Origin: Pantoea sp. RIT-PI-b
GTDB lineage: Bacteria > Pseudomonadota > Gammaproteobacteria > Enterobacterales > Enterobacteriaceae
Reading direction: 5' to 3'
NCBI RefSeq assembly: GCF_001187905.1
Contig: NZ_LGIS01000017.1
Coordinates: forward strand, 1-64,000
DNA length: 64,000 nucleotides
In this document: in pieces, positions 1-64,000 of the stretch
How positions within the stretch are numbered: the stretch's first letter is position 1
Layout: every line of letters begins with the position of its first letter
Program-made: the position numbers and the translations under genes
Notes under the pieces: generated by a model
Databases searched by the model: none
The model's input: only the letters and a program-made list of their open reading frames with translations
What the model was told of the DNA's origin: nothing

Positions 1-2
1 GG

Positions 3-137
3 TTCAAATACACCGGCCTGAACGGCGCGATCGTCGGCATGACCACCTTCGGTGAGTCAGCGCCAGCGGATCAGCTGTTTAAAGCGTTTGGCTTCACCGT
101 TGAGAACGTGGTTAAAACGGCGAAATCGATTCTGTGA
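3..137 (+). CDS. tkt: transketolase, C-terminal end (partial)
   Basis: Only the last 44 codons are in the window; the gene begins to the left. The reading frame ends in [19 protein letters not shown] and a closing FGFTVENVV segment, which is the typical end of enterobacterial TktA/TktB. Transketolase is a thiamine-diphosphate enzyme of the pentose phosphate pathway that moves two-carbon units between sugar phosphates in the cytoplasm. The visible part is the C-terminal domain, so the active site cannot be checked. A hairpin terminator follows ten bases after the stop. Whether this is the tktA-type or tktB-type paralogue cannot be decided from this fragment. Confidence 0.9.
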
Positions 138-146
138 GAGTGAAGC

Positions 147-171
147 GGCGTCCCAGCGGGACGCCCTTCTT
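147..171 (+). terminator. rho-independent terminator after tkt
   Basis: GGCGTCCC and GGGACGCC form an 8-bp stem with a 3-base loop, followed by CTTCTT. It lies between the tkt stop and the convergent TetR gene. Confidence 0.7.
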
Positions 172-173
172 AA

Positions 174-779
174 CTACGCGGTAATACGAATGATTTTTTG
201 CGTCATGCTCATGGCTGAATCAAACGGGCCGGTATTGCGCACGATTTTTACCATCACGCTGGCGCCCACCCAAAGCTGATACAGGCTTTCCGCTACCCGG
301 CCGGGTGTATCATCAATAGCCAGTGAACCCTCTTCAACGCCCGCTTCCAACGCTTCCGCCAGTCGCGAGATGATACCCGAGGTGCCATTTTGCAACGTAA
401 CGCGCATGTAATCCGACAGATCGGCAACTTCAGCGCCCAGCTTCACCGCCAGGCACTTGCCCTGACAATCGGAGAACGATTGCGATTCGCGCCACAGCTG
501 CCAGTAGTTCATTAGCCGCTGCGCCATCGTGAGCCCCGGCTGAGCAAGCGTGGTATCAAGCTCAGCCAGATAATCATCAAAATAGCGCGCCAGCATCGCG
601 ACGCCGAACGCTTCTTTCGAACTGAAGTAATGGTAGAAAGAGCCTTTCGGCACGCCTGCATCGGTGAGGATTTCATTCAATCCGACCGCCGAAAATCCCT
701 TGCCCGCCATAATACGTTGGCCGGTGGCAAGGATGTGATCGCGGATTTCATTACTGTGTAATTGGGATGTAGTCGTCAT
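174..779 (-). CDS. NemR-like TetR family repressor
   Basis: 201 residues, the length of NemR. The N-terminal helix-turn-helix covers roughly residues 10-60 and ends in the TetR signature VPKGSFYHYFSSKEAFGVAM, nearly the same as in NemR. The C-terminal ligand domain keeps the NemR-like core with two cysteines in CQGKCLAVKL. In E. coli NemR, cysteines in this area sense electrophiles and hypochlorite (known for the family). A 15-bp inverted repeat lies about 20 bases before the start codon, and two identical copies precede the DJ-1/PfpI gene, so autoregulation and control of that gene are likely (inference). The gene points the same way as the PfpI gene, with an alpha/beta hydrolase remnant between them. 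Confidence 0.85.
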   Translation of the reverse strand: MTTTSQLHSNEIRDHILATGQRIMAGKGFSAVGLNEILTDAGVPKGSFYHYFSSKEAFGVAMLARYFDDYLAELDTTLAQPGLTMAQRLMNYWQLWRESQSFSDCQGKCLAVKLGAEVADLSDYMRVTLQNGTSGIISRLAEALEAGVEEGSLAIDDTPGRVAESLYQLWVGASVMVKIVRNTGPFDSAMSMTQKIIRITA

Positions 780-799
780 AGCGTTAGATTACCAAATAC

Positions 800-814
800 T
801 AGACCAGTCGTCTA
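800..814. promoter_or_regulatory. operator box 1 of the NemR-like repressor
   Basis: TAGACCAGTCGTCTA: inverted TAGAC/GTCTA arms around CAGTC, just upstream of the TetR start codon. The same 15-mer occurs twice more upstream of the DJ-1/PfpI gene. Confidence 0.8.
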
Positions 815-833
815 TGAGCAGATTATACGCAAA

Positions 834-959
834 TTACTGCGATAAGCTACGGGCCGCATGCTCGATCGCCGCCGCCATTTCCCTTGGCTGTGAGGCATAG
901 AAAGCATGATTGCCTTTCAGTTCCGTCACCGTGCGACAAGGGAATAGACAGCGGTTCAT
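834..959 (-). pseudogene. C-terminal remnant of an alpha/beta hydrolase
   Basis: In the gap between the TetR and PfpI genes, the minus strand encodes 41 codons ending in VTELKGNHAFYASQPREMA and a short helical tail. This resembles the C-terminal end of alpha/beta hydrolases, where the catalytic histidine follows a Lys-Gly step (here KGNHAFYASQP). Everything upstream is lost: the frame runs straight into the 3' end of the PfpI gene. No ribosome-binding site precedes the first ATG. I read it as the leftover of a hydrolase gene once sited between the PfpI and TetR genes. The family assignment rests on a short motif only. Confidence 0.6.
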
Positions 960-969
960 CCCGATAAGT

Positions 970-1650
970 TTATTGCGCCAGTTGTTTGATTAACTGTTGC
1001 GCCGTCTCTGCTGAAGAAGTTGGGTTTTGTCCGGTAATCAGCAAACCATCGCTAACCACATATGAACTCCAGTCGGCACCTTTCGAGTACAGACCGCCCT
1101 TAGCGATCAGCTCGTCTTCCACCAGGAACGGCACCACCTTCGTCAGGCCGACCGCTTCCTCTTCGCTATTGGTAAAACCGGTGACTTTGCGCCCTGCTAC
1201 CAGCGGTTTGCCTGCTGGCGTTTTGACGTGGCGCAGCACGCCCGGCGCATGACATACCAGCGCCACGTGTTTGTTGGCTGCGAGGAAACCTTCGATCAAG
1301 GCAATCGAGTGCTTATCTTCGGCTAAATCCCACAGCGGACCGTGGCCGCCTGGGTAAAACACCGCGTCAAAATCCGCAGGTGAAACGCTATCCAGACGAA
1401 CGGTGGCGGCGAGCTGTGCGGTTGCTGCAGCATCTGCTTCAAAGCGATGGGTTTGTTCGGTCTGAAAATCGGGCTCGTTGCTTTTCGGATCTAACGGCGG
1501 GTTGCCGCCTTTCGGTGACGCCAGGGTGATTTCTGCGCCGGCATCCTTGAAGGCGTAGTAAGGCGCAGCCAACTCTTCCAGCCAGAAACCGGTTTTGCGG
1601 CCGGTATTACCCAATTGATCGTGTGAGGTCAAAACCATAAGAATCTTCAT
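970..1650 (-). CDS. DJ-1/PfpI family glyoxalase III-like protein
   Basis: 226 residues of the class I glutamine-amidotransferase-like fold, Hsp31-like branch. The nucleophile elbow is visible as ALVCHAPGVL (Cys-His), preceded by the FYPGGHGPLWDL loop. In this branch the Cys works with an upstream Glu and His in converting methylglyoxal to lactate or repairing glycated groups (family knowledge). An AGGAG ribosome site lies 8 bases before the ATG. Two NemR-type operators precede the gene, so induction by reactive carbonyls or electrophiles is the simplest reading (inference). Annotation pipelines would call it type 1 glutamine amidotransferase domain protein; amidotransferase activity itself is not expected. 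Confidence 0.85.
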   Translation of the reverse strand: MKILMVLTSHDQLGNTGRKTGFWLEELAAPYYAFKDAGAEITLASPKGGNPPLDPKSNEPDFQTEQTHRFEADAAATAQLAATVRLDSVSPADFDAVFYPGGHGPLWDLAEDKHSIALIEGFLAANKHVALVCHAPGVLRHVKTPAGKPLVAGRKVTGFTNSEEEAVGLTKVVPFLVEDELIAKGGLYSKGADWSSYVVSDGLLITGQNPTSSAETAQQLIKQLAQ

Positions 1651-1687
1651 TGTAAATCTCCTGCTTGCTGGATTTAAACATCTAAAC

Positions 1688-1743
1688 TAGACCAGTCGTC
1701 TAGAGCTTGAATTCAAAGTAACAGCAAATAGACCAGTCGTCTA
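1688..1743. promoter_or_regulatory. paired NemR-type operators upstream of PfpI gene
   Basis: Two exact copies of TAGACCAGTCGTCTA at 1688-1702 and 1729-1743. Their starts are 41 bp apart, about four helical turns, so dimers would bind the same face. A third copy is at 800-814. Confidence 0.8.
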
Positions 1744-1852
1744 GAGGTTAATTCATTTTTTACTGCCGTGAAATGCGCCCGCGATTGTTACTTTCTATCC
1801 GCTTGCGGGTAATCTATCCCCATTTACTCTCTCTCATGGAACTGGAGAAATC

Positions 1853-2869
1853 ATGTCTACCTTACGTTTGCTCATCTCTGACTCACACGATCCCTGGTTC
1901 AATCTGGCGGTGGAAGAGTGTATTTTCCGCCAGATGCCAACGACGCAGCGTGTGCTGTTTCTTTGGCAGAATGCTGAAACCGTGGTGATCGGGCGCGCAC
2001 AAAATCCATGGAAAGAGTGCAATACGCGGCGCATGGCAGAAGACGGCATTAAGCTGGCGCGCCGCAGTAGCGGTGGTGGTGCGGTGTTTCACGATTTGGG
2101 CAACTGCTGCTTCACCTTTATGGCCGGCAAACCTGAATACGATAAAACCGTCTCTACCGCGATCATCCTGCGTGCGCTTGAGCAGCTCGGCATTGCCGCT
2201 GAAGCGTCAGGGCGCAACGATATCGTGGTGAATGTTGACGGTAACGTGCGCAAAATTTCCGGTTCCGCCTACCGTGAAACGCCAGATCGGGGTTTTCATC
2301 ACGGCACCTTTTTAATGAATGCTGATCTGTCGCGTCTCGCCGATTACCTCAATCCAGACATCAAAAAATTACAGGCGAAAGGCATCAGTTCGGTACGATC
2401 GCGTGTGGCTAACATCGTCGATTTGGTGCCGGACATCAGCTTTGCAGCGATATGCCGCGAGGTGATTGCCGCCTACTTCGCTTACTACCATGAGCAGTGC
2501 GAACCGGAGCATATCTCCCCTGAGGCGCTGCCTGACTTACCTGGCTTCAGGCAGCAGTTTGCCCGGCAAAGCAGCTGGGAGTGGAATTTTGGCAACGCGC
2601 CGGATTTCTCGCATTTGCTGAATGAGCGCTTTGTCTGGGGCGGCGTGGAGATCCATTTCGATGTGGAACGCGGCGTGATTTCCCGCTGCCAGATTTTCAC
2701 CGACAGCTTGAACCCTGCGCCATTAGAGACGCTGGCGTTACGCCTGCAGGGCGCGGTATATCGACCAGAAACCATGTCGACGCAAGTCGCGCAGTTGAAA
2801 GCGGAATGTCCAGAACAGCTGAATGAACTGAGCCAGCTGGAAAGCTGGCTGGTCAGTAGCGTGAGTTAA
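1853..2869 (+). CDS. lplA: lipoate-protein ligase A
   Basis: 338 residues, the same length as E. coli LplA. The enzyme activates free lipoate with ATP and attaches it to lipoyl domains of 2-oxoacid dehydrogenases and GcvH. The lipoate-binding motif [15 protein letters not shown] lies around residues 70-85. A conserved lysine loop follows ([15 protein letters not shown]), and the HHGTFLMN segment is also typical. The C-terminal accessory domain is present. Start ATG follows GGAG. It stands alone, with a hairpin after the stop. Confidence 0.95.
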
Positions 2870-2877
2870 CTATGATT

Positions 2878-2901
2878 CAGGTGCGCCGTTGCGCGCACCT
2901 G
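2878..2901 (+). terminator. hairpin between convergent lplA and PTS gene
   Basis: CAGGTGCGC and GCGCACCTG form a 9-bp stem with a 6-base loop. The T-run after it is interrupted (GTTCGCTTATTTT), so efficiency is uncertain. Confidence 0.5.
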
Positions 2902-2906
2902 TTCGC

Positions 2907-4298
2907 TTATTTTCTCTCTGTCTGCACCACTAAATCAGGTTCCTTGCCCACCAATATCAGCGTCAGGCTAAAGGACATAATCAAGGCAATCGCCACACCA
3001 GAAACTGCCCAGATAAAGTACGGTCCAATATAGGCTGGCAGACTAAAGATACTGGAAAGAATATAGCCATATAAACGCACGCCAAAGAAACCAATAAACG
3101 CGGATGCCAACGCGCTGGAAACCGTGGCGGCGATAAAGGCTTTTTTGTAGCGGGTTAATACGCCAAACAGCGCCGGTTCCGTGATGCCTAATAGTGCTGA
3201 AATGGCGGCTGAAAGTGTTACCACTTTATCCTGGCGATGTTTACTTAATGTCCATATAGCAAAAGTCGCGCCGGCAATCGACATATTGGCCATAAACATC
3301 ATGGGCATTAACATGTCATAACCGCGATCGCTGAAGTTTTGTAGCGCGATCGGTGTCATCGCATGGTGCATACCGGTTAGCACCGCAATAGGCCGGATCG
3401 CGCCGACAATCAAGCCGGCAAAGCTGGAAGAAATACTGAATAAGCCTTCAATAAATAACGCTAACCCTTTGCCCAACCAGATGCCCATCGGGCCAATCAC
3501 CACCAGCGCCGTCAGTGCCGCGAGGAACAGCGTTAAGGTTGGCGTAAAGACGGTCTTCAACACCTCGGGCATAATACGATCCACCCAGCGATGGATATAG
3601 CTAAGCGCCAGAATAGAAAAAATTACCGGAATAACGCTGGAGGCATAATTAAACACCGAAACCGGAATCACGCCCATCAGCCAAAACGCACTTATCGCCC
3701 CTTCCTGATGCGCCGCCAGCGTTTTAGCCGCGTCGATTAATGTGGGATACATTAAACACGCGGCAACAGCCGCCGCGAGATACTCATTGGTTTTAAATAT
3801 TTTGGCTGCAGAGACTGCCAAAAAGAACGGTAGGAAATAGAATACTCCGCTGGCGATTAAATCAATCACCATTACCGTATCACTCTTTGCCGAAATCAGT
3901 TTTAACGCCACTAATCCGGCCAGCAATCCTTTGATCATCCCTGCCCCAGCAATCGCCGGGACAATAGGCCCGAATACGCCGGAGACGGTATCCATAAACA
4001 TCGACACCACACTTTTACGTGTTTTTTCACTCGACGCAGTCTGTGCGCTATCGCTATTTAATACCGGAGCGATCTGCTCATACCAGCTATTCACCTGCGG
4101 ACCAATAATGATTTGAAACTGCTCGCTCTGCATTTGCGCACCCAGTATGCCGGGCAAGGTTTTAATTTCACTCTGGTTAACTTTATTGTCATCAATCAGA
4201 TCAAAGCGCAGGCGCGTCATGCAGTGCCAGACTTTATTAATATTACTCTTCCCACCCACTAAGTGGATTATATTTTTTATGACTTCCTGCGTTCCCAT
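2907..4298 (-). CDS. PTS EIIBC component, glucose/beta-glucoside superfamily
   Basis: About 463 residues from the chosen ATG, which has AGGAG six bases upstream; a longer frame upstream lacks such a site. The N-terminal EIIB domain carries the phosphorylated cysteine in KVWHCMTRLRF (Cys26). A linker near residues 80-100 leads to a roughly ten-helix EIIC domain with the conserved GMHHAMTPI and ITEPALFG segments. There is no fused EIIA, so the protein must borrow a EIIA such as Crr. It is divergent from a ManD-type dehydratase and close to a GntR/UTRA regulator, so these three probably form one regulon. The substrate is not predictable; the usual choice would be a hexose derivative or glycoside. 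Confidence 0.85.
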   Translation of the reverse strand: MGTQEVIKNIIHLVGGKSNINKVWHCMTRLRFDLIDDNKVNQSEIKTLPGILGAQMQSEQFQIIIGPQVNSWYEQIAPVLNSDSAQTASSEKTRKSVVSMFMDTVSGVFGPIVPAIAGAGMIKGLLAGLVALKLISAKSDTVMVIDLIASGVFYFLPFFLAVSAAKIFKTNEYLAAAVAACLMYPTLIDAAKTLAAHQEGAISAFWLMGVIPVSVFNYASSVIPVIFSILALSYIHRWVDRIMPEVLKTVFTPTLTLFLAALTALVVIGPMGIWLGKGLALFIEGLFSISSSFAGLIVGAIRPIAVLTGMHHAMTPIALQNFSDRGYDMLMPMMFMANMSIAGATFAIWTLSKHRQDKVVTLSAAISALLGITEPALFGVLTRYKKAFIAATVSSALASAFIGFFGVRLYGYILSSIFSLPAYIGPYFIWAVSGVAIALIMSFSLTLILVGKEPDLVVQTERK

Positions 4299-4383
4299 AG
4301 TGGCTCCTGAGGGAAGAAAAATGGTGTGATAAAAGCTGCCGTGGATGGTAATAAATGCCAGAGTGCAAAACAAACCAATAAAT

Positions 4384-4399
4384 CATGATGAAGATCACA
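4384..4399. promoter_or_regulatory. possible CRP site upstream of PTS gene
   Basis: CATGATGAAGATCACA matches TGTGA-N6-TCACA with two mismatches in one arm, 86 bp upstream of the EIIBC start. CRP control is usual for PTS genes, but the match is modest. Confidence 0.35.
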
Positions 4400-4439
4400 A
4401 AACCTGCCACAGCAGGACAAATAAACCATTAAATTCCTA

Positions 4440-4484
4440 ATTGGTCCGTTTTTTTAAGGAAAAATTAAAGCTTTCCTAACCAAT
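4440..4484. promoter_or_regulatory. inverted repeats between EIIBC and ManD genes
   Basis: ATTGGT (4440-4445) and ACCAAT (4479-4484) bracket an inner AGGAAA/TTTCCT repeat. The nested dyads lie in the shared divergent promoter region and could bind the nearby GntR regulator. Assignment is speculative. Confidence 0.3.
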
Positions 4485-4602
4485 ATTTATTTCTTAAAAA
4501 AGGGTTTGCGCCTCAATAAAAAGCCAGTAATTATACGCAAAAAAATTCTTATCATACTGCTTTGATGTCGAACGCAGTCACTGCGCTGCAGGAGTATTTC
4601 TC

Positions 4603-5802
4603 GTGACCCCAACGATTATTGAGAGTATTAGCTGTTTTATTACCCGTCCGGATCGCCATAATCTGATTACCGTACGCGTCACCACCAATAAAGGCATTAC
4701 CGGTCATGGCTGTGCGACTTTTCAGCAGCGTCCGCTGGCGGTGAAAACCATGGTTGATGAATATCTGGTACCGTTATTAGTGGGACGTGATGCCAACAAT
4801 ATTGAAGATTTATGGCAGATGATGAACGTCAATGCCTATTGGCGTAATGGCCCGGTAACCAATAATGCTATTTCAGGGATTGATATGGCGTTGTGGGATA
4901 TTAAATCACAGCTGGCGGACATGCCTCTCTATCAGCTATGGGGCGGTAAAGCGCGCGATGCCATTGCAGCTTATACCCATGCCAGTGGAGAAACGCTGGC
5001 CGAACTTTTTAGTTCGGTTGATAACGCATTGGCAAAAGGTTATCGCCATATTCGCTGTCAGCTCGGTTTTTATGGCGGCACCGCGAAAGAGCTGAATTCG
5101 CCAGAGAACAGCACGGCTGGCGCCTATTATTCTCAGCAAGAGTACATGGCAAATACCCTTGAGATGTTCCGCGCGTTGCGAGAGAAATACGCCCACCGTT
5201 TTGAAATCCTGCACGACGTTCATGAACGCCTGTTTCCGCAACAGGCCATTCAGCTGGCAAAACAGCTTGAACCCTATATGCCCTATTTCCTCGAGGATGT
5301 GCTGCCGCCGGCGCAAACAGCCTGGCTGGCACAGTTGCGTCAGCAAAGTGCGGTTCCGCTGGCATTAGGTGAACTCTTTAACAATCCGGCTGAGTGGCAT
5401 GACTTAATTGTAAATCGCCGCATTGACTTTATTCGCTGCCACGTCTCGCAAATCGGTGGCATTACGCCCGCTTTAAAACTGGCGACGCTGTGTCAGGCGT
5501 TTGGCGTCAGACTGGCGTGGCATGGTCCAGGCGATATGACACCGATTGGCGTCGCGGTGAATACGCATCTAAATATCCATCTTCACAATGCCGCGATTCA
5601 GGAGTTTATTCCGCGCTCGGCGTTGACGGATGCCATTTTCCCAGGCGCGCCGGATATCAAAGAGGGCTATCTTTATCCCCCGCAGGCCTCGGGCATTGGC
5701 GTAACGTTTGACCAGGCGTTGGCAGAAAAATATCCGGTGGTGTACCGCCCGCATGAATGGACGCAGAGCCGTCTGCCGGATGGCACTATTCACACGCCGT
5801 GA
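4603..5802 (+). CDS. enolase-superfamily dehydratase, ManD/RspA type
   Basis: 399 residues starting at GTG with AGGAG nine bases upstream. The protein follows the ManD (mannonate/gluconate dehydratase, RspA-like) pattern. The metal-binding residues are visible as [14 protein letters not shown] and ALGELF. The catalytic histidine region is [11 protein letters not shown], which is diagnostic of ManD proteins. Known members dehydrate D-mannonate or D-gluconate to 2-keto-3-deoxygluconate, and many others have low or no activity. It sits divergent to a PTS EIIBC gene and ends one base before the convergent GntR gene. Because PTS delivers a phosphorylated sugar and ManD acts on free sugar acids, an unseen intermediate step or a divergent substrate is implied. 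Confidence 0.85.
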
Positions 5803-5803
5803 T

Positions 5804-6520
5804 TTAGCGCTGTTCCTGACGGAAGCGCAGATTGTCGGAATTGTGCGGAATCAGGTAGGTGCAGGTGTAGTTAATATCAATGATGTCACTGATTTCATAC
5901 ACCTGCCCGCCCTGCAGAATGCCGCGGTTAATAATGTGCATCGCCGGGCTGCCTTTTTTACACTGCAACAGAGCCGCCTGTTCGCGATTAACGTTAATAG
6001 CCCGATAGCTGGTGAGCAAATGTGAAATCTGGTAGCCCTTAGCTAACACATATTGCTGTATCGAACGCTCAATCACTTCACCGCTAAGGTCAGCAAATAA
6101 GCTGGCGGGCATGCGTGATATTTCGATCTGCACCGCGACATTATCGACAAAGCGCAGGCGGGAAAACTCCCAAATAAACGCGTCATCATTGATGGCGAAT
6201 ATTTGCTGCTCATCGCTGTCCGGGCGTCGTTTGCGCAGGCTAATCGCGCGGTAATGCATCTGGTCGAAGCGTTTTTCGGTGATGGAATTATAAACCAGCG
6301 GGTTATTACGTACCGTTTCATTGATCCAGATACCTGAGCCCTGCACGATGCGCACGGCGCCGATACTCACCAACTTCTCCAGCGCCTGGCGAATGGTAAA
6401 ACGGGAAACACCATACTCTTCCGCCAGTTGGCGTTCAGGAGGCAATTTGCGCGGTGCCGATGTGTCTTCCTGATAGATCTTGCTCAGCAAATCCTGGGTA
6501 ATGAACTCTTTCTTTTTCAT
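5804..6520 (-). CDS. GntR family regulator with UTRA domain
   Basis: 238 residues. The winged helix-turn-helix occupies about residues 8-75 with the GntR hallmark PPERQLAEEYGVSRFTIRQA. The rest matches a UTRA effector domain, ending in the typical ISDIIDINYTCTYLIP strand region. UTRA regulators usually bind phosphorylated sugars or similar metabolites. Start ATG has a strong GGAGGG site eight bases upstream, and that site can pair with an upstream TTACCCTCC (see 6525-6573). It is convergent with the ManD gene by a single base. It probably controls the EIIBC/ManD pair (inference from position). Confidence 0.85.
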   Translation of the reverse strand: MKKKEFITQDLLSKIYQEDTSAPRKLPPERQLAEEYGVSRFTIRQALEKLVSIGAVRIVQGSGIWINETVRNNPLVYNSITEKRFDQMHYRAISLRKRRPDSDEQQIFAINDDAFIWEFSRLRFVDNVAVQIEISRMPASLFADLSGEVIERSIQQYVLAKGYQISHLLTSYRAINVNREQAALLQCKKGSPAMHIINRGILQGGQVYEISDIIDINYTCTYLIPHNSDNLRFRQEQR

Positions 6521-6524
6521 TGAA

Positions 6525-6573
6525 TTACCCTCCTTTGGTCGATGTTCTGCCGATCATAACACGAGGAGGGTAA
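6525..6573 (-). promoter_or_regulatory. inverted repeat covering the gntR ribosome site
   Basis: In the gntR leader, TTACCCTCC (6573-6565, read on the minus strand) is complementary to GGAGGGTAA (6533-6525), which contains the Shine-Dalgarno sequence. Nine perfect pairs with a 31-base loop could hide the ribosome site, or the dyad could be a DNA operator. Confidence 0.4.
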
Positions 6574-6587
6574 CGCAACAGGCTGCG

Positions 6588-7292
6588 TTAGGCGCCGCTG
6601 ACGGTGCCACTCAGCACCGCAGGCACATCATCCTGCACCATAAACGCCACCAGCGTGGCATCACGCTCACCCGTAAGCGCTGGCAATGCCGTCGCCGCAC
6701 TGACGGAGTCGCCCTTATGCAGGCGCTCAGCGTCTATTTTCACAATACCGTCCAGCACGGTTATCCAGCTGGAATAGCCTGCGCGCTGCGGAAGTTGCAC
6801 CCGCTCGCCGCGTGCCAGTTTCACATCATAAATATAAACGGCCTGGCCCAGCGTCAACGGTGCTTCGCTGCCGTGCGGCCCGGCCAGCAGCGTCCAGGCG
6901 TTAACTGCTGCACCGTCTTCACGGGTAAAGCTATTAATACGTGCTTCGCCACCAGACCGGGCCGGGCGAATGCTGGCCTGCAGCATCTCGGTTTCGATAA
7001 AGGGTGCAGATTGTTCAACACGCGTACCGCTGCCCGCACTCACCATCAGCGCACGTTTCGCGTTGAGTGAAACAGTGGCGCCATTCTCAGTGCGGTGCAG
7101 CAGCGAGCCGCGCCAGACGTAACTAAAAATCTCGTCGTCCTGATGAGCTTGCAGCGGGATTTTCGCGCCCAGCTGCAGCGTCATCTGGTCGATAATCGCT
7201 AACGGCCCGAACGCTGCGCCAGGACGCTGACGCCGAATAGTAAATGGGCCATATTCAAACAGTTGATCGCGATCGGCACGCAAGATGTTCAT
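6588..7292 (-). CDS. pirin family protein
   Basis: About 234 residues from the ATG preceded by GAGGA; a longer frame of 280 residues has no good ribosome site. The double-stranded beta-helix (bicupin) fold is suggested by its length and by segments such as GAKIPLQAHQDDEIFSYVWRG and SAGSGTRVEQSAPF, which parallel the N-terminal cupin of YhhW/YhaK. Pirins bind a metal, and some have quercetinase activity. The usual His cluster seems reduced here (QAHQDDE keeps one His), so catalysis is uncertain. It is a single gene followed by the GntR gene on the same strand. Confidence 0.75.
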   Translation of the reverse strand: MNILRADRDQLFEYGPFTIRRQRPGAAFGPLAIIDQMTLQLGAKIPLQAHQDDEIFSYVWRGSLLHRTENGATVSLNAKRALMVSAGSGTRVEQSAPFIETEMLQASIRPARSGGEARINSFTREDGAAVNAWTLLAGPHGSEAPLTLGQAVYIYDVKLARGERVQLPQRAGYSSWITVLDGIVKIDAERLHKGDSVSAATALPALTGERDATLVAFMVQDDVPAVLSGTVSGA

Positions 7293-7463
7293 GGCTATTT
7301 TCCTCAATGATTTCTCTCTGACAACCATCATAGAGGCTGAAAAAATCCTGAACAGCAGGCAAAACTGCTCGCTTACATCAAAACTTTTGAATAAGGGAAG
7401 CCGGCTGTTTACCTGCCCATCCTGAGACAATATTGATGCATAAGCGGGTGCCGGATAACGCGT

Positions 7464-8234
7464 TTATACGGTGATCAGAGTGATATTCTCGTCACGAAAG
7501 GCGTTGTAAAACTCTTTATTCAGACTCTCTTCAACCACCAGCACATTGATCTGTTCGCAACCTGCAACTGAAAATCTGGCAACCGCGGGGATTTTATCGG
7601 CGGTGAGTCCAACGATCGTCTGATTACTTTGCTTGATCGCCGCTTTTTTAAATTCACAGTCTGCAAAGTCAAAACCGGTTAGCCCCGAGTCGGGACTCAT
7701 GGCGCATCCGCCGATAAAGGCCTGGTCAAAGATGATATTTCTAAGCTGCTCAATGGCGGTATTCCCTACGCAACCGCCGCTTTTTTTCTGAATATGTCCG
7801 CCCAGCATAATGACGTCGATATTGGGATGTTTTAACAGCACGGCGGCAATATCCGGTGCATTGGTGGCCACCGTTAATGAGAGCGCCTCCGGCAGCGCCA
7901 GCACCATCGCCAAATTGGTGGTGCCCGCATCAACAAATATGCAGCTATCGCTTTTAACCAGGGCTGCGCACTGTTTCGCGATTCTGTCCTTTTCTGCGTG
8001 GTTTTGCTGTTTTCGCTGTTGAAATGCATCCGCTTCGGGCAGCTGCAAGACTGCACCGCCATACACTTTTTTGCACAGCCCCTCTTTACTCAACTCATGC
8101 AAATCGCGCCGGATAGTGTGTTCAGACACCTGCATTTGCCTGGCGAGATCCACACACACTACGCGGCCCTGCTCACGCAAAATCTGCCGTATCAATGCCT
8201 GTCGCTGTTCGGGGAAAGCCGCATAATCGAGCAT
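7464..8234 (-). CDS. DeoR family transcriptional regulator
   Basis: 256 residues. The DeoR helix-turn-helix is at about residues 10-60 (VDLARQMQVSEHTIRRDLHE followed by the LCKKVYGGAV turn). The C-terminal DeoRC sensor has the expected FVDAGTTN, LGGHIQKKSGGCVG and FIGGCAMSPDSGLTGFD motifs, which bind a sugar phosphate in the family. It is divergent from an MFS transporter and VOC protein, which are its likely targets. A dyad lies in the shared intergenic region. Confidence 0.9.
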   Translation of the reverse strand: MLDYAAFPEQRQALIRQILREQGRVVCVDLARQMQVSEHTIRRDLHELSKEGLCKKVYGGAVLQLPEADAFQQRKQQNHAEKDRIAKQCAALVKSDSCIFVDAGTTNLAMVLALPEALSLTVATNAPDIAAVLLKHPNIDVIMLGGHIQKKSGGCVGNTAIEQLRNIIFDQAFIGGCAMSPDSGLTGFDFADCEFKKAAIKQSNQTIVGLTADKIPAVARFSVAGCEQINVLVVEESLNKEFYNAFRDENITLITV

Positions 8235-8275
8235 ATTAATTCCTTAAACCATCACAATCGATCTATACTGAGCAT

Positions 8276-8298
8276 AATCACGCAAACGTGCAGTGATT
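8276..8298. promoter_or_regulatory. dyad between deoR-type gene and MFS gene
   Basis: AATCAC and GTGATT arms separated by 11 bases, about 40 bp from the regulator's start codon and 80 bp from the transporter's. A possible operator for the DeoR protein. Confidence 0.4.
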
Positions 8299-8375
8299 GT
8301 CAATTTTCAAGTGCAACCCTATGGGAATCTGCCTTTCGCGCATAGGGCACTGATTCGTTTTTAACGAGGAATGAA

Positions 8376-9539
8376 ATGATACAAAAAGCCCTTAGTACCT
8401 CCCCCGGCCTTGCGACACGACTGACGTTCTTCGTGGCGGGCTTCGTTACGGCAACCTGGGCCGTGATTGTGCCTTTCGCGCGCCATAATACCGGCGTCAA
8501 CGAAGCCATGCTTGGCACTCTGCTGTTGTGCCTGGGTTTTGGTGCGTTGATCGCTATGCCCGTAACCGGTTTATTAACCAGCCGTTTTGGCTGCCGCCGG
8601 GTGATCATCGTAGCCATCGGCTTAATCATCCTGAGCACGCCACTGCTGGCTGTAATAGCGGATCCGTTACTGCTCGGGCTGGTACTGTTGGTGTTTGGCG
8701 TCGGGGTTGGCGTGACCGATTGCGCCATGAACATTCAGGCGATTCTGGTCGAGAAACAATCATCTGCTCCGTTGATGTCTGGCTTTCACGGCATGTACAG
8801 CTTTGGGGGGATTGCTGGTGCCGGTTTCATGACTCTGCTGCTGTCGCTGGGGATGTCCGTTTTAACCGCAACGCTATTGGTCACTGGCGCGGTGATAGTG
8901 TTAACCCTGCTCAGTTATCCCGGCCTGCTGACCTATGCTAATCCCAAAGAGGGGCCCGCCTTTGCCGTGCCGCGCGGTAACGTTTTACTGCTCGGCATTA
9001 TCTGCTTTGCGGTATTTCTGACGGAAGGGACGGTGCTGGACTGGAGCGCTGTCTACCTGACGCAGGTCAGAAATATCCCTGAGACACTCGGTGGTCTGGG
9101 TTATACCTGTTTTGCCATTGCGATGACATTAGCCCGGCTAACCGGTGACCGTATTATTGCCACGCTGGGTCGGTTACCTGTGGTGCTGGCAGGTGCCTTA
9201 ACCGCCGCCGTAGGACTGGCGCTGGTCACCTATACGCCTGCATGGCCGTTGGCGTTGCTGGGATACGTCCTGGTGGGAGGCGGCTGTGCCAATATTGTAC
9301 CGGTCATGTTCTCTGCTGTCGGCCAGCAGAAGGTTATGCCGCAAGCCGTTGCTGTGCCGGCAATCACCACCATGGGCTACCTCGGGGTGTTAAGCGGCCC
9401 AGCGATGATCGGCTTTATCGCGCACGCCAGTTCACTGGCCTTTGCGTTCTCACTCATCATGGTGTTGATGCTGATGGTTGGCGCGCTGTCTCTCACACTG
9501 AATCTGGGTCAAAACAAGGCAGAAAGGGAAAGCGTATGA
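8376..9539 (+). CDS. MFS transporter
   Basis: 387 residues with about twelve hydrophobic segments and no soluble domain. It resembles the YbjJ/fucose-permease-like branch of the major facilitator superfamily: the first-half motif GLLTSRFGCRRVI corresponds to the loop 2-3 signature, and GFHGMYSFGGIAGAGF is typical of this group. Substrate is unknown. Start ATG follows GAGGA. The stop overlaps the start of the VOC gene (ATGA), so the two are translationally coupled. Both are divergent from the DeoR regulator, suggesting a sugar or sugar-derivative role. Confidence 0.85.
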   Translation: MIQKALSTSPGLATRLTFFVAGFVTATWAVIVPFARHNTGVNEAMLGTLLLCLGFGALIAMPVTGLLTSRFGCRRVIIVAIGLIILSTPLLAVIADPLLLGLVLLVFGVGVGVTDCAMNIQAILVEKQSSAPLMSGFHGMYSFGGIAGAGFMTLLLSLGMSVLTATLLVTGAVIVLTLLSYPGLLTYANPKEGPAFAVPRGNVLLLGIICFAVFLTEGTVLDWSAVYLTQVRNIPETLGGLGYTCFAIAMTLARLTGDRIIATLGRLPVVLAGALTAAVGLALVTYTPAWPLALLGYVLVGGGCANIVPVMFSAVGQQKVMPQAVAVPAITTMGYLGVLSGPAMIGFIAHASSLAFAFSLIMVLMLMVGALSLTLNLGQNKAERESV

Positions 9540-9925
9540 AAATTGCCCACGTGGCGTTATGGACGCGACATCTGGCTGCACAGCAGCACTTCTGGCATCA
9601 GTTTTTTGGCGTAACCTCTAACCCGTTGTACGTCAGCAAAAACCGGCCTGGTTTTCGCTCTCACTTCATTAGTTTATCGGAGGGACCCACCATCGAGCTG
9701 ATGACGCTTGAAGCGTTAGCGCCAGGTCCGCACGGCGTGGAGCTTACCGGTTGGGCGCATATCGCCATTAACGTGGGCGGCAGAGAAGAGGTCGACTTGA
9801 TGGTGAAACGCGTATCAGAGCAGGGAATTTTAGTCAGTGCCGCCCGGCAAACCGGTGATGGGTTCTATGAGGCGATCATTCGCGACCCCGACGGTAATCT
9901 GATTGAAATTGTCAGTGATCAATAA
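9536..9925 (+). CDS. VOC (glyoxalase/bleomycin-resistance fold) protein
   Basis: 129 residues, one VOC domain made of two beta-alpha-beta-beta-beta units. HVALWTRHL at the start supplies the first metal-ligand position (His), ELMTLEA the Glu, WAHIAINVG the second His, and IRDPDGNLIEIV the last Glu. All four ligands of glyoxalase I-like enzymes are therefore present. The exact reaction is unknown. The ATG overlaps the MFS stop, so it is read from the same transcript. A strong terminator follows. Confidence 0.85.
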   Translation: MKIAHVALWTRHLAAQQHFWHQFFGVTSNPLYVSKNRPGFRSHFISLSEGPTIELMTLEALAPGPHGVELTGWAHIAINVGGREEVDLMVKRVSEQGILVSAARQTGDGFYEAIIRDPDGNLIEIVSDQ

Positions 9926-9926
9926 C

Positions 9927-9964
9927 AAAACTGCACAGCCAACCTTCGCTGGCTGCGCAGTTTT
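9927..9964. terminator. bidirectional terminator after MFS-VOC operon
   Basis: AAAACTGC...GCAGTTTT stem continued by CAGCCA/TGGCTG with one mismatch, and a T-run within the distal arm. Confidence 0.85.
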
Positions 9965-10013
9965 CATCTTCAATCTCCTGACCAAACCGCCTGGAGCGCC
10001 AAATGCGGGCTGG

Positions 10014-10148
10014 TTAATGGCCGCTCATCATGCGTAGATGTGGCATGACGATATGGCTCAGCGCGGTATTTTTCATTCCCAGTGAATGCGCCGCGTTATC
10101 AAAAATGGCGATGTTACTGGCAGCGGTGTGCAGGCAGGCAATGGTCAT
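10014..10148 (-). pseudogene. N-terminal fragment of an Asp/Glu racemase-type protein
   Basis: A 44-codon frame with a GGGGA site before its ATG begins MTIACLHTAASNIAIFDNAA. This looks like the N-terminal strand and loop of Asp/Glu/hydantoin racemase-like proteins, whose genes run to about 210 residues or more. It stops after 44 codons, and no continuation is seen in the next 50 bases before the terminator at 9927-9964. I read it as a truncated remnant with an intact start region. Translation into a micro-protein remains possible. Family recognition rests on a short stretch. Confidence 0.5.
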
Positions 10149-10252
10149 GATTGTCCCCGTTTAGCTTTTGCGCTTCACTTTATTGAATTATTTTATAAAA
10201 TTATCAATCATTTATTTCAAACGCTAATTGCAACGTTGCAAGGAATTTGAGC

Positions 10253-10804
10253 ATGGCATCCTCTCTTTCGCTGACCGACCTGGGCCCGCGCATCTGCATT
10301 CTTGGTCCATCGAACAGTGGGAAATCGACGCTGGCGCAGGCCATTGCCGTTAAAACTGCGTTGCCCCTGATTCATCTCGATCAGCTTTTTCACTTGCCGG
10401 ATACACATTGGCAGCCGCGCAGCGAAGCGGCGTTCCGTCAGCTGCATCTTGACGCCATTGCAGGTGAGCAATGGGTGATGGACGGCAACTATGTGCGCTG
10501 TCTGCCTGAACGTTTGGCGCGTGCCAGTGGGCTGATTCTATTGGATATTCATCCTGCTCATAGCCTGCTGCGTTATATCCGGCGCACCCTGTTTGATGCC
10601 CAACGCATTGGCGGTGTTGTCCCGGCTCATCAGCGCGAGCACCTGACCTGGGAGATGACGCGTTATTTGCTGGTGACCACGCCGGGCCATCGGCAACGCA
10701 ATCGTCGTATGTTCGAGCAGTGGACGCTGCCCAAGCTGTTTATCACCTCGCCCTCCCAGCTCAACACCTGCTATCAGGCATGGGGACTGTCACGCGACAA
10801 ATAA
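10253..10804 (+). CDS. P-loop NTPase / adenylate kinase-like protein
   Basis: 183 residues from the ATG that has AGGAA seven bases upstream (a TTG six bases earlier is a less likely start). Walker A is ICILGPSNSGKST near the N-terminus. The following IHLDQLFHLPDTHW and WVMDGNYVRCLPERLARA segments match the FlaR/topology-modulation family of small kinases. These proteins resemble shikimate and adenylate kinases, but their substrate is not known. It stands alone, convergent with the PQQ dehydrogenase and separated from it by a hairpin terminator. Confidence 0.8.
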   Translation: MASSLSLTDLGPRICILGPSNSGKSTLAQAIAVKTALPLIHLDQLFHLPDTHWQPRSEAAFRQLHLDAIAGEQWVMDGNYVRCLPERLARASGLILLDIHPAHSLLRYIRRTLFDAQRIGGVVPAHQREHLTWEMTRYLLVTTPGHRQRNRRMFEQWTLPKLFITSPSQLNTCYQAWGLSRDK

Positions 10805-10806
10805 AA

Positions 10807-10827
10807 AAGGCGCCCATTGGGCGCCTT
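10807..10827. terminator. bidirectional terminator
   Basis: AAGGCGCCC/GGGCGCCTT stem with a 3-base loop between two convergent genes; an A-run precedes it, giving a good T-run on the minus strand. Confidence 0.8.
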
Positions 10828-10844
10828 AGTCTGCTCTGTAACGA

Positions 10845-13205
10845 TTATTTCAGTCGGAACGCGACAACGCTGTCACCCGCCTGGGTGCCGAGCGAACCGT
10901 GACCGCCAGCGGCAATCACCACGTACTGCTTGCCGTCTTTACCCATAAAGGTAGATGGCGTGGCTTGCGCACCGGCACTCAGTTCGGTCTGCCACAGCAG
11001 TTCACCGGTGGTGCTGTCGTAGGCGCGGAAGAAGTTATCCGCTGTTGCACCGTGGAACACCAGATCACCCGCCGTCAGCAACGGACCACCGTGCGCCACC
11101 ATGCCCATCGGGAAACCGATTGGGAAGCGGCCAGGCAGGAAGCTGGTCTTCAGGTTTTTGGTGACACCGACGCGGCGCAGCCATTCGGTTTTACCGGTCT
11201 TCAGATCCACGCCCACCATGCGGCCCCAAGGTGGCGCAACACACGGAATGCCGAGGCCAGAGGCCAGCTGCTGGATATGAATGGCGTAATCACCGTGGAA
11301 GTTTTCGTTCCAGTACGGCTGACCATCTTTGGTGAACAGGCGCTCGGTAGCGGTCTGCTCGCTGCGTTTGATCAGGTTGTACTTGTAGGCCAGACGCACT
11401 GGCGCGGCAATCAGCATTTGACGCTGCGGATCGACAGCGACAGAACCCCAGTTGAACACACCAATGTTGCCCGGGAAGATCAGTGAACCGCCTTCGGTTG
11501 CTGGCGTCCACGGATTGCCGTCATAGCGCAGGCTGCGGAAATCCATGCGGCATGACATCTGGTCAAACGGCGTGATGCCCCACATTGACTTCTCGGTCAA
11601 CGGCTGTGGAATGAAGTTCAGGCTCGATACCGGCTGAGTCGCGGCAAATTTCTCGCCCGCTACGCCACCTTCGGTAGACACTTTAACCTGATTCACTGGA
11701 TACACCGGCTGACCGGTAAGACGATTCAGAACAAACAGGTTGCCGGTTTTGGTCGGCAGAATCACCACGGGCTGCTTCTGGCCCTGATAATCGATGTCCA
11801 CCAGCGAAGGCTGTGACGGATTATCGCGGTCCCACAAATCGTGGTTAGAGCTCTGATAGCGCCATTTGAACGCACCGGTCTGCAGATCAAGCGCCACCAG
11901 CGCATCGCGGAACTTCTCGGTGTTGCTGTTTGGATCGCGCTCAATGCCCACTTCATCCGGTGAAGCGTTACCAAACGGCACATAGACTACGCCGTTTTTC
12001 AGGTCAGCACTCAGCGTGCCCCACGCCACTGGCGTGTCCTGCGGATAGTTCTGACCTGCGGCGATCGGTGCGGTGTTTTCCGGGTTAGCCGGATCAAAGT
12101 TCCACACCAAACGGCCCGATTGCACGTCATACGCACGAATCACGCCTGACGGGTTGCCGCTGTTGAAGCCGTTGTCCATCACTGAACCGCCAACGATCAC
12201 CAGCTTGCCCGCCACCAGCGGTGCTGCGGTTTGCATCAGCGCATGTGGACGCACTTCGCCCATGTTGGCATGCAGATCAACCACGCCGTTCTGACCGAAA
12301 TCAGCGCACGGTTTACCGGTATCCGCATCCAGCGCAATCAGCTGAGCATCAGTGGTCGCATTGAAGATACGCTTACGGCAGATGGCCGGATTCGCAGCGC
12401 TATCCTGCGCGGCTACCGGGGCTTCTTCGTAATAGCTTACGCCGCGACAGGTTTGGTGCTGCTGCAGGTAAGAGCGATCTTTATTCGGCGTAAACTTCCA
12501 CTTCACCGCGCCGGTTTCTGGATCGAGCGCGTGCACCTCGTTATGCGGCGTACAGAAGTACAGCATGCCGTTGGCTTTCAGCGGCGTCGCTTCAAAGGTG
12601 TATTCAGTCGCATCGGCATCCTGACGCAGATCGCCAGTATGATAGGTCCATGCCACTTCAAGGTTTTTGACGTTCTCTTTACTGATCTGGTTCAGCGCGG
12701 AGAAACGCAGGCCATCGGACGATCCGCCATAAGCGGTCCAGTCGTTAGATGCGCCCTGCTCGCTGTTCTGCTCGCGCGCATTACTGATGGTGCCTTGTTG
12801 TGGAACCGGATCGTAGAAACACAGCCCGATCACCACCACAATCATGATAATCACCGTGCCGCCAAGGAAGCCATGGAAACGGCGCTCACCGCGATACAGC
12901 GGCTTCACCACCCACGGCATGGCCAGCCACAGGCCGATCACGCCGAACAGGTCACCGCGCGGGATCCACTGCCACTTATCAAAGCCCACTTCCCAGATAA
13001 TCCAGGCCAGCGTAATCCACATCAGCACCGCATACAGCGCCAGCGCACTGCGCTGATTGCGGAACAGTAAAATCGCGGTGATCAGTAATCCCACCGCCAT
13101 CAGCGCATAGAAAGCGCTGCCGCCCAGCATTAACAGCTTGCCGCCCATGTACAGCAAGGCAATCGCCAGAATCGCGAGCACGATACTGGTTAGTTTGTTA
13201 ACCAT
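10845..13205 (-). CDS. membrane-bound PQQ dehydrogenase (glucose/quinate/shikimate family)
   Basis: 786 residues. Five hydrophobic helices occupy the first ~140 residues, including the WEVGFD.WQWIPRGDL stretch that parallels E. coli Gcd. The rest is a periplasmic eight-bladed PQQ propeller with tryptophan-docking repeats, for example LVALDLQTGAFKWRYQ and SNHDLWDRDNPSQP; the latter is the typical catalytic Asp region. Such enzymes oxidise aldoses or cyclic polyols in the periplasm and pass electrons to ubiquinone. It is clearly divergent from E. coli Gcd, so a substrate other than glucose is possible. No pqq biosynthesis genes are in the window. A good CRP site lies about 170 bp upstream. Confidence 0.85.
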   Translation of the reverse strand: MVNKLTSIVLAILAIALLYMGGKLLMLGGSAFYALMAVGLLITAILLFRNQRSALALYAVLMWITLAWIIWEVGFDKWQWIPRGDLFGVIGLWLAMPWVVKPLYRGERRFHGFLGGTVIIMIVVVIGLCFYDPVPQQGTISNAREQNSEQGASNDWTAYGGSSDGLRFSALNQISKENVKNLEVAWTYHTGDLRQDADATEYTFEATPLKANGMLYFCTPHNEVHALDPETGAVKWKFTPNKDRSYLQQHQTCRGVSYYEEAPVAAQDSAANPAICRKRIFNATTDAQLIALDADTGKPCADFGQNGVVDLHANMGEVRPHALMQTAAPLVAGKLVIVGGSVMDNGFNSGNPSGVIRAYDVQSGRLVWNFDPANPENTAPIAAGQNYPQDTPVAWGTLSADLKNGVVYVPFGNASPDEVGIERDPNSNTEKFRDALVALDLQTGAFKWRYQSSNHDLWDRDNPSQPSLVDIDYQGQKQPVVILPTKTGNLFVLNRLTGQPVYPVNQVKVSTEGGVAGEKFAATQPVSSLNFIPQPLTEKSMWGITPFDQMSCRMDFRSLRYDGNPWTPATEGGSLIFPGNIGVFNWGSVAVDPQRQMLIAAPVRLAYKYNLIKRSEQTATERLFTKDGQPYWNENFHGDYAIHIQQLASGLGIPCVAPPWGRMVGVDLKTGKTEWLRRVGVTKNLKTSFLPGRFPIGFPMGMVAHGGPLLTAGDLVFHGATADNFFRAYDSTTGELLWQTELSAGAQATPSTFMGKDGKQYVVIAAGGHGSLGTQAGDSVVAFRLK

Positions 13206-13376
13206 GCTAATCCCTCAACCATTTTCATCAAAAAAACCTCAAAAATAACCCCACATAAAATCAACAGAATTTTAACTTACGTTACCGTTTAGTAAAAACC
13301 CGTTGCGAGGTGTGTCGTTAGCTCCGCTAATGAATGTAGTTCGGCTAATGGCTGCTAGCTGCCGCCTCGTTCAATG

Positions 13377-13392
13377 TGTGACTGAAATCACG
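13377..13392. promoter_or_regulatory. CRP site between PQQ dehydrogenase and binding-protein genes
   Basis: TGTGACTGAAATCACG matches TGTGA-N6-TCACA with one mismatch. It lies 172 bp from the dehydrogenase start and 182 bp from the binding-protein start. The rest of the 13206-13573 gap is AT-rich promoter DNA without another clear element. Confidence 0.6.
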
Positions 13393-13573
13393 TTTCATTT
13401 TCGTTGAGAGAATTAATCATTAGGCGAGAAAATTCGCATTTTTTGATAACGGAAAACCACGAAACGGCGCGACAGGATGGCTTTTGCGTCGCGGACATAA
13501 CCTTGTGCGGATTTGTTACTACGCCCGCCGTAAGAGAAAACTTACGCTGTTTTCTTTTTACCCGGGAAACGTT

Positions 13574-14503
13574 ATGAAATTCACATTATTAGCCAGCTCA
13601 TTAATTCTCCTCGCTCTCTCTTCACACGCGGCCAGCAACTCGCTAGTGGTGGGCGATCAAAAAGGCAATGCCCGCGCGGTGATGTCCGCCGCCGGTGAAC
13701 TCAACAATGTGCCTTATGAAATCAAATGGTATGAGTTCCCCAATGCCGCCCCGCTGCTGGAATCGCTCAATTCCCAGCATCTGGATGCCGGTTTAGTCGG
13801 CGATGGCCCGCTCTCCTTTGCGGTGGCTGCGGGTGCGCAAATTCGTGCCATTCAAGCCTCGCAGTATCTGGGGAACGCCATCGTGGTGAAAAACGCTAGC
13901 GCTCTGCACACCATCGCCGATCTAAAAGGAAAGAAAGTGGCAACGGTGAAAGGTTCAGCCGGACAAAATATGGTGCTTAACGCGCTGCATGAAGCGGGCC
14001 TGCCGGACAACAGCGTGAGTTTTGTCTTTACTACGCCGTCGGAAGCCACGCTGGCGCTGGACAATGGCGCGGTTGATGCGGTGGCGACCTGGGAACCCTA
14101 TGTGTCGTTTGCCGTAGCGCAATCCGGCGATCGTATTGCCATTGATGGCAAAAACTCGCCGGTTTCAAATTATCTGGTGGCGACCGATAGCGCCATTGCC
14201 AACAAGCGTGAGCAGCTTGCGGACTTCCGTCAGCGCCTGATTCGTGCACGCGCCTGGGGCGTGGCGCATCCACAAGCGTACGCCAGCGAGATCGCCAAAC
14301 TGCTGCGTCTGCCGGAAGCGGTGGCGCTGAGTAAGGTACAGCGCGAAAACAACGCGCCGGTGGAAGATTACGCGTTGGTAGAAAAACGCCAGCAGCTGGC
14401 GATCGATACCTTCACGCGCGGCGGCCTGATCAAACCCGGCCTAAAAGCAGACAAACTGGTGGATGCGTCGTTTTTTAATACTCAGGGAGCCGCCAAACCA
14501 TGA
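13574..14503 (+). CDS. ABC substrate-binding protein, sulfonate/taurine type
   Basis: 309 residues from the internal ATG; the frame's first 30 codons look like untranslated leader, and the ATG is followed directly by a signal peptide (MKFTLLASSLILLALSSHA). The mature part is SsuA-like: VGDQKGNARAVMSAAG at the N-terminus, then LKGKKVATVKGSAGQNMV and VDAVATWEPYVSFA. These proteins bind aliphatic sulfonates, taurine or nitrate-like anions in the periplasm. The next gene, a flavin monooxygenase, overlaps it by four bases. No permease or ATPase gene is nearby, so it must work with a transporter encoded elsewhere. Confidence 0.85.
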   Translation: MKFTLLASSLILLALSSHAASNSLVVGDQKGNARAVMSAAGELNNVPYEIKWYEFPNAAPLLESLNSQHLDAGLVGDGPLSFAVAAGAQIRAIQASQYLGNAIVVKNASALHTIADLKGKKVATVKGSAGQNMVLNALHEAGLPDNSVSFVFTTPSEATLALDNGAVDAVATWEPYVSFAVAQSGDRIAIDGKNSPVSNYLVATDSAIANKREQLADFRQRLIRARAWGVAHPQAYASEIAKLLRLPEAVALSKVQRENNAPVEDYALVEKRQQLAIDTFTRGGLIKPGLKADKLVDASFFNTQGAAKP

Positions 14504-15822
14504 TGAATCTGGCGCTCTACCTCGACTCTGGCATCCATCAGGGCGGCTGGCGCCATCCTGATGCAGCGGCCACCGGCGGCAGCAACTGGCCGCTATACCG
14601 CAGGATTGCGCAGCGCGCCGAAGCGGCCAAGCTGGATCTGATTTTTGTTGCCGACAAGCTGGCGATTGATGATGTATACGGCGGCCATCTGGCGCAAACC
14701 GTGCAGCATCGCCAGGTTGGCTGGTCTGAACCGCTAACGTTACTGGCCGCGCTGGCAGCCGTGACCGATGATATCGGCCTCGGCGGAACCGTTTCTTCGT
14801 CCTATTCGGTGCCTTACACCACCGCGCGCCAGCTGGCGAACATTGACCATATCAGCGGCGGACGCGCGGCGTGGAACGTGGTGACCTCGCTAAGCCACGC
14901 CGAAGCGCGCAACTTTGGTCGCAGTGAGCACTTCAGCCATGCAGCACGCTATCGCCGCGCCGCCGAATTTATTGAGGTCATGAAGGCGCTGTGGGACAGC
15001 TTTGAGGAGGATGCGCTGATTATGGATAAAGCGCAGGCGCGCTTTGCCGATCCCGCGCGCTTCCATCGGCTCGATCATCAGGGCGAATCCTTCGATGTGC
15101 AGGGGCCGCTGAACCTGCCGCGCCCGCCGCAAGGCCATCCGGTGGTGATTCAGGCCGGCGTGTCCGATGCCTTTATTGATTTGGCGGCACAGCAGGCGGA
15201 GATGCTGTTTGTGGTGCAACCGACGCGGGAACGTGCGCAGCAGTTCTACCACACTCTGAAACAGCGCGCGCTGCAGTATCAGCGTCAGCCGGACCAGCTG
15301 CGCATTCTGCCCGGCATGGTACCGATTGTTGGCAACACGCAACGTGATGCCGAGGAGCGCGCTGAATACCTGAAATCGCTGATCACCGTGGAGTCCGGGC
15401 TGAGCTTTGTCTCGGCCAGCATGAATATCGACCTGTCGCAGTATCCTATCGACGGTCCGGTTCCCGATTTACGCGAGCAGATCACCGGCAGCAAAGGCCG
15501 CTTCCAGTATGTGATTGCCAGCGCCATTGAACAAAATCTGACGTTGGGAGAGATGGCAAAACGCTATGCCGAAAGCCTCTCTTTCCCGGCACCGACCGGC
15601 ACCGCCGATACCATCGCTAAGCAGATGATTGAGTGGTATCAGCACCAGGCCTGCGACGGTTTCGTCATTCTGCCGACCTATATTGATGAAAGGGAAGATC
15701 GCTTTCTGGAACAGGTGGTGCCGCGCCTGCAGCACGCCGGCGTATTCCGGAGCGAATATCAACCGGGCACGCTACGCGATCGTTTAGGTTTAGTAAAACC
15801 GGCAAATCGCTTTCACACTTAG
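14500..15822 (+). CDS. FMN-dependent monooxygenase, NtaA/SnaA/DszA family
   Basis: 440 residues of the luciferase-like (LLM) fold. The hallmark region LGGTVSSSYSVPYTTARQLA, then HISGGRAAWNVVTS and FGRSEHFSHAARYRRAAEF, places it in the NtaA/SnaA/DszA/SoxA group. Such enzymes use reduced flavin from a separate reductase to cleave C-S or C-N bonds or oxidise sulfur or nitrogen compounds. The ATG overlaps the stop of the binding protein gene; a second ATG three bases on could also serve. With its partner it suggests sulfur scavenging from organosulfur compounds, but neither the reductase nor the permease is nearby. Confidence 0.85.
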   Translation: MMNLALYLDSGIHQGGWRHPDAAATGGSNWPLYRRIAQRAEAAKLDLIFVADKLAIDDVYGGHLAQTVQHRQVGWSEPLTLLAALAAVTDDIGLGGTVSSSYSVPYTTARQLANIDHISGGRAAWNVVTSLSHAEARNFGRSEHFSHAARYRRAAEFIEVMKALWDSFEEDALIMDKAQARFADPARFHRLDHQGESFDVQGPLNLPRPPQGHPVVIQAGVSDAFIDLAAQQAEMLFVVQPTRERAQQFYHTLKQRALQYQRQPDQLRILPGMVPIVGNTQRDAEERAEYLKSLITVESGLSFVSASMNIDLSQYPIDGPVPDLREQITGSKGRFQYVIASAIEQNLTLGEMAKRYAESLSFPAPTGTADTIAKQMIEWYQHQACDGFVILPTYIDEREDRFLEQVVPRLQHAGVFRSEYQPGTLRDRLGLVKPANRFHT

Positions 15823-16020
15823 TCATCAATTGAAATAATTTAATTAATAGCGCCGCCGCCTCTGCGATTAGTCCTGGCAGGATTGTTCGCAAAGGCGCGA
15901 ATAAGCGCGTATTTATTGATATTTTATTTAAGGCCCCGACTCAATTCCGATTTAAATTGATTAGCCCGCGCTATATAACGTTATTTTGGGAGTTTCCTCA
16001 GCCTGTCACGCCTGATTCAG

Positions 16021-16036
16021 CGTGATATAAATCACG
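16021..16036. promoter_or_regulatory. CRP/FNR-like palindrome upstream of GT-D gene
   Basis: CGTGATATAAATCACG is a perfect 16-bp palindrome matching the CRP dyad except at both outer bases. It lies 40 bp before the ATG. The 15823-16075 gap is otherwise AT-rich with no gene seen. Confidence 0.45.
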
Positions 16037-16075
16037 TAACTGCTCTGCGGCAATGCCGCTTATAAAAAGAAGGTT

Positions 16076-17047
16076 ATGATGATCAGCGCAGATTCCCTTT
16101 TTCGAAAATTACGTTTTCCTTTTAAACTCACACATGCTGCTATTAAGTTTCCGGTTGCCAATGCACGCGCCAGACAATATCAGGTGATGTCGCCCGAGCA
16201 AACCATTGACCTGCTGCTCAGCAACGATGCCCTGTCCGTAAGCCGCTACGGCGATGGAGAACTGGAAATGACCCTATTCAAAAATATCGGCTTTCAATCT
16301 TTTGATGAACGTCTCTCTATTCGTCTAAAAGATATTCTGCGCCGTGGCAGCCAGGCAAATAATACCTGCTTATTATGTATGCCGGATGCGTTTCGCGGCA
16401 CCGGCAATATGCGGTTTGGTTCGGCCCTATTCTGGTTTTTTCATAAAGCGTTTTATTTTCGTCATTATGAAGGCTTATTAAAGAAAAATTATCGTTACGG
16501 CAACACCTCTGTTACCCGCCCCTATCATGATTATACGGATAAGCAGCAGGCCGCTCGCGTCTTCAGCAAGTTTAAGCAGCTGTTCAGCGATAAAAAGATC
16601 TTAATCGTTGAAGGGAGCGGCACGCGGCTGGGAATGGGCAATGATTTACTCAACGGCGCCCGCGATATTAAACGCATCACTACGCTTAATCGTAACGCCT
16701 TCTCGGTTTACAACGATCTTTACACCAGCGTACTGGCGCACGCGCGTGACTACGATATGGTGCTGATGTCCCTTGGCCCTACCGCCACGGTGCTGGCTTA
16801 CGACCTCAGCCAGCACGGCATCCGCTGTATTGATACCGGCCATATCGATATCGAGTACGAGTGGATGCGCAGTGCCGCGCGCGACAAAGTGCAGGTAGCG
16901 GGTAAAAACGTCAATGAAGTCGGCGTGCTACTCAGCGACGCCCCACGCAACGATGATGAGCATTACCGTCAGCAGATCTTGCTGCACGTCGGATTGCCGC
17001 AGGAAGCCGTGCTAACCTCGATGGTAATCCATCCACCGCTGGTGTGA
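16076..17047 (+). CDS. GT-D fold glycosyltransferase (SP_1767/DUF1792 type)
   Basis: 323 residues. The signature SRYGDGELEM at about residues 56-65 is typical of the GT-D (DUF1792) family, first shown as a glucosyltransferase acting on streptococcal serine-rich repeat glycoproteins. Further family features are LCMPDAFRGTG, ILIVEGSGTRLGMGNDLL and VLMSLGPTATVLAYDL; the last two look like a nucleotide-sugar binding Rossmann half. Two adjacent ATGs follow AAGAAGG. The first 60 codons are AT-rich compared with neighbours. It stands alone: no wzx, wzy or other glycosyltransferase genes are near, so its acceptor is unknown. Horizontal acquisition is possible. Confidence 0.75.
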   Translation: MMISADSLFRKLRFPFKLTHAAIKFPVANARARQYQVMSPEQTIDLLLSNDALSVSRYGDGELEMTLFKNIGFQSFDERLSIRLKDILRRGSQANNTCLLCMPDAFRGTGNMRFGSALFWFFHKAFYFRHYEGLLKKNYRYGNTSVTRPYHDYTDKQQAARVFSKFKQLFSDKKILIVEGSGTRLGMGNDLLNGARDIKRITTLNRNAFSVYNDLYTSVLAHARDYDMVLMSLGPTATVLAYDLSQHGIRCIDTGHIDIEYEWMRSAARDKVQVAGKNVNEVGVLLSDAPRNDDEHYRQQILLHVGLPQEAVLTSMVIHPPLV

Positions 17048-17131
17048 TTCACTTCGCAAGCAATCGCAAAAAGGGGGTATTTTGAGATTGCTTGAGATTA
17101 TCGGCAACGCCAAATGACGCTTGCGCGATAG

Positions 17132-17764
17132 TTACTTGCCATGCCGCTGGCAGAACGCGGCAAGGTCGGATGACTGAAAATCTGCCAGATTCACCATGAG
17201 CTTTTCCAGCGGCCAGTTCCACCAGGCAATCGCCTGCAGCTGGGCGGCAATGTCCGCAGCAACTCGCGTTCGAATCACTTTGGCGGGTACGCCACCGACA
17301 ATGGTATACGGCGGCACATCTTTGGTGACCACCGCGCCCGCCGCCAGCACCGCACCATCGCCGATGGTCACGCCCGGCAGCACAATCACGCCATGACCAA
17401 TCCATACATCGTTACCCACAATCACGCGATCGGCACGGCGATCGGCGAAGAAGCCATTATCGCGCTCTGCTTGCGCATCATAATATTCCGGGCAATAGGT
17501 GAATCGATGCTGTGAGGCGCGATCCATCGGGTGATTGGGCGCACCCAGTCGCACGTGATTGGCAATCGCGGTAAAGCGCCCAATCTGGGTATCGGCGATG
17601 CAGCAGTGTTCGCCCAGATAGGAGAAATCCCCCAATTCGCTGTACTCAAGATAACTCTCTGCCAACACTTCACACTGCTCACCAATGTGGGTTTCGCGCA
17701 TACGCACGCTAGGATCGATAACGGTATGTTGCAATTTTGCCGGTTGCACAGCAGCGAGTGCCAT
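17132..17764 (-). CDS. left-handed beta-helix acetyltransferase (phosphonate-associated type)
   Basis: 210 residues from the ATG with GGAGC eight bases upstream; a longer frame lacks a site. Hexapeptide repeats run through most of the protein. The segments [37 protein letters not shown] and [18 protein letters not shown] match xenobiotic-type acetyltransferases found beside phosphonate operons, and the tail ([10 protein letters not shown]) fits the same group. It likely acetylates a small amine with acetyl-CoA as a trimer. No phn genes are in the window, so the phosphonate link is by family only. Confidence 0.8.
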
Positions 17765-17897
17765 AATCAATGCTCCGTCGTGGTCAGATGTCTGGATAAC
17801 AGGTTGCAGCGGGGCAACCGCGAGCCACAACACTACAGCGACAAGATGACAGTAATGCTATTGTGCGCGTCTGTGACAGGCGATTTGAGGAGAGGGA

Positions 17898-18803
17898 ATG
17901 AGAAGATCACCATGGTCAATTCTGGCGTTGTTATGGTCAGCCGGACAGGCATCCGCCGCGCTGCCCACCGACATCAAAGCCGGAGACATTGTGCAAGTGC
18001 AGCTGGCGCAGCTGCATCCCACGCAGGCGGCGATTGGTTATCGTCAACTGGATTACAAGCAGCATCGTTATGAAGCCGAACCGAAAAAGCTGTTTGATGA
18101 TTATTGCGAAAGCATGGGTCAGAAAGGCGTGGATAAATTTGATGCGCAATCACGCCTCTCGCATCCCAGCAGCTTCAGCTGTAAAGCGTCGGTTGGTAGC
18201 GATCCGGGTCCGATGAAAACCGCGGTAATCGCGCCGGATAACGTGCTGTACCTTACCGATGGTCATCACACTTTCAGCAACTTCGCCGATATCGCCGGCC
18301 TCAACACGCCGGTGCAGGTGCGCATTACTGATGACTTCCGCAGCCTGAAAACCATGCCGGCGTTCTGGCAAAAAATGGCGGCAGCTCATCTGGTGTGGCT
18401 GAATACGCCATCCGGTAAAATCAACCCGGATGCGCTGCCGAAAGAGCTCGGTCGCCAGCACATGCAGAATGATGAATATCGCTCGCTGGTCTACTTCGTG
18501 CGCGATATTGGCTTTGAGAAAGAGCAGAATCCGCCGCCGTTCCTCGAATTCTTCTGGGGCCAATGGCTGGAAACTCAGCTACCGCTGAAGAACTTTGATC
18601 TCAGCAATCGCAACGGCTATGCCAAAGCCGTGGAAATCATCGCTGAGAAGATCACCCGCGTGCCGAAAGAGACGGTAATTGCGCAGAGCGATAGCGGCCC
18701 GCTGACGGCAGAGCGTCTTGGTGCGCGCAACAAAGTGAATCAAAAGAAATTGGATAAGCTGACCGCGGATAACGGCAAATTGAGCTGGGCCTTCGCCCAC
18801 TAA
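17898..18803 (+). CDS. exported ParB/Srx-like fold protein
   Basis: 301 residues. An Arg-Arg start and a hydrophobic stretch ending ASAALP form a signal peptide, so the mature protein should be periplasmic. The core GDIVQVQLAQLHPTQAAIGY plus VLYLTDGHHTFSNF matches the ParB-like nuclease/sulfiredoxin-like family, in which DGHH lies in the active-site loop. Cytoplasmic ParB proteins bind CTP and DNA, but an exported version cannot have that job. Its substrate is unknown. Two cysteines in the N-terminal half (YCESMG and FSCKAS) may form a disulfide. It has no obvious operon partner. Confidence 0.75.
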   Translation: MRRSPWSILALLWSAGQASAALPTDIKAGDIVQVQLAQLHPTQAAIGYRQLDYKQHRYEAEPKKLFDDYCESMGQKGVDKFDAQSRLSHPSSFSCKASVGSDPGPMKTAVIAPDNVLYLTDGHHTFSNFADIAGLNTPVQVRITDDFRSLKTMPAFWQKMAAAHLVWLNTPSGKINPDALPKELGRQHMQNDEYRSLVYFVRDIGFEKEQNPPPFLEFFWGQWLETQLPLKNFDLSNRNGYAKAVEIIAEKITRVPKETVIAQSDSGPLTAERLGARNKVNQKKLDKLTADNGKLSWAFAH

Positions 18804-18924
18804 TTTCTTGCCTGGCGGAGGTTCTCTCCGCCTTTGCGCGCAGTTGTAGTTGCAGATGAAAAGCATTCTCAATTAAGCTACGGCTCTTTGCCGCCTGGGC
18901 ACGCTTTTCTCTGGAACACCCGCC

Positions 18925-19665
18925 ATGCACGCTACGCCAGCACCGATGAAAATTCTGGTGGTTGACGATCACCGTAAAATCCGCGAGCCCCTTGCCACCT
19001 ATCTGCGGCGCCAGCACTTTGCGGTGGTCACCGCCGAAGATGCTGCCTCACTTTGGACCTTGTTGCGCACCACACGCTTTGATCTGATTGTGTTGGACGT
19101 GATGTTACCCGACGGCGACGGCATGCAGCTTTGCCAGCAGATTCAACGTCACTACCGAACGCCGGTGATCCTGTTAACCGCGCGTGATGCCCTGGACGAT
19201 CGCGTTGCCGGGCTTGAACGCGGTGCCGATGATTATGTGGTGAAACCTTTTGAACCGCGCGAGTTACTGGCACGCATTCATACGGTGCTGCGACGTGCCG
19301 AACGCCAGCCCAGCGCGCCGCGCGCAAAGCCACAGCCTGTGGTGCACACGGTGCACTTTTCCGATCTGATGTTCAATCCCGCCTCACGGGTGGTTAGCAA
19401 CCCACAGCAGCAAGCCGTGCGCCTCAGCACGATGGAATCCAAACTGCTGACGGCCTTTCTCGCGCATCCTTATCAGGTGTTAAGTCGGGAAGCGCTGATG
19501 GATCACTGCGTAGCGCCAGGTAATGAAGTCTTTGATCGCGCTATCGATCGCCAGGTGAGCCGTCTGCGCATCAAACTGGAACAGGTTCTGCCTGGCAGCG
19601 TGCTGCTGGATACCGTGTGGGGCGAGGGTTATCGCTTTACCGCTGAGGTGCAGCTAACAGCATGA
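18925..19665 (+). CDS. OmpR-family response regulator
   Basis: 246 residues. The receiver domain covers residues ~9-120 with acidic VDDH, phospho-acceptor Asp in LIVLDVMLPDGDG, Thr in ILLTARD and Lys in DDYVVKPFEPRELL. A winged-helix DNA-binding domain follows, ending TVWGEGYRF. The first ATG lacks a strong ribosome site; an ATG seven codons later (MKILVVDDH) is also possible. It overlaps the histidine kinase gene by four bases. The convergent TonB-dependent receptor has a tandem 10-bp repeat in its promoter, the arrangement OmpR-type regulators bind, so it is a likely target. Confidence 0.9.
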   Translation: MHATPAPMKILVVDDHRKIREPLATYLRRQHFAVVTAEDAASLWTLLRTTRFDLIVLDVMLPDGDGMQLCQQIQRHYRTPVILLTARDALDDRVAGLERGADDYVVKPFEPRELLARIHTVLRRAERQPSAPRAKPQPVVHTVHFSDLMFNPASRVVSNPQQQAVRLSTMESKLLTAFLAHPYQVLSREALMDHCVAPGNEVFDRAIDRQVSRLRIKLEQVLPGSVLLDTVWGEGYRFTAEVQLTA

Positions 19666-21026
19666 TGCAGAAACTGCGTACGCTGCTGCCGACGCGCATG
19701 ATGAGCCAGCTCGCCTGCCTGATGATTCTCGCGTTGCTGTTTGCCAACCTCGCCGCCGTGACCGCAACACAATTTTTGGGCAATTTGCTCTCGCCTGCCA
19801 TGCGCAACATCGCCGTCGAGCGCCTGGTGCTGGCCTATCACGAAAGTCTGAGCGGCGGAGAGAACTTCTCGTTAACACGCGCCGATGGGGCGCGCTTTTG
19901 GCTGGCAGCGCATCCGGAAGTGTTGGACTTTAGTATGCGCGAGGAGGAGCAACGCCTGCGCGACTCGCTAATGAGCCAGCTGGCATTAAGCCATCCTGCA
20001 AGCGTAACCCTGCAGCTCGAAAGTGCCGATGGCGGACTGGCGCGCAGACACATCTTCAGCGCCGCGCGCCACCAGCCGCTGCGCCTGCGCGCGACCCTTG
20101 CCCTGCCCGATGGCCGTTTCTTTAATAGCGTGCAATCGGTGATGCCCGCCTACGAGTGGACGCAACTCTTGTCATTTTCTCTGCCGATTGTCAGCGTGCC
20201 GCTGCTGTTGCTCAGCCTCTATTTTATCTATCGCGTTGTCAGGCCGATTCGTCGCCTGGCAACTGCCGCAGAGGCAATCAGCCGCGGCGAAGGGAGCAGC
20301 ACGCTGCCGCTCAGCGGACCGCAGGAGTCGCGGGAGTTAACCCAGGCTTTCAACCTGATGCAGCTTCGGCTGGCGCGCCATCTTGATAGCCGCACGCGCA
20401 TGCTGGCCGCCATGAGTCACGATCTCAACACGCCGATAACGGAACTGCGTTTGCAGGTGGAATTGATGCCCGACGGTGACGCGCGTGACGATATGCTGGA
20501 GAGCCTGAACGAGCTGCGCGCCATGGTGAGTGAAACCCTGCATTTCATTCGCGGCGACGTGCAGCAGGAGCTACCGCAGCGTTGCAACCTCAGCCAGATG
20601 CTAGATGAGTTGACGCGCCGTTATCTCTCGCTGGGGAAACGCGTGCGCTGGCAAGGCGAGCCGCACAGTGAACTGATGTGTCGCCCGCTGGCGATTAAGC
20701 GCGCGCTGAGCAACCTGATCGAAAACGCGCTGTTGTATGGCGGCGAAGCTGAAGTGACGCTCATTCATCACCCCGGATGGGTGTGGATTGAAGTGCTGGA
20801 TCAGGGCGCGGGGTTACCCACTGAACAGTTGGCACAGGCCTGTGAACCCTTCGTGCGTTTCAGCGAAACCGCGCGTGCCGATAACACTGCAGGCGGCGGT
20901 TTGGGCCTTGGATTGGCCATCGCCCAATCAAACATTCACGCGCATGGCGGGGAACTGATTCTGGCGAATCGTCCCCCGGCCGGTTTATGTGCCACCGTCA
21001 TGCTGCCAGACGGTGTCAGAAGCTGA
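19662..21026 (+). CDS. sensor histidine kinase
   Basis: 454 residues. Two membrane helices (about 12-40 and 165-190) bracket a periplasmic sensor of ~125 residues. A HAMP domain follows the second helix. The H-box is MLAAMSHDLNTPITELRLQV; Asn replaces the usual Arg in HDLRTP. N-box SNLIENALLYG and G-box GGLGLGLAIAQSN are intact. The ATG overlaps the regulator's stop (ATGA), and its own stop overlaps the 3' end of the receptor gene by 11 bp on the other strand. The signal is unknown; iron or siderophore status would fit the neighbour. Confidence 0.9.
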   Translation: MMQKLRTLLPTRMMSQLACLMILALLFANLAAVTATQFLGNLLSPAMRNIAVERLVLAYHESLSGGENFSLTRADGARFWLAAHPEVLDFSMREEEQRLRDSLMSQLALSHPASVTLQLESADGGLARRHIFSAARHQPLRLRATLALPDGRFFNSVQSVMPAYEWTQLLSFSLPIVSVPLLLLSLYFIYRVVRPIRRLATAAEAISRGEGSSTLPLSGPQESRELTQAFNLMQLRLARHLDSRTRMLAAMSHDLNTPITELRLQVELMPDGDARDDMLESLNELRAMVSETLHFIRGDVQQELPQRCNLSQMLDELTRRYLSLGKRVRWQGEPHSELMCRPLAIKRALSNLIENALLYGGEAEVTLIHHPGWVWIEVLDQGAGLPTEQLAQACEPFVRFSETARADNTAGGGLGLGLAIAQSNIHAHGGELILANRPPAGLCATVMLPDGVRS

Positions 21027-22962
21027 GCGTCACGCCCCCCCAGAAAGTACGGCCATAGTTAACCGTGCCATAGGTTTCGTCGTCCAGACGCTTGTCGCCA
21101 AGATTATAAATGGCGCCGTTTAACGTCAGGTTGTGCGTTAACTGATGCGACACACCCACATCAGCCGTGATGTAATCCGGTGCCGCTTCCGCCGTAACGC
21201 TAGTGCCATACTCTTTGCCATAGTAATTTCCGGCCGCCCACAGCTGAGTAGCGGCGCTCACACGCCATTCACTGCGCAGACTCGCTTTGTGCTTCGGCGT
21301 CAACGCCAGCGGCGCGCCACGGTTGCTGCCACTTTTCTGCTCGGAGTCGAGCCAGGTATAGTTGCCTTTCAGCGACAGCTCAGGCGTGATTTTCCAGCTG
21401 CCGGTCAACTCCACACCGCGGATGACCGCTTTATCGATATTGACGCGATCCATGACGATATAGCCATTCCAACGCTGATCGGTGGTGACCGTCGAAAGTT
21501 TGTCTTTGAAATCGTTGTAGAAAAAAGTTGCGCTGGCCGAGAGATCGTCGCGATTTGACCACATCGCCGATAGCTCATAGTTGGTGCTGGTTTCCGGCTT
21601 CAGATTAGGATTGCCCAACATCGCATAGGTATTACGGCGTAGCACCGCATAATCCTCAATCACCGCTCGAATTTCTGGTGCTTTGAAACCGCGCGCCACG
21701 CCACCTTTCAAGGTCCATTCGTCACTGACATACCAGATGCCATAAATACGTGGACTGTAATGGTTGCCGTATTGCTCATGATTATCGAGACGTAAGCCAC
21801 CCGTAAGCGAGAAGGATTCCAGCATGCGCCACTCATCTTCGAGGAACAGCGCGCGCTGCAATACGCTGTAGCGATGGTCCACGCGGGTACCGTCGCCCTG
21901 ATTCCAATCGGTGAGCGCATTTTGCTGCCACTGGGCACCGGCTGTGGTGGTGTGATAGGCGGTTGGCATCACCAACTTCGCATCAAACACGCTGTTTTTG
22001 ATGGTCGGCTTGCGGCCATAGACATCGGCTTGCGCAGGGCTGGCAAGCCCTTCGCGGCTGGTTTCTTCCTGGGAAAAGGCCAGCGTTGAGGTCGCCCAGC
22101 CCCAGCGCCCTTCATGCGCCAGTGACCAGTGGTCGCGATTGTTCTTCTGTTCACGCGTCGCCCAGTTAGCGCTCTCACCTTCCCCGTTCTTTAACCGGCT
22201 CACGCCACCTTCCAGCGTAATGTCATGCTGCGCATTCGGCGTAAACGCAAGGCGAGCGGTAATATCACGGTGATCGGCCTGGGTATAGCCGTTGGTGGTC
22301 TGCACATTGTCGTCGCCCTGACGATTGAGATAACGGCCCCACAGCTGTAAACCGAGCCGATCGGCAATCAGCGGACCGTTCAGGTAAAACTGGTTATTGC
22401 TGGCGTTGCCCTGATCCTTATGCTGGCGGACGGCATAATCCCATGAAAGTGAGCCATTCCACTGCTGGGTGACTTTGCGGGTAATAATGTTGATCACGCC
22501 GCCGATGGCATCCGAGCCATACAGCGATGACATCGGCCCACGGATCACTTCGATGCGCTCGATCGCCGACGCCGGCGGAATGAAGCTCTGTTCGTAGCCC
22601 CCATTACCGTTTACGCGCGAATCGCGCCCGCTTTGACGGATGCCATCCACCAGAATCAGGGTGTAATCCCCCGGCATGCCGCGAATAGAGATATCACTTT
22701 CGTTGGCGCCGCCAATCACCGCGACGCCTTCAACATCGCGTACCGCGTCAGCCAGATTGTTGATCGATCGCTTACGCAGATCGTCGCCATTGATCACCGT
22801 GACCGAGGCTGGCGCATCTTCCAGCCGCTGTTCAAATCCGGCAGCGGTCACCACCAGCGTGTCGGCGCGACTGTCATCGTCGAGCGCGAAAGCCGTTGCT
22901 GGCGTCAGCACCATCAGAAAGGCTAAAGAGAGGGGTTTTAGGGTAAAAGTCGCTGTGCGCAT
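21016..22962 (-). CDS. TonB-dependent outer membrane receptor, CirA/FepA-like
   Basis: About 648 residues from the ATG that begins a signal peptide ending TAFALDDD; 27 codons upstream in frame are not used. The TonB box is ADTLVVTA. The plug domain follows with RIEVIRGPMSSLYGSDAIGG, then a 22-strand barrel ending in aromatic FWGGVTLSF with a C-terminal Phe. The overall pattern is close to CirA, a catecholate siderophore and colicin receptor. No classical Fur box was found; instead the promoter has a tandem repeat at 23019-23038. It is convergent with the two-component system, which probably regulates it. Confidence 0.9.
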   Translation of the reverse strand: MRTATFTLKPLSLAFLMVLTPATAFALDDDSRADTLVVTAAGFEQRLEDAPASVTVINGDDLRKRSINNLADAVRDVEGVAVIGGANESDISIRGMPGDYTLILVDGIRQSGRDSRVNGNGGYEQSFIPPASAIERIEVIRGPMSSLYGSDAIGGVINIITRKVTQQWNGSLSWDYAVRQHKDQGNASNNQFYLNGPLIADRLGLQLWGRYLNRQGDDNVQTTNGYTQADHRDITARLAFTPNAQHDITLEGGVSRLKNGEGESANWATREQKNNRDHWSLAHEGRWGWATSTLAFSQEETSREGLASPAQADVYGRKPTIKNSVFDAKLVMPTAYHTTTAGAQWQQNALTDWNQGDGTRVDHRYSVLQRALFLEDEWRMLESFSLTGGLRLDNHEQYGNHYSPRIYGIWYVSDEWTLKGGVARGFKAPEIRAVIEDYAVLRRNTYAMLGNPNLKPETSTNYELSAMWSNRDDLSASATFFYNDFKDKLSTVTTDQRWNGYIVMDRVNIDKAVIRGVELTGSWKITPELSLKGNYTWLDSEQKSGSNRGAPLALTPKHKASLRSEWRVSAATQLWAAGNYYGKEYGTSVTAEAAPDYITADVGVSHQLTHNLTLNGAIYNLGDKRLDDETYGTVNYGRTFWGGVTLSF

Positions 22963-23010
22963 GATCGAATAGAGTCGTAGTTGAAAACGCGAATCATACT
23001 CATGCGCATC

Positions 23011-23044
23011 GGTGGAAGTTGGACAATGTTGGACAACTTCCACC
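23011..23044. promoter_or_regulatory. tandem 10-bp repeat inside a dyad, receptor promoter
   Basis: GTTGGACAAT and GTTGGACAAC follow each other at 23019-23038, an exact 10-bp period typical of OmpR-family binding sites. The pair lies within a larger dyad with 11-bp arms, GGTGGAAGTTG and CAACTTCCACC. On the minus strand a TATGAT hexamer (22998-22993) lies 20 bp downstream with no good -35, as expected for an activated promoter. Confidence 0.6.
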
Positions 23045-23088
23045 GCAGGGAAAGAGATCAGGCGCGGGTCGGGCGCCGACTAACAGGT

Positions 23089-24183
23089 TTATACCAGTTC
23101 GCAGTTTTTCACATCTGCAGATGGCGCCAGCAGATTTTTGTCAAACTCACGCAGCTCTGCGCCATCACGAATCCGCATCGGCCAGTCAGGATTGGCCAGC
23201 GCACTTTTACCGATTGAGACATAATCTGCCCCCTGCTCCAATGCCTGCGCGGCGCGGCTGGCATCGCCTAACGAACCATTGGCAACGATAGTCAGATTAG
23301 GCGCGGCCTGACGCGCCAGCTGCACCAGCGAGTAGGCTGAATCTGCAAATGCCGGCTGCAGCGCGTCATATTCGGTGAGGTGCAGATAATCCACGCCCGC
23401 CTCCGCCAGCAAGGCAAACACCTGGCGCGCACCCGCTTCGCCCTCCCGCCATTTGTGGTGGAAATCATTCACTTTGCCCTGCGAAATACGCACGCCAAGG
23501 GTGGCGTCGTTGCCAACGCGCTGCCGCACTGCCGCAATCACCGCCAGCGTCAGCGACAGACGTTGCGCGATGTTGCCGCCCCAGCGATCGCTGCGCTGGT
23601 TGGTGTAGTCGGTAAAGAACTGGTCGAGCAGATAGCCGTTGGCCGCGTGAATCTCGATGCCATCAAAACCCGCCTCGCCGATGGCCCGCGCGGCAGCTTG
23701 CGCAAAACTGTCGATCACCTGCTGGATCTGCGCTTCATCGATTGCGTCTGGCAACGGATACGCGCCATGTCCGTGGTAAAAGCTCAGTTGCTCGCCACGC
23801 GGCGCTAGCGCTGATGGCGCAAGGGTGGTTGAGCGATAAATATTGCCCTGGGAAATCGCACCGGCATGCATCAGCTGCGCAATGATTTTGCCGCCGCGCT
23901 GATGCACTTGATCGGTGATGGCGCGCCACCCCGCACTCTGTCTGGCATTCACCAGGCCGGCCTGAAACGCATAGGTCTGCGACCAGGCTTCATCGATGTA
24001 CATGCCTTCGGTGATGATGGCGCCAAAGCCACCGCGCACGAAGCGTTGATAATAGTGCCGCATACGTTCGCCCGGCACGCCGTCGACGCTGGCAGAGATG
24101 CGCGTCATGGGCGCCACCATGATGCGATTTTTCAGCACCAGTCGATTCAGCGTCCCGCTCTGGAAAAGATGTTTATCACTCAT
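23089..24183 (-). CDS. Old Yellow Enzyme family NAD(P)H:flavin oxidoreductase
   Basis: 364 residues, FMN-binding TIM barrel. MVAPMTR near residue 25 is the phosphate/flavin strand. The substrate-binding pair is in EIHAANGYLLDQFFTDYTNQRSDRWGG (His and Asn), and NGSLGDASRA with DYVSIGKSALANPDWP holds the FMN phosphate. OYEs reduce activated C=C bonds of enals, enones, maleimides and nitro compounds. It is divergent from a LysR gene that is its probable regulator. Exact substrate is unknown. Confidence 0.9.
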   Translation of the reverse strand: MSDKHLFQSGTLNRLVLKNRIMVAPMTRISASVDGVPGERMRHYYQRFVRGGFGAIITEGMYIDEAWSQTYAFQAGLVNARQSAGWRAITDQVHQRGGKIIAQLMHAGAISQGNIYRSTTLAPSALAPRGEQLSFYHGHGAYPLPDAIDEAQIQQVIDSFAQAAARAIGEAGFDGIEIHAANGYLLDQFFTDYTNQRSDRWGGNIAQRLSLTLAVIAAVRQRVGNDATLGVRISQGKVNDFHHKWREGEAGARQVFALLAEAGVDYLHLTEYDALQPAFADSAYSLVQLARQAAPNLTIVANGSLGDASRAAQALEQGADYVSIGKSALANPDWPMRIRDGAELREFDKNLLAPSADVKNCELV

Positions 24184-24285
24184 ATTGCTCTCGCAGGAGA
24201 ATTATCTACAGAGCGCAGTATAGTGGATGGCCATAATGACAAAAATGGCCGATGATGATACGTCTGTATAACGGAAATCGTTACA

Positions 24286-25170
24286 ATGAACTCAAAAGAT
24301 GTTGAGGTTTTCCTGATGGTGTCGCAGACGCGCAGTCTGACGCAGGCGGCGCGGCGACTGAATACCACCCCGATGACCGTATCGCGCCGGCTCGCTTCGC
24401 TGGAGGAGGATCTCGGCGTACGCCTGCTGCATCGCACCACGCGCGCCATTGCGCTGACCGATGAAGGTGAAGAGTTTCTGCCCTACGCTAAAACGCTGGC
24501 AGAGACCGAGCAAAGCGCGCGCAATCTGTTCTCGCTGGATAAGCAAGGTGCCACCGGCCAGCTGCGCATTACTGCCCCTTCTGGCTTTGGCCGCCGCACC
24601 ATTATCCCGTTGCTGCCCGCGCTGATGGCGGAGAATCCCGAGCTGCGGATTGAGTTTCAGCTCAGCGATAACGTCACGGATATTGTCGGGCTCGGCTACG
24701 ATGTGGCGATCCGCATTGCGCCGCTGCGCGATTCCCGCTTAGTGGCGCAGCGGCTGGCGGATAATCCGCGCGTATTGTGTGCTTCACCGGACTATTTAAC
24801 CCGCTGCGGGACACCGCAGACGCTGGCCGACCTGCATCAGCATAACTGTCTGCGCTTATCTGGCGTGCTGCAGTGGAGCTTTATGGTTGATGACCATATT
24901 TCCACACTGAGCGTCGAAGGGCGTTTTAGCGGCAGCAACGTCGAGGGCGTGCGCACCTTATGTGTCGCCGGAAGCGGCATCGCACAGCTCTCGGCGTGGG
25001 ATGTGCAGGAGGAGTTAGCGAGCGGTGAGCTGGTCGAAATTGCCCTGCGCGATGCACAACCGCAGATTCTGGGCGTCTGGGCGCTGTTTCCCACCACCCG
25101 CCATTTACCGACACGGGTGACGGTGTTTCTGCACGCCCTGAAACAGGCGATGCAGGCGGCCGCGCAATAA
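24286..25170 (+). CDS. LysR family regulator
   Basis: 294 residues. The N-terminal winged helix (residues 1-60) contains SLTQAARRLNTTPMTVSRRL and ends LLHRTTRAIALTDEG. The remaining part is a LysR substrate domain of the DsdC/AaeR-like group (DVAIRIAPLRDSRLVAQRLA). Divergent from the Old Yellow Enzyme gene with 102 bp between starts, the standard arrangement for control of the neighbour. Confidence 0.9.
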   Translation: MNSKDVEVFLMVSQTRSLTQAARRLNTTPMTVSRRLASLEEDLGVRLLHRTTRAIALTDEGEEFLPYAKTLAETEQSARNLFSLDKQGATGQLRITAPSGFGRRTIIPLLPALMAENPELRIEFQLSDNVTDIVGLGYDVAIRIAPLRDSRLVAQRLADNPRVLCASPDYLTRCGTPQTLADLHQHNCLRLSGVLQWSFMVDDHISTLSVEGRFSGSNVEGVRTLCVAGSGIAQLSAWDVQEELASGELVEIALRDAQPQILGVWALFPTTRHLPTRVTVFLHALKQAMQAAAQ

Positions 25171-25235
25171 TTCGGATAATGCGCAGTCTTATCATGGGTA
25201 TAGTTATTCACTCATCAACATCATGGAGGCCGACA

Positions 25236-25781
25236 GTGAAACCTGAAATCCATACGCTCGCGTCAACAGAAATCTACCGCAATCGCTGGTTAACGCTGAA
25301 AGAGGATAAAATTCAGCGCGCCGATGGCAGCGAAGGCATCTATTCGGTGATTGAGAAGAGTGATTTTGTGGTGGTGTTGCCGGTGGAGGATGACCACATT
25401 TATGTGGTTGAACAGTATCGCTATCCGCTCGGTGAACGCACCGTTGAGCTGCCTCAGGGCAGTTGGGAGCTTGCGCCGGATGCCTCTCCCGAAGATCTGG
25501 CTGCCGGGGAGCTGTTAGAAGAAACCGGGTTACTTGCCGGACAGCTTGATTACGTGGGTTATCAAAAGTTAGCGCAAGGCTACTCCGCCCAGGGTTATCA
25601 CATTTACCTGGCACGCGATTTGACGTATCAAGGGCAAAACCTTGATGCCGAAGAAGTGGGATTAACCGCCAGAAAAATCAAAATCGATGCGTTTCTTGAA
25701 TTAATTCTGGCAGGCAAGATCAGCGATGCAACATCGGTGACCGCGTTTCTGCTGGCACGGGCAAAAAAGTTAATCGATTGA
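25236..25781 (+). CDS. NUDIX hydrolase
   Basis: 181 residues from a GTG start with GGAGG six bases upstream; the frame extends further up without a ribosome site. The fold and size are those of ADP-ribose pyrophosphatase-like NUDIX proteins. The Nudix box is LPQGSWELAPDASPEDLAAG followed by ELLEETGLL. The usual Arg of REUxEE is Gly here, while the Glu residues that bind Mg remain, so activity is plausible. Cytoplasmic; likely substrate a nucleoside diphosphate sugar. It lies just after the LysR gene and may be cotranscribed. Confidence 0.85.
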   Translation: MKPEIHTLASTEIYRNRWLTLKEDKIQRADGSEGIYSVIEKSDFVVVLPVEDDHIYVVEQYRYPLGERTVELPQGSWELAPDASPEDLAAGELLEETGLLAGQLDYVGYQKLAQGYSAQGYHIYLARDLTYQGQNLDAEEVGLTARKIKIDAFLELILAGKISDATSVTAFLLARAKKLID

Positions 25782-25801
25782 TGTCATAAACGGCATATTG
25801 T

Positions 25802-25883
25802 GTAGCGGCGCAATTTATTGCGCAGTCATAACCGGATGACCAAATTACCAGCATTAGAAATGCGCGATAAATCGCGCCGCTAC
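25802..25883. repeat. paired REP-like hairpins
   Basis: GTAGCGGCGCAATTTATTGC (25802-25823, ending GC) and an inverted near-copy reading GCGCGATAAATCGCGCCGC plus TAC (25862-25883). Each forms its own hairpin and the two face each other, as in BIME elements. Confidence 0.75.
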
Positions 25884-25924
25884 GGCACGTGCGAGAGTTA
25901 ATGTTCGCACGTGCCTTAGCACTG

Positions 25925-28318
25925 TTACGCCGCTGTCATACTCGCCAACACCGCTTCAGCCTGGGTGCCATCAACTGCCACGCCATCAATATACAGCTTG
26001 CGCTTTTCACCCACCGGCAATGCCACTTTCAGCGTTTTCCATCCCGGCAGGAAACTGCCTTTGCGAGTGAAGTTAAGGTGAATCGCCTCAGCGTCGCAGC
26101 GCATTTCCCAGTTAAGCCACAGCGCATCGCCCTGCTGATAGCCCCAGGATTCGCCATCATCCTCAAACAGCACGCCGGTTGTTATCCCTTTACCTTGCAG
26201 CGGGAACAGCTGCAGCGTGCGGCAATCGTCCGCCTGGGCATCAACGTGGCGCAGACGTTCACTCAGCGGTAAAGCGGCACCGGCACGCACCAGCATTGGC
26301 TGAGTTTCCAGCGGCGCATCCAGGGTGATCCACTGACCGCCGCTGTACCATTGCTGGCTGGCAAAGTCATACCAGCCAGATTGGTTGTCGGGCAACCATA
26401 GACGACGTTGACGCTGGCCGGGTTCGACCACGCTGGCCACCAGCAGATCGCGTCCCAGCATAAACTCATCGCACTCGGCAAACGTCTGCGCATCCTGCTC
26501 GTGATCGAGGAAGGTTGGACGCAGCATCGGCTCGTCGTCCGCATGTGCCTGCCACAGCAGGGTGTAGAGATACGGCAGCAGACGATAGCGCAGCGCCATG
26601 GCCGCACGGATCGCAGGCGTAGCCGCCGGATACATCCAGGGTTCGTTAACCGTGTGATCATCATTCCAGGAGTGGATGGTAAAGCGCGGATGCATCACGC
26701 CATTTTGTACCCAGCGCACAAACAGTTCTGCGTCCGGCTTATCGCCGGAAAAACCGCCGACATCATGTCCCACGTTGTACAACCCGGACAAGCTCATGCC
26801 TAATCCCATGCGGATGTTGTAGCGCAGCGTGTTCCAGTTGGTGCGGTTGTCGCCGCTCCAGGTCTGCACATAGCGCTGCATCCCGGCACAGCCCGAACGG
26901 GAGATCAGAAATGGACGCTTGTCCGGTGCAAAGCGCTGCTGCGCTTCCATCGAGGCACGCATCATCAGCAGCGGCATAACCGGGCGGATATGTTTAATCG
27001 CTATCGGCGTGCCAAAACCGTGACAGCGCGCTTCGCCATCCCACACTTCGTATTCGTTGTTGTCGTTCCAGGTGGAATCGATGCCCTTCTCCAGCAGCTG
27101 CTTGGTGACGTTTTCCTGCCACCACGCCACGGCTTGCGGATGAGTGAAATCAAGATGCGAACCTTCATCATCCCAGAATACCGAACGCTCCGGCGCATCC
27201 TCTTCGGAGTCGCGAATGAACAGCCCTTGTTCCGCCACCTCGTGGTAGCGCGGATGATCCTGCAACAAACACGGTTTGATATTGGCGGCGAGGCGCAAGC
27301 CGGCGTCGTGAAACGCCTGACTCATCACTTCAGGCTGCGGCACTTTGTCGTGATTCCAGTTAAATACGTAACGCTTGTTGTTGATCGAGGTATAGCCGGA
27401 GGAGAGCTGGAAGGAATCACACGGAATATCGTGCTCTTCGCACAGGCGAATGAAGTTCATTAGCTGATGCTGTGCGTCTGGTGCGTCGGTGTAATGCATG
27501 GTTGAGCCGCTGTAGCCGAGGCTCCATTTCGGGCCGAACAGGGTTTTACCGGTCAGACGCACAAAGGCTTTGGTGATATCCAGCACCTTGTCGCCGACAA
27601 ACAGGTAATAGTCGATATCGCCGCTCTCAGCCTGCCAGCGGCGATACGGCTGATGATAGTTGTCGAGCTCATTGCCGAGATCAAACCAGCTGCTGCTGAG
27701 GTTATCGTAATAGAGGCCAAAGCTAACGTTGTTGCGGCGCGTAATGGTGAACGGCACGTGTTTGTACAGCGGGTCGGTGGAGGCCGCGTTGTAACCCATG
27801 GCATCAAGGTTGCGCATCTCATAGCGCTGGCCGTTGCGCTGCAAATCACCGCTTTTCTCACCCAGACCATAATAACGGTCATCGTGCATGCGGCGCTGAT
27901 AGTGCGCCACGCCATCGCCGTGCGCATTGATTTGATAGGCGCTGGTCGGGCGATCGCAGGTCAGCAGTTGCCACGCGCCGGCGCTGTCGCAATATTGCCA
28001 CTCCAGTGCCAGCGGCTGATGCACGATTACCCGTAGCTTATCGGTGGCGATCACCAGCGTGCTGCCCTCCTCCTCAAGCGTAAAGCCCGGCAACGAGAAG
28101 CCCGCCAGACTGTCACGCTGACGCCCTTCCCACGGCACATCACTCTGCGGCGCAATGCTCCAGGTTCTGTCGAGGGTAAAGGCGCCCTGACGTTTAATCG
28201 CCACGCGGAACAGACCCGATTCCAGCACATACAGGCACAGCGTGTGTTTGCCGTCGACGGTTAACGCCACGTGGTGGGCATCGGACGCCGCTAAAGACCA
28301 ATTTTTTAACGTTTTCAT
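25925..28318 (-). CDS. glycoside hydrolase family 31 enzyme
   Basis: 797 residues. The N-terminal beta-sandwich is followed by a TIM barrel. The region DSTWNDNNEYEVWDG matches the GH31 nucleophile motif with the catalytic Asp, and SRSGCAGMQRYVQTWSGDNR is the typical GH31 segment; GHDVGGFSGDKPDAELFVRW gives the other conserved loop. Family members release alpha-glucose, alpha-xylose or sulfoquinovose from non-reducing ends. There is no signal peptide, so it acts in the cytoplasm on an imported oligosaccharide. It lies 14 bp after the ExuT-like MFS gene, and both face uxuA-uxaC across UxuR-type boxes. An uronate-linked substrate is therefore suggested. Confidence 0.85.
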   Translation of the reverse strand: MKTLKNWSLAASDAHHVALTVDGKHTLCLYVLESGLFRVAIKRQGAFTLDRTWSIAPQSDVPWEGRQRDSLAGFSLPGFTLEEEGSTLVIATDKLRVIVHQPLALEWQYCDSAGAWQLLTCDRPTSAYQINAHGDGVAHYQRRMHDDRYYGLGEKSGDLQRNGQRYEMRNLDAMGYNAASTDPLYKHVPFTITRRNNVSFGLYYDNLSSSWFDLGNELDNYHQPYRRWQAESGDIDYYLFVGDKVLDITKAFVRLTGKTLFGPKWSLGYSGSTMHYTDAPDAQHQLMNFIRLCEEHDIPCDSFQLSSGYTSINNKRYVFNWNHDKVPQPEVMSQAFHDAGLRLAANIKPCLLQDHPRYHEVAEQGLFIRDSEEDAPERSVFWDDEGSHLDFTHPQAVAWWQENVTKQLLEKGIDSTWNDNNEYEVWDGEARCHGFGTPIAIKHIRPVMPLLMMRASMEAQQRFAPDKRPFLISRSGCAGMQRYVQTWSGDNRTNWNTLRYNIRMGLGMSLSGLYNVGHDVGGFSGDKPDAELFVRWVQNGVMHPRFTIHSWNDDHTVNEPWMYPAATPAIRAAMALRYRLLPYLYTLLWQAHADDEPMLRPTFLDHEQDAQTFAECDEFMLGRDLLVASVVEPGQRQRRLWLPDNQSGWYDFASQQWYSGGQWITLDAPLETQPMLVRAGAALPLSERLRHVDAQADDCRTLQLFPLQGKGITTGVLFEDDGESWGYQQGDALWLNWEMRCDAEAIHLNFTRKGSFLPGWKTLKVALPVGEKRKLYIDGVAVDGTQAEAVLASMTAA

Positions 28319-28332
28319 CGTTACCTACTTTT

Positions 28333-29634
28333 TCAGGCGCGCTGTGCGCGACGTTCAGCAATAAAAGCAATCAGGAATACCGCGCCAATCAGGTCAAAGA
28401 AGCCCATGGCGACGAACAAAGGATTGAAACCAATGGTGTCGGCGGTGACGCCGATCAGCAGCGAAAACAGGAAGCTGGAGATCCAGGCGAATGAGCCGCG
28501 CATGCCGTTAACCGTCGCCATTTGCCCTTTATCAAACTTCTCTACCACCAGCGCGCTCAGCATGCAGGAGATGATTTGGTGACCGAAACCGCCAATTGAG
28601 ATCAGCGCAATGGCCACGTAAGGATCTTTGGTGACCGCCACCATCGCCAGCGACAGCATCAGGAATGCGCCGGTTACCGAACTCGCTACCACCGAGTTAA
28701 CCTGGGTAAAGCCAAAAATTTTGGTGTAAAGGCGCGTCAGATAACCGCTGGCGGCGCTGCCTAAATCTGCCGCGAGGAATGGCAGCCAGGCGAACATGGC
28801 GATCTGTTTCAGGTCCATGCCCAGCTCTTTTGCCAGATAGAGCGGCACCCAGAAGCTCAGCACCCCCCACGCAGGCTCGGCCATAAAGGCGGGAATGGCG
28901 ATGCCGTAGAAACGCTTGTTTTTTGACACGGGTTTCAGCGCAGTAAAGAACGGCAGTTTTACCGCCGGTGGTTCGTTGTCCTGACGAATAAATTCCAGTT
29001 CAGACGCCTGCAGATTGGGGTGCTGCTCTGGATCGCGATACAACAGCCACCACAGCACCACCCATCCGAGCGCCAGGCAGCCGGTGAACAGGAACGCACC
29101 CTGCCAGCCAAACGAGGCATGTGCGAAGTAGATAATCGGCGGGGCCAGCATCGCGCCCAGGGAGAAACCCACACCGGCCCATCCGGCAGCAATCGGACGC
29201 TCTTTTTTCGGAAACCATTCGCCAATCACCTTGGCGTTAGCCGGTGTGGCAGCGGCTTCGGCGCCGCCCATGACAAAGCGCAGAATCGCCAGGTGCACCC
29301 AACTTGCCGCGCCGGCGTGGAACAAACAGGCGACAGCCCAAATCGTGGCGCAGACCAGGAAGCCAACCTTCAGGCCGATGACATCGATCAACCAGCCGCA
29401 AATCGGTTGAAAGAAGGTATACGCCAGCTGGAACGCGCCGACGATCCATGAATATTGTTCAGTGGTGATATTGAGGCTGGTTTTGAGTTCCGGTGCCAGC
29501 AAGCCTAGCGAGTTACGGGTGATGTAGTTAACCGTAACGCCCGCTAAGAACAGCACCAACACCCACCAGCGCAAATTACGCAAGGTGCGTTTGCTGCCTG
29601 CGGCGGTTATCCCTGGATTCAAACTGCGGTTCAT
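28333..29634 (-). CDS. MFS transporter, ExuT/anion:cation symporter family
   Basis: About 433 residues; the ATG with GGAGA six bases upstream was chosen over one four codons earlier. Twelve membrane segments are visible. NYITRNSLGLLAPEL, GAFQLAYTFFQPICGWLID and MGGAEAAATPANAKVIGEWF are typical of the ExuT/GudP hexuronate group. It probably imports a hexuronate or a uronate-containing disaccharide with protons. It is cotranscribed with the GH31 gene and divergent from uxuA, with UxuR boxes between. Confidence 0.85.
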   Translation of the reverse strand: MNRSLNPGITAAGSKRTLRNLRWWVLVLFLAGVTVNYITRNSLGLLAPELKTSLNITTEQYSWIVGAFQLAYTFFQPICGWLIDVIGLKVGFLVCATIWAVACLFHAGAASWVHLAILRFVMGGAEAAATPANAKVIGEWFPKKERPIAAGWAGVGFSLGAMLAPPIIYFAHASFGWQGAFLFTGCLALGWVVLWWLLYRDPEQHPNLQASELEFIRQDNEPPAVKLPFFTALKPVSKNKRFYGIAIPAFMAEPAWGVLSFWVPLYLAKELGMDLKQIAMFAWLPFLAADLGSAASGYLTRLYTKIFGFTQVNSVVASSVTGAFLMLSLAMVAVTKDPYVAIALISIGGFGHQIISCMLSALVVEKFDKGQMATVNGMRGSFAWISSFLFSLLIGVTADTIGFNPLFVAMGFFDLIGAVFLIAFIAERRAQRA

Positions 29635-29726
29635 CGGCTTCTCCATTTATCAGTCATTGCTAACTATCCGCCAGGAGTGAAACACAGTTGCGAAAAGTGG
29701 TCGCCAGCTTGATGCAGCATTTGTGA

Positions 29727-29740
29727 TCTGGTTAACCAAA
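29727..29740. promoter_or_regulatory. UxuR/ExuR-type operator, transporter side
   Basis: CTGGTTAACCAA core, a perfect TGGTTAACCA palindrome, fits the ExuR/UxuR pattern TTGGTNNACCAA. It is about 95 bp from the MFS start codon. Confidence 0.6.
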
Positions 29741-29831
29741 ATCATCGACCAGGTTGACTTAACCCGACAAAGAGCAGAGTTTTACGTGCAAGCGGCGTGA
29801 TAACGTCATAATGAAACGCGCTAAAGATAAT

Positions 29832-29845
29832 ATTGGTCAACCAAT
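29832..29845. promoter_or_regulatory. UxuR/ExuR-type operator, uxuA side
   Basis: ATTGGTCAACCAAT is a near-perfect match to the UxuR/ExuR half-sites ATTGGT-NN-ACCAAT. It lies 18 bp before the uxuA ATG, where binding would block transcription or early elongation. Confidence 0.75.
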
Positions 29846-29863
29846 AATGAGTGAGGTAACAAC

Positions 29864-31065
29864 ATGAAGCAGACCTGGCGCTGGTATGGCCCGAACGATC
29901 CTGTCTCTCTGGCCGATGCGCGCCAGGCGGGCGCCACCGGCATCGTCACGGCGCTCCATCACATTCCCAATGGCGAAGTGTGGACAGTTGACGAAATCGT
30001 GCAGCGTAAGGCGCTGGTGGAAGCCGCTGGATTGGTCTGGTCGGTGGTGGAAAGCGTGCCGATTCACGAAGAGATCAAAACCGGCAGTGGCCGCTGCCAG
30101 CACTGGATCAGCAATTATCAGCAGTCGCTGCGTAATCTGGCGCAGTGCGGCATCACCACCGTGTGCTACAACTTCATGCCGATTCTCGACTGGACGCGCA
30201 CCGACCTTGAGTATCTGCTGCCCGATGGGGCCAAAGCGCTGCGCTTCGATCAGATTGAGTTCGCGGTGTTTGAACTGCACATTCTGCAACGCGCGGGCGC
30301 GGAGCAGGATTACAGTGCCGAAGAGATTGCTGAGGCTGCCGAGCGTTTTAGCCAGATGAGTCGAGAACATCGTGACCGCCTGGTGCGCAACATTATTGCC
30401 GGCTTACCCGGCGCCGAAGAGGGTTATACCCTCGACCAATTCCGCGCCCAGCTGGCGCGTTATGACGGCATCGGTAAGGCCGAGCTACGGGAGAATTTTG
30501 CCACCTTCCTGCGCGCGATTATTGCGGTTGCCGAAGAGGTGGGCGTGCGCATGGCGGTACATCCGGACGATCCACCGCGCCCGATTCTCGGCTTGCCGCG
30601 CATCGTCTCCAACGCTGACGATCTGCAGTGGATGATTGATACCGTCAGCAGCCCGGCCAACGGTTTTACCCTGTGTACCGGTTCGTACGGGGTGCTGGCA
30701 GAGAATGATCTGGCCGGCATGGTGCAACGCTTTGGCCCGCGTATCTACTTCGCACATCTGCGCTCTACCAAACGTGAAGCGAATCCCAACAGCTTCCACG
30801 AAGCCGCGCATTTAGCTGGCGATGTCGATATGTTTGCGGTGATCAAGGCGATTGCCGAAGAGGAGCAGCGGCGTAAAGCCGCAGGCCAGCATGATTTAAT
30901 TCCGATGCGTCCCGATCACGGCCACCAAATGCTGGATGACCTGAAGAAGAAAACCAATCCTGGCTACTCGGCGATTGGTCGACTGAAAGGGCTGGCTGAA
31001 ATTCGCGGCGTTGAGCTGGCGATCCACCGCGCCTATTTTAGCGAGCCAACTCAGGGAGCCGAGTA

Positions 31066-31066
<1 letters not shown>
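29864..31066 (+). CDS. uxuA: mannonate dehydratase
   Basis: 400 residues, slightly longer than E. coli UxuA (394). It dehydrates D-mannonate to 2-keto-3-deoxygluconate in glucuronate breakdown. Recognisable family segments are [20 protein letters not shown] at the start, [19 protein letters not shown], the metal-site [17 protein letters not shown] and [12 protein letters not shown]. It is unrelated in fold to the ManD protein at 4.6 kb. The stop and the uxaC start overlap (TAATG). Preceded by a UxuR-type box. No uxuB (fructuronate reductase) is in the window. Confidence 0.95.
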
Positions 31067-32481
<1,415 letters not shown>

Positions 32482-32486
32482 TGGCA

Positions 32487-32514
32487 GCCTGGTCATTGCA
32501 CGCCATGACCAGGC
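32487..32514 (+). terminator. hairpin after uxaC
   Basis: GCCTGGTCAT and ATGACCAGGC form a 10-bp perfect stem with an 8-base loop. There is no strong T-run, so it may attenuate rather than stop transcription into uxuR. Confidence 0.55.
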
Positions 32515-32602
32515 CGATTCTTAATCGCTATGCTATAGTGCGCGTCTCTGACCTGGCAGTAGCAGAGGTTATGCATCCCTTAACGCAAAGATAACTAACA
32601 CG

Positions 32603-33379
32603 ATGAAAACGCAAACTTCAGCACAGCGTCCCTATCAGGAAGTCGGGGAAATGCTCCGTCAGATGATCTCGCAAAAACAGTATGCGGTGGGCCAACGGCT
32701 GCCACCGGAGCGTGAGCTCGCGGCGCTGCTGGATGTGACGCGTACGCTGGTGCGTGAAGCGCTAATCATGCTGGAGCTGGAAGGCTTAATCGAGGTGCGT
32801 CGTGGCGCGGGAATCTACGTGATTCACGACTCGCCGCAGCCACCGGCTCCGCAGCACAAAGCCAGCAATGATGCCGGACCGTTTGAGATGCTGCAGGCGC
32901 GTCAGCTGCTGGAGAGCAACATCGCTGAATTCGCCGCACTGCAGGCGACGCGTGAAGACATCATGAAAATGCGTCAGGCGCTGGAGCTGGAGGAGAAAGA
33001 GCTCGCCTCTGGCGCGGTCAACCAAAGTGAAAATGGCGATCGCAACTTCCATCTGGCTATTGCCGAAGCCACGCACAACAGCATGCTGGTTGAGCTGTTT
33101 AAGCAATCCTGGCAGTGGCGTGAAGACAACGTGATGTGGAGTCAGCTGCATCGCCATCTGGTCAACAACGATTACCGCAAACAGTGGCTCGACGATCACA
33201 AGAAAATTCTCGCCACGCTGATCAAAAAAGACGCGCGCGCTGCCAAACAGGCGATGTGGCAGCACCTTGAGAATGTGAAACAACGCCTGCTGGAATTCTC
33301 TGACGTCGATGATATTGATTTTGATGGTTACCTGTTCGAATCCTGGCCGCTGTATGTCGCCAGCAATCCTAATAATTGA
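32603..33379 (+). CDS. uxuR: GntR/FadR-type regulator UxuR/ExuR
   Basis: 258 residues, the length of ExuR (258) and UxuR (257). The helix-turn-helix region QRLPPERELAALLDVTRTLVREAL followed by EGLIEVRRGAGIYV is characteristic. The C-terminal all-alpha FCD domain runs through NFHLAIAEATHNSMLVELFK. The family represses uronate genes until fructuronate or a related acid binds. Two matching operators lie upstream in the divergent promoter region. Whether orthology is to UxuR or ExuR cannot be decided here. Confidence 0.9.
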   Translation: MKTQTSAQRPYQEVGEMLRQMISQKQYAVGQRLPPERELAALLDVTRTLVREALIMLELEGLIEVRRGAGIYVIHDSPQPPAPQHKASNDAGPFEMLQARQLLESNIAEFAALQATREDIMKMRQALELEEKELASGAVNQSENGDRNFHLAIAEATHNSMLVELFKQSWQWREDNVMWSQLHRHLVNNDYRKQWLDDHKKILATLIKKDARAAKQAMWQHLENVKQRLLEFSDVDDIDFDGYLFESWPLYVASNPNN

Positions 33380-33390
33380 AGCCGTTATAG

Positions 33391-34299
<909 letters not shown>

Positions 34300-34318
34300 T
34301 GGCTTTGATCGTGGACGA

Positions 34319-35701
34319 TTAACGTTCCATTTTCAGCGCAAGCTGCCTGGCCAGGAAGAACGGCCTTAAATAAGCCACGGTATTTGACAGTGGCAAAACG
34401 TCATCGCTTAGCTGGATACCGATCTCCGCGCGCAGATACTCACGACGCGTTTCGATACGCTGCCACAGCGCCGGATAGGCGTGGCGAATCGTCGCCTGCA
34501 GTGCCGCATCGGCCAGCACCACGCACTCTTCGGCGCTGGCACCGTTGTAGCCCGGCACGGACGGGATGATATCAATTTGTAGCATCATGCCGCTTTTCAG
34601 GAGTTCAGTGGAACCGCGATAAATCGGCGACGACATCCACTCTTCATCCGCCACCAGATGGCCGGGATTCAGGTGCCAGCCAAAACGCGCTTTAGGCAAA
34701 ACCTGTTCGATCAGCTGGTAAAGCGCGCCGCCGCGCATGCCGACGTGAATCGTCTCCAGCCAGCTCACCACCGCGGAGAAATAGGGTTTGGCGATGCGAT
34801 CGAGATAATCCTGCTGGGTTGCTGGCAACTCACTTTCACTGGCAATCACGAAACCGCTGCGGCTGGAAAGGCCACCTTTGTAGGCGGTGGTCAGGGAGAG
34901 CGGATCGCCGCGCCGCACGGTTTTCGCGCTGGGATAAAGATTCGCGGTTTCGAAACGCGTGCCGGTGGCCGCGATGGTCACCACGGTGTTGTACTGCCCT
35001 TCAGCGGTAAGTAACGCGCCCAACTCGGTTTCACGCACGCCAACTTCAATCGCATTGAGCGCGTCCAGCATGCAGCTGGAAGCGAGATTGGCACCATATT
35101 CGTAATGCGCGATTTCATTGGCATTGCAGCGGGTACGTGCGCCGTTATCACCAATCAACAAAGGGATAGCATTTTCTAACACCGCGTCATCTTTGAGCGT
35201 GCGCTTAATCGCGTCGACAATAAAGTAGGGTAAATCGAACATCGCGCGCCCATTGCCGGCGGCTGGCGTGAACATTTTCCAGCCAATCAGACCGACTTTT
35301 TTGCTGCTATCCAGGCCCGCATCCTTGAAAAGCGTTTCCAGCGGCACTTCATTATCCATCGGCTGATTAGGCAGCGAGAAGTACGGCGAGTGAGCCAGCG
35401 TGGCCTCAATGCGCGAGAAACGTGCCATTTTCAGGTTTTCGTTACCCAGCACCAACGTGGCGTGCCCGAACTTGTCCAGCAGCAGTAGCCCCTCTTCGAA
35501 ACGCGGTATAAATCCGGTGAGATATTCGAAATTGCTGCCGTGTTCCTTGTCCGCGTAGATGACCAGCGTGTCAAAACCGTGCTGTTTCATTGCCTTCAAC
35601 AAGGTGTGTTTTCGTTCCAGCAGGGTCTCATCAGAGAGAACGACTGCTTCCACCCCAGTGAACTTCACTGGCTCGGTGACGCAGCCAAGCGCGATCGCCA
35701 T
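34319..35701 (-). CDS. M24 (creatinase/aminopeptidase P) family protein, metal site degenerate
   Basis: 460 residues. The N-terminal creatinase-like domain includes FDTLVIYADKEHGSNFEYLTGF, typical for Xaa-Pro dipeptidase relatives. The C-terminal pita-bread domain is recognisable but its metal ligands are largely changed. The first Asp position reads LSLTTAYKG, the second reads LSSRSGF, and the usual EP strand is LQIDIIPS. Only the His in LNPGHLVAD and the last Glu in ASAEECVVLAD remain. Activity as a metallopeptidase is therefore doubtful. A strong GGAGG site precedes the ATG and the frame is intact, so the protein is likely made. Confidence 0.8.
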   Translation of the reverse strand: MAIALGCVTEPVKFTGVEAVVLSDETLLERKHTLLKAMKQHGFDTLVIYADKEHGSNFEYLTGFIPRFEEGLLLLDKFGHATLVLGNENLKMARFSRIEATLAHSPYFSLPNQPMDNEVPLETLFKDAGLDSSKKVGLIGWKMFTPAAGNGRAMFDLPYFIVDAIKRTLKDDAVLENAIPLLIGDNGARTRCNANEIAHYEYGANLASSCMLDALNAIEVGVRETELGALLTAEGQYNTVVTIAATGTRFETANLYPSAKTVRRGDPLSLTTAYKGGLSSRSGFVIASESELPATQQDYLDRIAKPYFSAVVSWLETIHVGMRGGALYQLIEQVLPKARFGWHLNPGHLVADEEWMSSPIYRGSTELLKSGMMLQIDIIPSVPGYNGASAEECVVLADAALQATIRHAYPALWQRIETRREYLRAEIGIQLSDDVLPLSNTVAYLRPFFLARQLALKMER

Positions 35702-35774
35702 CGTTTACCTCCTCACATTGCATAATGTGTTGAGGATAGTAGCGTCTTTCACCGCAGGGCGTTTTGACACAGCA

Positions 35775-35805
35775 CGAAAAAAGGCGGAGGGGTGAGCTCC
35801 GCCTT
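35775..35805 (-). terminator. terminator of the tisB-like transcript
   Basis: On the minus strand AAGGCGGAG and CTCCGCCTT form a 9-bp stem followed by a run of T. It lies 15 bp after the toxin stop codon. Confidence 0.85.
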
Positions 35806-35819
35806 GTTTCAAGTTCCGG

Positions 35820-35909
35820 TCAGTGCGCCTGACCGGTCAGTTGCATAAGGGCAACGATGATTTGAAGAATGATGCGGACGATGTCCAGCAGCAATCGAAC
35901 AATTTCCAT
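35820..35909 (-). CDS. tisB: TisB-like type I toxin peptide
   Basis: A 29-residue peptide, exactly the length of E. coli TisB, with a strong GGAGAAGGAA ribosome site before the ATG. It starts MEIVRLLLDIVRIILQII and ends MQLTGQAH. It is one hydrophobic helix with a narrow polar strip (Glu2, Arg5, Asp9, Arg12, Gln16, Gln23), the TisB/ZorO layout that inserts in the inner membrane and collapses the proton gradient. Identity to TisB is low, so the name rests on length, layout and context: a LexA box upstream, a leader of roughly 200 nt, a divergent small RNA with 17 nt of perfect antisense match, and a terminator after the stop. Not in the ORF calls because of its size. Confidence 0.8.
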   Translation of the reverse strand: MEIVRLLLDIVRIILQIIVALMQLTGQAH

Positions 35910-35989
35910 CACTTTCCTTCTCCTCTGAGAGGAGCGCGCCTTTCAGCTGCCGAGGCTTTGACTCCACCCGCCGACCGCCTAAGCACAAT

Positions 35990-36006
35990 TGTGAGGAGTG
36001 CTGAGC
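35990..36006 (-). other. antitoxin pairing site in tisB-like leader
   Basis: The toxin leader, read on the minus strand, contains GCTCAGCACTCCTCACA. It is fully complementary over 17 nt to the 5' end of the small RNA at 36185-36201. It lies about 80-100 nt upstream of the toxin start codon, where E. coli IstR-1 blocks the ribosome standby site of tisB. A 72-codon frame (36027-35809) starts in this leader, in the position of the untranslated tisA frame. Confidence 0.75.
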
Positions 36007-36119
36007 GGCTCTCATTGTGGAAGCCACAGGCCAGCACCACCTGAAACCTGCCGGGATTTGACTATCCGCGCCCCTGGAGTCATCAGCAAAACAATGAGGC
36101 TTCGCCCGTCACTCAACAC

Positions 36120-36135
36120 CTGTATAACCATACAG
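36120..36135. promoter_or_regulatory. LexA (SOS) box
   Basis: CTGTATAACCATACAG matches CTGT-N8-ACAG with symmetric CTGTAT/ATACAG arms. It is placed to repress the toxin transcript on the minus strand, whose start would fall just to its left. Confidence 0.85.
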
Positions 36136-36149
36136 TATTATGGCAAAAC

Positions 36150-36178
36150 TTGAAATATCTCGCCGCACATTTTATTAT
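36150..36178 (+). promoter_or_regulatory. promoter of IstR-like small RNA
   Basis: TTGAAA (36150-36155), a 17-bp spacer and TATTAT (36173-36178), giving an expected start near 36185. It is clear of the LexA box, so constitutive expression is predicted. Confidence 0.7.
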
Positions 36179-36184
36179 CGCGGG

Positions 36185-36279
36185 TGTGAGGAGTGCTGAG
36201 CACCCCGTTCGCGGCGCGGTTACCAGCCGATTAGCGAACATAAAAAAAAGGATTTGGCTTTACTGCCAAATCCTTTTTT
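36185..36279 (+). ncRNA. istR: IstR-like antitoxin small RNA
   Basis: Predicted RNA of about 95 nt, divergent from the toxin gene. Its 5' end, TGTGAGGAGTGCTGAGC, is identical to 35990-36006 and so pairs perfectly with the toxin leader. A hairpin with GTTCGC/GCGAAC arms (36207-36239) follows. A strong terminator closes it: GGATTTGGC, TTTACT loop, GCCAAATCC and six T (36250-36279). Architecture equals E. coli IstR-1: unpaired 5' interaction region, hairpin, terminator. Ends are inferred from promoter and terminator, not measured. Confidence 0.8.
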
Positions 36280-36294
36280 ATTGCCGGCGTTTAA

Positions 36295-37587
36295 TTACCG
36301 CGCGGAACTGATGCGCCAGATAGTATTACCCGCATCATCGGCAATCAACACGCCGCCCTGGCGATCGGTAGCTAAACCGACCGGTAAACCACGCACCTGC
36401 TTCTGATCGTCGGTGAGGAAGCCCGTCACCACCGGCTGCGGCTGCCCCACCGGTTTACCGTTCTCGAATTTCACCCACACCACCTGATAACCATTAAGCG
36501 GCGTACGGTTCCAGCTACCATGCTCGCTGATAAACGCCCCGCCACGATACTGCGGCATGTTATCCGCGCCATAGAACAACAGGCCGAGCGGTGCGACATG
36601 CGAGCTCAGTGCGTAATCAGGCTTGATGGCCTTCTCCACCAAATCCGGCCTTTGTGGCTGGGCACGCTCATCCACGTGCTGACCATAATAGCTGTACGGC
36701 CAGCCGTAGAAGCCTTTGTCCTGCACCGAGGTCATGTAATCCGGAACCAGATCGGAACCAATCTCGTCACGCTCATTGACGATAGCCCACAGCTTGCCGC
36801 TCTGTGGCTCCCACTGTAAGCCGGTAGGATTGCGCAGGCCGCTGGCATAGATCCGGCTGGCACCGCTCGCCGCATCCACTTCCAGCACCGCCGCGCGGCG
36901 ATACTCTTCGCCAATGCCGTTTTCCGTTACGTTACTGTTGGATCCCACCCCAACATACAGCTTGCTGCCATCCGGGCTGGCGAGCAGTGATTTAGTCCAG
37001 GGATGGTTAATCGGACCACCCGGCAGTTCGGTGACTTCCACCGGCGGCGTGCGGATTTCGGTTTGCCCGGTTTCGTAAGGGAACTTCACCAGGCTATCGG
37101 CGTTCGCCACATACAAGGTATTCCCCACCAGCTGCATGCCAAACGGCGCCGTCAGGTTATCGATAAAGCGATGCTGCTCCCATTTGCCGTTAACGTTGCG
37201 CAGCAGCGTGATGCGATTGCCGCCCTCACCGCCTTTGCCTGAGGCTTTCTGCACAATGCCCATAATCAGCTGCTTCGGCGCGGTGGTCGGTTTCGGCATG
37301 CCATTGGATTCCGCTACCAGCACATCATTATTAGGCAGCACCAATACCTGACGTGGATGCTGCAGGTTTTCGGCGATCTTTTCGATCTTTAAACCCTCCG
37401 CCACTTTCGGCATTTCCCCGGTTTTCCACGGCGTGCCTTCCGGTACCTGCATCGGGGGCATAAAGAAGTTCTGCGCCTGCGGCAGCTCAGGATTGGGACC
37501 GATTTGCTTTTGCGGATCGATCAGCGCCCCGTCGTCACAGGCACTGAGCAGCATGGCGATCGCTACCGCACTAAGTAGGTGTTTCAT
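36295..37587 (-). CDS. PQQ-dependent sugar dehydrogenase, L-sorbosone dehydrogenase type, lipoprotein
   Basis: 430 residues. The signal ends in a lipobox (AMLLSAC, Cys16), so it is membrane-anchored, probably facing the periplasm. The body is a six-bladed propeller of the soluble glucose/sorbosone dehydrogenase group: LQHPRQVLVLPNNDVLVAES, ASGLRNPTGLQWEP, AIVNERDEIGSDLVPDY and FISEHGSWNRTPLNGY. These enzymes oxidise aldoses with PQQ and Ca. It overlaps the following DUF2231 gene in a four-base ATGA junction, and that membrane protein may be its electron partner (inference). Confidence 0.85.
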   Translation of the reverse strand: MKHLLSAVAIAMLLSACDDGALIDPQKQIGPNPELPQAQNFFMPPMQVPEGTPWKTGEMPKVAEGLKIEKIAENLQHPRQVLVLPNNDVLVAESNGMPKPTTAPKQLIMGIVQKASGKGGEGGNRITLLRNVNGKWEQHRFIDNLTAPFGMQLVGNTLYVANADSLVKFPYETGQTEIRTPPVEVTELPGGPINHPWTKSLLASPDGSKLYVGVGSNSNVTENGIGEEYRRAAVLEVDAASGASRIYASGLRNPTGLQWEPQSGKLWAIVNERDEIGSDLVPDYMTSVQDKGFYGWPYSYYGQHVDERAQPQRPDLVEKAIKPDYALSSHVAPLGLLFYGADNMPQYRGGAFISEHGSWNRTPLNGYQVVWVKFENGKPVGQPQPVVTGFLTDDQKQVRGLPVGLATDRQGGVLIADDAGNTIWRISSAR

Positions 37588-38006
37588 ACGCGACCTCCCT
37601 GTGTGCGACGTTCGCGCAGCACCAGCTGCACGTTGGCAATCAGCAGCAGCGCCACTACCAGCGTCGAGAGCGTCACGCCCATGGGCACCACCGCGTAGGC
37701 ATCACGGCTGTGAATAAAGGCGTTCACCACCGCCAACACCATTGCCAGCAGCGACAGCCAGAAGTGGGTTTTCTCATTTGGCCGGGCACCGCGAAATAAA
37801 TAAACCAGGCTAATTAAACGTGGCAGGATGGCCAGCACCAGACCAAGGGTAATCAGCCAACTGGCCGATTTGGTCCACATAATGACGAAGGTTTGCAGAT
37901 AGAGGATATCGAAAAACCAGGCGGCGACAAAAAAGCCCAGCGGCAGCGGTTCCAGCAGCGTATACAACGTCACGCCGAACACCGATCTTCCTGAGGTATG
38001 AAACAT
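37584..38006 (-). CDS. DUF2231 membrane protein
   Basis: 140 residues with four likely membrane helices. Opening LYTLLEPLPLGFFVAAWFFD is a DUF2231-type start, in which a proline-rich turn precedes the first helix. Family function is unknown, although members occur near redox enzymes. It is the first gene of a two-gene operon, with its stop overlapping the sorbosone dehydrogenase start. An electron-transfer role is plausible but no haem ligands are clear (His in NEKTHFW and FIHSRD). Confidence 0.75.
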   Translation of the reverse strand: MFHTSGRSVFGVTLYTLLEPLPLGFFVAAWFFDILYLQTFVIMWTKSASWLITLGLVLAILPRLISLVYLFRGARPNEKTHFWLSLLAMVLAVVNAFIHSRDAYAVVPMGVTLSTLVVALLLIANVQLVLRERRTQGGRV

Positions 38007-38137
38007 TACTCTCTCCCTTTTACCGAATTATCATCAGATGGCGCACGCGTTGCGCTTTTTGCAACAACGTGCCACCACCTGTGAAATATTAGTAAAGATA
38101 AACAGTAATGTTTAACACTTATCTAACTTGCTCAAAC

Positions 38138-39253
38138 TTATGACTTATCTGCCGGCAGGGTTACCCAATATCCCGGCTGATAAGGCAATGGCAGAAACTT
38201 CTGGTGGAACTCGCGGAAAGTGGCGTCCGGATCGAGATCGGCAAACAATTCGGGATGCAGCCACTTCGCCAGCGCCTGAATCGCCACAAACTGGTACGGG
38301 CTATCGTAGAACTGATGCCAGATTGCATGCGCATTGCCGTTATGGGCTACCGGCAGGGTTTTGAAGGCATCGCGCATCATCAGCAGTTGCAGCCGCGCAG
38401 TGGCTTCTTTCACATCCGCACCGGGACCGACACCCACCCATTTGCCGACGGTATTGTAGTTTTTCCAGTTGGCACCAGTCACCACCACCACATCCGGACG
38501 GCTGGCGATGATCTGTTCTGGATTGAGCGTGCCAAAGGTGCCCGGGATCAGATCTTTGGCGATATTGCGGCCGCCCGCAATTTCCACCATCTGACCAAAG
38601 TTCTCGTTGCCAAACGACATGCAGCACTCATCGCTGTAGCCGCCAGCGCGGTCAATCATCACTTTTGGGCGCGTGCCGCTAAAATTCTTCAGGCGATCGG
38701 TCACCTTTTCAATTTGTGCCCGGCGGAACGCCACAATCTCTTCGGCACGCTGCGGATTATTCACCAGCTCGCCCATGATGCGGATGCTTTGCTCAGCGTG
38801 TTCCATCGGCTTCTCACGGAAATCGATAAACACCACCGGCACGCCCACTGCCTGTAACTTCTCAATCAACTTGCCTTCATCGGTGGCCGCTTTGGATTCA
38901 AGGTTCATCAGCACTAAATCGGGCTTCAGCGTCAGCGCCTGCTCAACGTTGAAGGTGCCATCCTTCGCGCCGCCAAAGGTCGGCAACGTTTTAATCTGCG
39001 GATATTTCTTCTCATACGCCATGTAGCCGTCGTAATCCGCTTTATGAAAATCATCGCGCCAGCCGACCACGCGCTGGAACGGTGCGGCGGTATCAAAAGC
39101 GGCCAGCAGATACATCTGACGCCCTTCGCCCAAAATGATGCGTTTGGACTCCTCTTTGACCTCGACCTGACGTCCAGCGACATCCGTAATGATTTTTGCG
39201 GCAGCGTGATGCGTTACCGCCAGTAACCCCAGTGCAAACAGCCATATTTTCAT
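38138..39253 (-). CDS. periplasmic iron-siderophore/haem-type ABC binding protein
   Basis: 371 residues with signal peptide (MKIWLFALGLLAVTHHAAA). The class III binding-protein fold is seen in KIITDVAGRQVEVKEESKRI, GWRDDFHKADYDGYMAY, LKPDLVLMNLESKA and ASRPDVVVVTGANW. Two adjacent cysteines occur in YSDECCMSFG. It fits FecB/FepB-like or metal-chelate binders. A strong Fur box lies 13 bp upstream of the ATG. There are no permease or ATPase genes alongside, so it must share a transporter. The ribosome site is weak. Confidence 0.85.
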   Translation of the reverse strand: MKIWLFALGLLAVTHHAAAKIITDVAGRQVEVKEESKRIILGEGRQMYLLAAFDTAAPFQRVVGWRDDFHKADYDGYMAYEKKYPQIKTLPTFGGAKDGTFNVEQALTLKPDLVLMNLESKAATDEGKLIEKLQAVGVPVVFIDFREKPMEHAEQSIRIMGELVNNPQRAEEIVAFRRAQIEKVTDRLKNFSGTRPKVMIDRAGGYSDECCMSFGNENFGQMVEIAGGRNIAKDLIPGTFGTLNPEQIIASRPDVVVVTGANWKNYNTVGKWVGVGPGADVKEATARLQLLMMRDAFKTLPVAHNGNAHAIWHQFYDSPYQFVAIQALAKWLHPELFADLDPDATFREFHQKFLPLPYQPGYWVTLPADKS

Positions 39254-39265
39254 ATTACCGACCCA

Positions 39266-39284
39266 GAATGATAATGATTATTAT
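39266..39284. promoter_or_regulatory. Fur box
   Basis: GAATGATAATGATTATTAT contains GATAAT and GATTAT units and matches the Fur 19-mer well. Placed right before the binding-protein gene, it predicts iron repression. Confidence 0.85.
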
Positions 39285-39375
39285 TTAATTTTCGCGGCGT
39301 CACTATTACCTGGCTGACGGGAAATGAAAAGCCCCCAGCGACACATTTTTTTACATTCCGCCCAGCGCTTTTCAC

Positions 39376-39421
39376 TGTGCAATCGCTCACAAAACGCCAG
39401 TCATTCGTGAAAACGCTCACA
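39376..39421. promoter_or_regulatory. tandem CRP sites upstream of enolase-ABC operon
   Basis: TGTGCAATCGCTCACA (39376-39391) and CGTGAAAACGCTCACA (39406-39421), each one mismatch from TGTGA-N6-TCACA. They are 30 bp apart, about three helical turns, and about 160-200 bp upstream of the GTG start. Confidence 0.65.
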
Positions 39422-39577
39422 GCGAACCATGCAAATGCCCAATTTATCGCCGTTGTTTCCTGCGCTTTGGCTAATGCGTAAACAAAATGTGAACGCTAAA
39501 TTACAAAATGAAACGGCGTTTTATTTTTTATGTTAATGCCCATCGTGGGAGCGCCAAGCATGAACGGAGGAGTAACC

Positions 39578-40732
39578 GTGAAGATCAGTGCCATTGATGT
39601 GACCCTGTTTAGCTACCCTACCCGCCGCGTCTCGGACAGCGCCGGGCATTCGCATCCCGGCGCCGAGACCGATGCGCAAATGGCGCTGCTGACCCTGACC
39701 AGCGAGGATGGGGATTGCGGTTATGCCTTCGCACCGGCTGAGGTGATTCGTCCACACGTGGTAAACGCCTTCTTCCGCAAGGTGCTGATTGGGCAAAACG
39801 CCTTTGATCGTGAACGGCTGTGGCAGGATCTGGTGCACTGGCAGCGCGGTAGCGCCCACCAGCTCACCGAACGTGCGTTATCCGCCGTGGAACAGGCGCT
39901 ATGGGATTTGATTGGTCGCAAGCTCAAGCAGCCGGTGCACAAATTGCTTGGCGGCTATCGCGAGAAGATCCCGGCCTACGGCAGCACCATGTGTGGCGAT
40001 GAGCTGGAAGGCGGTTTATCGACGCCCGACGAATATGCCCAGTTTGCTGAAAAGCTGGTGGCACGCGGTTATCAGGCCATCAAACTGCACACCTGGATGC
40101 CACCCGTCTCGTTCGCCCCCAGCCCACAAATGGACATTAAAGCCTGCGCCGCGGTACGTGAAGCGGTCGGCCCGGACATCGCGCTGATGCTTGACGGCTA
40201 TCACTGGTACAGCCGCAGCGATGCGCTCACCATTGGTAAAGCGCTGGAAAAACTCAACTTCGCCTGGTTCGAAGAGCCGATGGAAGAGGAGAGCATGGCG
40301 TCTTATGCCTGGCTGGCGGAAAACCTCAGCATCGACGTACTGGGCCCGGAAAGCCTCGGCGGCAAACACCATAGCCGCGCCGATTGGGTGCGCGCCGGCG
40401 CGTGCGACATTCTGCGCGCCGGTGCCAACGGCGTCGGCGGTATTTCGGCCACTATGAAGGTCGCTAGCCTGGCCGAAGCCTTCGGCATGGATTGCGAAGT
40501 GCACGGCAATGGCGCGGCCAGCATCGCGGTGGTCGGTGCCATCCGCAACTGTCGCTGGTACGAGCGCGGCCTGCTGCACCCATTCCTCGATTATGAACAG
40601 CCGCCGGCCTATCTCAACGCGCTGGTCGATCCGATGGATGCCGAGGGTTTCGTGCATCTGCCCACGCGACCGGGACTCGGTGAGGACATCAATTTCTCGT
40701 GGATTGAGACACACACGCTAAATCGCTGGTAA
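39578..40732 (+). CDS. enolase-superfamily protein, mandelate racemase subgroup
   Basis: 384 residues from GTG with GGAGG close upstream. The N-terminal capping domain contains SAGHSHPGAETDAQMALLTL. The barrel has the base YQAIKLHTW (Lys-Leu-His), metal ligands LMLDGYHWY, WFEEPMEEE and GPESLGG, and the second base in CEVHGNGAAS. Catalytic residues are thus intact. The family dehydrates or racemises sugar acids and related compounds. It heads an operon with an oligopeptide-type ABC importer, so it should act on the imported compound. The reaction cannot be named. Confidence 0.8.
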   Translation: MKISAIDVTLFSYPTRRVSDSAGHSHPGAETDAQMALLTLTSEDGDCGYAFAPAEVIRPHVVNAFFRKVLIGQNAFDRERLWQDLVHWQRGSAHQLTERALSAVEQALWDLIGRKLKQPVHKLLGGYREKIPAYGSTMCGDELEGGLSTPDEYAQFAEKLVARGYQAIKLHTWMPPVSFAPSPQMDIKACAAVREAVGPDIALMLDGYHWYSRSDALTIGKALEKLNFAWFEEPMEEESMASYAWLAENLSIDVLGPESLGGKHHSRADWVRAGACDILRAGANGVGGISATMKVASLAEAFGMDCEVHGNGAASIAVVGAIRNCRWYERGLLHPFLDYEQPPAYLNALVDPMDAEGFVHLPTRPGLGEDINFSWIETHTLNRW

Positions 40733-40792
40733 GCGCCTGACACAAGCAGTACGGCAAAAAACTATAAACCTCTGACCTGCTGGACTTTGCTT

Positions 40793-42424
40793 ATGAACGT
40801 AGTGAACCGATGCAGAGCGTGGTGCGCCGCGCTGCTGCTGCTCACCTGTAGCCCGTCGCTGCTGGCCGCCACGCCAGACGACCAGCTGATTGTGGGCATG
40901 AACATGAATAATCTCCTCACTCTCGATCCCGCAGCCATGACCGGCAACGAAGTGGTCGGCATTGTGGTCAATCTCTATGACGGTTTGGTTGAGTTAGATC
41001 CGCAACAGCTCACCAACGTGCGCCCGGCGCTGGCGGAACGTTGGGAGATCAGCCCCGACAATCGTCAGCTCACCTTCCATTTGCGTGACAATGTCACCTT
41101 CCACTCCGGCAATGCGTTGAGCAGCGCCGATGTGATTTGGTCGATGCGCCGCGTGCTACACCTCAATCTGGCGCAGGCGTCGGTGTGGAAATCTTACGGC
41201 TTCAGCAAAGAGAACGTCGACCAGATGATCAGCGCGCCGGATGCGCGCACGGTAGTGATTCGCTTGCCTAAGCCTAACGATCCCAAACTGGTGCTCTATT
41301 CGCTGGCGGCGCTCGGCAGCATGGTGGTGCTTGATAGCAAAACCGTGCAGGCGCAGGCGGTAAATAACGATTGGGGCAATCGCTGGCTCACCACCCATGA
41401 AGCAGGGTCAGGACCGTTTCGTCTGGACGTGTGGCAAGCCAAAGATGTGCTGCGCATCAGCCGCGATCCCCACTATTGGCGCGGTGCACCCAAGCTGCAG
41501 CGCGTAGTGTTCCGTCATCTGCAGGAGTCGCAAACTCTGCGCCTGATGATGGAGAAAGGCGACCTTGATATCGCCAGCAACATGGCGATTCCCGATGTGA
41601 AGGCGTTGCGTCACGATCCCGACCTCTCCGTTGATGCCGTGCAAAAAGGCACGATTTATTACCTGGCAATGAGCATGAAGGACGATCACTTCGCCAATCC
41701 GCAAGTGCGCGAAGCGTTACGCTATCTGGTGGATTATCAGGGCATCAACAAAACGCTGATGGCCGGTTACGGCACGCTGCACCAGCGTCCGATTCAATCC
41801 GGCATGCCGGCGACGCTGCCCGATCCGGGTTACAAGCTCGATGTGCCGCGTGCCAAAGCGCTGCTGGCGGCTGCAGGTTATCCCAACGGTTTTGATACCA
41901 CACTGCGCGTGCTGGCCGATCAGCCGTTCCTCAATGTCGCCATCGCCATTCAATCCACGCTGATGCAGGGCGGCATTCGCGCCAAAATTATTACCGGCAC
42001 CGGCAACCAGATTTATGGTGCGATGCGCGATCGCCAGTTCAATTTGCTGGTGGGACGCGGCGGTAGCGGTGTGGAGCCCCATCCGCACTCCAGCCTGCGC
42101 GCGCTGGTTTACAACCCCAACAATGCCGACAGCGCGCGTCTCACCAATTTTCAGGGCTGGCGCACTGGCTTTTATGATGCGCAGCTGAACAGCATGATCG
42201 ACAAAGCGCTGCTGGAGCGCGATGCCAAACAGCAGCAGCAGGATTACTTTGCCATCCAGCAACGTTACGACCAGCTGATTCCGGCGCTGATGCCGATTTC
42301 GCAAATGACCGATTCGGTGGTGGTGAACAATCGGGTGCAGGATTACGTGCCGCATCCGTCGGCTACCACTTTCCTGCGCGACGTGTGGAAAACGCCAGAT
42401 AGCCTGGCAGGAGGTACGCAATGA
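40793..42424 (+). CDS. ABC substrate-binding protein, oligopeptide (DppA/OppA) family
   Basis: 543 residues from the ATG at 40793. The signal peptide ends SPSLLAATPD. The mature part follows the class II peptide/nickel-binding pattern: VGIVVNLYDGLVELDPQQL, LAERWEISPDNRQLTFHLRD, and DVIWSMRRVLHL. Members bind di- or oligopeptides, opines, glutathione, nickel chelates or sugars. It overlaps the first permease gene by four bases. With the enolase-superfamily enzyme it is more likely to carry a modified acid or conjugate than simple peptides (inference). Confidence 0.85.
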   Translation: MNVVNRCRAWCAALLLLTCSPSLLAATPDDQLIVGMNMNNLLTLDPAAMTGNEVVGIVVNLYDGLVELDPQQLTNVRPALAERWEISPDNRQLTFHLRDNVTFHSGNALSSADVIWSMRRVLHLNLAQASVWKSYGFSKENVDQMISAPDARTVVIRLPKPNDPKLVLYSLAALGSMVVLDSKTVQAQAVNNDWGNRWLTTHEAGSGPFRLDVWQAKDVLRISRDPHYWRGAPKLQRVVFRHLQESQTLRLMMEKGDLDIASNMAIPDVKALRHDPDLSVDAVQKGTIYYLAMSMKDDHFANPQVREALRYLVDYQGINKTLMAGYGTLHQRPIQSGMPATLPDPGYKLDVPRAKALLAAAGYPNGFDTTLRVLADQPFLNVAIAIQSTLMQGGIRAKIITGTGNQIYGAMRDRQFNLLVGRGGSGVEPHPHSSLRALVYNPNNADSARLTNFQGWRTGFYDAQLNSMIDKALLERDAKQQQQDYFAIQQRYDQLIPALMPISQMTDSVVVNNRVQDYVPHPSATTFLRDVWKTPDSLAGGTQ

Positions 42425-43446
42425 AGCTAAGCAAAAGTCACTGGCGTCGTCTGCGCAGCCGCACGTTGCAGGTGGCGATCACCCTGTTTGGCCTGCTGCT
42501 GCTGACCTTCTTTATTGGTCGCGTGATGCCGCTCGACCCGGTGCTGGCGATTGTCGGGCCGGATGCTGACCACAATACCTACCAGCAGGTTTATCATCAG
42601 CTGGGCTTTGATAAACCGCTGTGGGTGCAGTTTGGCATCTATCTGCAGGGCTTGCTGCACGGCAATCTCGGGCTGGCGCTGCTCACCGGACAACCGGTCA
42701 TACACGATATCCTGCGCGTCTTCCCGGCCACGGTGGAACTGGCGACGCTGGCGATTGTGATTGGCACCGGGCTCGGCGTTCCGCTCGGCGTGTGGGCCGC
42801 CGCCCGTCGCAACAGCCTGATTGATTATCTGGTGCGCATCATCAGTCTGGCGGGCTATTCCACCCCCATCTTCTGGGTCGGCATGGTCGGCCTGCTGCTG
42901 TTTTATGCCCATCTCGGCTGGGTGGGTGGCGCGGGTCGCGTTGACTTCAGCCTTGATGGCATTGTGCCGCGCCGCACCGGTTTCCTGCTGATTGATGCGT
43001 TGCTGGTAGGCAACTTCACGGTGTTCAGCAATGCGCTTAACCACCTGATTCTGCCCGCTTCCCTGCTCGGCTTTCACTCGCTGGCTTACATCAGCCGCAT
43101 GACGCGCAGCTTCATGCTGGCGCAGCTGTCGCAGGAGTTCATTCTGACGGCGCGGGTAAAAGGCCTTAGCGAGTGGCAAGTGATTTGGCAGCACGCATTC
43201 CGCAATATTCTGGTGCAGCTGCTGACGGTGGTGGCGCTGGCCTACGGCTCGCTGCTGGAAGGCGCGGTGCTAATCGAAACCGTCTTCTCGTGGCCCGGTT
43301 TTGGTTCTTATCTCACCGGCAGCCTGATGCTCGGCGATATGAATGCGGTGATGGGCTGCGTATTGGTAGTCGGCCTGATTTTCGTGCTGCTTAACCTGCT
43401 CTCTGACCTGCTTTATCAGGTGTTCGATCCGAGGACCAAAGTATGA
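42421..43446 (+). CDS. ABC transporter permease, DppB type
   Basis: 341 residues with six membrane helices. The N-terminal segment has the DppB/OppB-type VITLFGLLLLTFFIGRVMP and YHQLGFDKPLWVQF. The EAA loop reads TARVKGLSEWQVIWQHAFRN, which contacts the ATPases. Four-base overlaps join it to the binding protein and to the second permease, so all are one transcript. Confidence 0.9.
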   Translation: MKLSKSHWRRLRSRTLQVAITLFGLLLLTFFIGRVMPLDPVLAIVGPDADHNTYQQVYHQLGFDKPLWVQFGIYLQGLLHGNLGLALLTGQPVIHDILRVFPATVELATLAIVIGTGLGVPLGVWAAARRNSLIDYLVRIISLAGYSTPIFWVGMVGLLLFYAHLGWVGGAGRVDFSLDGIVPRRTGFLLIDALLVGNFTVFSNALNHLILPASLLGFHSLAYISRMTRSFMLAQLSQEFILTARVKGLSEWQVIWQHAFRNILVQLLTVVALAYGSLLEGAVLIETVFSWPGFGSYLTGSLMLGDMNAVMGCVLVVGLIFVLLNLLSDLLYQVFDPRTKV

Positions 43447-44348
43447 CGATTTCTCTCGATACGCCGTTAGCCAGCCAGACGCGCGAACGGCTGGCGCGCT
43501 GTCGCCGCACCGGCGCGCGCATTGGCCATTTTCTCTGGCAAATGGCGCGCAACCCGTTAACCGCGATTGGCGGCGGGATTATCCTGCTGCTGCTGGTGGT
43601 GGCGCTGTTTGCACCGTGGATTGCGCCCTATCACCCGCTGATTCAGGACCTCAACAATGCGCTGACGCCGCCGAATGCGCAGCACTGGTTTGGTACCGAT
43701 GAGTTTGGTCGCGATATCTTCAGCCGCCTCGTCTGGGGCGCGCGCATCACGCTGTATATCGTGCTGCTGGTGTCAGTCACCGTTGGCCCGCTGGGCCTGC
43801 TGCTCGGCGTCACCGCCGGTTATTTCGGCGGCAAAGTAGATAGCGTATTGATGCGCGTCACCGACATCTTCATCTCCTTCCCGAGTCTGGTGCTGGCGCT
43901 GGCGTTTGTCGCCGCGCTCGGTCCGGGACTGGAGCATGTGGTGATTGCCATCACGCTCACCGCCTGGCCGCCGATTGCCCGTCTGGCGCGTGCTGAAGCG
44001 CTGTCGCTGCGCCAGGCCGATTTTGTTTCGGCGGTGCGCTTACAGGGTGCCTCTTCACTGCGCATTTTGTGGAAACACATCGTGCCGCTGTGCCTGCCGT
44101 CGGTGATCATCCGCATCACCATGAATATGGCCGGCATCATTCTCACTGCGGCCGGACTGGGTTTTCTCGGATTGGGCGCGCAGCCGCCGGATCCTGAATG
44201 GGGCGCGATGATCGCCAGCGGCCGTACCTATATGCTCGAATGTTGGTGGGTGGTAACGGTGCCGGGTCTGGCAATTCTGATCAACAGCTTAGCGTTCAAC
44301 TTCTTAGGAGATGGCTTACGTGACATCCTCGATCCCCGCAGCGAATAG
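43443..44348 (+). CDS. ABC transporter permease, DppC type
   Basis: 301 residues with six helices. [22 protein letters not shown] is the DppC/OppC signature, and the EAA loop is [20 protein letters not shown]. It forms the heterodimeric channel with the DppB-type protein. Its 3' end overlaps the following ATPase start region by 29 bp if GTG 44320 is used. Confidence 0.9.
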
Positions 44349-45186
44349 CGCTGCACCATTGCTCGACGTACAGGATTTACAGGTCAATTTCGTCAATGGT
44401 CGCCTCGTCACACCCGCGGTGCGCGGCATCTCCTTCCAGTTAGGCAAAGAGAAACTGGCGATTGTCGGCGAATCCGGCTCCGGCAAATCCACCGTAGGTC
44501 GTGCGCTACTGCAACTGCATCCGCGCAGCGCACAAGTCACCGCACAGCGTATGCAGTTTGGCGAGATTGATCTGCTGCGCGCCACGCCCGCGCAGATGCG
44601 CGCCATTCGCGGTAAACGCATTTCAATGATTATGCAGGATCCGAAATACTCGCTAAATCCGGTGGTGCGGGTTGGTGAGCAGATAGCCGAAGCCTGGCGC
44701 AGCCATCATCCTGGACAGCGCGAAGTGGCGCGTCAGCGAGCGATGGAGATGCTTGAGGTGGTGCAGGTGCGCGATCCCGGGCGTATTTATCAGTGTTATC
44801 CGCACGAAATTTCTGGCGGTCAGGGCCAGCGCGTGATGATCGCCATGATGCTGATTACCGATCCCGAGTTGCTGATTGCCGATGAACCCACCTCGGCGCT
44901 GGACGTTTCAGTGCGCCTGCAGGTGCTGGCGCTGCTGGATGATTTGGTGAAACAGCGCGGGCTGGGGCTGATCTTTATCAGCCACGACATCAATCTGGTG
45001 CGGCGCTTCTGCGATCGCGTGCTGGTGATGTATGCCGGGCGCGTGGTGGAGTCGCTGGCCGCCAGCGAACTCGATCGCGCACAGCATCCCTATACGCAAG
45101 GCTTACTGGCCGCGCTGCCGGATATGGATCAGCGTCGCGCACGGCTGCCGGTGCTGCAACGTCAGGCCAGCTGGCTGCAACCTTAA
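44320..45186 (+). CDS. ABC transporter ATPase, DppD type
   Basis: 288 residues from the GTG at 44320, which has AGGAG nine bases upstream; the ATG at 44311 directly abuts that AGGAG and is less likely. Walker [11 protein letters not shown]-loop [11 protein letters not shown], signature ISGGQGQRV and Walker [13 protein letters not shown] are complete, with the switch His in FISHDINL. It energises import with its DppF-type partner. The usual C-terminal oligopeptide-transporter Cys cluster is shortened. Confidence 0.9.
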
Positions 45187-45195
45187 GGAGCAACG

Positions 45196-45960
45196 ATGAA
45201 CGAGATGATCCGCGTCAGTAATCTCAACCTCAGTTTTGGCGAGGAGGAGCGCTGTAATCAGGTATTGTTTGACGTCAATTTATCGATTCGCCAGGGCGAG
45301 ATTTTTGGTCTGGTCGGCGAGTCGGGATCGGGCAAAACCACGGTGCTGAAATGCCTGGCCGGGCTGTTTACCCACTGGCAGGGCGAGCTGGCGATTGACG
45401 GCGTCGCGCTGGAGCATCGCATCGCCCGCGAGCGTTGCCGCAGCGTGCAGATGGTGTTTCAGGATCCTTACGGATCGCTCCATCCGCGCCACACTATCGG
45501 CGATATTCTTGAGGAGCCGCTGCAGATTCACGGTATCGGACAGCGCCAGCAACGGGTGATCGCGATGCTGGAAAAAGTGGGCCTCAATCGCGCGTGGCAA
45601 ACACGCTATCCGCATCAGCTCTCCGGCGGTCAGCGACAGCGCGTCGCCATTGCTCGTGCGCTGATCCTTGAGCCGCGCGTATTGCTGCTGGATGAACCGA
45701 CGTCAGCGCTGGATGTATCGGTGCAGGCGGAGATCCTCAACCTGCTCAGCGACTTGCAGCAGCAGGAGAAGCTGACCTATTTGATGGTCACGCACGATCT
45801 CGGCGTGGTGGCGCATCTGTGCCATCGCGTGGCGGTCATGCAGCATGGCAAAGTGCTGGAGACACTGGATGTCGATGCGCTGGTAAACAACCGCGCGCAA
45901 GTGGCCTATACGCAGATGCTGGTCGATGCGAGTCGGCAGGATAATGGGGTTTTGGCGTAG
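45196..45960 (+). CDS. ABC transporter ATPase, DppF type
   Basis: 254 residues. Walker A is GESGSGKTT, signature LSGGQRQRV, Walker [12 protein letters not shown], switch MVTHDLGVV. Shorter than E. coli DppF (334), lacking most of the C-terminal regulatory extension. A GGAG site precedes the ATG. It ends the six-gene operon that begins with the enolase-superfamily gene, and a GTAGGG-type repeat follows it. Confidence 0.9.
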   Translation: MNEMIRVSNLNLSFGEEERCNQVLFDVNLSIRQGEIFGLVGESGSGKTTVLKCLAGLFTHWQGELAIDGVALEHRIARERCRSVQMVFQDPYGSLHPRHTIGDILEEPLQIHGIGQRQQRVIAMLEKVGLNRAWQTRYPHQLSGGQRQRVAIARALILEPRVLLLDEPTSALDVSVQAEILNLLSDLQQQEKLTYLMVTHDLGVVAHLCHRVAVMQHGKVLETLDVDALVNNRAQVAYTQMLVDASRQDNGVLA

Positions 45961-45970
45961 GTTCGCCATT

Positions 45971-46008
45971 GATGGTGAGCAGGTGCGCATCAATGCGCAC
46001 CCTACGAA
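45971..46008. repeat. GTAGGG-type intergenic hairpin repeat, copy 1
   Basis: A 38-bp element containing AGGTGCGCATCAATGCGCAC and ending CCTACGAA. A second copy in inverted orientation, with two differences, is at 63166-63203. Confidence 0.75.
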
Positions 46009-46011
46009 CAA

Positions 46012-46060
46012 ATTACTGCGTCAGTTCACGCACAAAGCGCGCAATTTCCTCACTCTGACC
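46012..46060 (-). pseudogene. duplicated 3' end of the RpiB-family gene
   Basis: 49 bp identical but for one base to 47291-47339, the 3' end of the RpiB-family gene. On the minus strand it still reads GQSEEIARFVRELTQ and stop. The match weakens upstream (NEKGQS against FEHGQS), so it looks like the end of a slightly different allele. The Fic gene lies between the two copies. Confidence 0.8.
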
Positions 46061-46087
46061 CTTTTCATTAACACGCCGCTGCAATTA

Positions 46088-47113
46088 TCAAATAACACGC
46101 CAGTAACCGCCTTTGGCAGCACCGACTCGTTGCAGACGATAAAGTGATTGTAACGTTTTGAGATTACGTTCAACTGTCCTGCTGCTCACGCCCAGCAGCT
46201 GCGAGAGATCGGCAATCGTCATCTCAGGTGATTTACGCAGAGCAGACAGTATTTTCTCAGCGGTTACGGAAAGTTTAGCCGATGGTTTCTCCGACATTTT
46301 CTCCGACACTTTCTCCGACACAATCCCCTTTGAGGTGTCGATTGAAACAGTACGAGAGCCAATCCCTTCAGCCAGCGCCTCGATCAATTTTTCCAGCATA
46401 AATGCGATAAACGGCGTGCAGTCACTGCTGCGATCGCATTCCCCTAAAACGCGATAATAGTGTTGTTGTTGATTATGGATCAGCGTTTCAACCGGTAGCC
46501 AGGCAAATTCAGTACGCCATTCACTGAGAATCAAGGTTTGCCATAATCTTCCCATGCGCCCATTGCCATCAGTGAAAGGGTGAATAAATTCAAATTCGTA
46601 GTGGAAGATTGAACTGGCAATCAGCGGATGAATATCCGTTTGTTTAACCCAACCGAGTAAATCACCTATCAGCCTTGAGACCTGGTTTGCAGGCGGAGCC
46701 ATATGGATAAGTTGCTGTTCGCGATAGACACCCACATTGCCATTGCGTAATTGGCCCGGCGCATCAACCAGCCCGGTCATCAACAACCGATGTGCCGACA
46801 GTAAATCGCTAAGGTTGCCACTTTGCCAAACATTGAGTTTTTCATAAGCCAGAATGGCGTTGCGCACTTCCTGAATATCTTTAGCCGGAGCCAACACGCG
46901 CTTGCCTTCCATAATCGCAGTCACCTGTTCAGTTGACAGACTATTATGCTCAATAGCCAGCGAAGCTTGAATGGTGCGGATACGATTCTCTTTACGTAAA
47001 AGCGGTGAGGATTGTTCTGCCTGAGCGGCCCAGCGCCCTAATAACTCACCAACCTCAATCACCTGATTCAGGATAGTAGGCGTAATGGTGTAAGGCGGCT
47101 GATAACCTGCCAT
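46088..47113 (-). CDS. Fic family protein with C-terminal winged helix
   Basis: 341 residues. The Fic motif HPFTDGNGRMGRLW (about residues 177-190) is complete, so AMP transfer to a Ser, Thr or Tyr of a target is possible. An N-terminal SLAIEHNSLS resembles the inhibitory helix of class II Fic proteins, with Glu placed to block ATP. A linker rich in SEK repeats (SEKVSEKMSEK) follows, then a helix-turn-helix (TIADLSQLLGVSSRTVERNL), so it may also bind DNA. GGGAGAG precedes the ATG. It lies between two copies of the RpiB-family gene's end, suggesting insertion. There is no antitoxin gene beside it; regulation in cis fits its class. Confidence 0.85.
   Translation of the reverse strand: MAGYQPPYTITPTILNQVIEVGELLGRWAAQAEQSSPLLRKENRIRTIQASLAIEHNSLSTEQVTAIMEGKRVLAPAKDIQEVRNAILAYEKLNVWQSGNLSDLLSAHRLLMTGLVDAPGQLRNGNVGVYREQQLIHMAPPANQVSRLIGDLLGWVKQTDIHPLIASSIFHYEFEFIHPFTDGNGRMGRLWQTLILSEWRTEFAWLPVETLIHNQQQHYYRVLGECDRSSDCTPFIAFMLEKLIEALAEGIGSRTVSIDTSKGIVSEKVSEKMSEKPSAKLSVTAEKILSALRKSPEMTIADLSQLLGVSSRTVERNLKTLQSLYRLQRVGAAKGGYWRVI
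46286..46321 (-). repeat. three 12-bp repeats in the fic linker
   Basis: TTTCTCCGACAT/C occurs three times in a row (plus strand). Each adds Val/Met-Ser-Glu-Lys to the Fic protein's linker. In-frame and prone to copy-number change. Confidence 0.8.
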
Positions 47114-47290
47114 GCATCTCTCCCTGGATAACGGCTGAACTTAAGAATTTGGCTAAAGCGGTGATATTAAGCATGACCTGCGAGGATATTACAATTTTAG
47201 GCATCGTGTGACGGGGAAGCGTGAGATTTAAAATCCGGCAGTGATAAAACAACCAAGCCAGGTTTCCCTGGCTTAGTTAAACGCGTCTCG

Positions 47291-47339
47291 ATTACTGCGT
47301 CAGTTCACGCACAAAGCGTGCAATTTCCTCACTCTGACC
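47291..47339. repeat. 49-bp direct repeat, native copy
   Basis: Native counterpart of 46012-46060, at the 3' end of the RpiB-family gene. The two copies lie 1,279 bp apart in direct orientation. Confidence 0.8.
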
Positions 47340-47930
47340 ATGCTCAAACAGTGCATGCTGCAGACGTGGGCCGCTCAACGCGGTTCTCACCAGTTCAGGG
47401 TCGATGGCGCGCAGTGAATCGAGGTAGTTCTCTTTCAGCAATGCCGCTTTCACCTGATTAAGCAATCCGGCATTGCGCACCTGCGGCTCTTTGCGCTCTG
47501 GCGGATAGCCGTGCCCTTTCTCGCCGGTGAAGGCTTTTTCGAAGATAAAGCGCAGGTTCAATTCCGCGCCCCAGCCGAAGCCTTTGGCGAACGGCAGCGA
47601 CAGCGCATTGCCGTTATTGATTTGCGCAAACAGGTAGGCATCGGCGGGATCGATGCAGTAACCGCACACCACGCCCGGATGCAGGTTAAGCGACATCAAG
47701 GCGCCCTGTCCGGTGCCGCAGCCGGCCACCACGAAATCCACGGCTTGGCTGTTCAGCAGCACGTTGGCCATGATGCCGAGGTGAATGTAGGTCAGATGAT
47801 GATCTTGCTCGTCGCTCATACCGACGTTAAACACCTGATGTCCGAGCGGTTGCGCCACGGACTGAAGCTCTTTCAACACCGTTGCGTTCTTCGCAGCCTG
47901 GCTGTTTTCCATCATCAAAGCGATTTTCAT
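47292..47930 (-). CDS. RpiB/LacA/LacB family isomerase, probable unsaturated-uronate pathway enzyme
   Basis: 212 residues. MKIALMMENSQAAKNATVL at the start and DFVVAGCGTGQGALMSLN (with the catalytic Cys) plus GYCIDPADAYLFAQINNGNA show the RpiB/LacAB fold. It is longer than RpiB (~150), as in the uronate-related members. Streptococcal DhuI, an isomerase of 4-deoxy-hexosulose-uronate, belongs to this family (recalled). Its divergent partner is kdgF and a KdgR box lies between, so a role in pectin- or glycosaminoglycan-derived uronates is likely. The exact step is inferred. Confidence 0.8.
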   Translation of the reverse strand: MKIALMMENSQAAKNATVLKELQSVAQPLGHQVFNVGMSDEQDHHLTYIHLGIMANVLLNSQAVDFVVAGCGTGQGALMSLNLHPGVVCGYCIDPADAYLFAQINNGNALSLPFAKGFGWGAELNLRFIFEKAFTGEKGHGYPPERKEPQVRNAGLLNQVKAALLKENYLDSLRAIDPELVRTALSGPRLQHALFEHGQSEEIARFVRELTQ

Positions 47931-47948
47931 GATCCATCCTCAGATTAA

Positions 47949-47968
47949 ATTGAAACACCGTTTCATTT
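47949..47968. promoter_or_regulatory. KdgR operator
   Basis: ATTGAAACACCGTTTCATTT fits the KdgR consensus with TGAAA/TTTCA arms. It lies 19 bp from the RpiB-family start and 90 bp from the kdgF start. Confidence 0.8.
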
Positions 47969-48012
47969 TAATCAAAGAACGGTAAAATGCAGCCTTTAAA
48001 TGCCTTTTTGAC

Positions 48013-48028
48013 TGTGAGTTATGTCACA
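48013..48028. promoter_or_regulatory. CRP site in kdgF leader
   Basis: TGTGAGTTATGTCACA has both perfect half-sites. It is 30 bp before the kdgF ATG and 83 bp from the RpiB-family start; together with the KdgR box it predicts the CRP/KdgR control usual in pectin regulons. Confidence 0.75.
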
Positions 48029-48058
48029 CATTCACCATGCAACCGGCAAGGAGAAAAC

Positions 48059-48388
48059 ATGTTTATCTATAAAAACACCACGCAGTTAGAGGATCTCGGC
48101 AACGGCGTCACCCGCAGGGTGCTGGCGCACGGCGGCAGTATGATGGCGGTGGAAGTGACCTTTGCGCAAGATGCCGTTGGTCCGCTGCATCATCATCCGC
48201 ATGAGCAGCTGACCTACGTGTTGTCGGGACGTTTTGCCTTTACCATTGATGGTAAGACACAGGAGGTCGGCGCGGGGGATACGCTGTATAAAGCGCCCAA
48301 TATTGTCCACGGCTGCGTTTGCCTGGAGGCCGGCGTGCTGCTGGATACTTTTACGCCCCAGCGCGAGGATTTTCTGGCGGCACCGTAA
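48059..48388 (+). CDS. kdgF: cupin KdgF, uronate ketonisation
   Basis: 109 residues from the ATG with AAGGAG upstream. A single cupin domain has the metal-binding set PLHHHPHEQLTYVLSGRF and, further on, PNIVHGC. KdgF speeds the opening of 4,5-unsaturated uronates from pectin or alginate to linear ketones. KdgR and CRP sites lie upstream. It is convergent with scsD, with 16 bp between stops. Confidence 0.9.
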   Translation: MFIYKNTTQLEDLGNGVTRRVLAHGGSMMAVEVTFAQDAVGPLHHHPHEQLTYVLSGRFAFTIDGKTQEVGAGDTLYKAPNIVHGCVCLEAGVLLDTFTPQREDFLAAP

Positions 48389-48404
48389 CGCGCCGCCAGT
48401 GAAA

Positions 48405-48902
48405 TCAGCGGGCGGCCCACCACAAGCGCAGCTTGAGGCCCCACCCGCTGGTCCAGCCGCTGCTGGTGCTGATGACTTTACCCTGGTGCAGTACGATAAA
48501 GGTCGGCGTAGCGTTGATATCCCAGCGCTGGCCGATCGCCCCGCTTTCATCATTGATCGCCACACCTTGCAGCCCTTTCTTCTCCAGCCAGGTCGCAACC
48601 CGCGCATCATTGCCGGAACGCAGCGCCACGCTCACCACTTTTACGCCTTGCTGGCTTAACGATGCCACGGTGGGTGTGGTGAGCTTGCATACGCCGCACC
48701 ACGTGGCCCACACGTAGACCAACAGCGGCTGATGCTGACTGAGTTCGGCAAGATTAACCTCGCCCTGCAGCGCGGTTAGCGGCTGTTGCGCCAAATCAAC
48801 GGGCAGCTGCGGAGCGCGCAGCCAATCCATGCCCCACAGCGCCGCAGCGACAATCAGCACCAGAAAAAGCGCCTCACGTAACCCGCGCTTCACGCGACTC
48901 AT
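48405..48902 (-). CDS. scsD: thioredoxin-like protein ScsD
   Basis: 165 residues: one N-terminal membrane helix (LFLVLIVAAALWGMDWL) and a periplasmic thioredoxin domain. Active site is YVWATWCGVCKLTTPTV (Cys-Gly-Val-Cys). The tail contains the cis-Pro in INATPTFIVLHQG. It is the last gene of scsABCD, overlapping scsC by four bases. The Scs system handles copper-related thiol stress in the periplasm. Confidence 0.85.
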   Translation of the reverse strand: MSRVKRGLREALFLVLIVAAALWGMDWLRAPQLPVDLAQQPLTALQGEVNLAELSQHQPLLVYVWATWCGVCKLTTPTVASLSQQGVKVVSVALRSGNDARVATWLEKKGLQGVAINDESGAIGQRWDINATPTFIVLHQGKVISTSSGWTSGWGLKLRLWWAAR

Positions 48903-49621
48903 TGCTTCGCCTGCAGCGCGCCTTTCACTGCGGCTTCCAGCTGTTCATACGGCACCGCACCGCTGATCATCTGATCGCCCACCAGCGTGGCTGGCGTGCC
49001 CTGCACACCCAACTGCTGCGCCAGCGTCAGATTACTGTTGATGGTATCGAGGCTGGCTTTGCTTGGCTGTTTCAGCGTAATGCCAGTTTTCTCTAGCGCC
49101 GCGTCAATACTGGCTTCATCGTGATTGCCCTTCTTCGCCATTAAACGCTCATGCAGCTTGAGGAAGTTCTTTGGCTGCTGCTCCCAGACGGTAAGCGCCA
49201 GACGTGCCGAGGTCAGCGAGGTTTCCGCGCGATACGGCAGCGGCTTAATCACCACCGCTACCTGCGGATAGGCTTTCATCAGCTTTTCTATGTCTGCTTC
49301 AAACTTTTTACAGAACACGCAGTTGTAATCGGTGAAGTAAACCAGCGTCAGCGCGGGCTTCTCAGCACCGATGCGCGGTGAACCGGCATCGTTGAACAGC
49401 ACATCGTGGTTTTTCTTCACCATCTGCGCGACCACATTTTGCTGCTGCTGTGCCGCTTCTTTATCGAATGCATCAGCCGCTTCCGCCAGAATCGCTGGGT
49501 TCTGCACTAATGTTTCACGAATCAGCTCCTTAATGCGCGCTTCCTGCTCGGGAGTAAATGGCGCAGCCGCAAGTGCAGGCATGGCAAGGAACATCAATGG
49601 CAGTAACAGGGATTTCTTCAT
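48899..49621 (-). CDS. scsC: DsbA-like thiol oxidoreductase ScsC
   Basis: 240 residues with a signal peptide ending ALAAAPF. The helical N-terminal stretch after it is typical of trimeric ScsC. The active site lies in YFTDYNCVFCKKFEADIEK (Cys-Val-Phe-Cys), and the cis-Pro is in GTPATLVGD. ScsC shuffles or isomerises disulfides and receives electrons from ScsB. Its start overlaps the scsB stop (TAATG). Confidence 0.9.
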   Translation of the reverse strand: MKKSLLLPLMFLAMPALAAAPFTPEQEARIKELIRETLVQNPAILAEAADAFDKEAAQQQQNVVAQMVKKNHDVLFNDAGSPRIGAEKPALTLVYFTDYNCVFCKKFEADIEKLMKAYPQVAVVIKPLPYRAETSLTSARLALTVWEQQPKNFLKLHERLMAKKGNHDEASIDAALEKTGITLKQPSKASLDTINSNLTLAQQLGVQGTPATLVGDQMISGAVPYEQLEAAVKGALQAKQ

Positions 49622-51621
49622 TATTTTTTCGCCTCAGAGAGAGTGGAGATCACCGCTTCACGACTCAGCAGCGGTGACAAAATCTGGCCTTGCGGCAGTG
49701 CCGGGCCATAAATTTGGTTAAAAGGAATCGCTACACGATCGCGGCGACGCAGGAACTCACCGATAGCGGGATCGGGTTGCGTCCAGTCGCCGCGCAGCAA
49801 CACCACATCATCGGCCTTCAGCGCAGCACGCACATCCGGCTGATTAAGCACGCGAGATTTATTCACTTTGCAGGTAATGCACCAGTCTGCGGTGACATCA
49901 ACAAACACCCGTTTGTCCTGCTCGAGCGCTTGATGGATGGCGGCTTCGGTCAGCGGCTGCCAGTGCAGCGCATCCTCTTCCGGCTCGATGCGCGTCATAA
50001 GCAGTAACGCACCGGCCAGCGTCAGCGTGATAAACACCAGGCCCGCCTGTTGCAGCGCACGGCGTTTAACCAGCCAGCCACACAGCACCAGCAGCAGCGC
50101 CACCGCCAGCACTAGCGCAACCGTGCTGCCCCAATGCGGTACCAGCAGCGTCACCAGCCAGAAGGTGGCAAGCAGCATCAACAAACCGAGCACAGTGCGC
50201 AGACGCACCATCCAGCGACCGGGACGCGGCAAGCAACGCGCCATACCCGGCAACGCCGCAACCAGCAGCCACGGCAGGCTCATGCCCACACCCAGCGCGA
50301 CAAACAGCAGCCACAGCTGCGGCAGCGGCGCCGTCAGCGCGAAGGCCACGGCGGTACCAAGGAACGGTGCGCTACACGGCGTGGCCAGCAAGGTGGCAAA
50401 CGCGCCCTGTCCGAAGTGTCCGAGCAGACCCTCACCGCCCTGGGTCGCCAGTTTAGTATTCAGGCCCGACGGCAAGCGGAAGTGCAGCAGATCAAACAGG
50501 CTGGCGCTGAACAGGAACATCACCAGCACCATCACCAGCAGGAAACCGCTACTCTGGAACTGGATGCCCCAGCCCAGCGCCTGGCCGCTCAGTCGCAGCC
50601 CCGTCATCAGCAGCGCCAGCAGCAGGAAGGAGAAGATAATGCCGGCGCTGGAAGCAAGGAACTGCTTGCGCGTTTGACGCTGGGTTTGCCCCTGCTGCTG
50701 CACCAAACTGCTGAGCTTGATCGCCAGCACCGGCAACACGCAGGGCATCAGATTGAGGATTAAACCGCCCAGCAGCGCCAGCAGCAGCACGGACCAGAAG
50801 GTCTGCGCTGCCTCGCCCGACACCAGCGTTTCCGCGCCGATGGTTAACGAACTTTGCTGCGCGATGCCCGCATCGGCCACCACCAGCGACAGCGTTTTGC
50901 CGCGCAGATCCGGTGCCGCTTCACCCCACTCATCAGTTACCGCCACGCGCGCGCTGAGCGTGTCGCCATTAACACTGATGTGCGGTGCCGCCAGCATGCT
51001 GCCCGGCGGATAGTCGAAGAACAGCTCCGGCTTTTGCCAGCCACCCTGACGCTCGGCACGGATTTGCAGCTCACCGTTGATGAAGCTGGCGGCGAGTTGA
51101 TCGGTTAAGCCGCTTGCCGCCGGAATTTTTCCCATCGCCTCGGCGAAATCGCGCGGAAAATCGGCGTCAGCGGGCTGCGTCAGGTCGAGGCTGAACGGGA
51201 AGTCGGTAAGAATGCAGACGTCGCTACAGGTTGAGAGCGTCAGCGTACCTGCCAGCCGCAGGCTCGACAATTTTGCCAGTGTGATTGGCAGCGTGATATC
51301 GCCTTTGTAGCCTTGCGTGGTCAAACCGCTGACGTCAAAACGCGCGGGCGCTGGCCAAAACCATTGCGCATTAACCTCTGGCGTTTGCCAACGAATTTCC
51401 GGTGCTACGCCGCCTTCACCTGGCGTGCGCCAGTAGGTTTTCCAGCCAGGTTGCAAGCGGATATCCAGCAGCAGTTGCTGATCATTATTGTGGCTGGCGC
51501 TACGTAGACGCACTTCCGCGTGGCTGTTTTGCGCATTGCGCAGCCAGCCAGTATCTGCCGCCTGCGCGGTGATCGCACAGCTCGCCAGCAGGAGCAGCAG
51601 ACTCCTGATAAATATAGACAT
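49621..51621 (-). CDS. scsB: membrane thiol reductase ScsB (DsbD-like)
   Basis: 666 residues from the ATG with GGAGA upstream. An N-terminal periplasmic domain carries CSDVCILTDF (Cys-x-x-x-Cys). Eight or more membrane helices follow, including LMPCVLPVLAIKL and TPCSAPFLGTA, the paired transmembrane cysteines. The C-terminal thioredoxin domain has TADWCITCKVNKSRV. Electrons pass from cytoplasmic thioredoxin to ScsC. Confidence 0.9.
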   Translation of the reverse strand: MSIFIRSLLLLLASCAITAQAADTGWLRNAQNSHAEVRLRSASHNNDQQLLLDIRLQPGWKTYWRTPGEGGVAPEIRWQTPEVNAQWFWPAPARFDVSGLTTQGYKGDITLPITLAKLSSLRLAGTLTLSTCSDVCILTDFPFSLDLTQPADADFPRDFAEAMGKIPAASGLTDQLAASFINGELQIRAERQGGWQKPELFFDYPPGSMLAAPHISVNGDTLSARVAVTDEWGEAAPDLRGKTLSLVVADAGIAQQSSLTIGAETLVSGEAAQTFWSVLLLALLGGLILNLMPCVLPVLAIKLSSLVQQQGQTQRQTRKQFLASSAGIIFSFLLLALLMTGLRLSGQALGWGIQFQSSGFLLVMVLVMFLFSASLFDLLHFRLPSGLNTKLATQGGEGLLGHFGQGAFATLLATPCSAPFLGTAVAFALTAPLPQLWLLFVALGVGMSLPWLLVAALPGMARCLPRPGRWMVRLRTVLGLLMLLATFWLVTLLVPHWGSTVALVLAVALLLVLCGWLVKRRALQQAGLVFITLTLAGALLLMTRIEPEEDALHWQPLTEAAIHQALEQDKRVFVDVTADWCITCKVNKSRVLNQPDVRAALKADDVVLLRGDWTQPDPAIGEFLRRRDRVAIPFNQIYGPALPQGQILSPLLSREAVISTLSEAKK

Positions 51622-51670
51622 GGTGATTCTCCAGTGAATAACAGGGTTTACGCGATGCAACGCGTAAGTG

Positions 51671-52027
51671 TTATTCCCGGAAGACGCAGAGGGTCAGATG
51701 CCGCCGTCGCAGTGGCGGAAACAGCGGTGTCCGGCGATAGCCGAAGGAGGTAGAGCGTTGCGTAAAGGTGGCAATCAACGCCAGCAGCAACAGCAGGAAA
51801 GGCAGTGCGGTATCCAGGATTGGCGCGGCGGCACTCAACGATTTCGCGCTCAGGGCACAGGGCTTTTCGCTGCCGCTGGCATCGTCATTACCGTTTACCT
51901 GCGTGGACGCGCTGACCTGCGCCAGCGGCGCAGATGGTAAATTGAAGCTGCGCTGGACGAGACAAAACGCCAGCACCAGACAAACCAGTGCCAGAATCCA
52001 TTTTGCGCGTGATAGCGATATCGTCAT
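51671..52027 (-). CDS. scsA: small membrane protein ScsA-like
   Basis: 118 residues. Two hydrophobic segments (about residues 9-25 and 65-90) flank a small loop containing EKPCALSAKSL. The size and position as first gene before scsB match ScsA of the copper-suppression operon. Function of ScsA is poorly known; in Salmonella it is linked to peroxide and copper tolerance. A 50-bp gap separates it from scsB. Confidence 0.75.
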   Translation of the reverse strand: MTISLSRAKWILALVCLVLAFCLVQRSFNLPSAPLAQVSASTQVNGNDDASGSEKPCALSAKSLSAAAPILDTALPFLLLLLALIATFTQRSTSFGYRRTPLFPPLRRRHLTLCVFRE

Positions 52028-52214
52028 GCCGCAGCCTCAGAGAAAAGTGCGGGCATTTTAAGCATCGACAGCAGAAACACCAAGCTTTGCAGTGTAAACT
52101 TTTGTCTTTGTTGTGCGGAGCGTGTTTTGAGCCGGTGGCATAAGGGTACCAACCGGGCTGATGGGTAACAGTTTGCTCGCTGTAGTTAAAGGTGCTTGCT
52201 GTCCCCCATCCTGG

Positions 52215-52237
52215 CCTTCCCCCGCAAGCGGGGGAAG
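52215..52237. repeat. short GC-rich hairpin repeat
   Basis: CCTTCCCCCGC and GCGGGGGAAGG form a near-perfect stem with two loop bases. This is a common genomic hairpin sequence; frames through it give low-complexity peptides. The 52028-52302 gap has no gene. Confidence 0.6.
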
Positions 52238-52302
52238 GAAACGCAGCCATATGCTGCTTCAGAACTCACATGCATGGCGACCAGGTCAATCGCAGCATGC
52301 GG

Positions 52303-53097
52303 CTAAACAATATCATCCACGACGCCACCATCGACGCGCAGCGCGGCGCCCGACGTGGCTGATGCCTGTTTCGAACAGACATACACCACCATATTCGCCA
52401 CCTCTTCCACCGTAGCGGCACGCTGAATGATGGAGCTTGGCCGCTGGGCCATCACAAACGCTTTCGCTAACTCTTCCAGCGGCTTGCCGGTGCGTTTCAC
52501 TTCATCTTCCATCATCGCGGCAAAGCCATCGGAAAGCGTAGGGCCCGGCAGCACGCTGTTGACCGTCACACCACTGCCCGCCACCACCTTCGCCAGTCCG
52601 CGCGCCAGCGACAGTTGCGCGGTTTTACTGACGCCGTAGTGCAGCATTTCGGCAGGAATGTTCAGCGCCGACTCCGAGGAGATAAATACCACTCGCCCCC
52701 AGCCACGCTTCACCATCTCCGGCAACAGTGCCCGCGACAGGCGCACGCCAGACATCACGTTGGTTTGCCAATAGGCTTCCCAGGTTTCATCGTCCACTTC
52801 ATAAAAGTCCTGCGGGCCGTAAATCCCGGCGTTATTGACCAGAATATCAATGGGCGGCAAGCCGTTGAGCAGCTGTTTGACGCCCTGCGCACTGCCAAGG
52901 TCGGCGATGAAGGTGTGGATTTTTGCCCCCGCCACCAAACCGTTTAGCTTTTCACGCGCGCGACTGACCGAAGCTTCGCTGCGCCCATTCAACACCACTT
53001 CCGCCCCGCTGGCGGCTAAGCCCTGCGCAATAGCAAAACCAATGCCGCCGGTTGACGCGGTGACCAGTGCTGTTTTTCCGTGTAAATCGATGTTCAT
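52303..53097 (-). CDS. short-chain dehydrogenase/reductase
   Basis: 264 residues. Cofactor motif TASTGGIGFAIA near the N-terminus, NNAG (ILVNNAGIYG), catalytic Ser in FISSESA, Tyr-Lys in YGVSK. The residue after the second strand (LNGRSE) suggests NADP preference. A C-terminal insertion after PGPTLSDGF includes an acidic helical stretch. AGGAGA site before the ATG. Substrate unknown; no pathway neighbours. Confidence 0.85.
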   Translation of the reverse strand: MNIDLHGKTALVTASTGGIGFAIAQGLAASGAEVVLNGRSEASVSRAREKLNGLVAGAKIHTFIADLGSAQGVKQLLNGLPPIDILVNNAGIYGPQDFYEVDDETWEAYWQTNVMSGVRLSRALLPEMVKRGWGRVVFISSESALNIPAEMLHYGVSKTAQLSLARGLAKVVAGSGVTVNSVLPGPTLSDGFAAMMEDEVKRTGKPLEELAKAFVMAQRPSSIIQRAATVEEVANMVVYVCSKQASATSGAALRVDGGVVDDIV

Positions 53098-53176
53098 GGA
53101 ACTCTCCTATGCGATCGTTATCACAAAAGCCTGGTTGATGCCGCCAAATATGCATTGACAAATCATGCGGTTATTA

Positions 53177-54346
53177 TCACGACGAGGGATTAACGGCGGC
53201 CCGAACGGCACGTTGTCCCGTCCGCCATGCCACTGCAAAAGCCATAATTAACAACAGCAGCAACACCGGCGTGAAACTGACGATACCGAAATTCTGCAAT
53301 AACATGCCGCCCAGCATGCCGCCACCCGCAATCGCCAGATTCCATACTGTTACCAACATCGATTGTGCGACATCAGTCGCGGAACTCGCCCGCTGCACCA
53401 TCGCGGTTTGAAACAGCGTTGCCGCACCACCAAAGGCCAATCCCCACAATCCCACCGCCAGCCCTACCAGCAGTGCACTGGACATATTCAGTTGCAGCAG
53501 CAGCGCTGCAGCGATGAAAAGGCCGATGCAACTAAGCGTTAGCGGCTGGAGATATCGGTCCACTACTATGCCAGTGATGACGATACTGACCAGCGAGCCG
53601 CTGCCAAACAGCAGCAGGATCGCGTCGGTACGCGCCATTAACCCAGCCGGCTGCAGAAACGGTGAGATATAGGTGTAGAGAATGTTATGCGCCAGCACGA
53701 AACACAGCACCAGCGCCAGCACGCTACGCACGCCGGGCAAGCGCGTAACGGTGGCCAGAGACAAACGCTGCCGTGCCGCTTGCCCGGGCTGCTCTGGAGC
53801 AGTGAGACGCAGCACCAGCATCAGCAGCAGTGACAGCCCACTTAACGCCATAAAACTCAGGCGCCAGCCGATGGCGTTACCCACAAAGGTCCCGAGCGGC
53901 ACGCCAATCGATAGCGCCAGCGGCGTGCCTGCCATCGCTATCGCAATGGCTTTGCCTTTTTTTTCCACTGGCGCCATCGACGCGGCATAACCGGCCAGCA
54001 GCGCCCACAAGACGCCAGCAGCAGTACCCGCGACACCGCGCGCGATCAGCAGTAAAAGGTAGTCATTAGCCATGGCGGTGATCAGATTTGCTGCGGTAAA
54101 ACCGGCCAGGGTGAATAGCAACAAACGACGGCGCCGCACGCCTTGCAATAGCGTCATCAACGGGATCGCCGCCAGGAAGGAGCCCACCGCATACACCGTA
54201 ACGCTCTGCCCGGCTGCCGCCACTGAAATGGATAACTCCTGCGCCATCGGCGTCAGCAATCCGGCGGGAAGCGCCTCGGTAACGATGGTGACAAACGCAG
54301 CCAGACTTAATGCCAGCAGCGGAATCAAAGGTAAACGTTCGCTCAT
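53177..54346 (-). CDS. MFS transporter, DHA1 family
   Basis: 389 residues with twelve helices. Start region LAAFVTIVTEALPAGLLTPM and AGYAASMAPVEKKGKAIAIA are typical of the AraJ/SotB/CmlA-like drug-and-sugar exporters. The ATG overlaps the stop of a 23-codon frame (ATGA). It is divergent from a LysR gene, a common pattern for regulated efflux pumps. Substrate is unknown. Confidence 0.85.
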   Translation of the reverse strand: MSERLPLIPLLALSLAAFVTIVTEALPAGLLTPMAQELSISVAAAGQSVTVYAVGSFLAAIPLMTLLQGVRRRRLLLFTLAGFTAANLITAMANDYLLLLIARGVAGTAAGVLWALLAGYAASMAPVEKKGKAIAIAMAGTPLALSIGVPLGTFVGNAIGWRLSFMALSGLSLLLMLVLRLTAPEQPGQAARQRLSLATVTRLPGVRSVLALVLCFVLAHNILYTYISPFLQPAGLMARTDAILLLFGSGSLVSIVITGIVVDRYLQPLTLSCIGLFIAAALLLQLNMSSALLVGLAVGLWGLAFGGAATLFQTAMVQRASSATDVAQSMLVTVWNLAIAGGGMLGGMLLQNFGIVSFTPVLLLLLIMAFAVAWRTGQRAVRAAVNPSS

Positions 54347-54414
54347 AATGCCTCCCGCATTCGCGGCAGCTCATCCAGCGCCTGCGGCATCACCGCCTGA
54401 AGTAAATCCTGCAT
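54343..54414 (-). CDS. 23-residue ORF coupled to the MFS gene
   Basis: ATG preceded by GAGGAGAG, then MQDLLQAVMPQALDELPRMR and a short tail. The stop overlaps the MFS start in an ATGA junction. The strong ribosome site sits here, not before the MFS ATG, so the MFS gene probably depends on it by translational coupling. It may be a leader peptide or the end of a vanished gene. The sequence is not hydrophobic and not recognised. Confidence 0.45.
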   Translation of the reverse strand: MQDLLQAVMPQALDELPRMREAL

Positions 54415-54527
54415 GCTTTTCTCTCCTCAATAATGAATAGCTTCACAGTAGTCACTTCTCTATTGCGGAAAAAGCGCGGTATATTTCTCGACTTAACGGA
54501 CATTTATGTCCGCAATCGCGAGGCAAC

Positions 54528-55457
54528 ATGGACAGTCTGAACAGTATGGTGGTGTTCGTGCAGGTGGCGGAAACCCGCAGCTTTGTGGCTGCAGGGCGGC
54601 ATTTAGGGCTTTCCGCCTCGGCGGTGGGCAAAAGCATTGCCCGGCTGGAGGATAAACTTGGCGTGCGGCTATTTCACCGCAGCACGCGCAGCATCACGCT
54701 GACCGCCGAAGGCGCGCTGTTTCTGCAGCGCTGCCGCCGAATTCTGGCCGAAATTGAAGCTGCCGAAAGCGAGCTGTCGCAGGCAGCAGGCCGTCCCGCC
54801 GGGCGTTTGAAACTGAGCCTGCCGATTGTGGGTTCGCTGATCTTGCCGGTGTTAGGCGACTTTATGCAGGCCTATCCGGACATTCAGCTCGATCTCGACT
54901 TCAGCGATCGCGTTGTCGATGTGATTGCCGAAGGATATGACGTGGTGATGCGCGCTGGACCGCCGACGGATTCACGCCTCTCGGCGCGCAAGCTGGGTTA
55001 TGCCTACTCCATCGCGGTGGCCTCGCCAGACTATCTGGCCCGTTATGGTGAACCTAAAACACCCGAAGCGTTGACGCAGCACGCTTGTCTGCACTATCGC
55101 TTTAACACCACCGGTAAGCTGGAGCGCTGGGTGCTGCGCGGCTACGAGGATGAACAGGAGCTGACGCTGCCCACCACCATGATCTGTAACAACATTGAGA
55201 CTCGCGTCTGCTTTGCGCTGCGTGGATTAGGAATCGCCATGCTACCGGATTTCTCGATTCGCGAAGCACTGGCACAAGGTACGCTACGCGAGGTATTAGG
55301 TGACTTCGCCTGCCATCGCAACGTGTTTCACCTGTTGTGGCCCGCCAGTAAACATCCGTCGCCAAAAGTGCGCGCGCTGATCGACTTCCTCAGCGCACGC
55401 GTTTTTCAACCAGAAGCGGATAACGCCGGCCGGGCAGCGATTGGCCGTCGCAGCTGA
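54528..55457 (+). CDS. LysR family regulator
   Basis: 309 residues. HTH residues SFVAAGRHLGLSASAVGKSI and RLFHRSTRSITLTAEGALFL. Effector domain with DVVMRAGPPTDSRLSARKLG, a pattern common in LysR regulators beside efflux or SDR genes. Divergent from the MFS gene. Its last 52 bp overlap the 3' end of a kinase-like gene on the other strand. Confidence 0.85.
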   Translation: MDSLNSMVVFVQVAETRSFVAAGRHLGLSASAVGKSIARLEDKLGVRLFHRSTRSITLTAEGALFLQRCRRILAEIEAAESELSQAAGRPAGRLKLSLPIVGSLILPVLGDFMQAYPDIQLDLDFSDRVVDVIAEGYDVVMRAGPPTDSRLSARKLGYAYSIAVASPDYLARYGEPKTPEALTQHACLHYRFNTTGKLERWVLRGYEDEQELTLPTTMICNNIETRVCFALRGLGIAMLPDFSIREALAQGTLREVLGDFACHRNVFHLLWPASKHPSPKVRALIDFLSARVFQPEADNAGRAAIGRRS

Positions 55458-55990
55458 CGCTGCAACCAGGCAAAGGCGGCCGCCTGGTCTGGATTGCGCG
55501 CATCCAGTTGCAACACCGGACCCAGCGCCATCGGCTGCGCGCTTTCGGCCAGCTTGCGCAGCTCCGGCAAATACTCGGCGCCGGGATGACCGGGCATACG
55601 ATCCGTCAATCGCGACTGATAGCGTGCCACCGCATCATCGGGCGAAATCGCCAGCCACAGCTCCAGCACCCGCGTCACGCCGGCGTGCTGCAATCCCTGC
55701 TGCAATACTTCGCGCGGCTGAAAGCCAAACCAGGCATCGATCACATAGGTGCAGCGCGCCGGGGCTTGCGCCACCACTTTCCAGATCGCCTGGTAAGCAG
55801 CACAGCCCAGTTGTCGATTGCGCTGGCGATCCACCGGCGCAAAGCTGGCCATAAACGGCTCTTTCAGGCTATCCAGCGTCAGCACCGGCAAGCCGAACTG
55901 CTCGGCCAGCGCGCGCGTCAGGGTGCTTTTGCCCGACGCCGGAATGCCATTCACCAGCACCACCACCTTCTCTTCAGTGTCGGTTGTCAT
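55406..55990 (-). CDS. P-loop kinase-like protein in PTS operon
   Basis: 194 residues. Walker A VLVNGIPASGKSTLTRALAE near the N-terminus, then LPVLTLDSLKEPFM, YVIDAWFGFQPREVL and a helical C-terminal half. This is the small nucleotide-kinase fold, but the substrate is unknown. Start overlaps the EIIA stop by four bases, so it is part of the PTS operon and its last gene. The 3' end runs 52 bp into the opposing LysR gene. It may phosphorylate the transported sugar or a protein partner (speculative). Confidence 0.8.
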   Translation of the reverse strand: MTTDTEEKVVVLVNGIPASGKSTLTRALAEQFGLPVLTLDSLKEPFMASFAPVDRQRNRQLGCAAYQAIWKVVAQAPARCTYVIDAWFGFQPREVLQQGLQHAGVTRVLELWLAISPDDAVARYQSRLTDRMPGHPGAEYLPELRKLAESAQPMALGPVLQLDARNPDQAAAFAWLQRQLRRPIAARPALSASG

Positions 55991-56424
55991 AGGATGTCTA
56001 TCACCTCCGCGGCACTGCTGGCGTTGCGCAGTCGCACCAGCGTCTCTTCATCTTCCAGCAGCGTCACAATCGCGCGAATGCCCTCTTCAATGTGGGCATT
56101 GCTATCACGCGCGCCGAACATAATCACGATGTCGGCTTTGTCGCTGCCGTCGAACGAAATCGGCTCATCCAGCACAATCATGCTAAAACAATCTTTCAGC
56201 ACGCCGGTTTCTGGCCGGGCGTGAGGGATGGCAATGCCCTCTTCAAACACGTAGTACGCGCCATGTTCCAGCGTATTGGCGATCACCGCTTCCGGATAGC
56301 TGGCTTTGATGTAACCGCCGTTGACCAGTGGAAGCGCAGCCAGCGCAATCACCTCGCGCCAATCCCTGGCGCTGATCCCCACCTGAATCGCACTTGCCTC
56401 CTGCAGCAGCTGTTTAATACTCAT
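55987..56424 (-). CDS. PTS EIIA component, UlaC/SgaA (L-ascorbate family) type
   Basis: 145 residues. Phosphoryl-accepting His lies in FEEGIAIPHARPETGVLKD. The family, fructose/mannitol EIIA superfamily, covers SgaA/UlaC, and sequence around it (YVFEEGIAIPHARPE and ADIVIMFGARD) parallels UlaC. It passes phosphate from HPr to the EIIB at 59 kb. AGGAGG site before ATG. Overlaps the next gene by four bases. Confidence 0.85.
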   Translation of the reverse strand: MSIKQLLQEASAIQVGISARDWREVIALAALPLVNGGYIKASYPEAVIANTLEHGAYYVFEEGIAIPHARPETGVLKDCFSMIVLDEPISFDGSDKADIVIMFGARDSNAHIEEGIRAIVTLLEDEETLVRLRNASSAAEVIDIL

Positions 56425-56432
56425 ACTGCCTC

Positions 56433-56702
56433 CTAAATTGATTTGCGAATGGTGTTGCGCAGTTCATCAATTTTGACAAACAGCGGATCAATTTCCTGAC
56501 GAAAACGACGGCTTTTAGCAAAGATATTTAATGCACGATTATACTCTAGCATTAATTGTTTTTGCGTATCTGTCGCCTGCGGATTATTTGCCAGCTGTTG
56601 CTCTAGCTGGCTTATTTTACCGCTGATGGTTTCAGCCTGAAGATCTATTTCCTGTGAATCCTGGCTCTTATTATCCGAGCCCTTTTTCAAGAATCCAAAC
56701 AT
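56433..56702 (-). CDS. small coiled-coil protein in PTS operon
   Basis: 89 residues with AGGAG before the ATG. Charged start FLKKGSDNKSQ, then two helices likely to form a coiled coil (ETISGKISQLEQQLANN and IDELRNTIRKSI). A central NIFAKSRRFRQEIDP is also helical. No signal or membrane segment. It lies between the aldolase and EIIA genes in a tight operon, so it may be a scaffold or regulator for these proteins. I do not recognise a family. Confidence 0.7.
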   Translation of the reverse strand: MFGFLKKGSDNKSQDSQEIDLQAETISGKISQLEQQLANNPQATDTQKQLMLEYNRALNIFAKSRRFRQEIDPLFVKIDELRNTIRKSI

Positions 56703-56764
56703 AGCGTCTCCTGCCCCGAATGGCGCCGGGCACCTCAGGTTATTACGTCATGAGTGAGTCGGAA

Positions 56765-57607
56765 TTAGCGGAACAGCTGAATCTTTTCTACCAGAACATT
56801 GGTCACCGCGTCGTTAGCTGGCACAAGGAAATTGCGCACGCTATCGTTGACCTTGCCCTTTTCAAACGTCTGCTTACAGTTGGCTACCCACTGCACATTC
56901 ATCTCAGTGCCGACATTCACTTTCTCGATGCCGCTGCGCACCGCAAGACGCATGTCTTCATCGCTGACGCCGGTGCCACCGTGCAACACCAGCGGCGTAT
57001 GCGTGGCGTCAGTGATATCCGCCAGGCGCTGATGCTGAATGTGCGCTTTGCCGGTGTACAAGCCGTGTACCGTGCCGATGGAGATGGCTAACATGTCGAC
57101 GCCGGTCTCCTCCACGAAGCGTTTGGCATCGTCTACCGTGGTGAAAGCCGTTTCGCTCATCGCCACCACTTTGCCATCTTCAGAGCCGCCAATGGCGCCA
57201 AGCTCCGCTTCCACCGAGACATCCAGCGGACGTGCCATATCAATAACCCGACGCGTATTGGCAATGTTCTCTTCAATCGGTAAATGTGAGCCGTCGTACA
57301 TAATCGAACTGAAGCCGGCATCCAGGGCGGTTTGAATCGCGGCTAAATCGGAACAGTGATCGAGATGCAAGCAGGTTGGGACATTGCGGCTCTCTGATAA
57401 TGAACGAATGGCATCCACCAATAATTTATGTCCCAGATATTTCGCGGTGCCGGTAGATATCTGAATCATTAATGGACTATTGGTTTTTTCTGCCGCGCTA
57501 AAAAAGGCCGGCAACATCTCCAGGCAGTGCAAATTAAAGGAACCCAGCGCTTTAAAATCACGTTCTTTAGCCACCTGTAACAGATCGGTAAAGTTATAAA
57601 GTTTCAT
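56765..57607 (-). CDS. class II ketose-bisphosphate aldolase (GatY/KbaY/Fba type)
   Basis: 280 residues from the ATG with GAGGAA upstream; this overlaps the EIIC end by 14 bp. Zinc and catalytic motifs: CLHLDHCSDL, EAELGAIGGSEDGK, IGTVHGLYTGKAHI and PLVLHGGTGV, all intact. Family members cleave fructose-, tagatose- or related ketose 1,6-bisphosphates to dihydroxyacetone phosphate and an aldehyde. With the PfkA-like kinase in the same operon it should act on a bisphosphate made from the PTS product. Confidence 0.9.
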   Translation of the reverse strand: MKLYNFTDLLQVAKERDFKALGSFNLHCLEMLPAFFSAAEKTNSPLMIQISTGTAKYLGHKLLVDAIRSLSESRNVPTCLHLDHCSDLAAIQTALDAGFSSIMYDGSHLPIEENIANTRRVIDMARPLDVSVEAELGAIGGSEDGKVVAMSETAFTTVDDAKRFVEETGVDMLAISIGTVHGLYTGKAHIQHQRLADITDATHTPLVLHGGTGVSDEDMRLAVRSGIEKVNVGTEMNVQWVANCKQTFEKGKVNDSVRNFLVPANDAVTNVLVEKIQLFR

Positions 57608-58967
57608 GGAGCTTTTCCTCATGGGATTTAGACTTGGTGGATTTTCCGTTAACAAACCAGGCGATAAGGGTAATAAAGGCAATAAACAGCGCGACGAATA
57701 GCCAGTTATTCTGGAATGCGTGGCCGAGCACCAGACCGGTACTGATCACATCCGAATCACTGAAGGTGACGCCGGTAAAACCGTAGCTTTCCAGCATCGG
57801 CACCAGAATCGCCGGCAGGAAGGTGATGAACAGACCGTGAACGAAACCACCGATCATCGCACCGCGACGTCCGCCGAGCGCATTACCAAATACGCCTGCG
57901 GTGCCACCGGCAAAGAAGTTGGTCAGCAGGCCAGGCAGAATCATCGCCAGACCAAACATCGGGAACACCAGCATGCCGACTACCGAACCCATGGTGGTGG
58001 CGAGGAAGCCGACAATCACCGCGTTCGGGGCATAGGGGAACATCACCGGGCAGTCGAGCGCCGGTTTAGCATCGGGCACCAAACGCATGGCAATACCGCG
58101 GAAGGCTGGCACCAATTCGTTCAGCAGTAGGCGCACGCCGCTGTACAGCACGAACACGCCGCACACGAACTGAATTGACTGCATAAAGGCATACATCAAA
58201 TAGTTCATGCCGTTGCTGTACTGGCCGATAAATTCCGGACCGGCTGCCACAGCGGGAATCAGGTACATCGGTACCATCACCACCGCCATCGACAGATAGG
58301 TGTCCTGCAGGAATTTAAAGTTGTCGGGCAGTTTGAGATCTTCAGTAGAGCGCGAGCCTTTGCCCACCACCTTCGCTACCGCCGCCGTCAGCAGGTAGCC
58401 GATGGTGCAGAAGTGGCCGAGCGCCACGTCATCGGAGTCAGTAATGCGGCGCACCACCGGTTGTGCCAGCGCGGGCATCACCACCGCCATAATGCCGCCG
58501 AAGATGCCGCCGGTAAGGATCAGAGGTAAACCTGTCAGCCCCGCTTTATAGCCAATCACCGCACCGATTGTCGCCATCCACAGCAGCGCCTGACCGGTCA
58601 GGAAGATGTATTTGAACGGTGTCAGACGCGCAATGATGATATTGACGATAAAGATCACCAACAGCGTCAGCGCCACTTCTGAACCCAGCTCGCGGTTAGC
58701 TAACCCGGCGATGGCGGCAACGTCGGTGATATAACCCTGCATGCCAAAACCGTGGGTAAAAATGGTGTTGAGGAAGGTCAGCGTGCCAACAATAATGTTG
58801 ATACCGGCCATCATAATTAAGAAACCGAGCAGGGTTTTAAAGGTGCCTTCCACCACCTTTCCCGCCGATTTTTTTTGCAGTAGCAGACCAATCAGGGCAA
58901 TAAAGGCGATCAATATTGATGCCTGCCCTAATAGATCTTTTACCAGGAAGTCGATCACACTATTCAT
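57594..58967 (-). CDS. PTS EIIC component, UlaA/SgaT (L-ascorbate) family
   Basis: 457 residues, about eleven membrane segments. RSTEDLKLPDNFKFLQD, YSGVRLLLNELVPAFRGIA and FPYAPNAVIVGFLATTMGS parallel UlaA, placing it in the L-Asc family rather than glucose or fructose type. The start ATG overlaps the EIIB stop by 8 bp. No ascorbate lactonase (UlaG) or decarboxylase (UlaD) is near, so the substrate is probably not ascorbate. Confidence 0.85.
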   Translation of the reverse strand: MNSVIDFLVKDLLGQASILIAFIALIGLLLQKKSAGKVVEGTFKTLLGFLIMMAGINIIVGTLTFLNTIFTHGFGMQGYITDVAAIAGLANRELGSEVALTLLVIFIVNIIIARLTPFKYIFLTGQALLWMATIGAVIGYKAGLTGLPLILTGGIFGGIMAVVMPALAQPVVRRITDSDDVALGHFCTIGYLLTAAVAKVVGKGSRSTEDLKLPDNFKFLQDTYLSMAVVMVPMYLIPAVAAGPEFIGQYSNGMNYLMYAFMQSIQFVCGVFVLYSGVRLLLNELVPAFRGIAMRLVPDAKPALDCPVMFPYAPNAVIVGFLATTMGSVVGMLVFPMFGLAMILPGLLTNFFAGGTAGVFGNALGGRRGAMIGGFVHGLFITFLPAILVPMLESYGFTGVTFSDSDVISTGLVLGHAFQNNWLFVALFIAFITLIAWFVNGKSTKSKSHEEKLHETL

Positions 58968-59274
58968 GATTAGCAACCTTTAAGTTACGTTCTTTCATAA
59001 ACGCCACGATTTTTTCTTCAATTTCCGCTTTATCAGTGAGCTTATTGAGAATAATCACCCGCTTAATTTGTTCCGGGCTGGCATCGGCATTTAACACATC
59101 AGCGAAGGCTTTCTGGGTTAAAATCATGTCGGATTTAAAGGCGTTGGCTTCAGAAATGGTGGTGTGATCGATATCAGCATCGATTTCGAGTTTCTTTAAT
59201 ACCGACTTGGCGCTCATCTCAATCGCAAAGCTAGAACCCAGACCACATCCACAGACACATAATATTTTCAGCAT
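58960..59274 (-). CDS. PTS EIIB component, UlaB/SgaB type
   Basis: 104 residues. The active cysteine is in LCVCGCGLGSSFAIEMS near residue 8-10, in the standard P-loop of lactose/ascorbate-type EIIB. GAGGAA before the ATG. Its phosphate goes to the sugar through the EIIC that follows. Confidence 0.9.
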   Translation of the reverse strand: MLKILCVCGCGLGSSFAIEMSAKSVLKKLEIDADIDHTTISEANAFKSDMILTQKAFADVLNADASPEQIKRVIILNKLTDKAEIEEKIVAFMKERNLKVANHE

Positions 59275-59284
59275 GGCTATTTCC

Positions 59285-60265
59285 TCACAGAATTTGCAGT
59301 TGTTTAGCGAGTTTATAATGATGCCCTTCAGTATCGACCAGGCGTTTTTTCATGCTTATTAAATCAATCGGAATCGGTCGATTACTGCCATTAATAATCA
59401 CCGCTTTATTGCGCATTCCCGACTGAATACAACGCGCGACTTCACTGGCCATAATGGTGCCCTGGTAAATCTCTTCACAGGTAGGGTCGCCATTACGCAG
59501 GCCGTAACCGATAATGGTTTTACGAATACGGACACCGATTAACGGTTCAATTTGTTTAATTAAGGTGTCGATAGCACCCTGGAAGCCCGGTGAATATTCA
59601 CGGGTATAGCCTTCCGAGCACAAAATAATCACGCTGTTCTGCGCGGCCAGCCGCTGCGTGATACGCTCAGCCAGCTCCTGCGGCGCAATCTGGCATTCGG
59701 GGATCAGCGCGAAATCCGCATTAGACTTGATCGCCGACTGCAGGGTTAATTCGCCGCAATAGCCACCGAGCAGCTCCACCATAAATACGCGACCGGTTAA
59801 CGCACGCCCGGTATTGCGTAATTTCGCCACCTCTTTTAATACCTGCTCGCAGGCGGTGGAGAATCCAATACTGTAATCACTGCCAAATACGTCATTATCG
59901 ATGGTCATGCCAACGCCGAAACAGTTGACACCAAATTCGCTTAGCGTATGCAGGAATTGCAATGAACCATCTCCGCCGGCCATAATTAACACATCAATAC
60001 GCAGCGACTTAAGGTGTTTAGCAATGCTCTCATATTCGGGCCGAATTAATTTTTTGCTGGTGCGTCCCGACTGCATTACCGGAATAGCGGCAATGGCATA
60101 ATCCACTAAATCGCGCTGGGATATTTCCTGGTGATTATTTTCCAGCAGACCGGGTATGCCGCCATTGAATAACACCATTTCCGCCTGCGTTAAGCGCGAT
60201 ATTTGGTACACAAAGTTATTAATCCCGGTGACATCGCCACCGCTGATCACCATGCCAATTCTCAT
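59285..60265 (-). CDS. PfkA-family sugar-phosphate kinase
   Basis: 326 residues from ATG 60265, which has AAGGG eight bases upstream. ATP-dependent phosphofructokinase pattern: MVISGGDVTGINNFVY (GGDAPGMN in PfkA), MAGGDGSLQF, and the base MTIDNDVFGSDYSIG with catalytic Asp. GGDGS predicts ATP rather than pyrophosphate. MTIDND replaces PGTIDND and GYGLRNGDPT replaces GHIQRGGSP, so the sugar site has diverged. First gene of the operon with PTS and aldolase, so it probably adds the second phosphate to a PTS-delivered ketose phosphate. A perfect CRP site is 136 bp upstream. Confidence 0.85.
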   Translation of the reverse strand: MRIGMVISGGDVTGINNFVYQISRLTQAEMVLFNGGIPGLLENNHQEISQRDLVDYAIAAIPVMQSGRTSKKLIRPEYESIAKHLKSLRIDVLIMAGGDGSLQFLHTLSEFGVNCFGVGMTIDNDVFGSDYSIGFSTACEQVLKEVAKLRNTGRALTGRVFMVELLGGYCGELTLQSAIKSNADFALIPECQIAPQELAERITQRLAAQNSVIILCSEGYTREYSPGFQGAIDTLIKQIEPLIGVRIRKTIIGYGLRNGDPTCEEIYQGTIMASEVARCIQSGMRNKAVIINGSNRPIPIDLISMKKRLVDTEGHHYKLAKQLQIL

Positions 60266-60400
60266 TGTCATCACCCTTCATGCTGTGCGTCTGATATTCA
60301 TTCTTCCGATTAACCGACTTGTTATTTGCAACGGATGTCACACTTTTGCCATGAATTTCCCTATTGAGATCGTTGACAGCGCTTTTTGATGACTTAATTT

Positions 60401-60416
60401 TGTGATTTAAATCACA
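60401..60416. promoter_or_regulatory. perfect CRP site
   Basis: TGTGATTTAAATCACA is a full palindrome with both consensus arms. In the divergent region between the PTS operon and dld; closer to the former. The rest of 60275-60700 is AT-rich with no other clear element. Confidence 0.85.
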
Positions 60417-60700
60417 TCCACATTTCAGTCTTTTGATAACAATATCTACCAAAATCATACTGTTATATTTAAATCAGCCAGCTAAACTTACCGGTATAAT
60501 TAACGCCGCTAACGCTCGTTTTCTTTCGATCTATTTTGTGATTTCCCGCGCATTTTTATCGTTCACTGACATTTATTCCGTAAAAGATAAAGGGATAATG
60601 ATTGCGTGCGTTATTTCCCTGCCAGTGCCAGTCAATGATTGACTCAATGCGGCTGCGCTTGTCCAATACCGTGGCGGATAAAGAATAAATAAGAGAGAAG

Positions 60701-62395
60701 ATGAGCATGCAGAAGGAAATGTTGCGTGAGTTGGCTGACGTGGTGGGTGACAAGCAGTTATTAACCCATGCTGATGATAAAGCCTGGTATATAAAAGGGT
60801 TCCGCGTCGGACGTGGCGAAGCGCTGGCGGTGGTGTTACCGCAAAGCTTATTACAGCTTTGGCAAACGTTGCAGGTGTGTGTGGCGCACGACGTCATCGT
60901 ACTGATGCAGGCCTCGAATACCGGCGTCACCGGTGGCTCCACGCCCGACGGCAACGATTACGATCGCGATGTGGTGATCATCAGCACCCGCCAGCTTCAA
61001 GGTGTGCAGGTGATCGATCAGGCGCGTCAGGTGATTGCGTTTCCCGGTACCACCCTCACCGAACTGGAGCACACCTTGCAGCCACTGGGCCGCGAGCCGC
61101 ATTCGGTGATTGGCTCGTCCTGCATCGGCGCGTCAGTGGTGGGCGGCATCTGTAATAATTCCGGCGGTTCGCTGATTCGCCGCGGCCCGGCCTTTACCGA
61201 GAAGTCGCTGTTCGCGCGTATTCATGACGATGGCCGATTAGAGCTAGTCAATCACCTGGGTATTGCGTTGGGCGAGACGCCGGAGGCAATGCTGGACGCG
61301 CTGACGCAGCAGCACTATCAAACCGGCGAGCAGCCCGACTGGCAGGGGAAAATCTGGGCTGATGATTACGCCGATCGCCTGCGTGACGTCGCGGCAGACT
61401 CTCCGGCACGCTTTAACGGTGACCTGCGCTACCTGCACGAAAGCGCCGGCAGTGCGGGAAAAGTGGTGGTGTTTGCCGTGCGCTTGCCCACCTTCGAAGC
61501 CAGTGCCGGCAGCGATACCTTTTACATCGGCACCGATGATGAAAGCGTGCTGGTTGAACTGCGGCGTTATCTGTTAACCCGCATGAGCGAGTTACCTCTG
61601 CAGGCGGAATATATCCATCGCAACGCCTTTGATTTGACGGTGCGCTACGCCAAGCATATGTATCTGGCAATCCGCAAACTTGGTCCGCAGGCGATTCCAC
61701 AGATGATGGCGAAGAAAGCCAAATGGGATGTGCGCGTCAGTCACCTGAAATTCCTGCCACGCAATTTTGTTGATCGGATGCTGCAATGCTTTAACCAACT
61801 GACGCCGAGCTTTATCGCGCCGCGCATCATGGCTTACCGCAGCGAGTATCAACACCATTTGATGATTAAAGTCGAGTCGCAGCAAACCGCTGAACTGCAA
61901 GCGCTGTTGCAGTCATTCTTTGCAGAGCACGCGGGCGGCTTTTTCCACTGCGATGCACGTGAAGCGGCGGATGCGTTTCTGGTGCGTTTTGGCGTGGGCG
62001 GCTGCACCATCTCCTACTGTGATGCGCTAGGCTACAACCCCAACGAGCGGCTGGTGGCCTTCGACGTGGCGCTACGGCGAAATGATGATGTGTGGCGCCT
62101 GACGCTGCCGGATCACCTGGCGATGCAGGTGCAGGTCGATTCATGCTGCGGGCACTTCTTCTGTTTTGTGAATCACCAGGATTACGTGCTGAAACCGGGC
62201 TGCGACGCCAAAGTGTTTAAGGAAGAGGTGAAGCAGTATCTGGAGCAGCGCGGGGCTAAATATCCCGCCGAGCACAATGTCGGACATCTGTATGAGGCTT
62301 CATGCGAGCACGTTGAGCACTGGAAGCAGCTCGATCCTACCAATAGTTGCAATCCGGGAATTGGCAAAACCAGTAAGAAGAAGTTTTGGCGATAA
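60701..62395 (+). CDS. dld: quinone-dependent D-lactate dehydrogenase
   Basis: 564 residues (E. coli Dld 571). FAD-binding part: VLMQASNTGVTGGSTPDG, SSCIGASVVGGICNNSGGSL. The membrane-binding region with clustered basic residues (RKLGPQAIPQMMAKKAKWD) and C-terminal NVGHLYEASCEHVEHWKQLD are characteristic. It oxidises D-lactate to pyruvate at the inner membrane and reduces the quinone pool. ATG 60701 or 60707 could start. Divergent from the PTS operon. Confidence 0.95.
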   Translation: MSMQKEMLRELADVVGDKQLLTHADDKAWYIKGFRVGRGEALAVVLPQSLLQLWQTLQVCVAHDVIVLMQASNTGVTGGSTPDGNDYDRDVVIISTRQLQGVQVIDQARQVIAFPGTTLTELEHTLQPLGREPHSVIGSSCIGASVVGGICNNSGGSLIRRGPAFTEKSLFARIHDDGRLELVNHLGIALGETPEAMLDALTQQHYQTGEQPDWQGKIWADDYADRLRDVAADSPARFNGDLRYLHESAGSAGKVVVFAVRLPTFEASAGSDTFYIGTDDESVLVELRRYLLTRMSELPLQAEYIHRNAFDLTVRYAKHMYLAIRKLGPQAIPQMMAKKAKWDVRVSHLKFLPRNFVDRMLQCFNQLTPSFIAPRIMAYRSEYQHHLMIKVESQQTAELQALLQSFFAEHAGGFFHCDAREAADAFLVRFGVGGCTISYCDALGYNPNERLVAFDVALRRNDDVWRLTLPDHLAMQVQVDSCCGHFFCFVNHQDYVLKPGCDAKVFKEEVKQYLEQRGAKYPAEHNVGHLYEASCEHVEHWKQLDPTNSCNPGIGKTSKKKFWR

Positions 62396-62404
62396 ATGTA
62401 GCAT

Positions 62405-63153
62405 CAGCAGCCAGGTCGCCATAAATGGCGTAATGCTTGTCAGTTAAGCAGCGTACTGGCTCCGCAGGGGTTCCGCCCGCTAAGCATCCGGCAGTTTCAG
62501 AATGTGTGAAGCCGGCGGCCGGGCTAAGGTCCGAAGGCGCGGACCTTAGCAATCCGCGCCTGCGCCGTCCTCGCTGTTCCCTCGCTTATCACTCCGGCCT
62601 GACGGACCGCGCGGATTCGCCATCCCTGCCTCATGCCGCGCTTTCGCCGACGTCGTGTCGGCTCATCCTGGCCGTCCCTCTGCGCTCGGCGCTGCGGATA
62701 GCGCTCAACACCGTCGCCTGTCATTACCGCATCTGATTTGAAATTTTGCTGGCTGAAGATTGTGGGTTACCTGGTCGCCATGAATGGCGACACTACAGGC
62801 GTGACAGCGATGGTGATTCAGGAATAGGCATTGATGCTGCAGCGCGGGTGTTGAGGCGACATCCCAGCCCGCTGAGCGAGTGAGGGATTCCAGGGCGAGC
62901 CGCAGGGATGCGGCGAGAGGCGGCGCTGAGCAGGAGCGAATCGCCGCCGGTCCGTCAGGAATCGCGAGGGAGCGAAGGCACCGCGAAGCGGCGGGATGGG
63001 CTGGCGCAGGGCCCGGGAGTGCAGAGGGCGCGGCCAGGCGTCCTCTGCTCGGTCGCCGCACGGCATAGCTGAAACTGCCTCAGCCGATGGCGAACGAAAG
63101 TCGCTCAGCGCTTAACTGATCGGCATTACGCCATAAATGGCGATCCTACGGTT
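62405..63153. repeat. long inverted-repeat region, GC-rich, non-coding
   Basis: The ends are inverted copies: GTCGCCATAAATGGCGTAAT and TCAGTTAAGC on the left recur inverted as GCTTAACTGA then ATTACGCCATAAATGGCGAT on the right. Inside, GCAGTTTCAG (left) faces CTGAAACTGC (right), and CCTGACGGACC faces GGTCCGTCAGG. A central GTCGCCATGAATGGCGAC hairpin sits at about 62777. The region looks like two related ~350-bp elements head to head. Frames inside have no ribosome sites and read as low-complexity peptides. It fills the gap from dld to yceI. Confidence 0.7.
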
Positions 63154-63165
63154 ATTTAGCGGGAT

Positions 63166-63203
63166 TTCGTAGGGTGCGCATTCATGCGCACCTGGTCACC
63201 ATC
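63166..63203. repeat. GTAGGG-type intergenic hairpin repeat, copy 2
   Basis: TTCGTAGGGTGCGCATTCAT then GCGCACCTGGTCACCATC; inverted copy of 45971-46008 with two differences. Confidence 0.75.
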
Positions 63204-63257
63204 AATGCGCGTCCTGGCGGATTAATAGCGATTGTGACTCAGCAAACATCGATGCGA

Positions 63258-63842
63258 TTATTTCGCGTATGCTTCGGTTGAGATGGTCAACGTCACGTCA
63301 TCGCCTACCGCTGGCACATACTTATCCAGCTTGAAATCCGAACGCTTAATCACGCCAGTGGCATCAAAACCAATGGCCTCTTTTTTCACCATCGGATGCA
63401 TGCCCTGCTGATTCAGCGTGGCATGCAAGGTGACCGGCTTGGTAATCCCTTTCAACGTCAGGTTACCTTCCACGTCGAATTTGTTATCACCCTTGGCTTC
63501 CACTTTGGTGCTGTGGAATACCGCTGAAGGATATTTTGCGGTATCGAAATACTCAGCACCGAGAAACTCTTTGGTCAATGCAGGTACGTGGGTATCAATT
63601 TGCGTAATCGGCAGCGTGACATCAACGCGCGACTGCTGCGGCTGATCCTTATCAAATACGATTGACCCTTTGCTATTCGGGATATCGGCCGTCGGGTGAG
63701 AGAAACCAAAGTGCGTCCAGGTCACGATGACCGAGGTGTGCGCCGGATCGAGGGCATAGTGCATCGCTGCAGCCTGTGACAAGGGGGCATAAAGCGTAGC
63801 CGCCGCCAACAGTGGCAGCGCAAGACGGGTAACGTTTTTCAC
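63258..63842 (-). CDS. yceI: YceI family periplasmic lipid-binding protein
   Basis: 194 residues, E. coli YceI has 191. GTG start with AAGGA upstream. Signal peptide ends PLSQAAAMHY. YceI fold: YALDPAHTSVIVTWTHFGFS at start, EFLGAEYFDTAKYPSAVFHS in the middle, GNLTLKGITKPVTL and RSDFKLDKYVPAVGDDVTLT at the end. It is a lipocalin-like barrel that holds polyprenyl lipids. No cytochrome b561 partner lies downstream in the visible direction, although such genes often accompany yceI. Confidence 0.95.
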   Translation of the reverse strand: MKNVTRLALPLLAAATLYAPLSQAAAMHYALDPAHTSVIVTWTHFGFSHPTADIPNSKGSIVFDKDQPQQSRVDVTLPITQIDTHVPALTKEFLGAEYFDTAKYPSAVFHSTKVEAKGDNKFDVEGNLTLKGITKPVTLHATLNQQGMHPMVKKEAIGFDATGVIKRSDFKLDKYVPAVGDDVTLTISTEAYAK

Positions 63843-63927
63843 TCGCAGTTCCTTTTAGATCGGGATAATGCAGTGAGTGTCGCCCTTTACCCGCTAACTA
63901 ACCAGTGAAGAGATTTGCTGGTGACTG

Positions 63928-63947
63928 TCAAATATATTCAAATATAT
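63928..63947. promoter_or_regulatory. tandem AT-rich 10-bp repeat upstream of yceI
   Basis: TCAAATATAT occurs twice in a row. A 10-bp period suits a response-regulator or similar site in the yceI promoter region. Confidence 0.35.
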
Positions 63948-64000
63948 CAATGAGTAATAATCATCATACGAAAAAGTCACAGCGAGTAAGTAGCATGCTC

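What the first reader, a model, noticed from the sequence alone, without database searches (positions are those of the whole stretch)
46012..47339. Fic gene lodged between two copies of the RpiB-family gene's 3' end
A 49-bp direct repeat (one mismatch) brackets the fic segment. One copy is the real end of the RpiB-family gene, the other still encodes its last 15 residues and stop. The second copy reads slightly differently further upstream, as if from another allele. This is the pattern of a cassette that integrates at a gene end and restores it.
Basis: partly seen in the sequence, partly recalled or inferred. Interest (0 to 1): 0.6.

Follow-up and report, generated by a model that had tools for sequence, protein, structure and literature searches.

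The report
Resident fic gene beside duplicated gene-end
A fic gene sits between two ordinary genes in a few Pantoea species, and a short stray copy of the neighbouring gene's end lies on its far side; this looks more like a recombination scar than a mobile cassette.

Summary
The repeat is real: 46012-46060 and 47291-47339 match at 48 of 49 bases and bracket a complete fic gene. The outer copy still encodes the last 15 residues and stop of the RpiB-family gene. It is the only direct repeat family of 35 bp or more reported in the window. A second rpiB end downstream of rpiB occurs in 2 of 30 loci tested: here and, decayed, in G023. The cassette reading does not hold up well. Two sister genomes (G004, G046) carry fic collinear at this place without the repeat. 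The same-species genome G099 (flanks about 99%) has one rpiB end and a fic fragment, not a clean empty site. The hairpin 19 bases after the inner rpiB stop recurs at that offset in one fic-less relative and near it in another (2 of 25), so the inner end looks native. Only fic is a gene candidate between the copies. Best reading: fic is an old resident of the rpiB-abcF gap in one clade, decaying in three of six genomes, and the outer copy is a recombination scar. The mechanism is inferred; interest is low.

The parts
46012..46060 (-). Outer copy of the RpiB-family gene's last 15 codons and stop
   Evidence: 48 of 49 bases to 47291-47339
47291..47339 (-). Inner copy: true 3' end of the RpiB-family gene
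46088..47113 (-). fic gene, 341 aa, Fic core and C-terminal winged helix
   Evidence: Pfam; nearest solved relative 4rgl E 2.2e-100
46269..46316 (-). 12-bp tandem units coding the linker between Fic core and winged helix
   Evidence: the repeat finder D3
46059..46087 (.). Stretch between outer copy and fic stop; resembles the start of an interspersed repeat of sister genomes
47257..47272 (-). Hairpin core of the likely rpiB terminator, 19 bases after the stop
   Evidence: Same offset in L002-L005 (no mismatch) and fic-less L012 (one mismatch)
45963..46008 (.). REP-like unit (label recalled), at least 41 other matching places in the own genome
47292..47930 (-). RpiB/LacAB-family gene, 212 aa
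45196..45960 (+). abcF, ABC transporter ATP-binding gene, convergent neighbour

Best explanation
The fic gene was gained by the ancestor of a small Pantoea clade, between the convergent genes rpiB (with its own terminator) and abcF, and is now a resident that several members are losing. The 49-bp outer copy of the rpiB end is a secondary scar on fic's far side. Most likely DNA carrying fic, terminator and rpiB end re-entered this lineage and recombined by homology on the rpiB side, with a non-homologous joint on the other (for instance a single crossover with a closed circle whose rpiB part was truncated), which leaves a partial copy of the gene end. Shown: the shared site, the decay series, the hairpin shared with two fic-less relatives, the repeat, and a fic segment more diverged from G099 than its flanks. 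Inferred: the single gain, the recombination route and its order.
For: Fic is collinear at one site in G000, G004, G046; remnants in G023, G099 and, by eye only, G052. G099 flanks are 99.2% and 98.8% identical, but the shared fic stretch has 11 differences in 110 against at most 6 in any of 1243 flank windows of that size, which points to allele replacement in one of the two. The blastn match to G099 stops at 46011, the base before the outer copy. Hairpin after the inner stop shared with fic-less L012 and L016. The window's outer copy is nearest its own species' rpiB end. In an E. coli conjugation study 56 of 60 clones gave a PCR product for duplication of part of the target gene end, confirmed in 14 sequenced clones (109-950 bp), which the authors assign to single crossover with a circle that had lost part of its homology (PMC3240628, passages read).
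Against: A recipient with the REP-like unit directly beside the rpiB stop, which the one-step model needs, was not found. G023 also has a copy that starts at the stop codon on the same side of fic, which one recent event in this strain does not explain. The excess divergence of the G099 fragment may partly be pseudogene decay. The hairpin is missing in 23 of 25 fic-less loci. The 49-bp copy is shorter than the duplications in the cited experiment, and the strictly one-sided route (HFIR) is said there to give mostly deletions and is rare in E. coli.
Confidence: 0.55

Rival explanations
1. The outer copy is old, made when fic first arrived or in the ancestor of G000 and G023. It was lost in G099, G004, G046 and G052, and kept near identical to the true rpiB end in G000 by gene conversion.
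For: Copies in two species, both starting at the stop codon and on the same side of fic. The G023 copy is not clearly nearest its own rpiB end: 21 of 22 bases ungapped to its own and 20 of 22 to the window's, but with gaps G052's end scores higher (22.5) than its own (20.5, equal to G046). The bases after the rpiB stop group G000, G099 and G023 against G004, G046 and G052 (by eye).
Against: G004 and G046 have intact fic and no detectable copy. Past its first 22 bases the G023 copy is weak (755 of 20000 stretches do as well). Gene conversion itself is not shown.
Confidence: 0.3
2. A cassette with a 49-bp core integrates site-specifically at the rpiB 3' end and restores the gene, as islands do at tRNA ends (recalled type).
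For: Geometry: near-perfect direct repeat with one copy at a true gene end; the outer copy begins at or one base before the stop codon in two species.
Against: No recombinase candidate among the ORFs between the copies; hairpin of the inner end found in two fic-less relatives; collinear fic without repeat in two sister genomes; the same-species genome shows erosion; no bracketing repeat at ten homologues.
Confidence: 0.07
3. Chance or assembly artefact.
For: Draft genome of 35 contigs; the outer copy adjoins a high-copy REP-like unit.
Against: 48 of 49 bases with one difference; a similar copy in another genome; controls at 4 mismatches or more.
Confidence: 0.05

Closest known systems
Partial gene-end duplication by single crossover, and homology-facilitated illegitimate recombination (PMC3240628, passages read; PMC5361080, passages read)
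   Same: Inserted gene anchored by homology on one side; partial copy of the target gene end (or displaced gene ends) on the other; no recombinase needed
   Different: Recipient and donor are unknown here, and the copy is 49 bp, shorter than the 109-950 bp of the experiment
Integrative islands that restore a gene 3' end (recalled type)
   Same: Direct repeat of a gene end bracketing extra DNA
   Different: No recombinase candidate between the copies, likely native terminator on the inner side, collinear fic without repeats in sister genomes
Bacterial Fic proteins with a C-terminal winged helix (solved relatives: 4rgl, SoFic entries)
   Same: Fic core with an HPFTDGNGR motif and a helix-turn-helix tail
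   Different: Far below the NCBIfam SoFic equivalog cut-off (67.6 against 550 bits), so not a SoFic orthologue by that test

Membership tests
Island restoring a gene end | Direct repeat of the gene end on both sides | tested here: met
   48 of 49 bases
Island restoring a gene end | Own site-specific recombinase | tested here: not met
   Among ORFs of 60 aa or more between the copies only fic is a gene candidate; only fic was scanned with Pfam; a recombinase acting from elsewhere was not looked for
Island restoring a gene end | Inner gene end brought by the element, native downstream DNA beyond the outer copy | tested here: not met
   Hairpin after the inner stop shared with fic-less L012 (offset 19) and L016 (offset 25), one mismatch each; absent from the other 23 of 25 fic-less loci, so the test rests on two
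Island restoring a gene end | Relatives with a clean empty site and one repeat | tested here: inconclusive
   19 of 30 loci have abcF near rpiB, no fic and one rpiB end, but in other species; the same-species genome keeps a fic fragment
Island restoring a gene end | Other cargo between the same repeats in relatives | tested here: not met
   No second rpiB end in 28 of 30 loci; the 13 further rpiB loci of the genus were not examined this way
Single crossover or illegitimate recombination scar | Partial gene-end copy beside a non-homologous joint | tested here: inconclusive
   Similarity to the window's rpiB falls to near chance after 46060, but blastn carried a match to G004's rpiB end on to 46084
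Single crossover or illegitimate recombination scar | Inserted DNA from another lineage | tested here: inconclusive
   11 of 110 differences to G099 against a flank maximum of 6 in 1243 windows; pseudogene decay not excluded
Fic family | Fic domain with HPFx[D/E]GN[G/K]R motif | tested here: met
   Pfam E 5.1e-20; HPFTDGNGR in the translation; motif as given in the abstract of PMC2686095 (listing only)
Fic family | AMP transfer activity | not testable with these tools
   No assay

The most novel reading that the evidence does not exclude
The 1.28-kb fic segment is a small recombinase-less unit that leaves and re-enters the chromosome as a circle through the conserved rpiB end, independently in at least two Pantoea species, so that rpiB ends appear on both of its sides.
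Probability: 0.06. Interest if true: 0.55.

Novelty: new member of a known kind. Interest (0 to 1): 0.18.

Why it matters
It is a worked case in which a textbook-looking cassette signature, a direct repeat at a gene end, is better explained as a recombination scar once sister genomes are read. It also shows a fic gene in turnover inside one small clade: intact in three genomes and broken in three.

Tried and rejected
An inverted rpiB-end copy in G004 and G046 at the corresponding place looked possible by eye but is not above shuffles (66 and 82 of 500 do as well). The same test gave 1 of 500 shuffles as good for the G023 direct copy, and 0 of 500 for the window. Extension of the outer copy beyond 49 bp as a second allele: near chance by shuffle, although blastn against G004 carried it on. 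A mobile family of fic cassettes bracketed by neighbour-gene ends: none at ten homologous loci (L046, L056 and L058 of the 13 loci were not put in). Phage origin: fic relatives in 31 phage records are all under 60% identical. Plasmids: listed fic relatives in Rahnella and Klebsiella are 72-73% identical at the DNA level, and no record covers 80% of the 45700-48000 query (528 of 548 records were not listed). Anti-phage system: the best PADLOC hit is its SoFic model, not taken further. The interspersed-repeat motif search has a background of 1 to 2 hits per genome with the reversed pattern, so the single hit in G000 is within background by count. Papers: searches (listings with abstract starts); passages read in PMC5361080 and PMC3240628. 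I make no claim that this locus is absent from print.

Full report
The observation. Window 46012-46060 and 47291-47339 are a direct repeat with one difference in 49 bases. The inner copy is the end of a 212-aa RpiB/LacAB-family gene (47292-47930, minus). The outer copy keeps its last 15 codons and stop, and the one change is silent. Between them lies a complete 341-aa Fic protein (46088-47113, minus) with a Fic core, a linker of 12-bp units and a winged-helix tail. The repeat finder reported no other direct repeat family of 35 bp or more in the window.

Distribution. Of 61 genomes of the genus, seven match the Fic protein at E 1e-20 or better: three full-length (own, G004, G046; 88-100% identity), one 73-residue remnant (G023) and three distant proteins at about 30%. 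Remnants below that threshold are in G099, by blastn, and in G052, by eye only. For rpiB DNA, 48 of 99 genomes searched matched at E 0.001, 43 of them strongly and in the genus, own included; loci were taken for the best 30. Of these 30, five belong to the fic clade, 19 have abcF near rpiB without a fic match, and six have no abcF in the 1.5 kb held. Of the 19, 17 have gaps of 54-295 bases; L012 has a broken abcF, and L020 has about 0.8 kb of extra DNA that looks by eye like an insertion sequence.

The sister genomes. G004 and G046 have fic, its upstream region and the rpiB hairpin collinear with the window, but the 142 and 189 bases between abcF and the fic stop hold no rpiB end above shuffles. 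G023 has lost all but the last 73 residues of fic, yet has an rpiB-end copy on the far side that starts at the stop codon: 21 of 22 bases to its own rpiB end, 20 of 22 to the window's. Past these 22 bases the match is weak, and with gaps the copy scores better against G052's rpiB end than against its own. Same-species G099 matches the window at 99.2% up to 46011, the base before the outer copy, and at 98.8% from 47245 on. Between them it has a fic fragment (window 46211-46320 at 90%), about 120 bases that blastn does not match to the window, one rpiB end and the same hairpin. The fragment differs from the window at 11 of 110 bases, more than any of 1243 flank windows of that size (maximum 6). 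One of the two strains therefore probably carries an imported allele, though decay of the fragment may add to this.

Which end is native. The hairpin core lies 19 bases after the inner rpiB stop in the window and in L002-L005. In fic-less L012 it lies at the same offset with one mismatch, and in L016 at offset 25 with one mismatch. The other 23 of 25 fic-less loci, among them some closer to the window, have 6 or more mismatches, which is background. The simplest reading, resting on those two loci, is that the inner copy with its hairpin is the undisturbed rpiB end and that fic lies beyond it. Next to the outer copy there is instead a REP-like unit that matches at least 41 other places of the own genome.

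The far flank of fic. This flank is 51 to 673 bases long in the six genomes and by eye holds REP-like or other repeat units. The 27 bases just inside the window's outer copy resemble the start of an interspersed repeat found at 8, 3 and 7 places in G052, G004 and G046 and at 1, 0 and 0 in G000, G099 and G023, with a reversed-pattern background of 1 to 2 per genome (flanks; score test). The place seems to collect small fragments, and the outer copy may be one of them.

Mechanism. A site-specific cassette is disfavoured by the likely native hairpin, collinear fic without repeat in two genomes, the eroded same-species site, the lack of a recombinase candidate between the copies and the lack of bracketing repeats at ten homologues outside the genus. 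A recombination scar fits. In an E. coli conjugation study (PMC3240628, passages read), 56 of 60 clones gave a PCR product for duplication of part of the target gene end beside the inserted DNA, confirmed in 14 sequenced clones and ascribed to single crossover with a circle that had lost part of its homology. The same paper says that one-sided (HFIR) events generally give deletions and that they are rare in E. coli, so the crossover form fits better. PMC5361080 (passages read) proposes the one-sided route for displaced gene ends in Vibrio. That any of this happened here is inference; the recipient form was not found. The main rival is an older duplication kept alike by gene conversion, which the G023 copy favours.

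Verdict. The repeat is real, and fic was added to this place in one clade, but the cassette reading is not supported. Interest is low.

Noticed in passing
window 46269-46316; L051 4768-4853: The linker between Fic core and winged helix is built of 12-bp tandem units whose number seems to differ between genomes by eye; an Ewingella homologue has another 12-bp unit repeated at a similar place.
   Followed up: partly
L075, L077-L093 (G052, G004, G046): An interspersed repeat beginning CCCTTTTCAACAACACGCACTGAAG recurs at several places in three sister genomes and hardly in the window's species.
   Followed up: partly
window 45963-46008; L073 (G046): REP-like unit with at least 41 other matching places in the own genome; in G046 the corresponding unit appears by eye to carry a nested palindromic insert.
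   Followed up: no
L020 (G006), downstream of rpiB: What looks by eye like the start of an insertion-sequence transposase gene lies between rpiB and abcF.
   Followed up: no
L012 (G026), abcF: abcF appears broken: tblastn gives two overlapping pieces in different frames.
   Followed up: no
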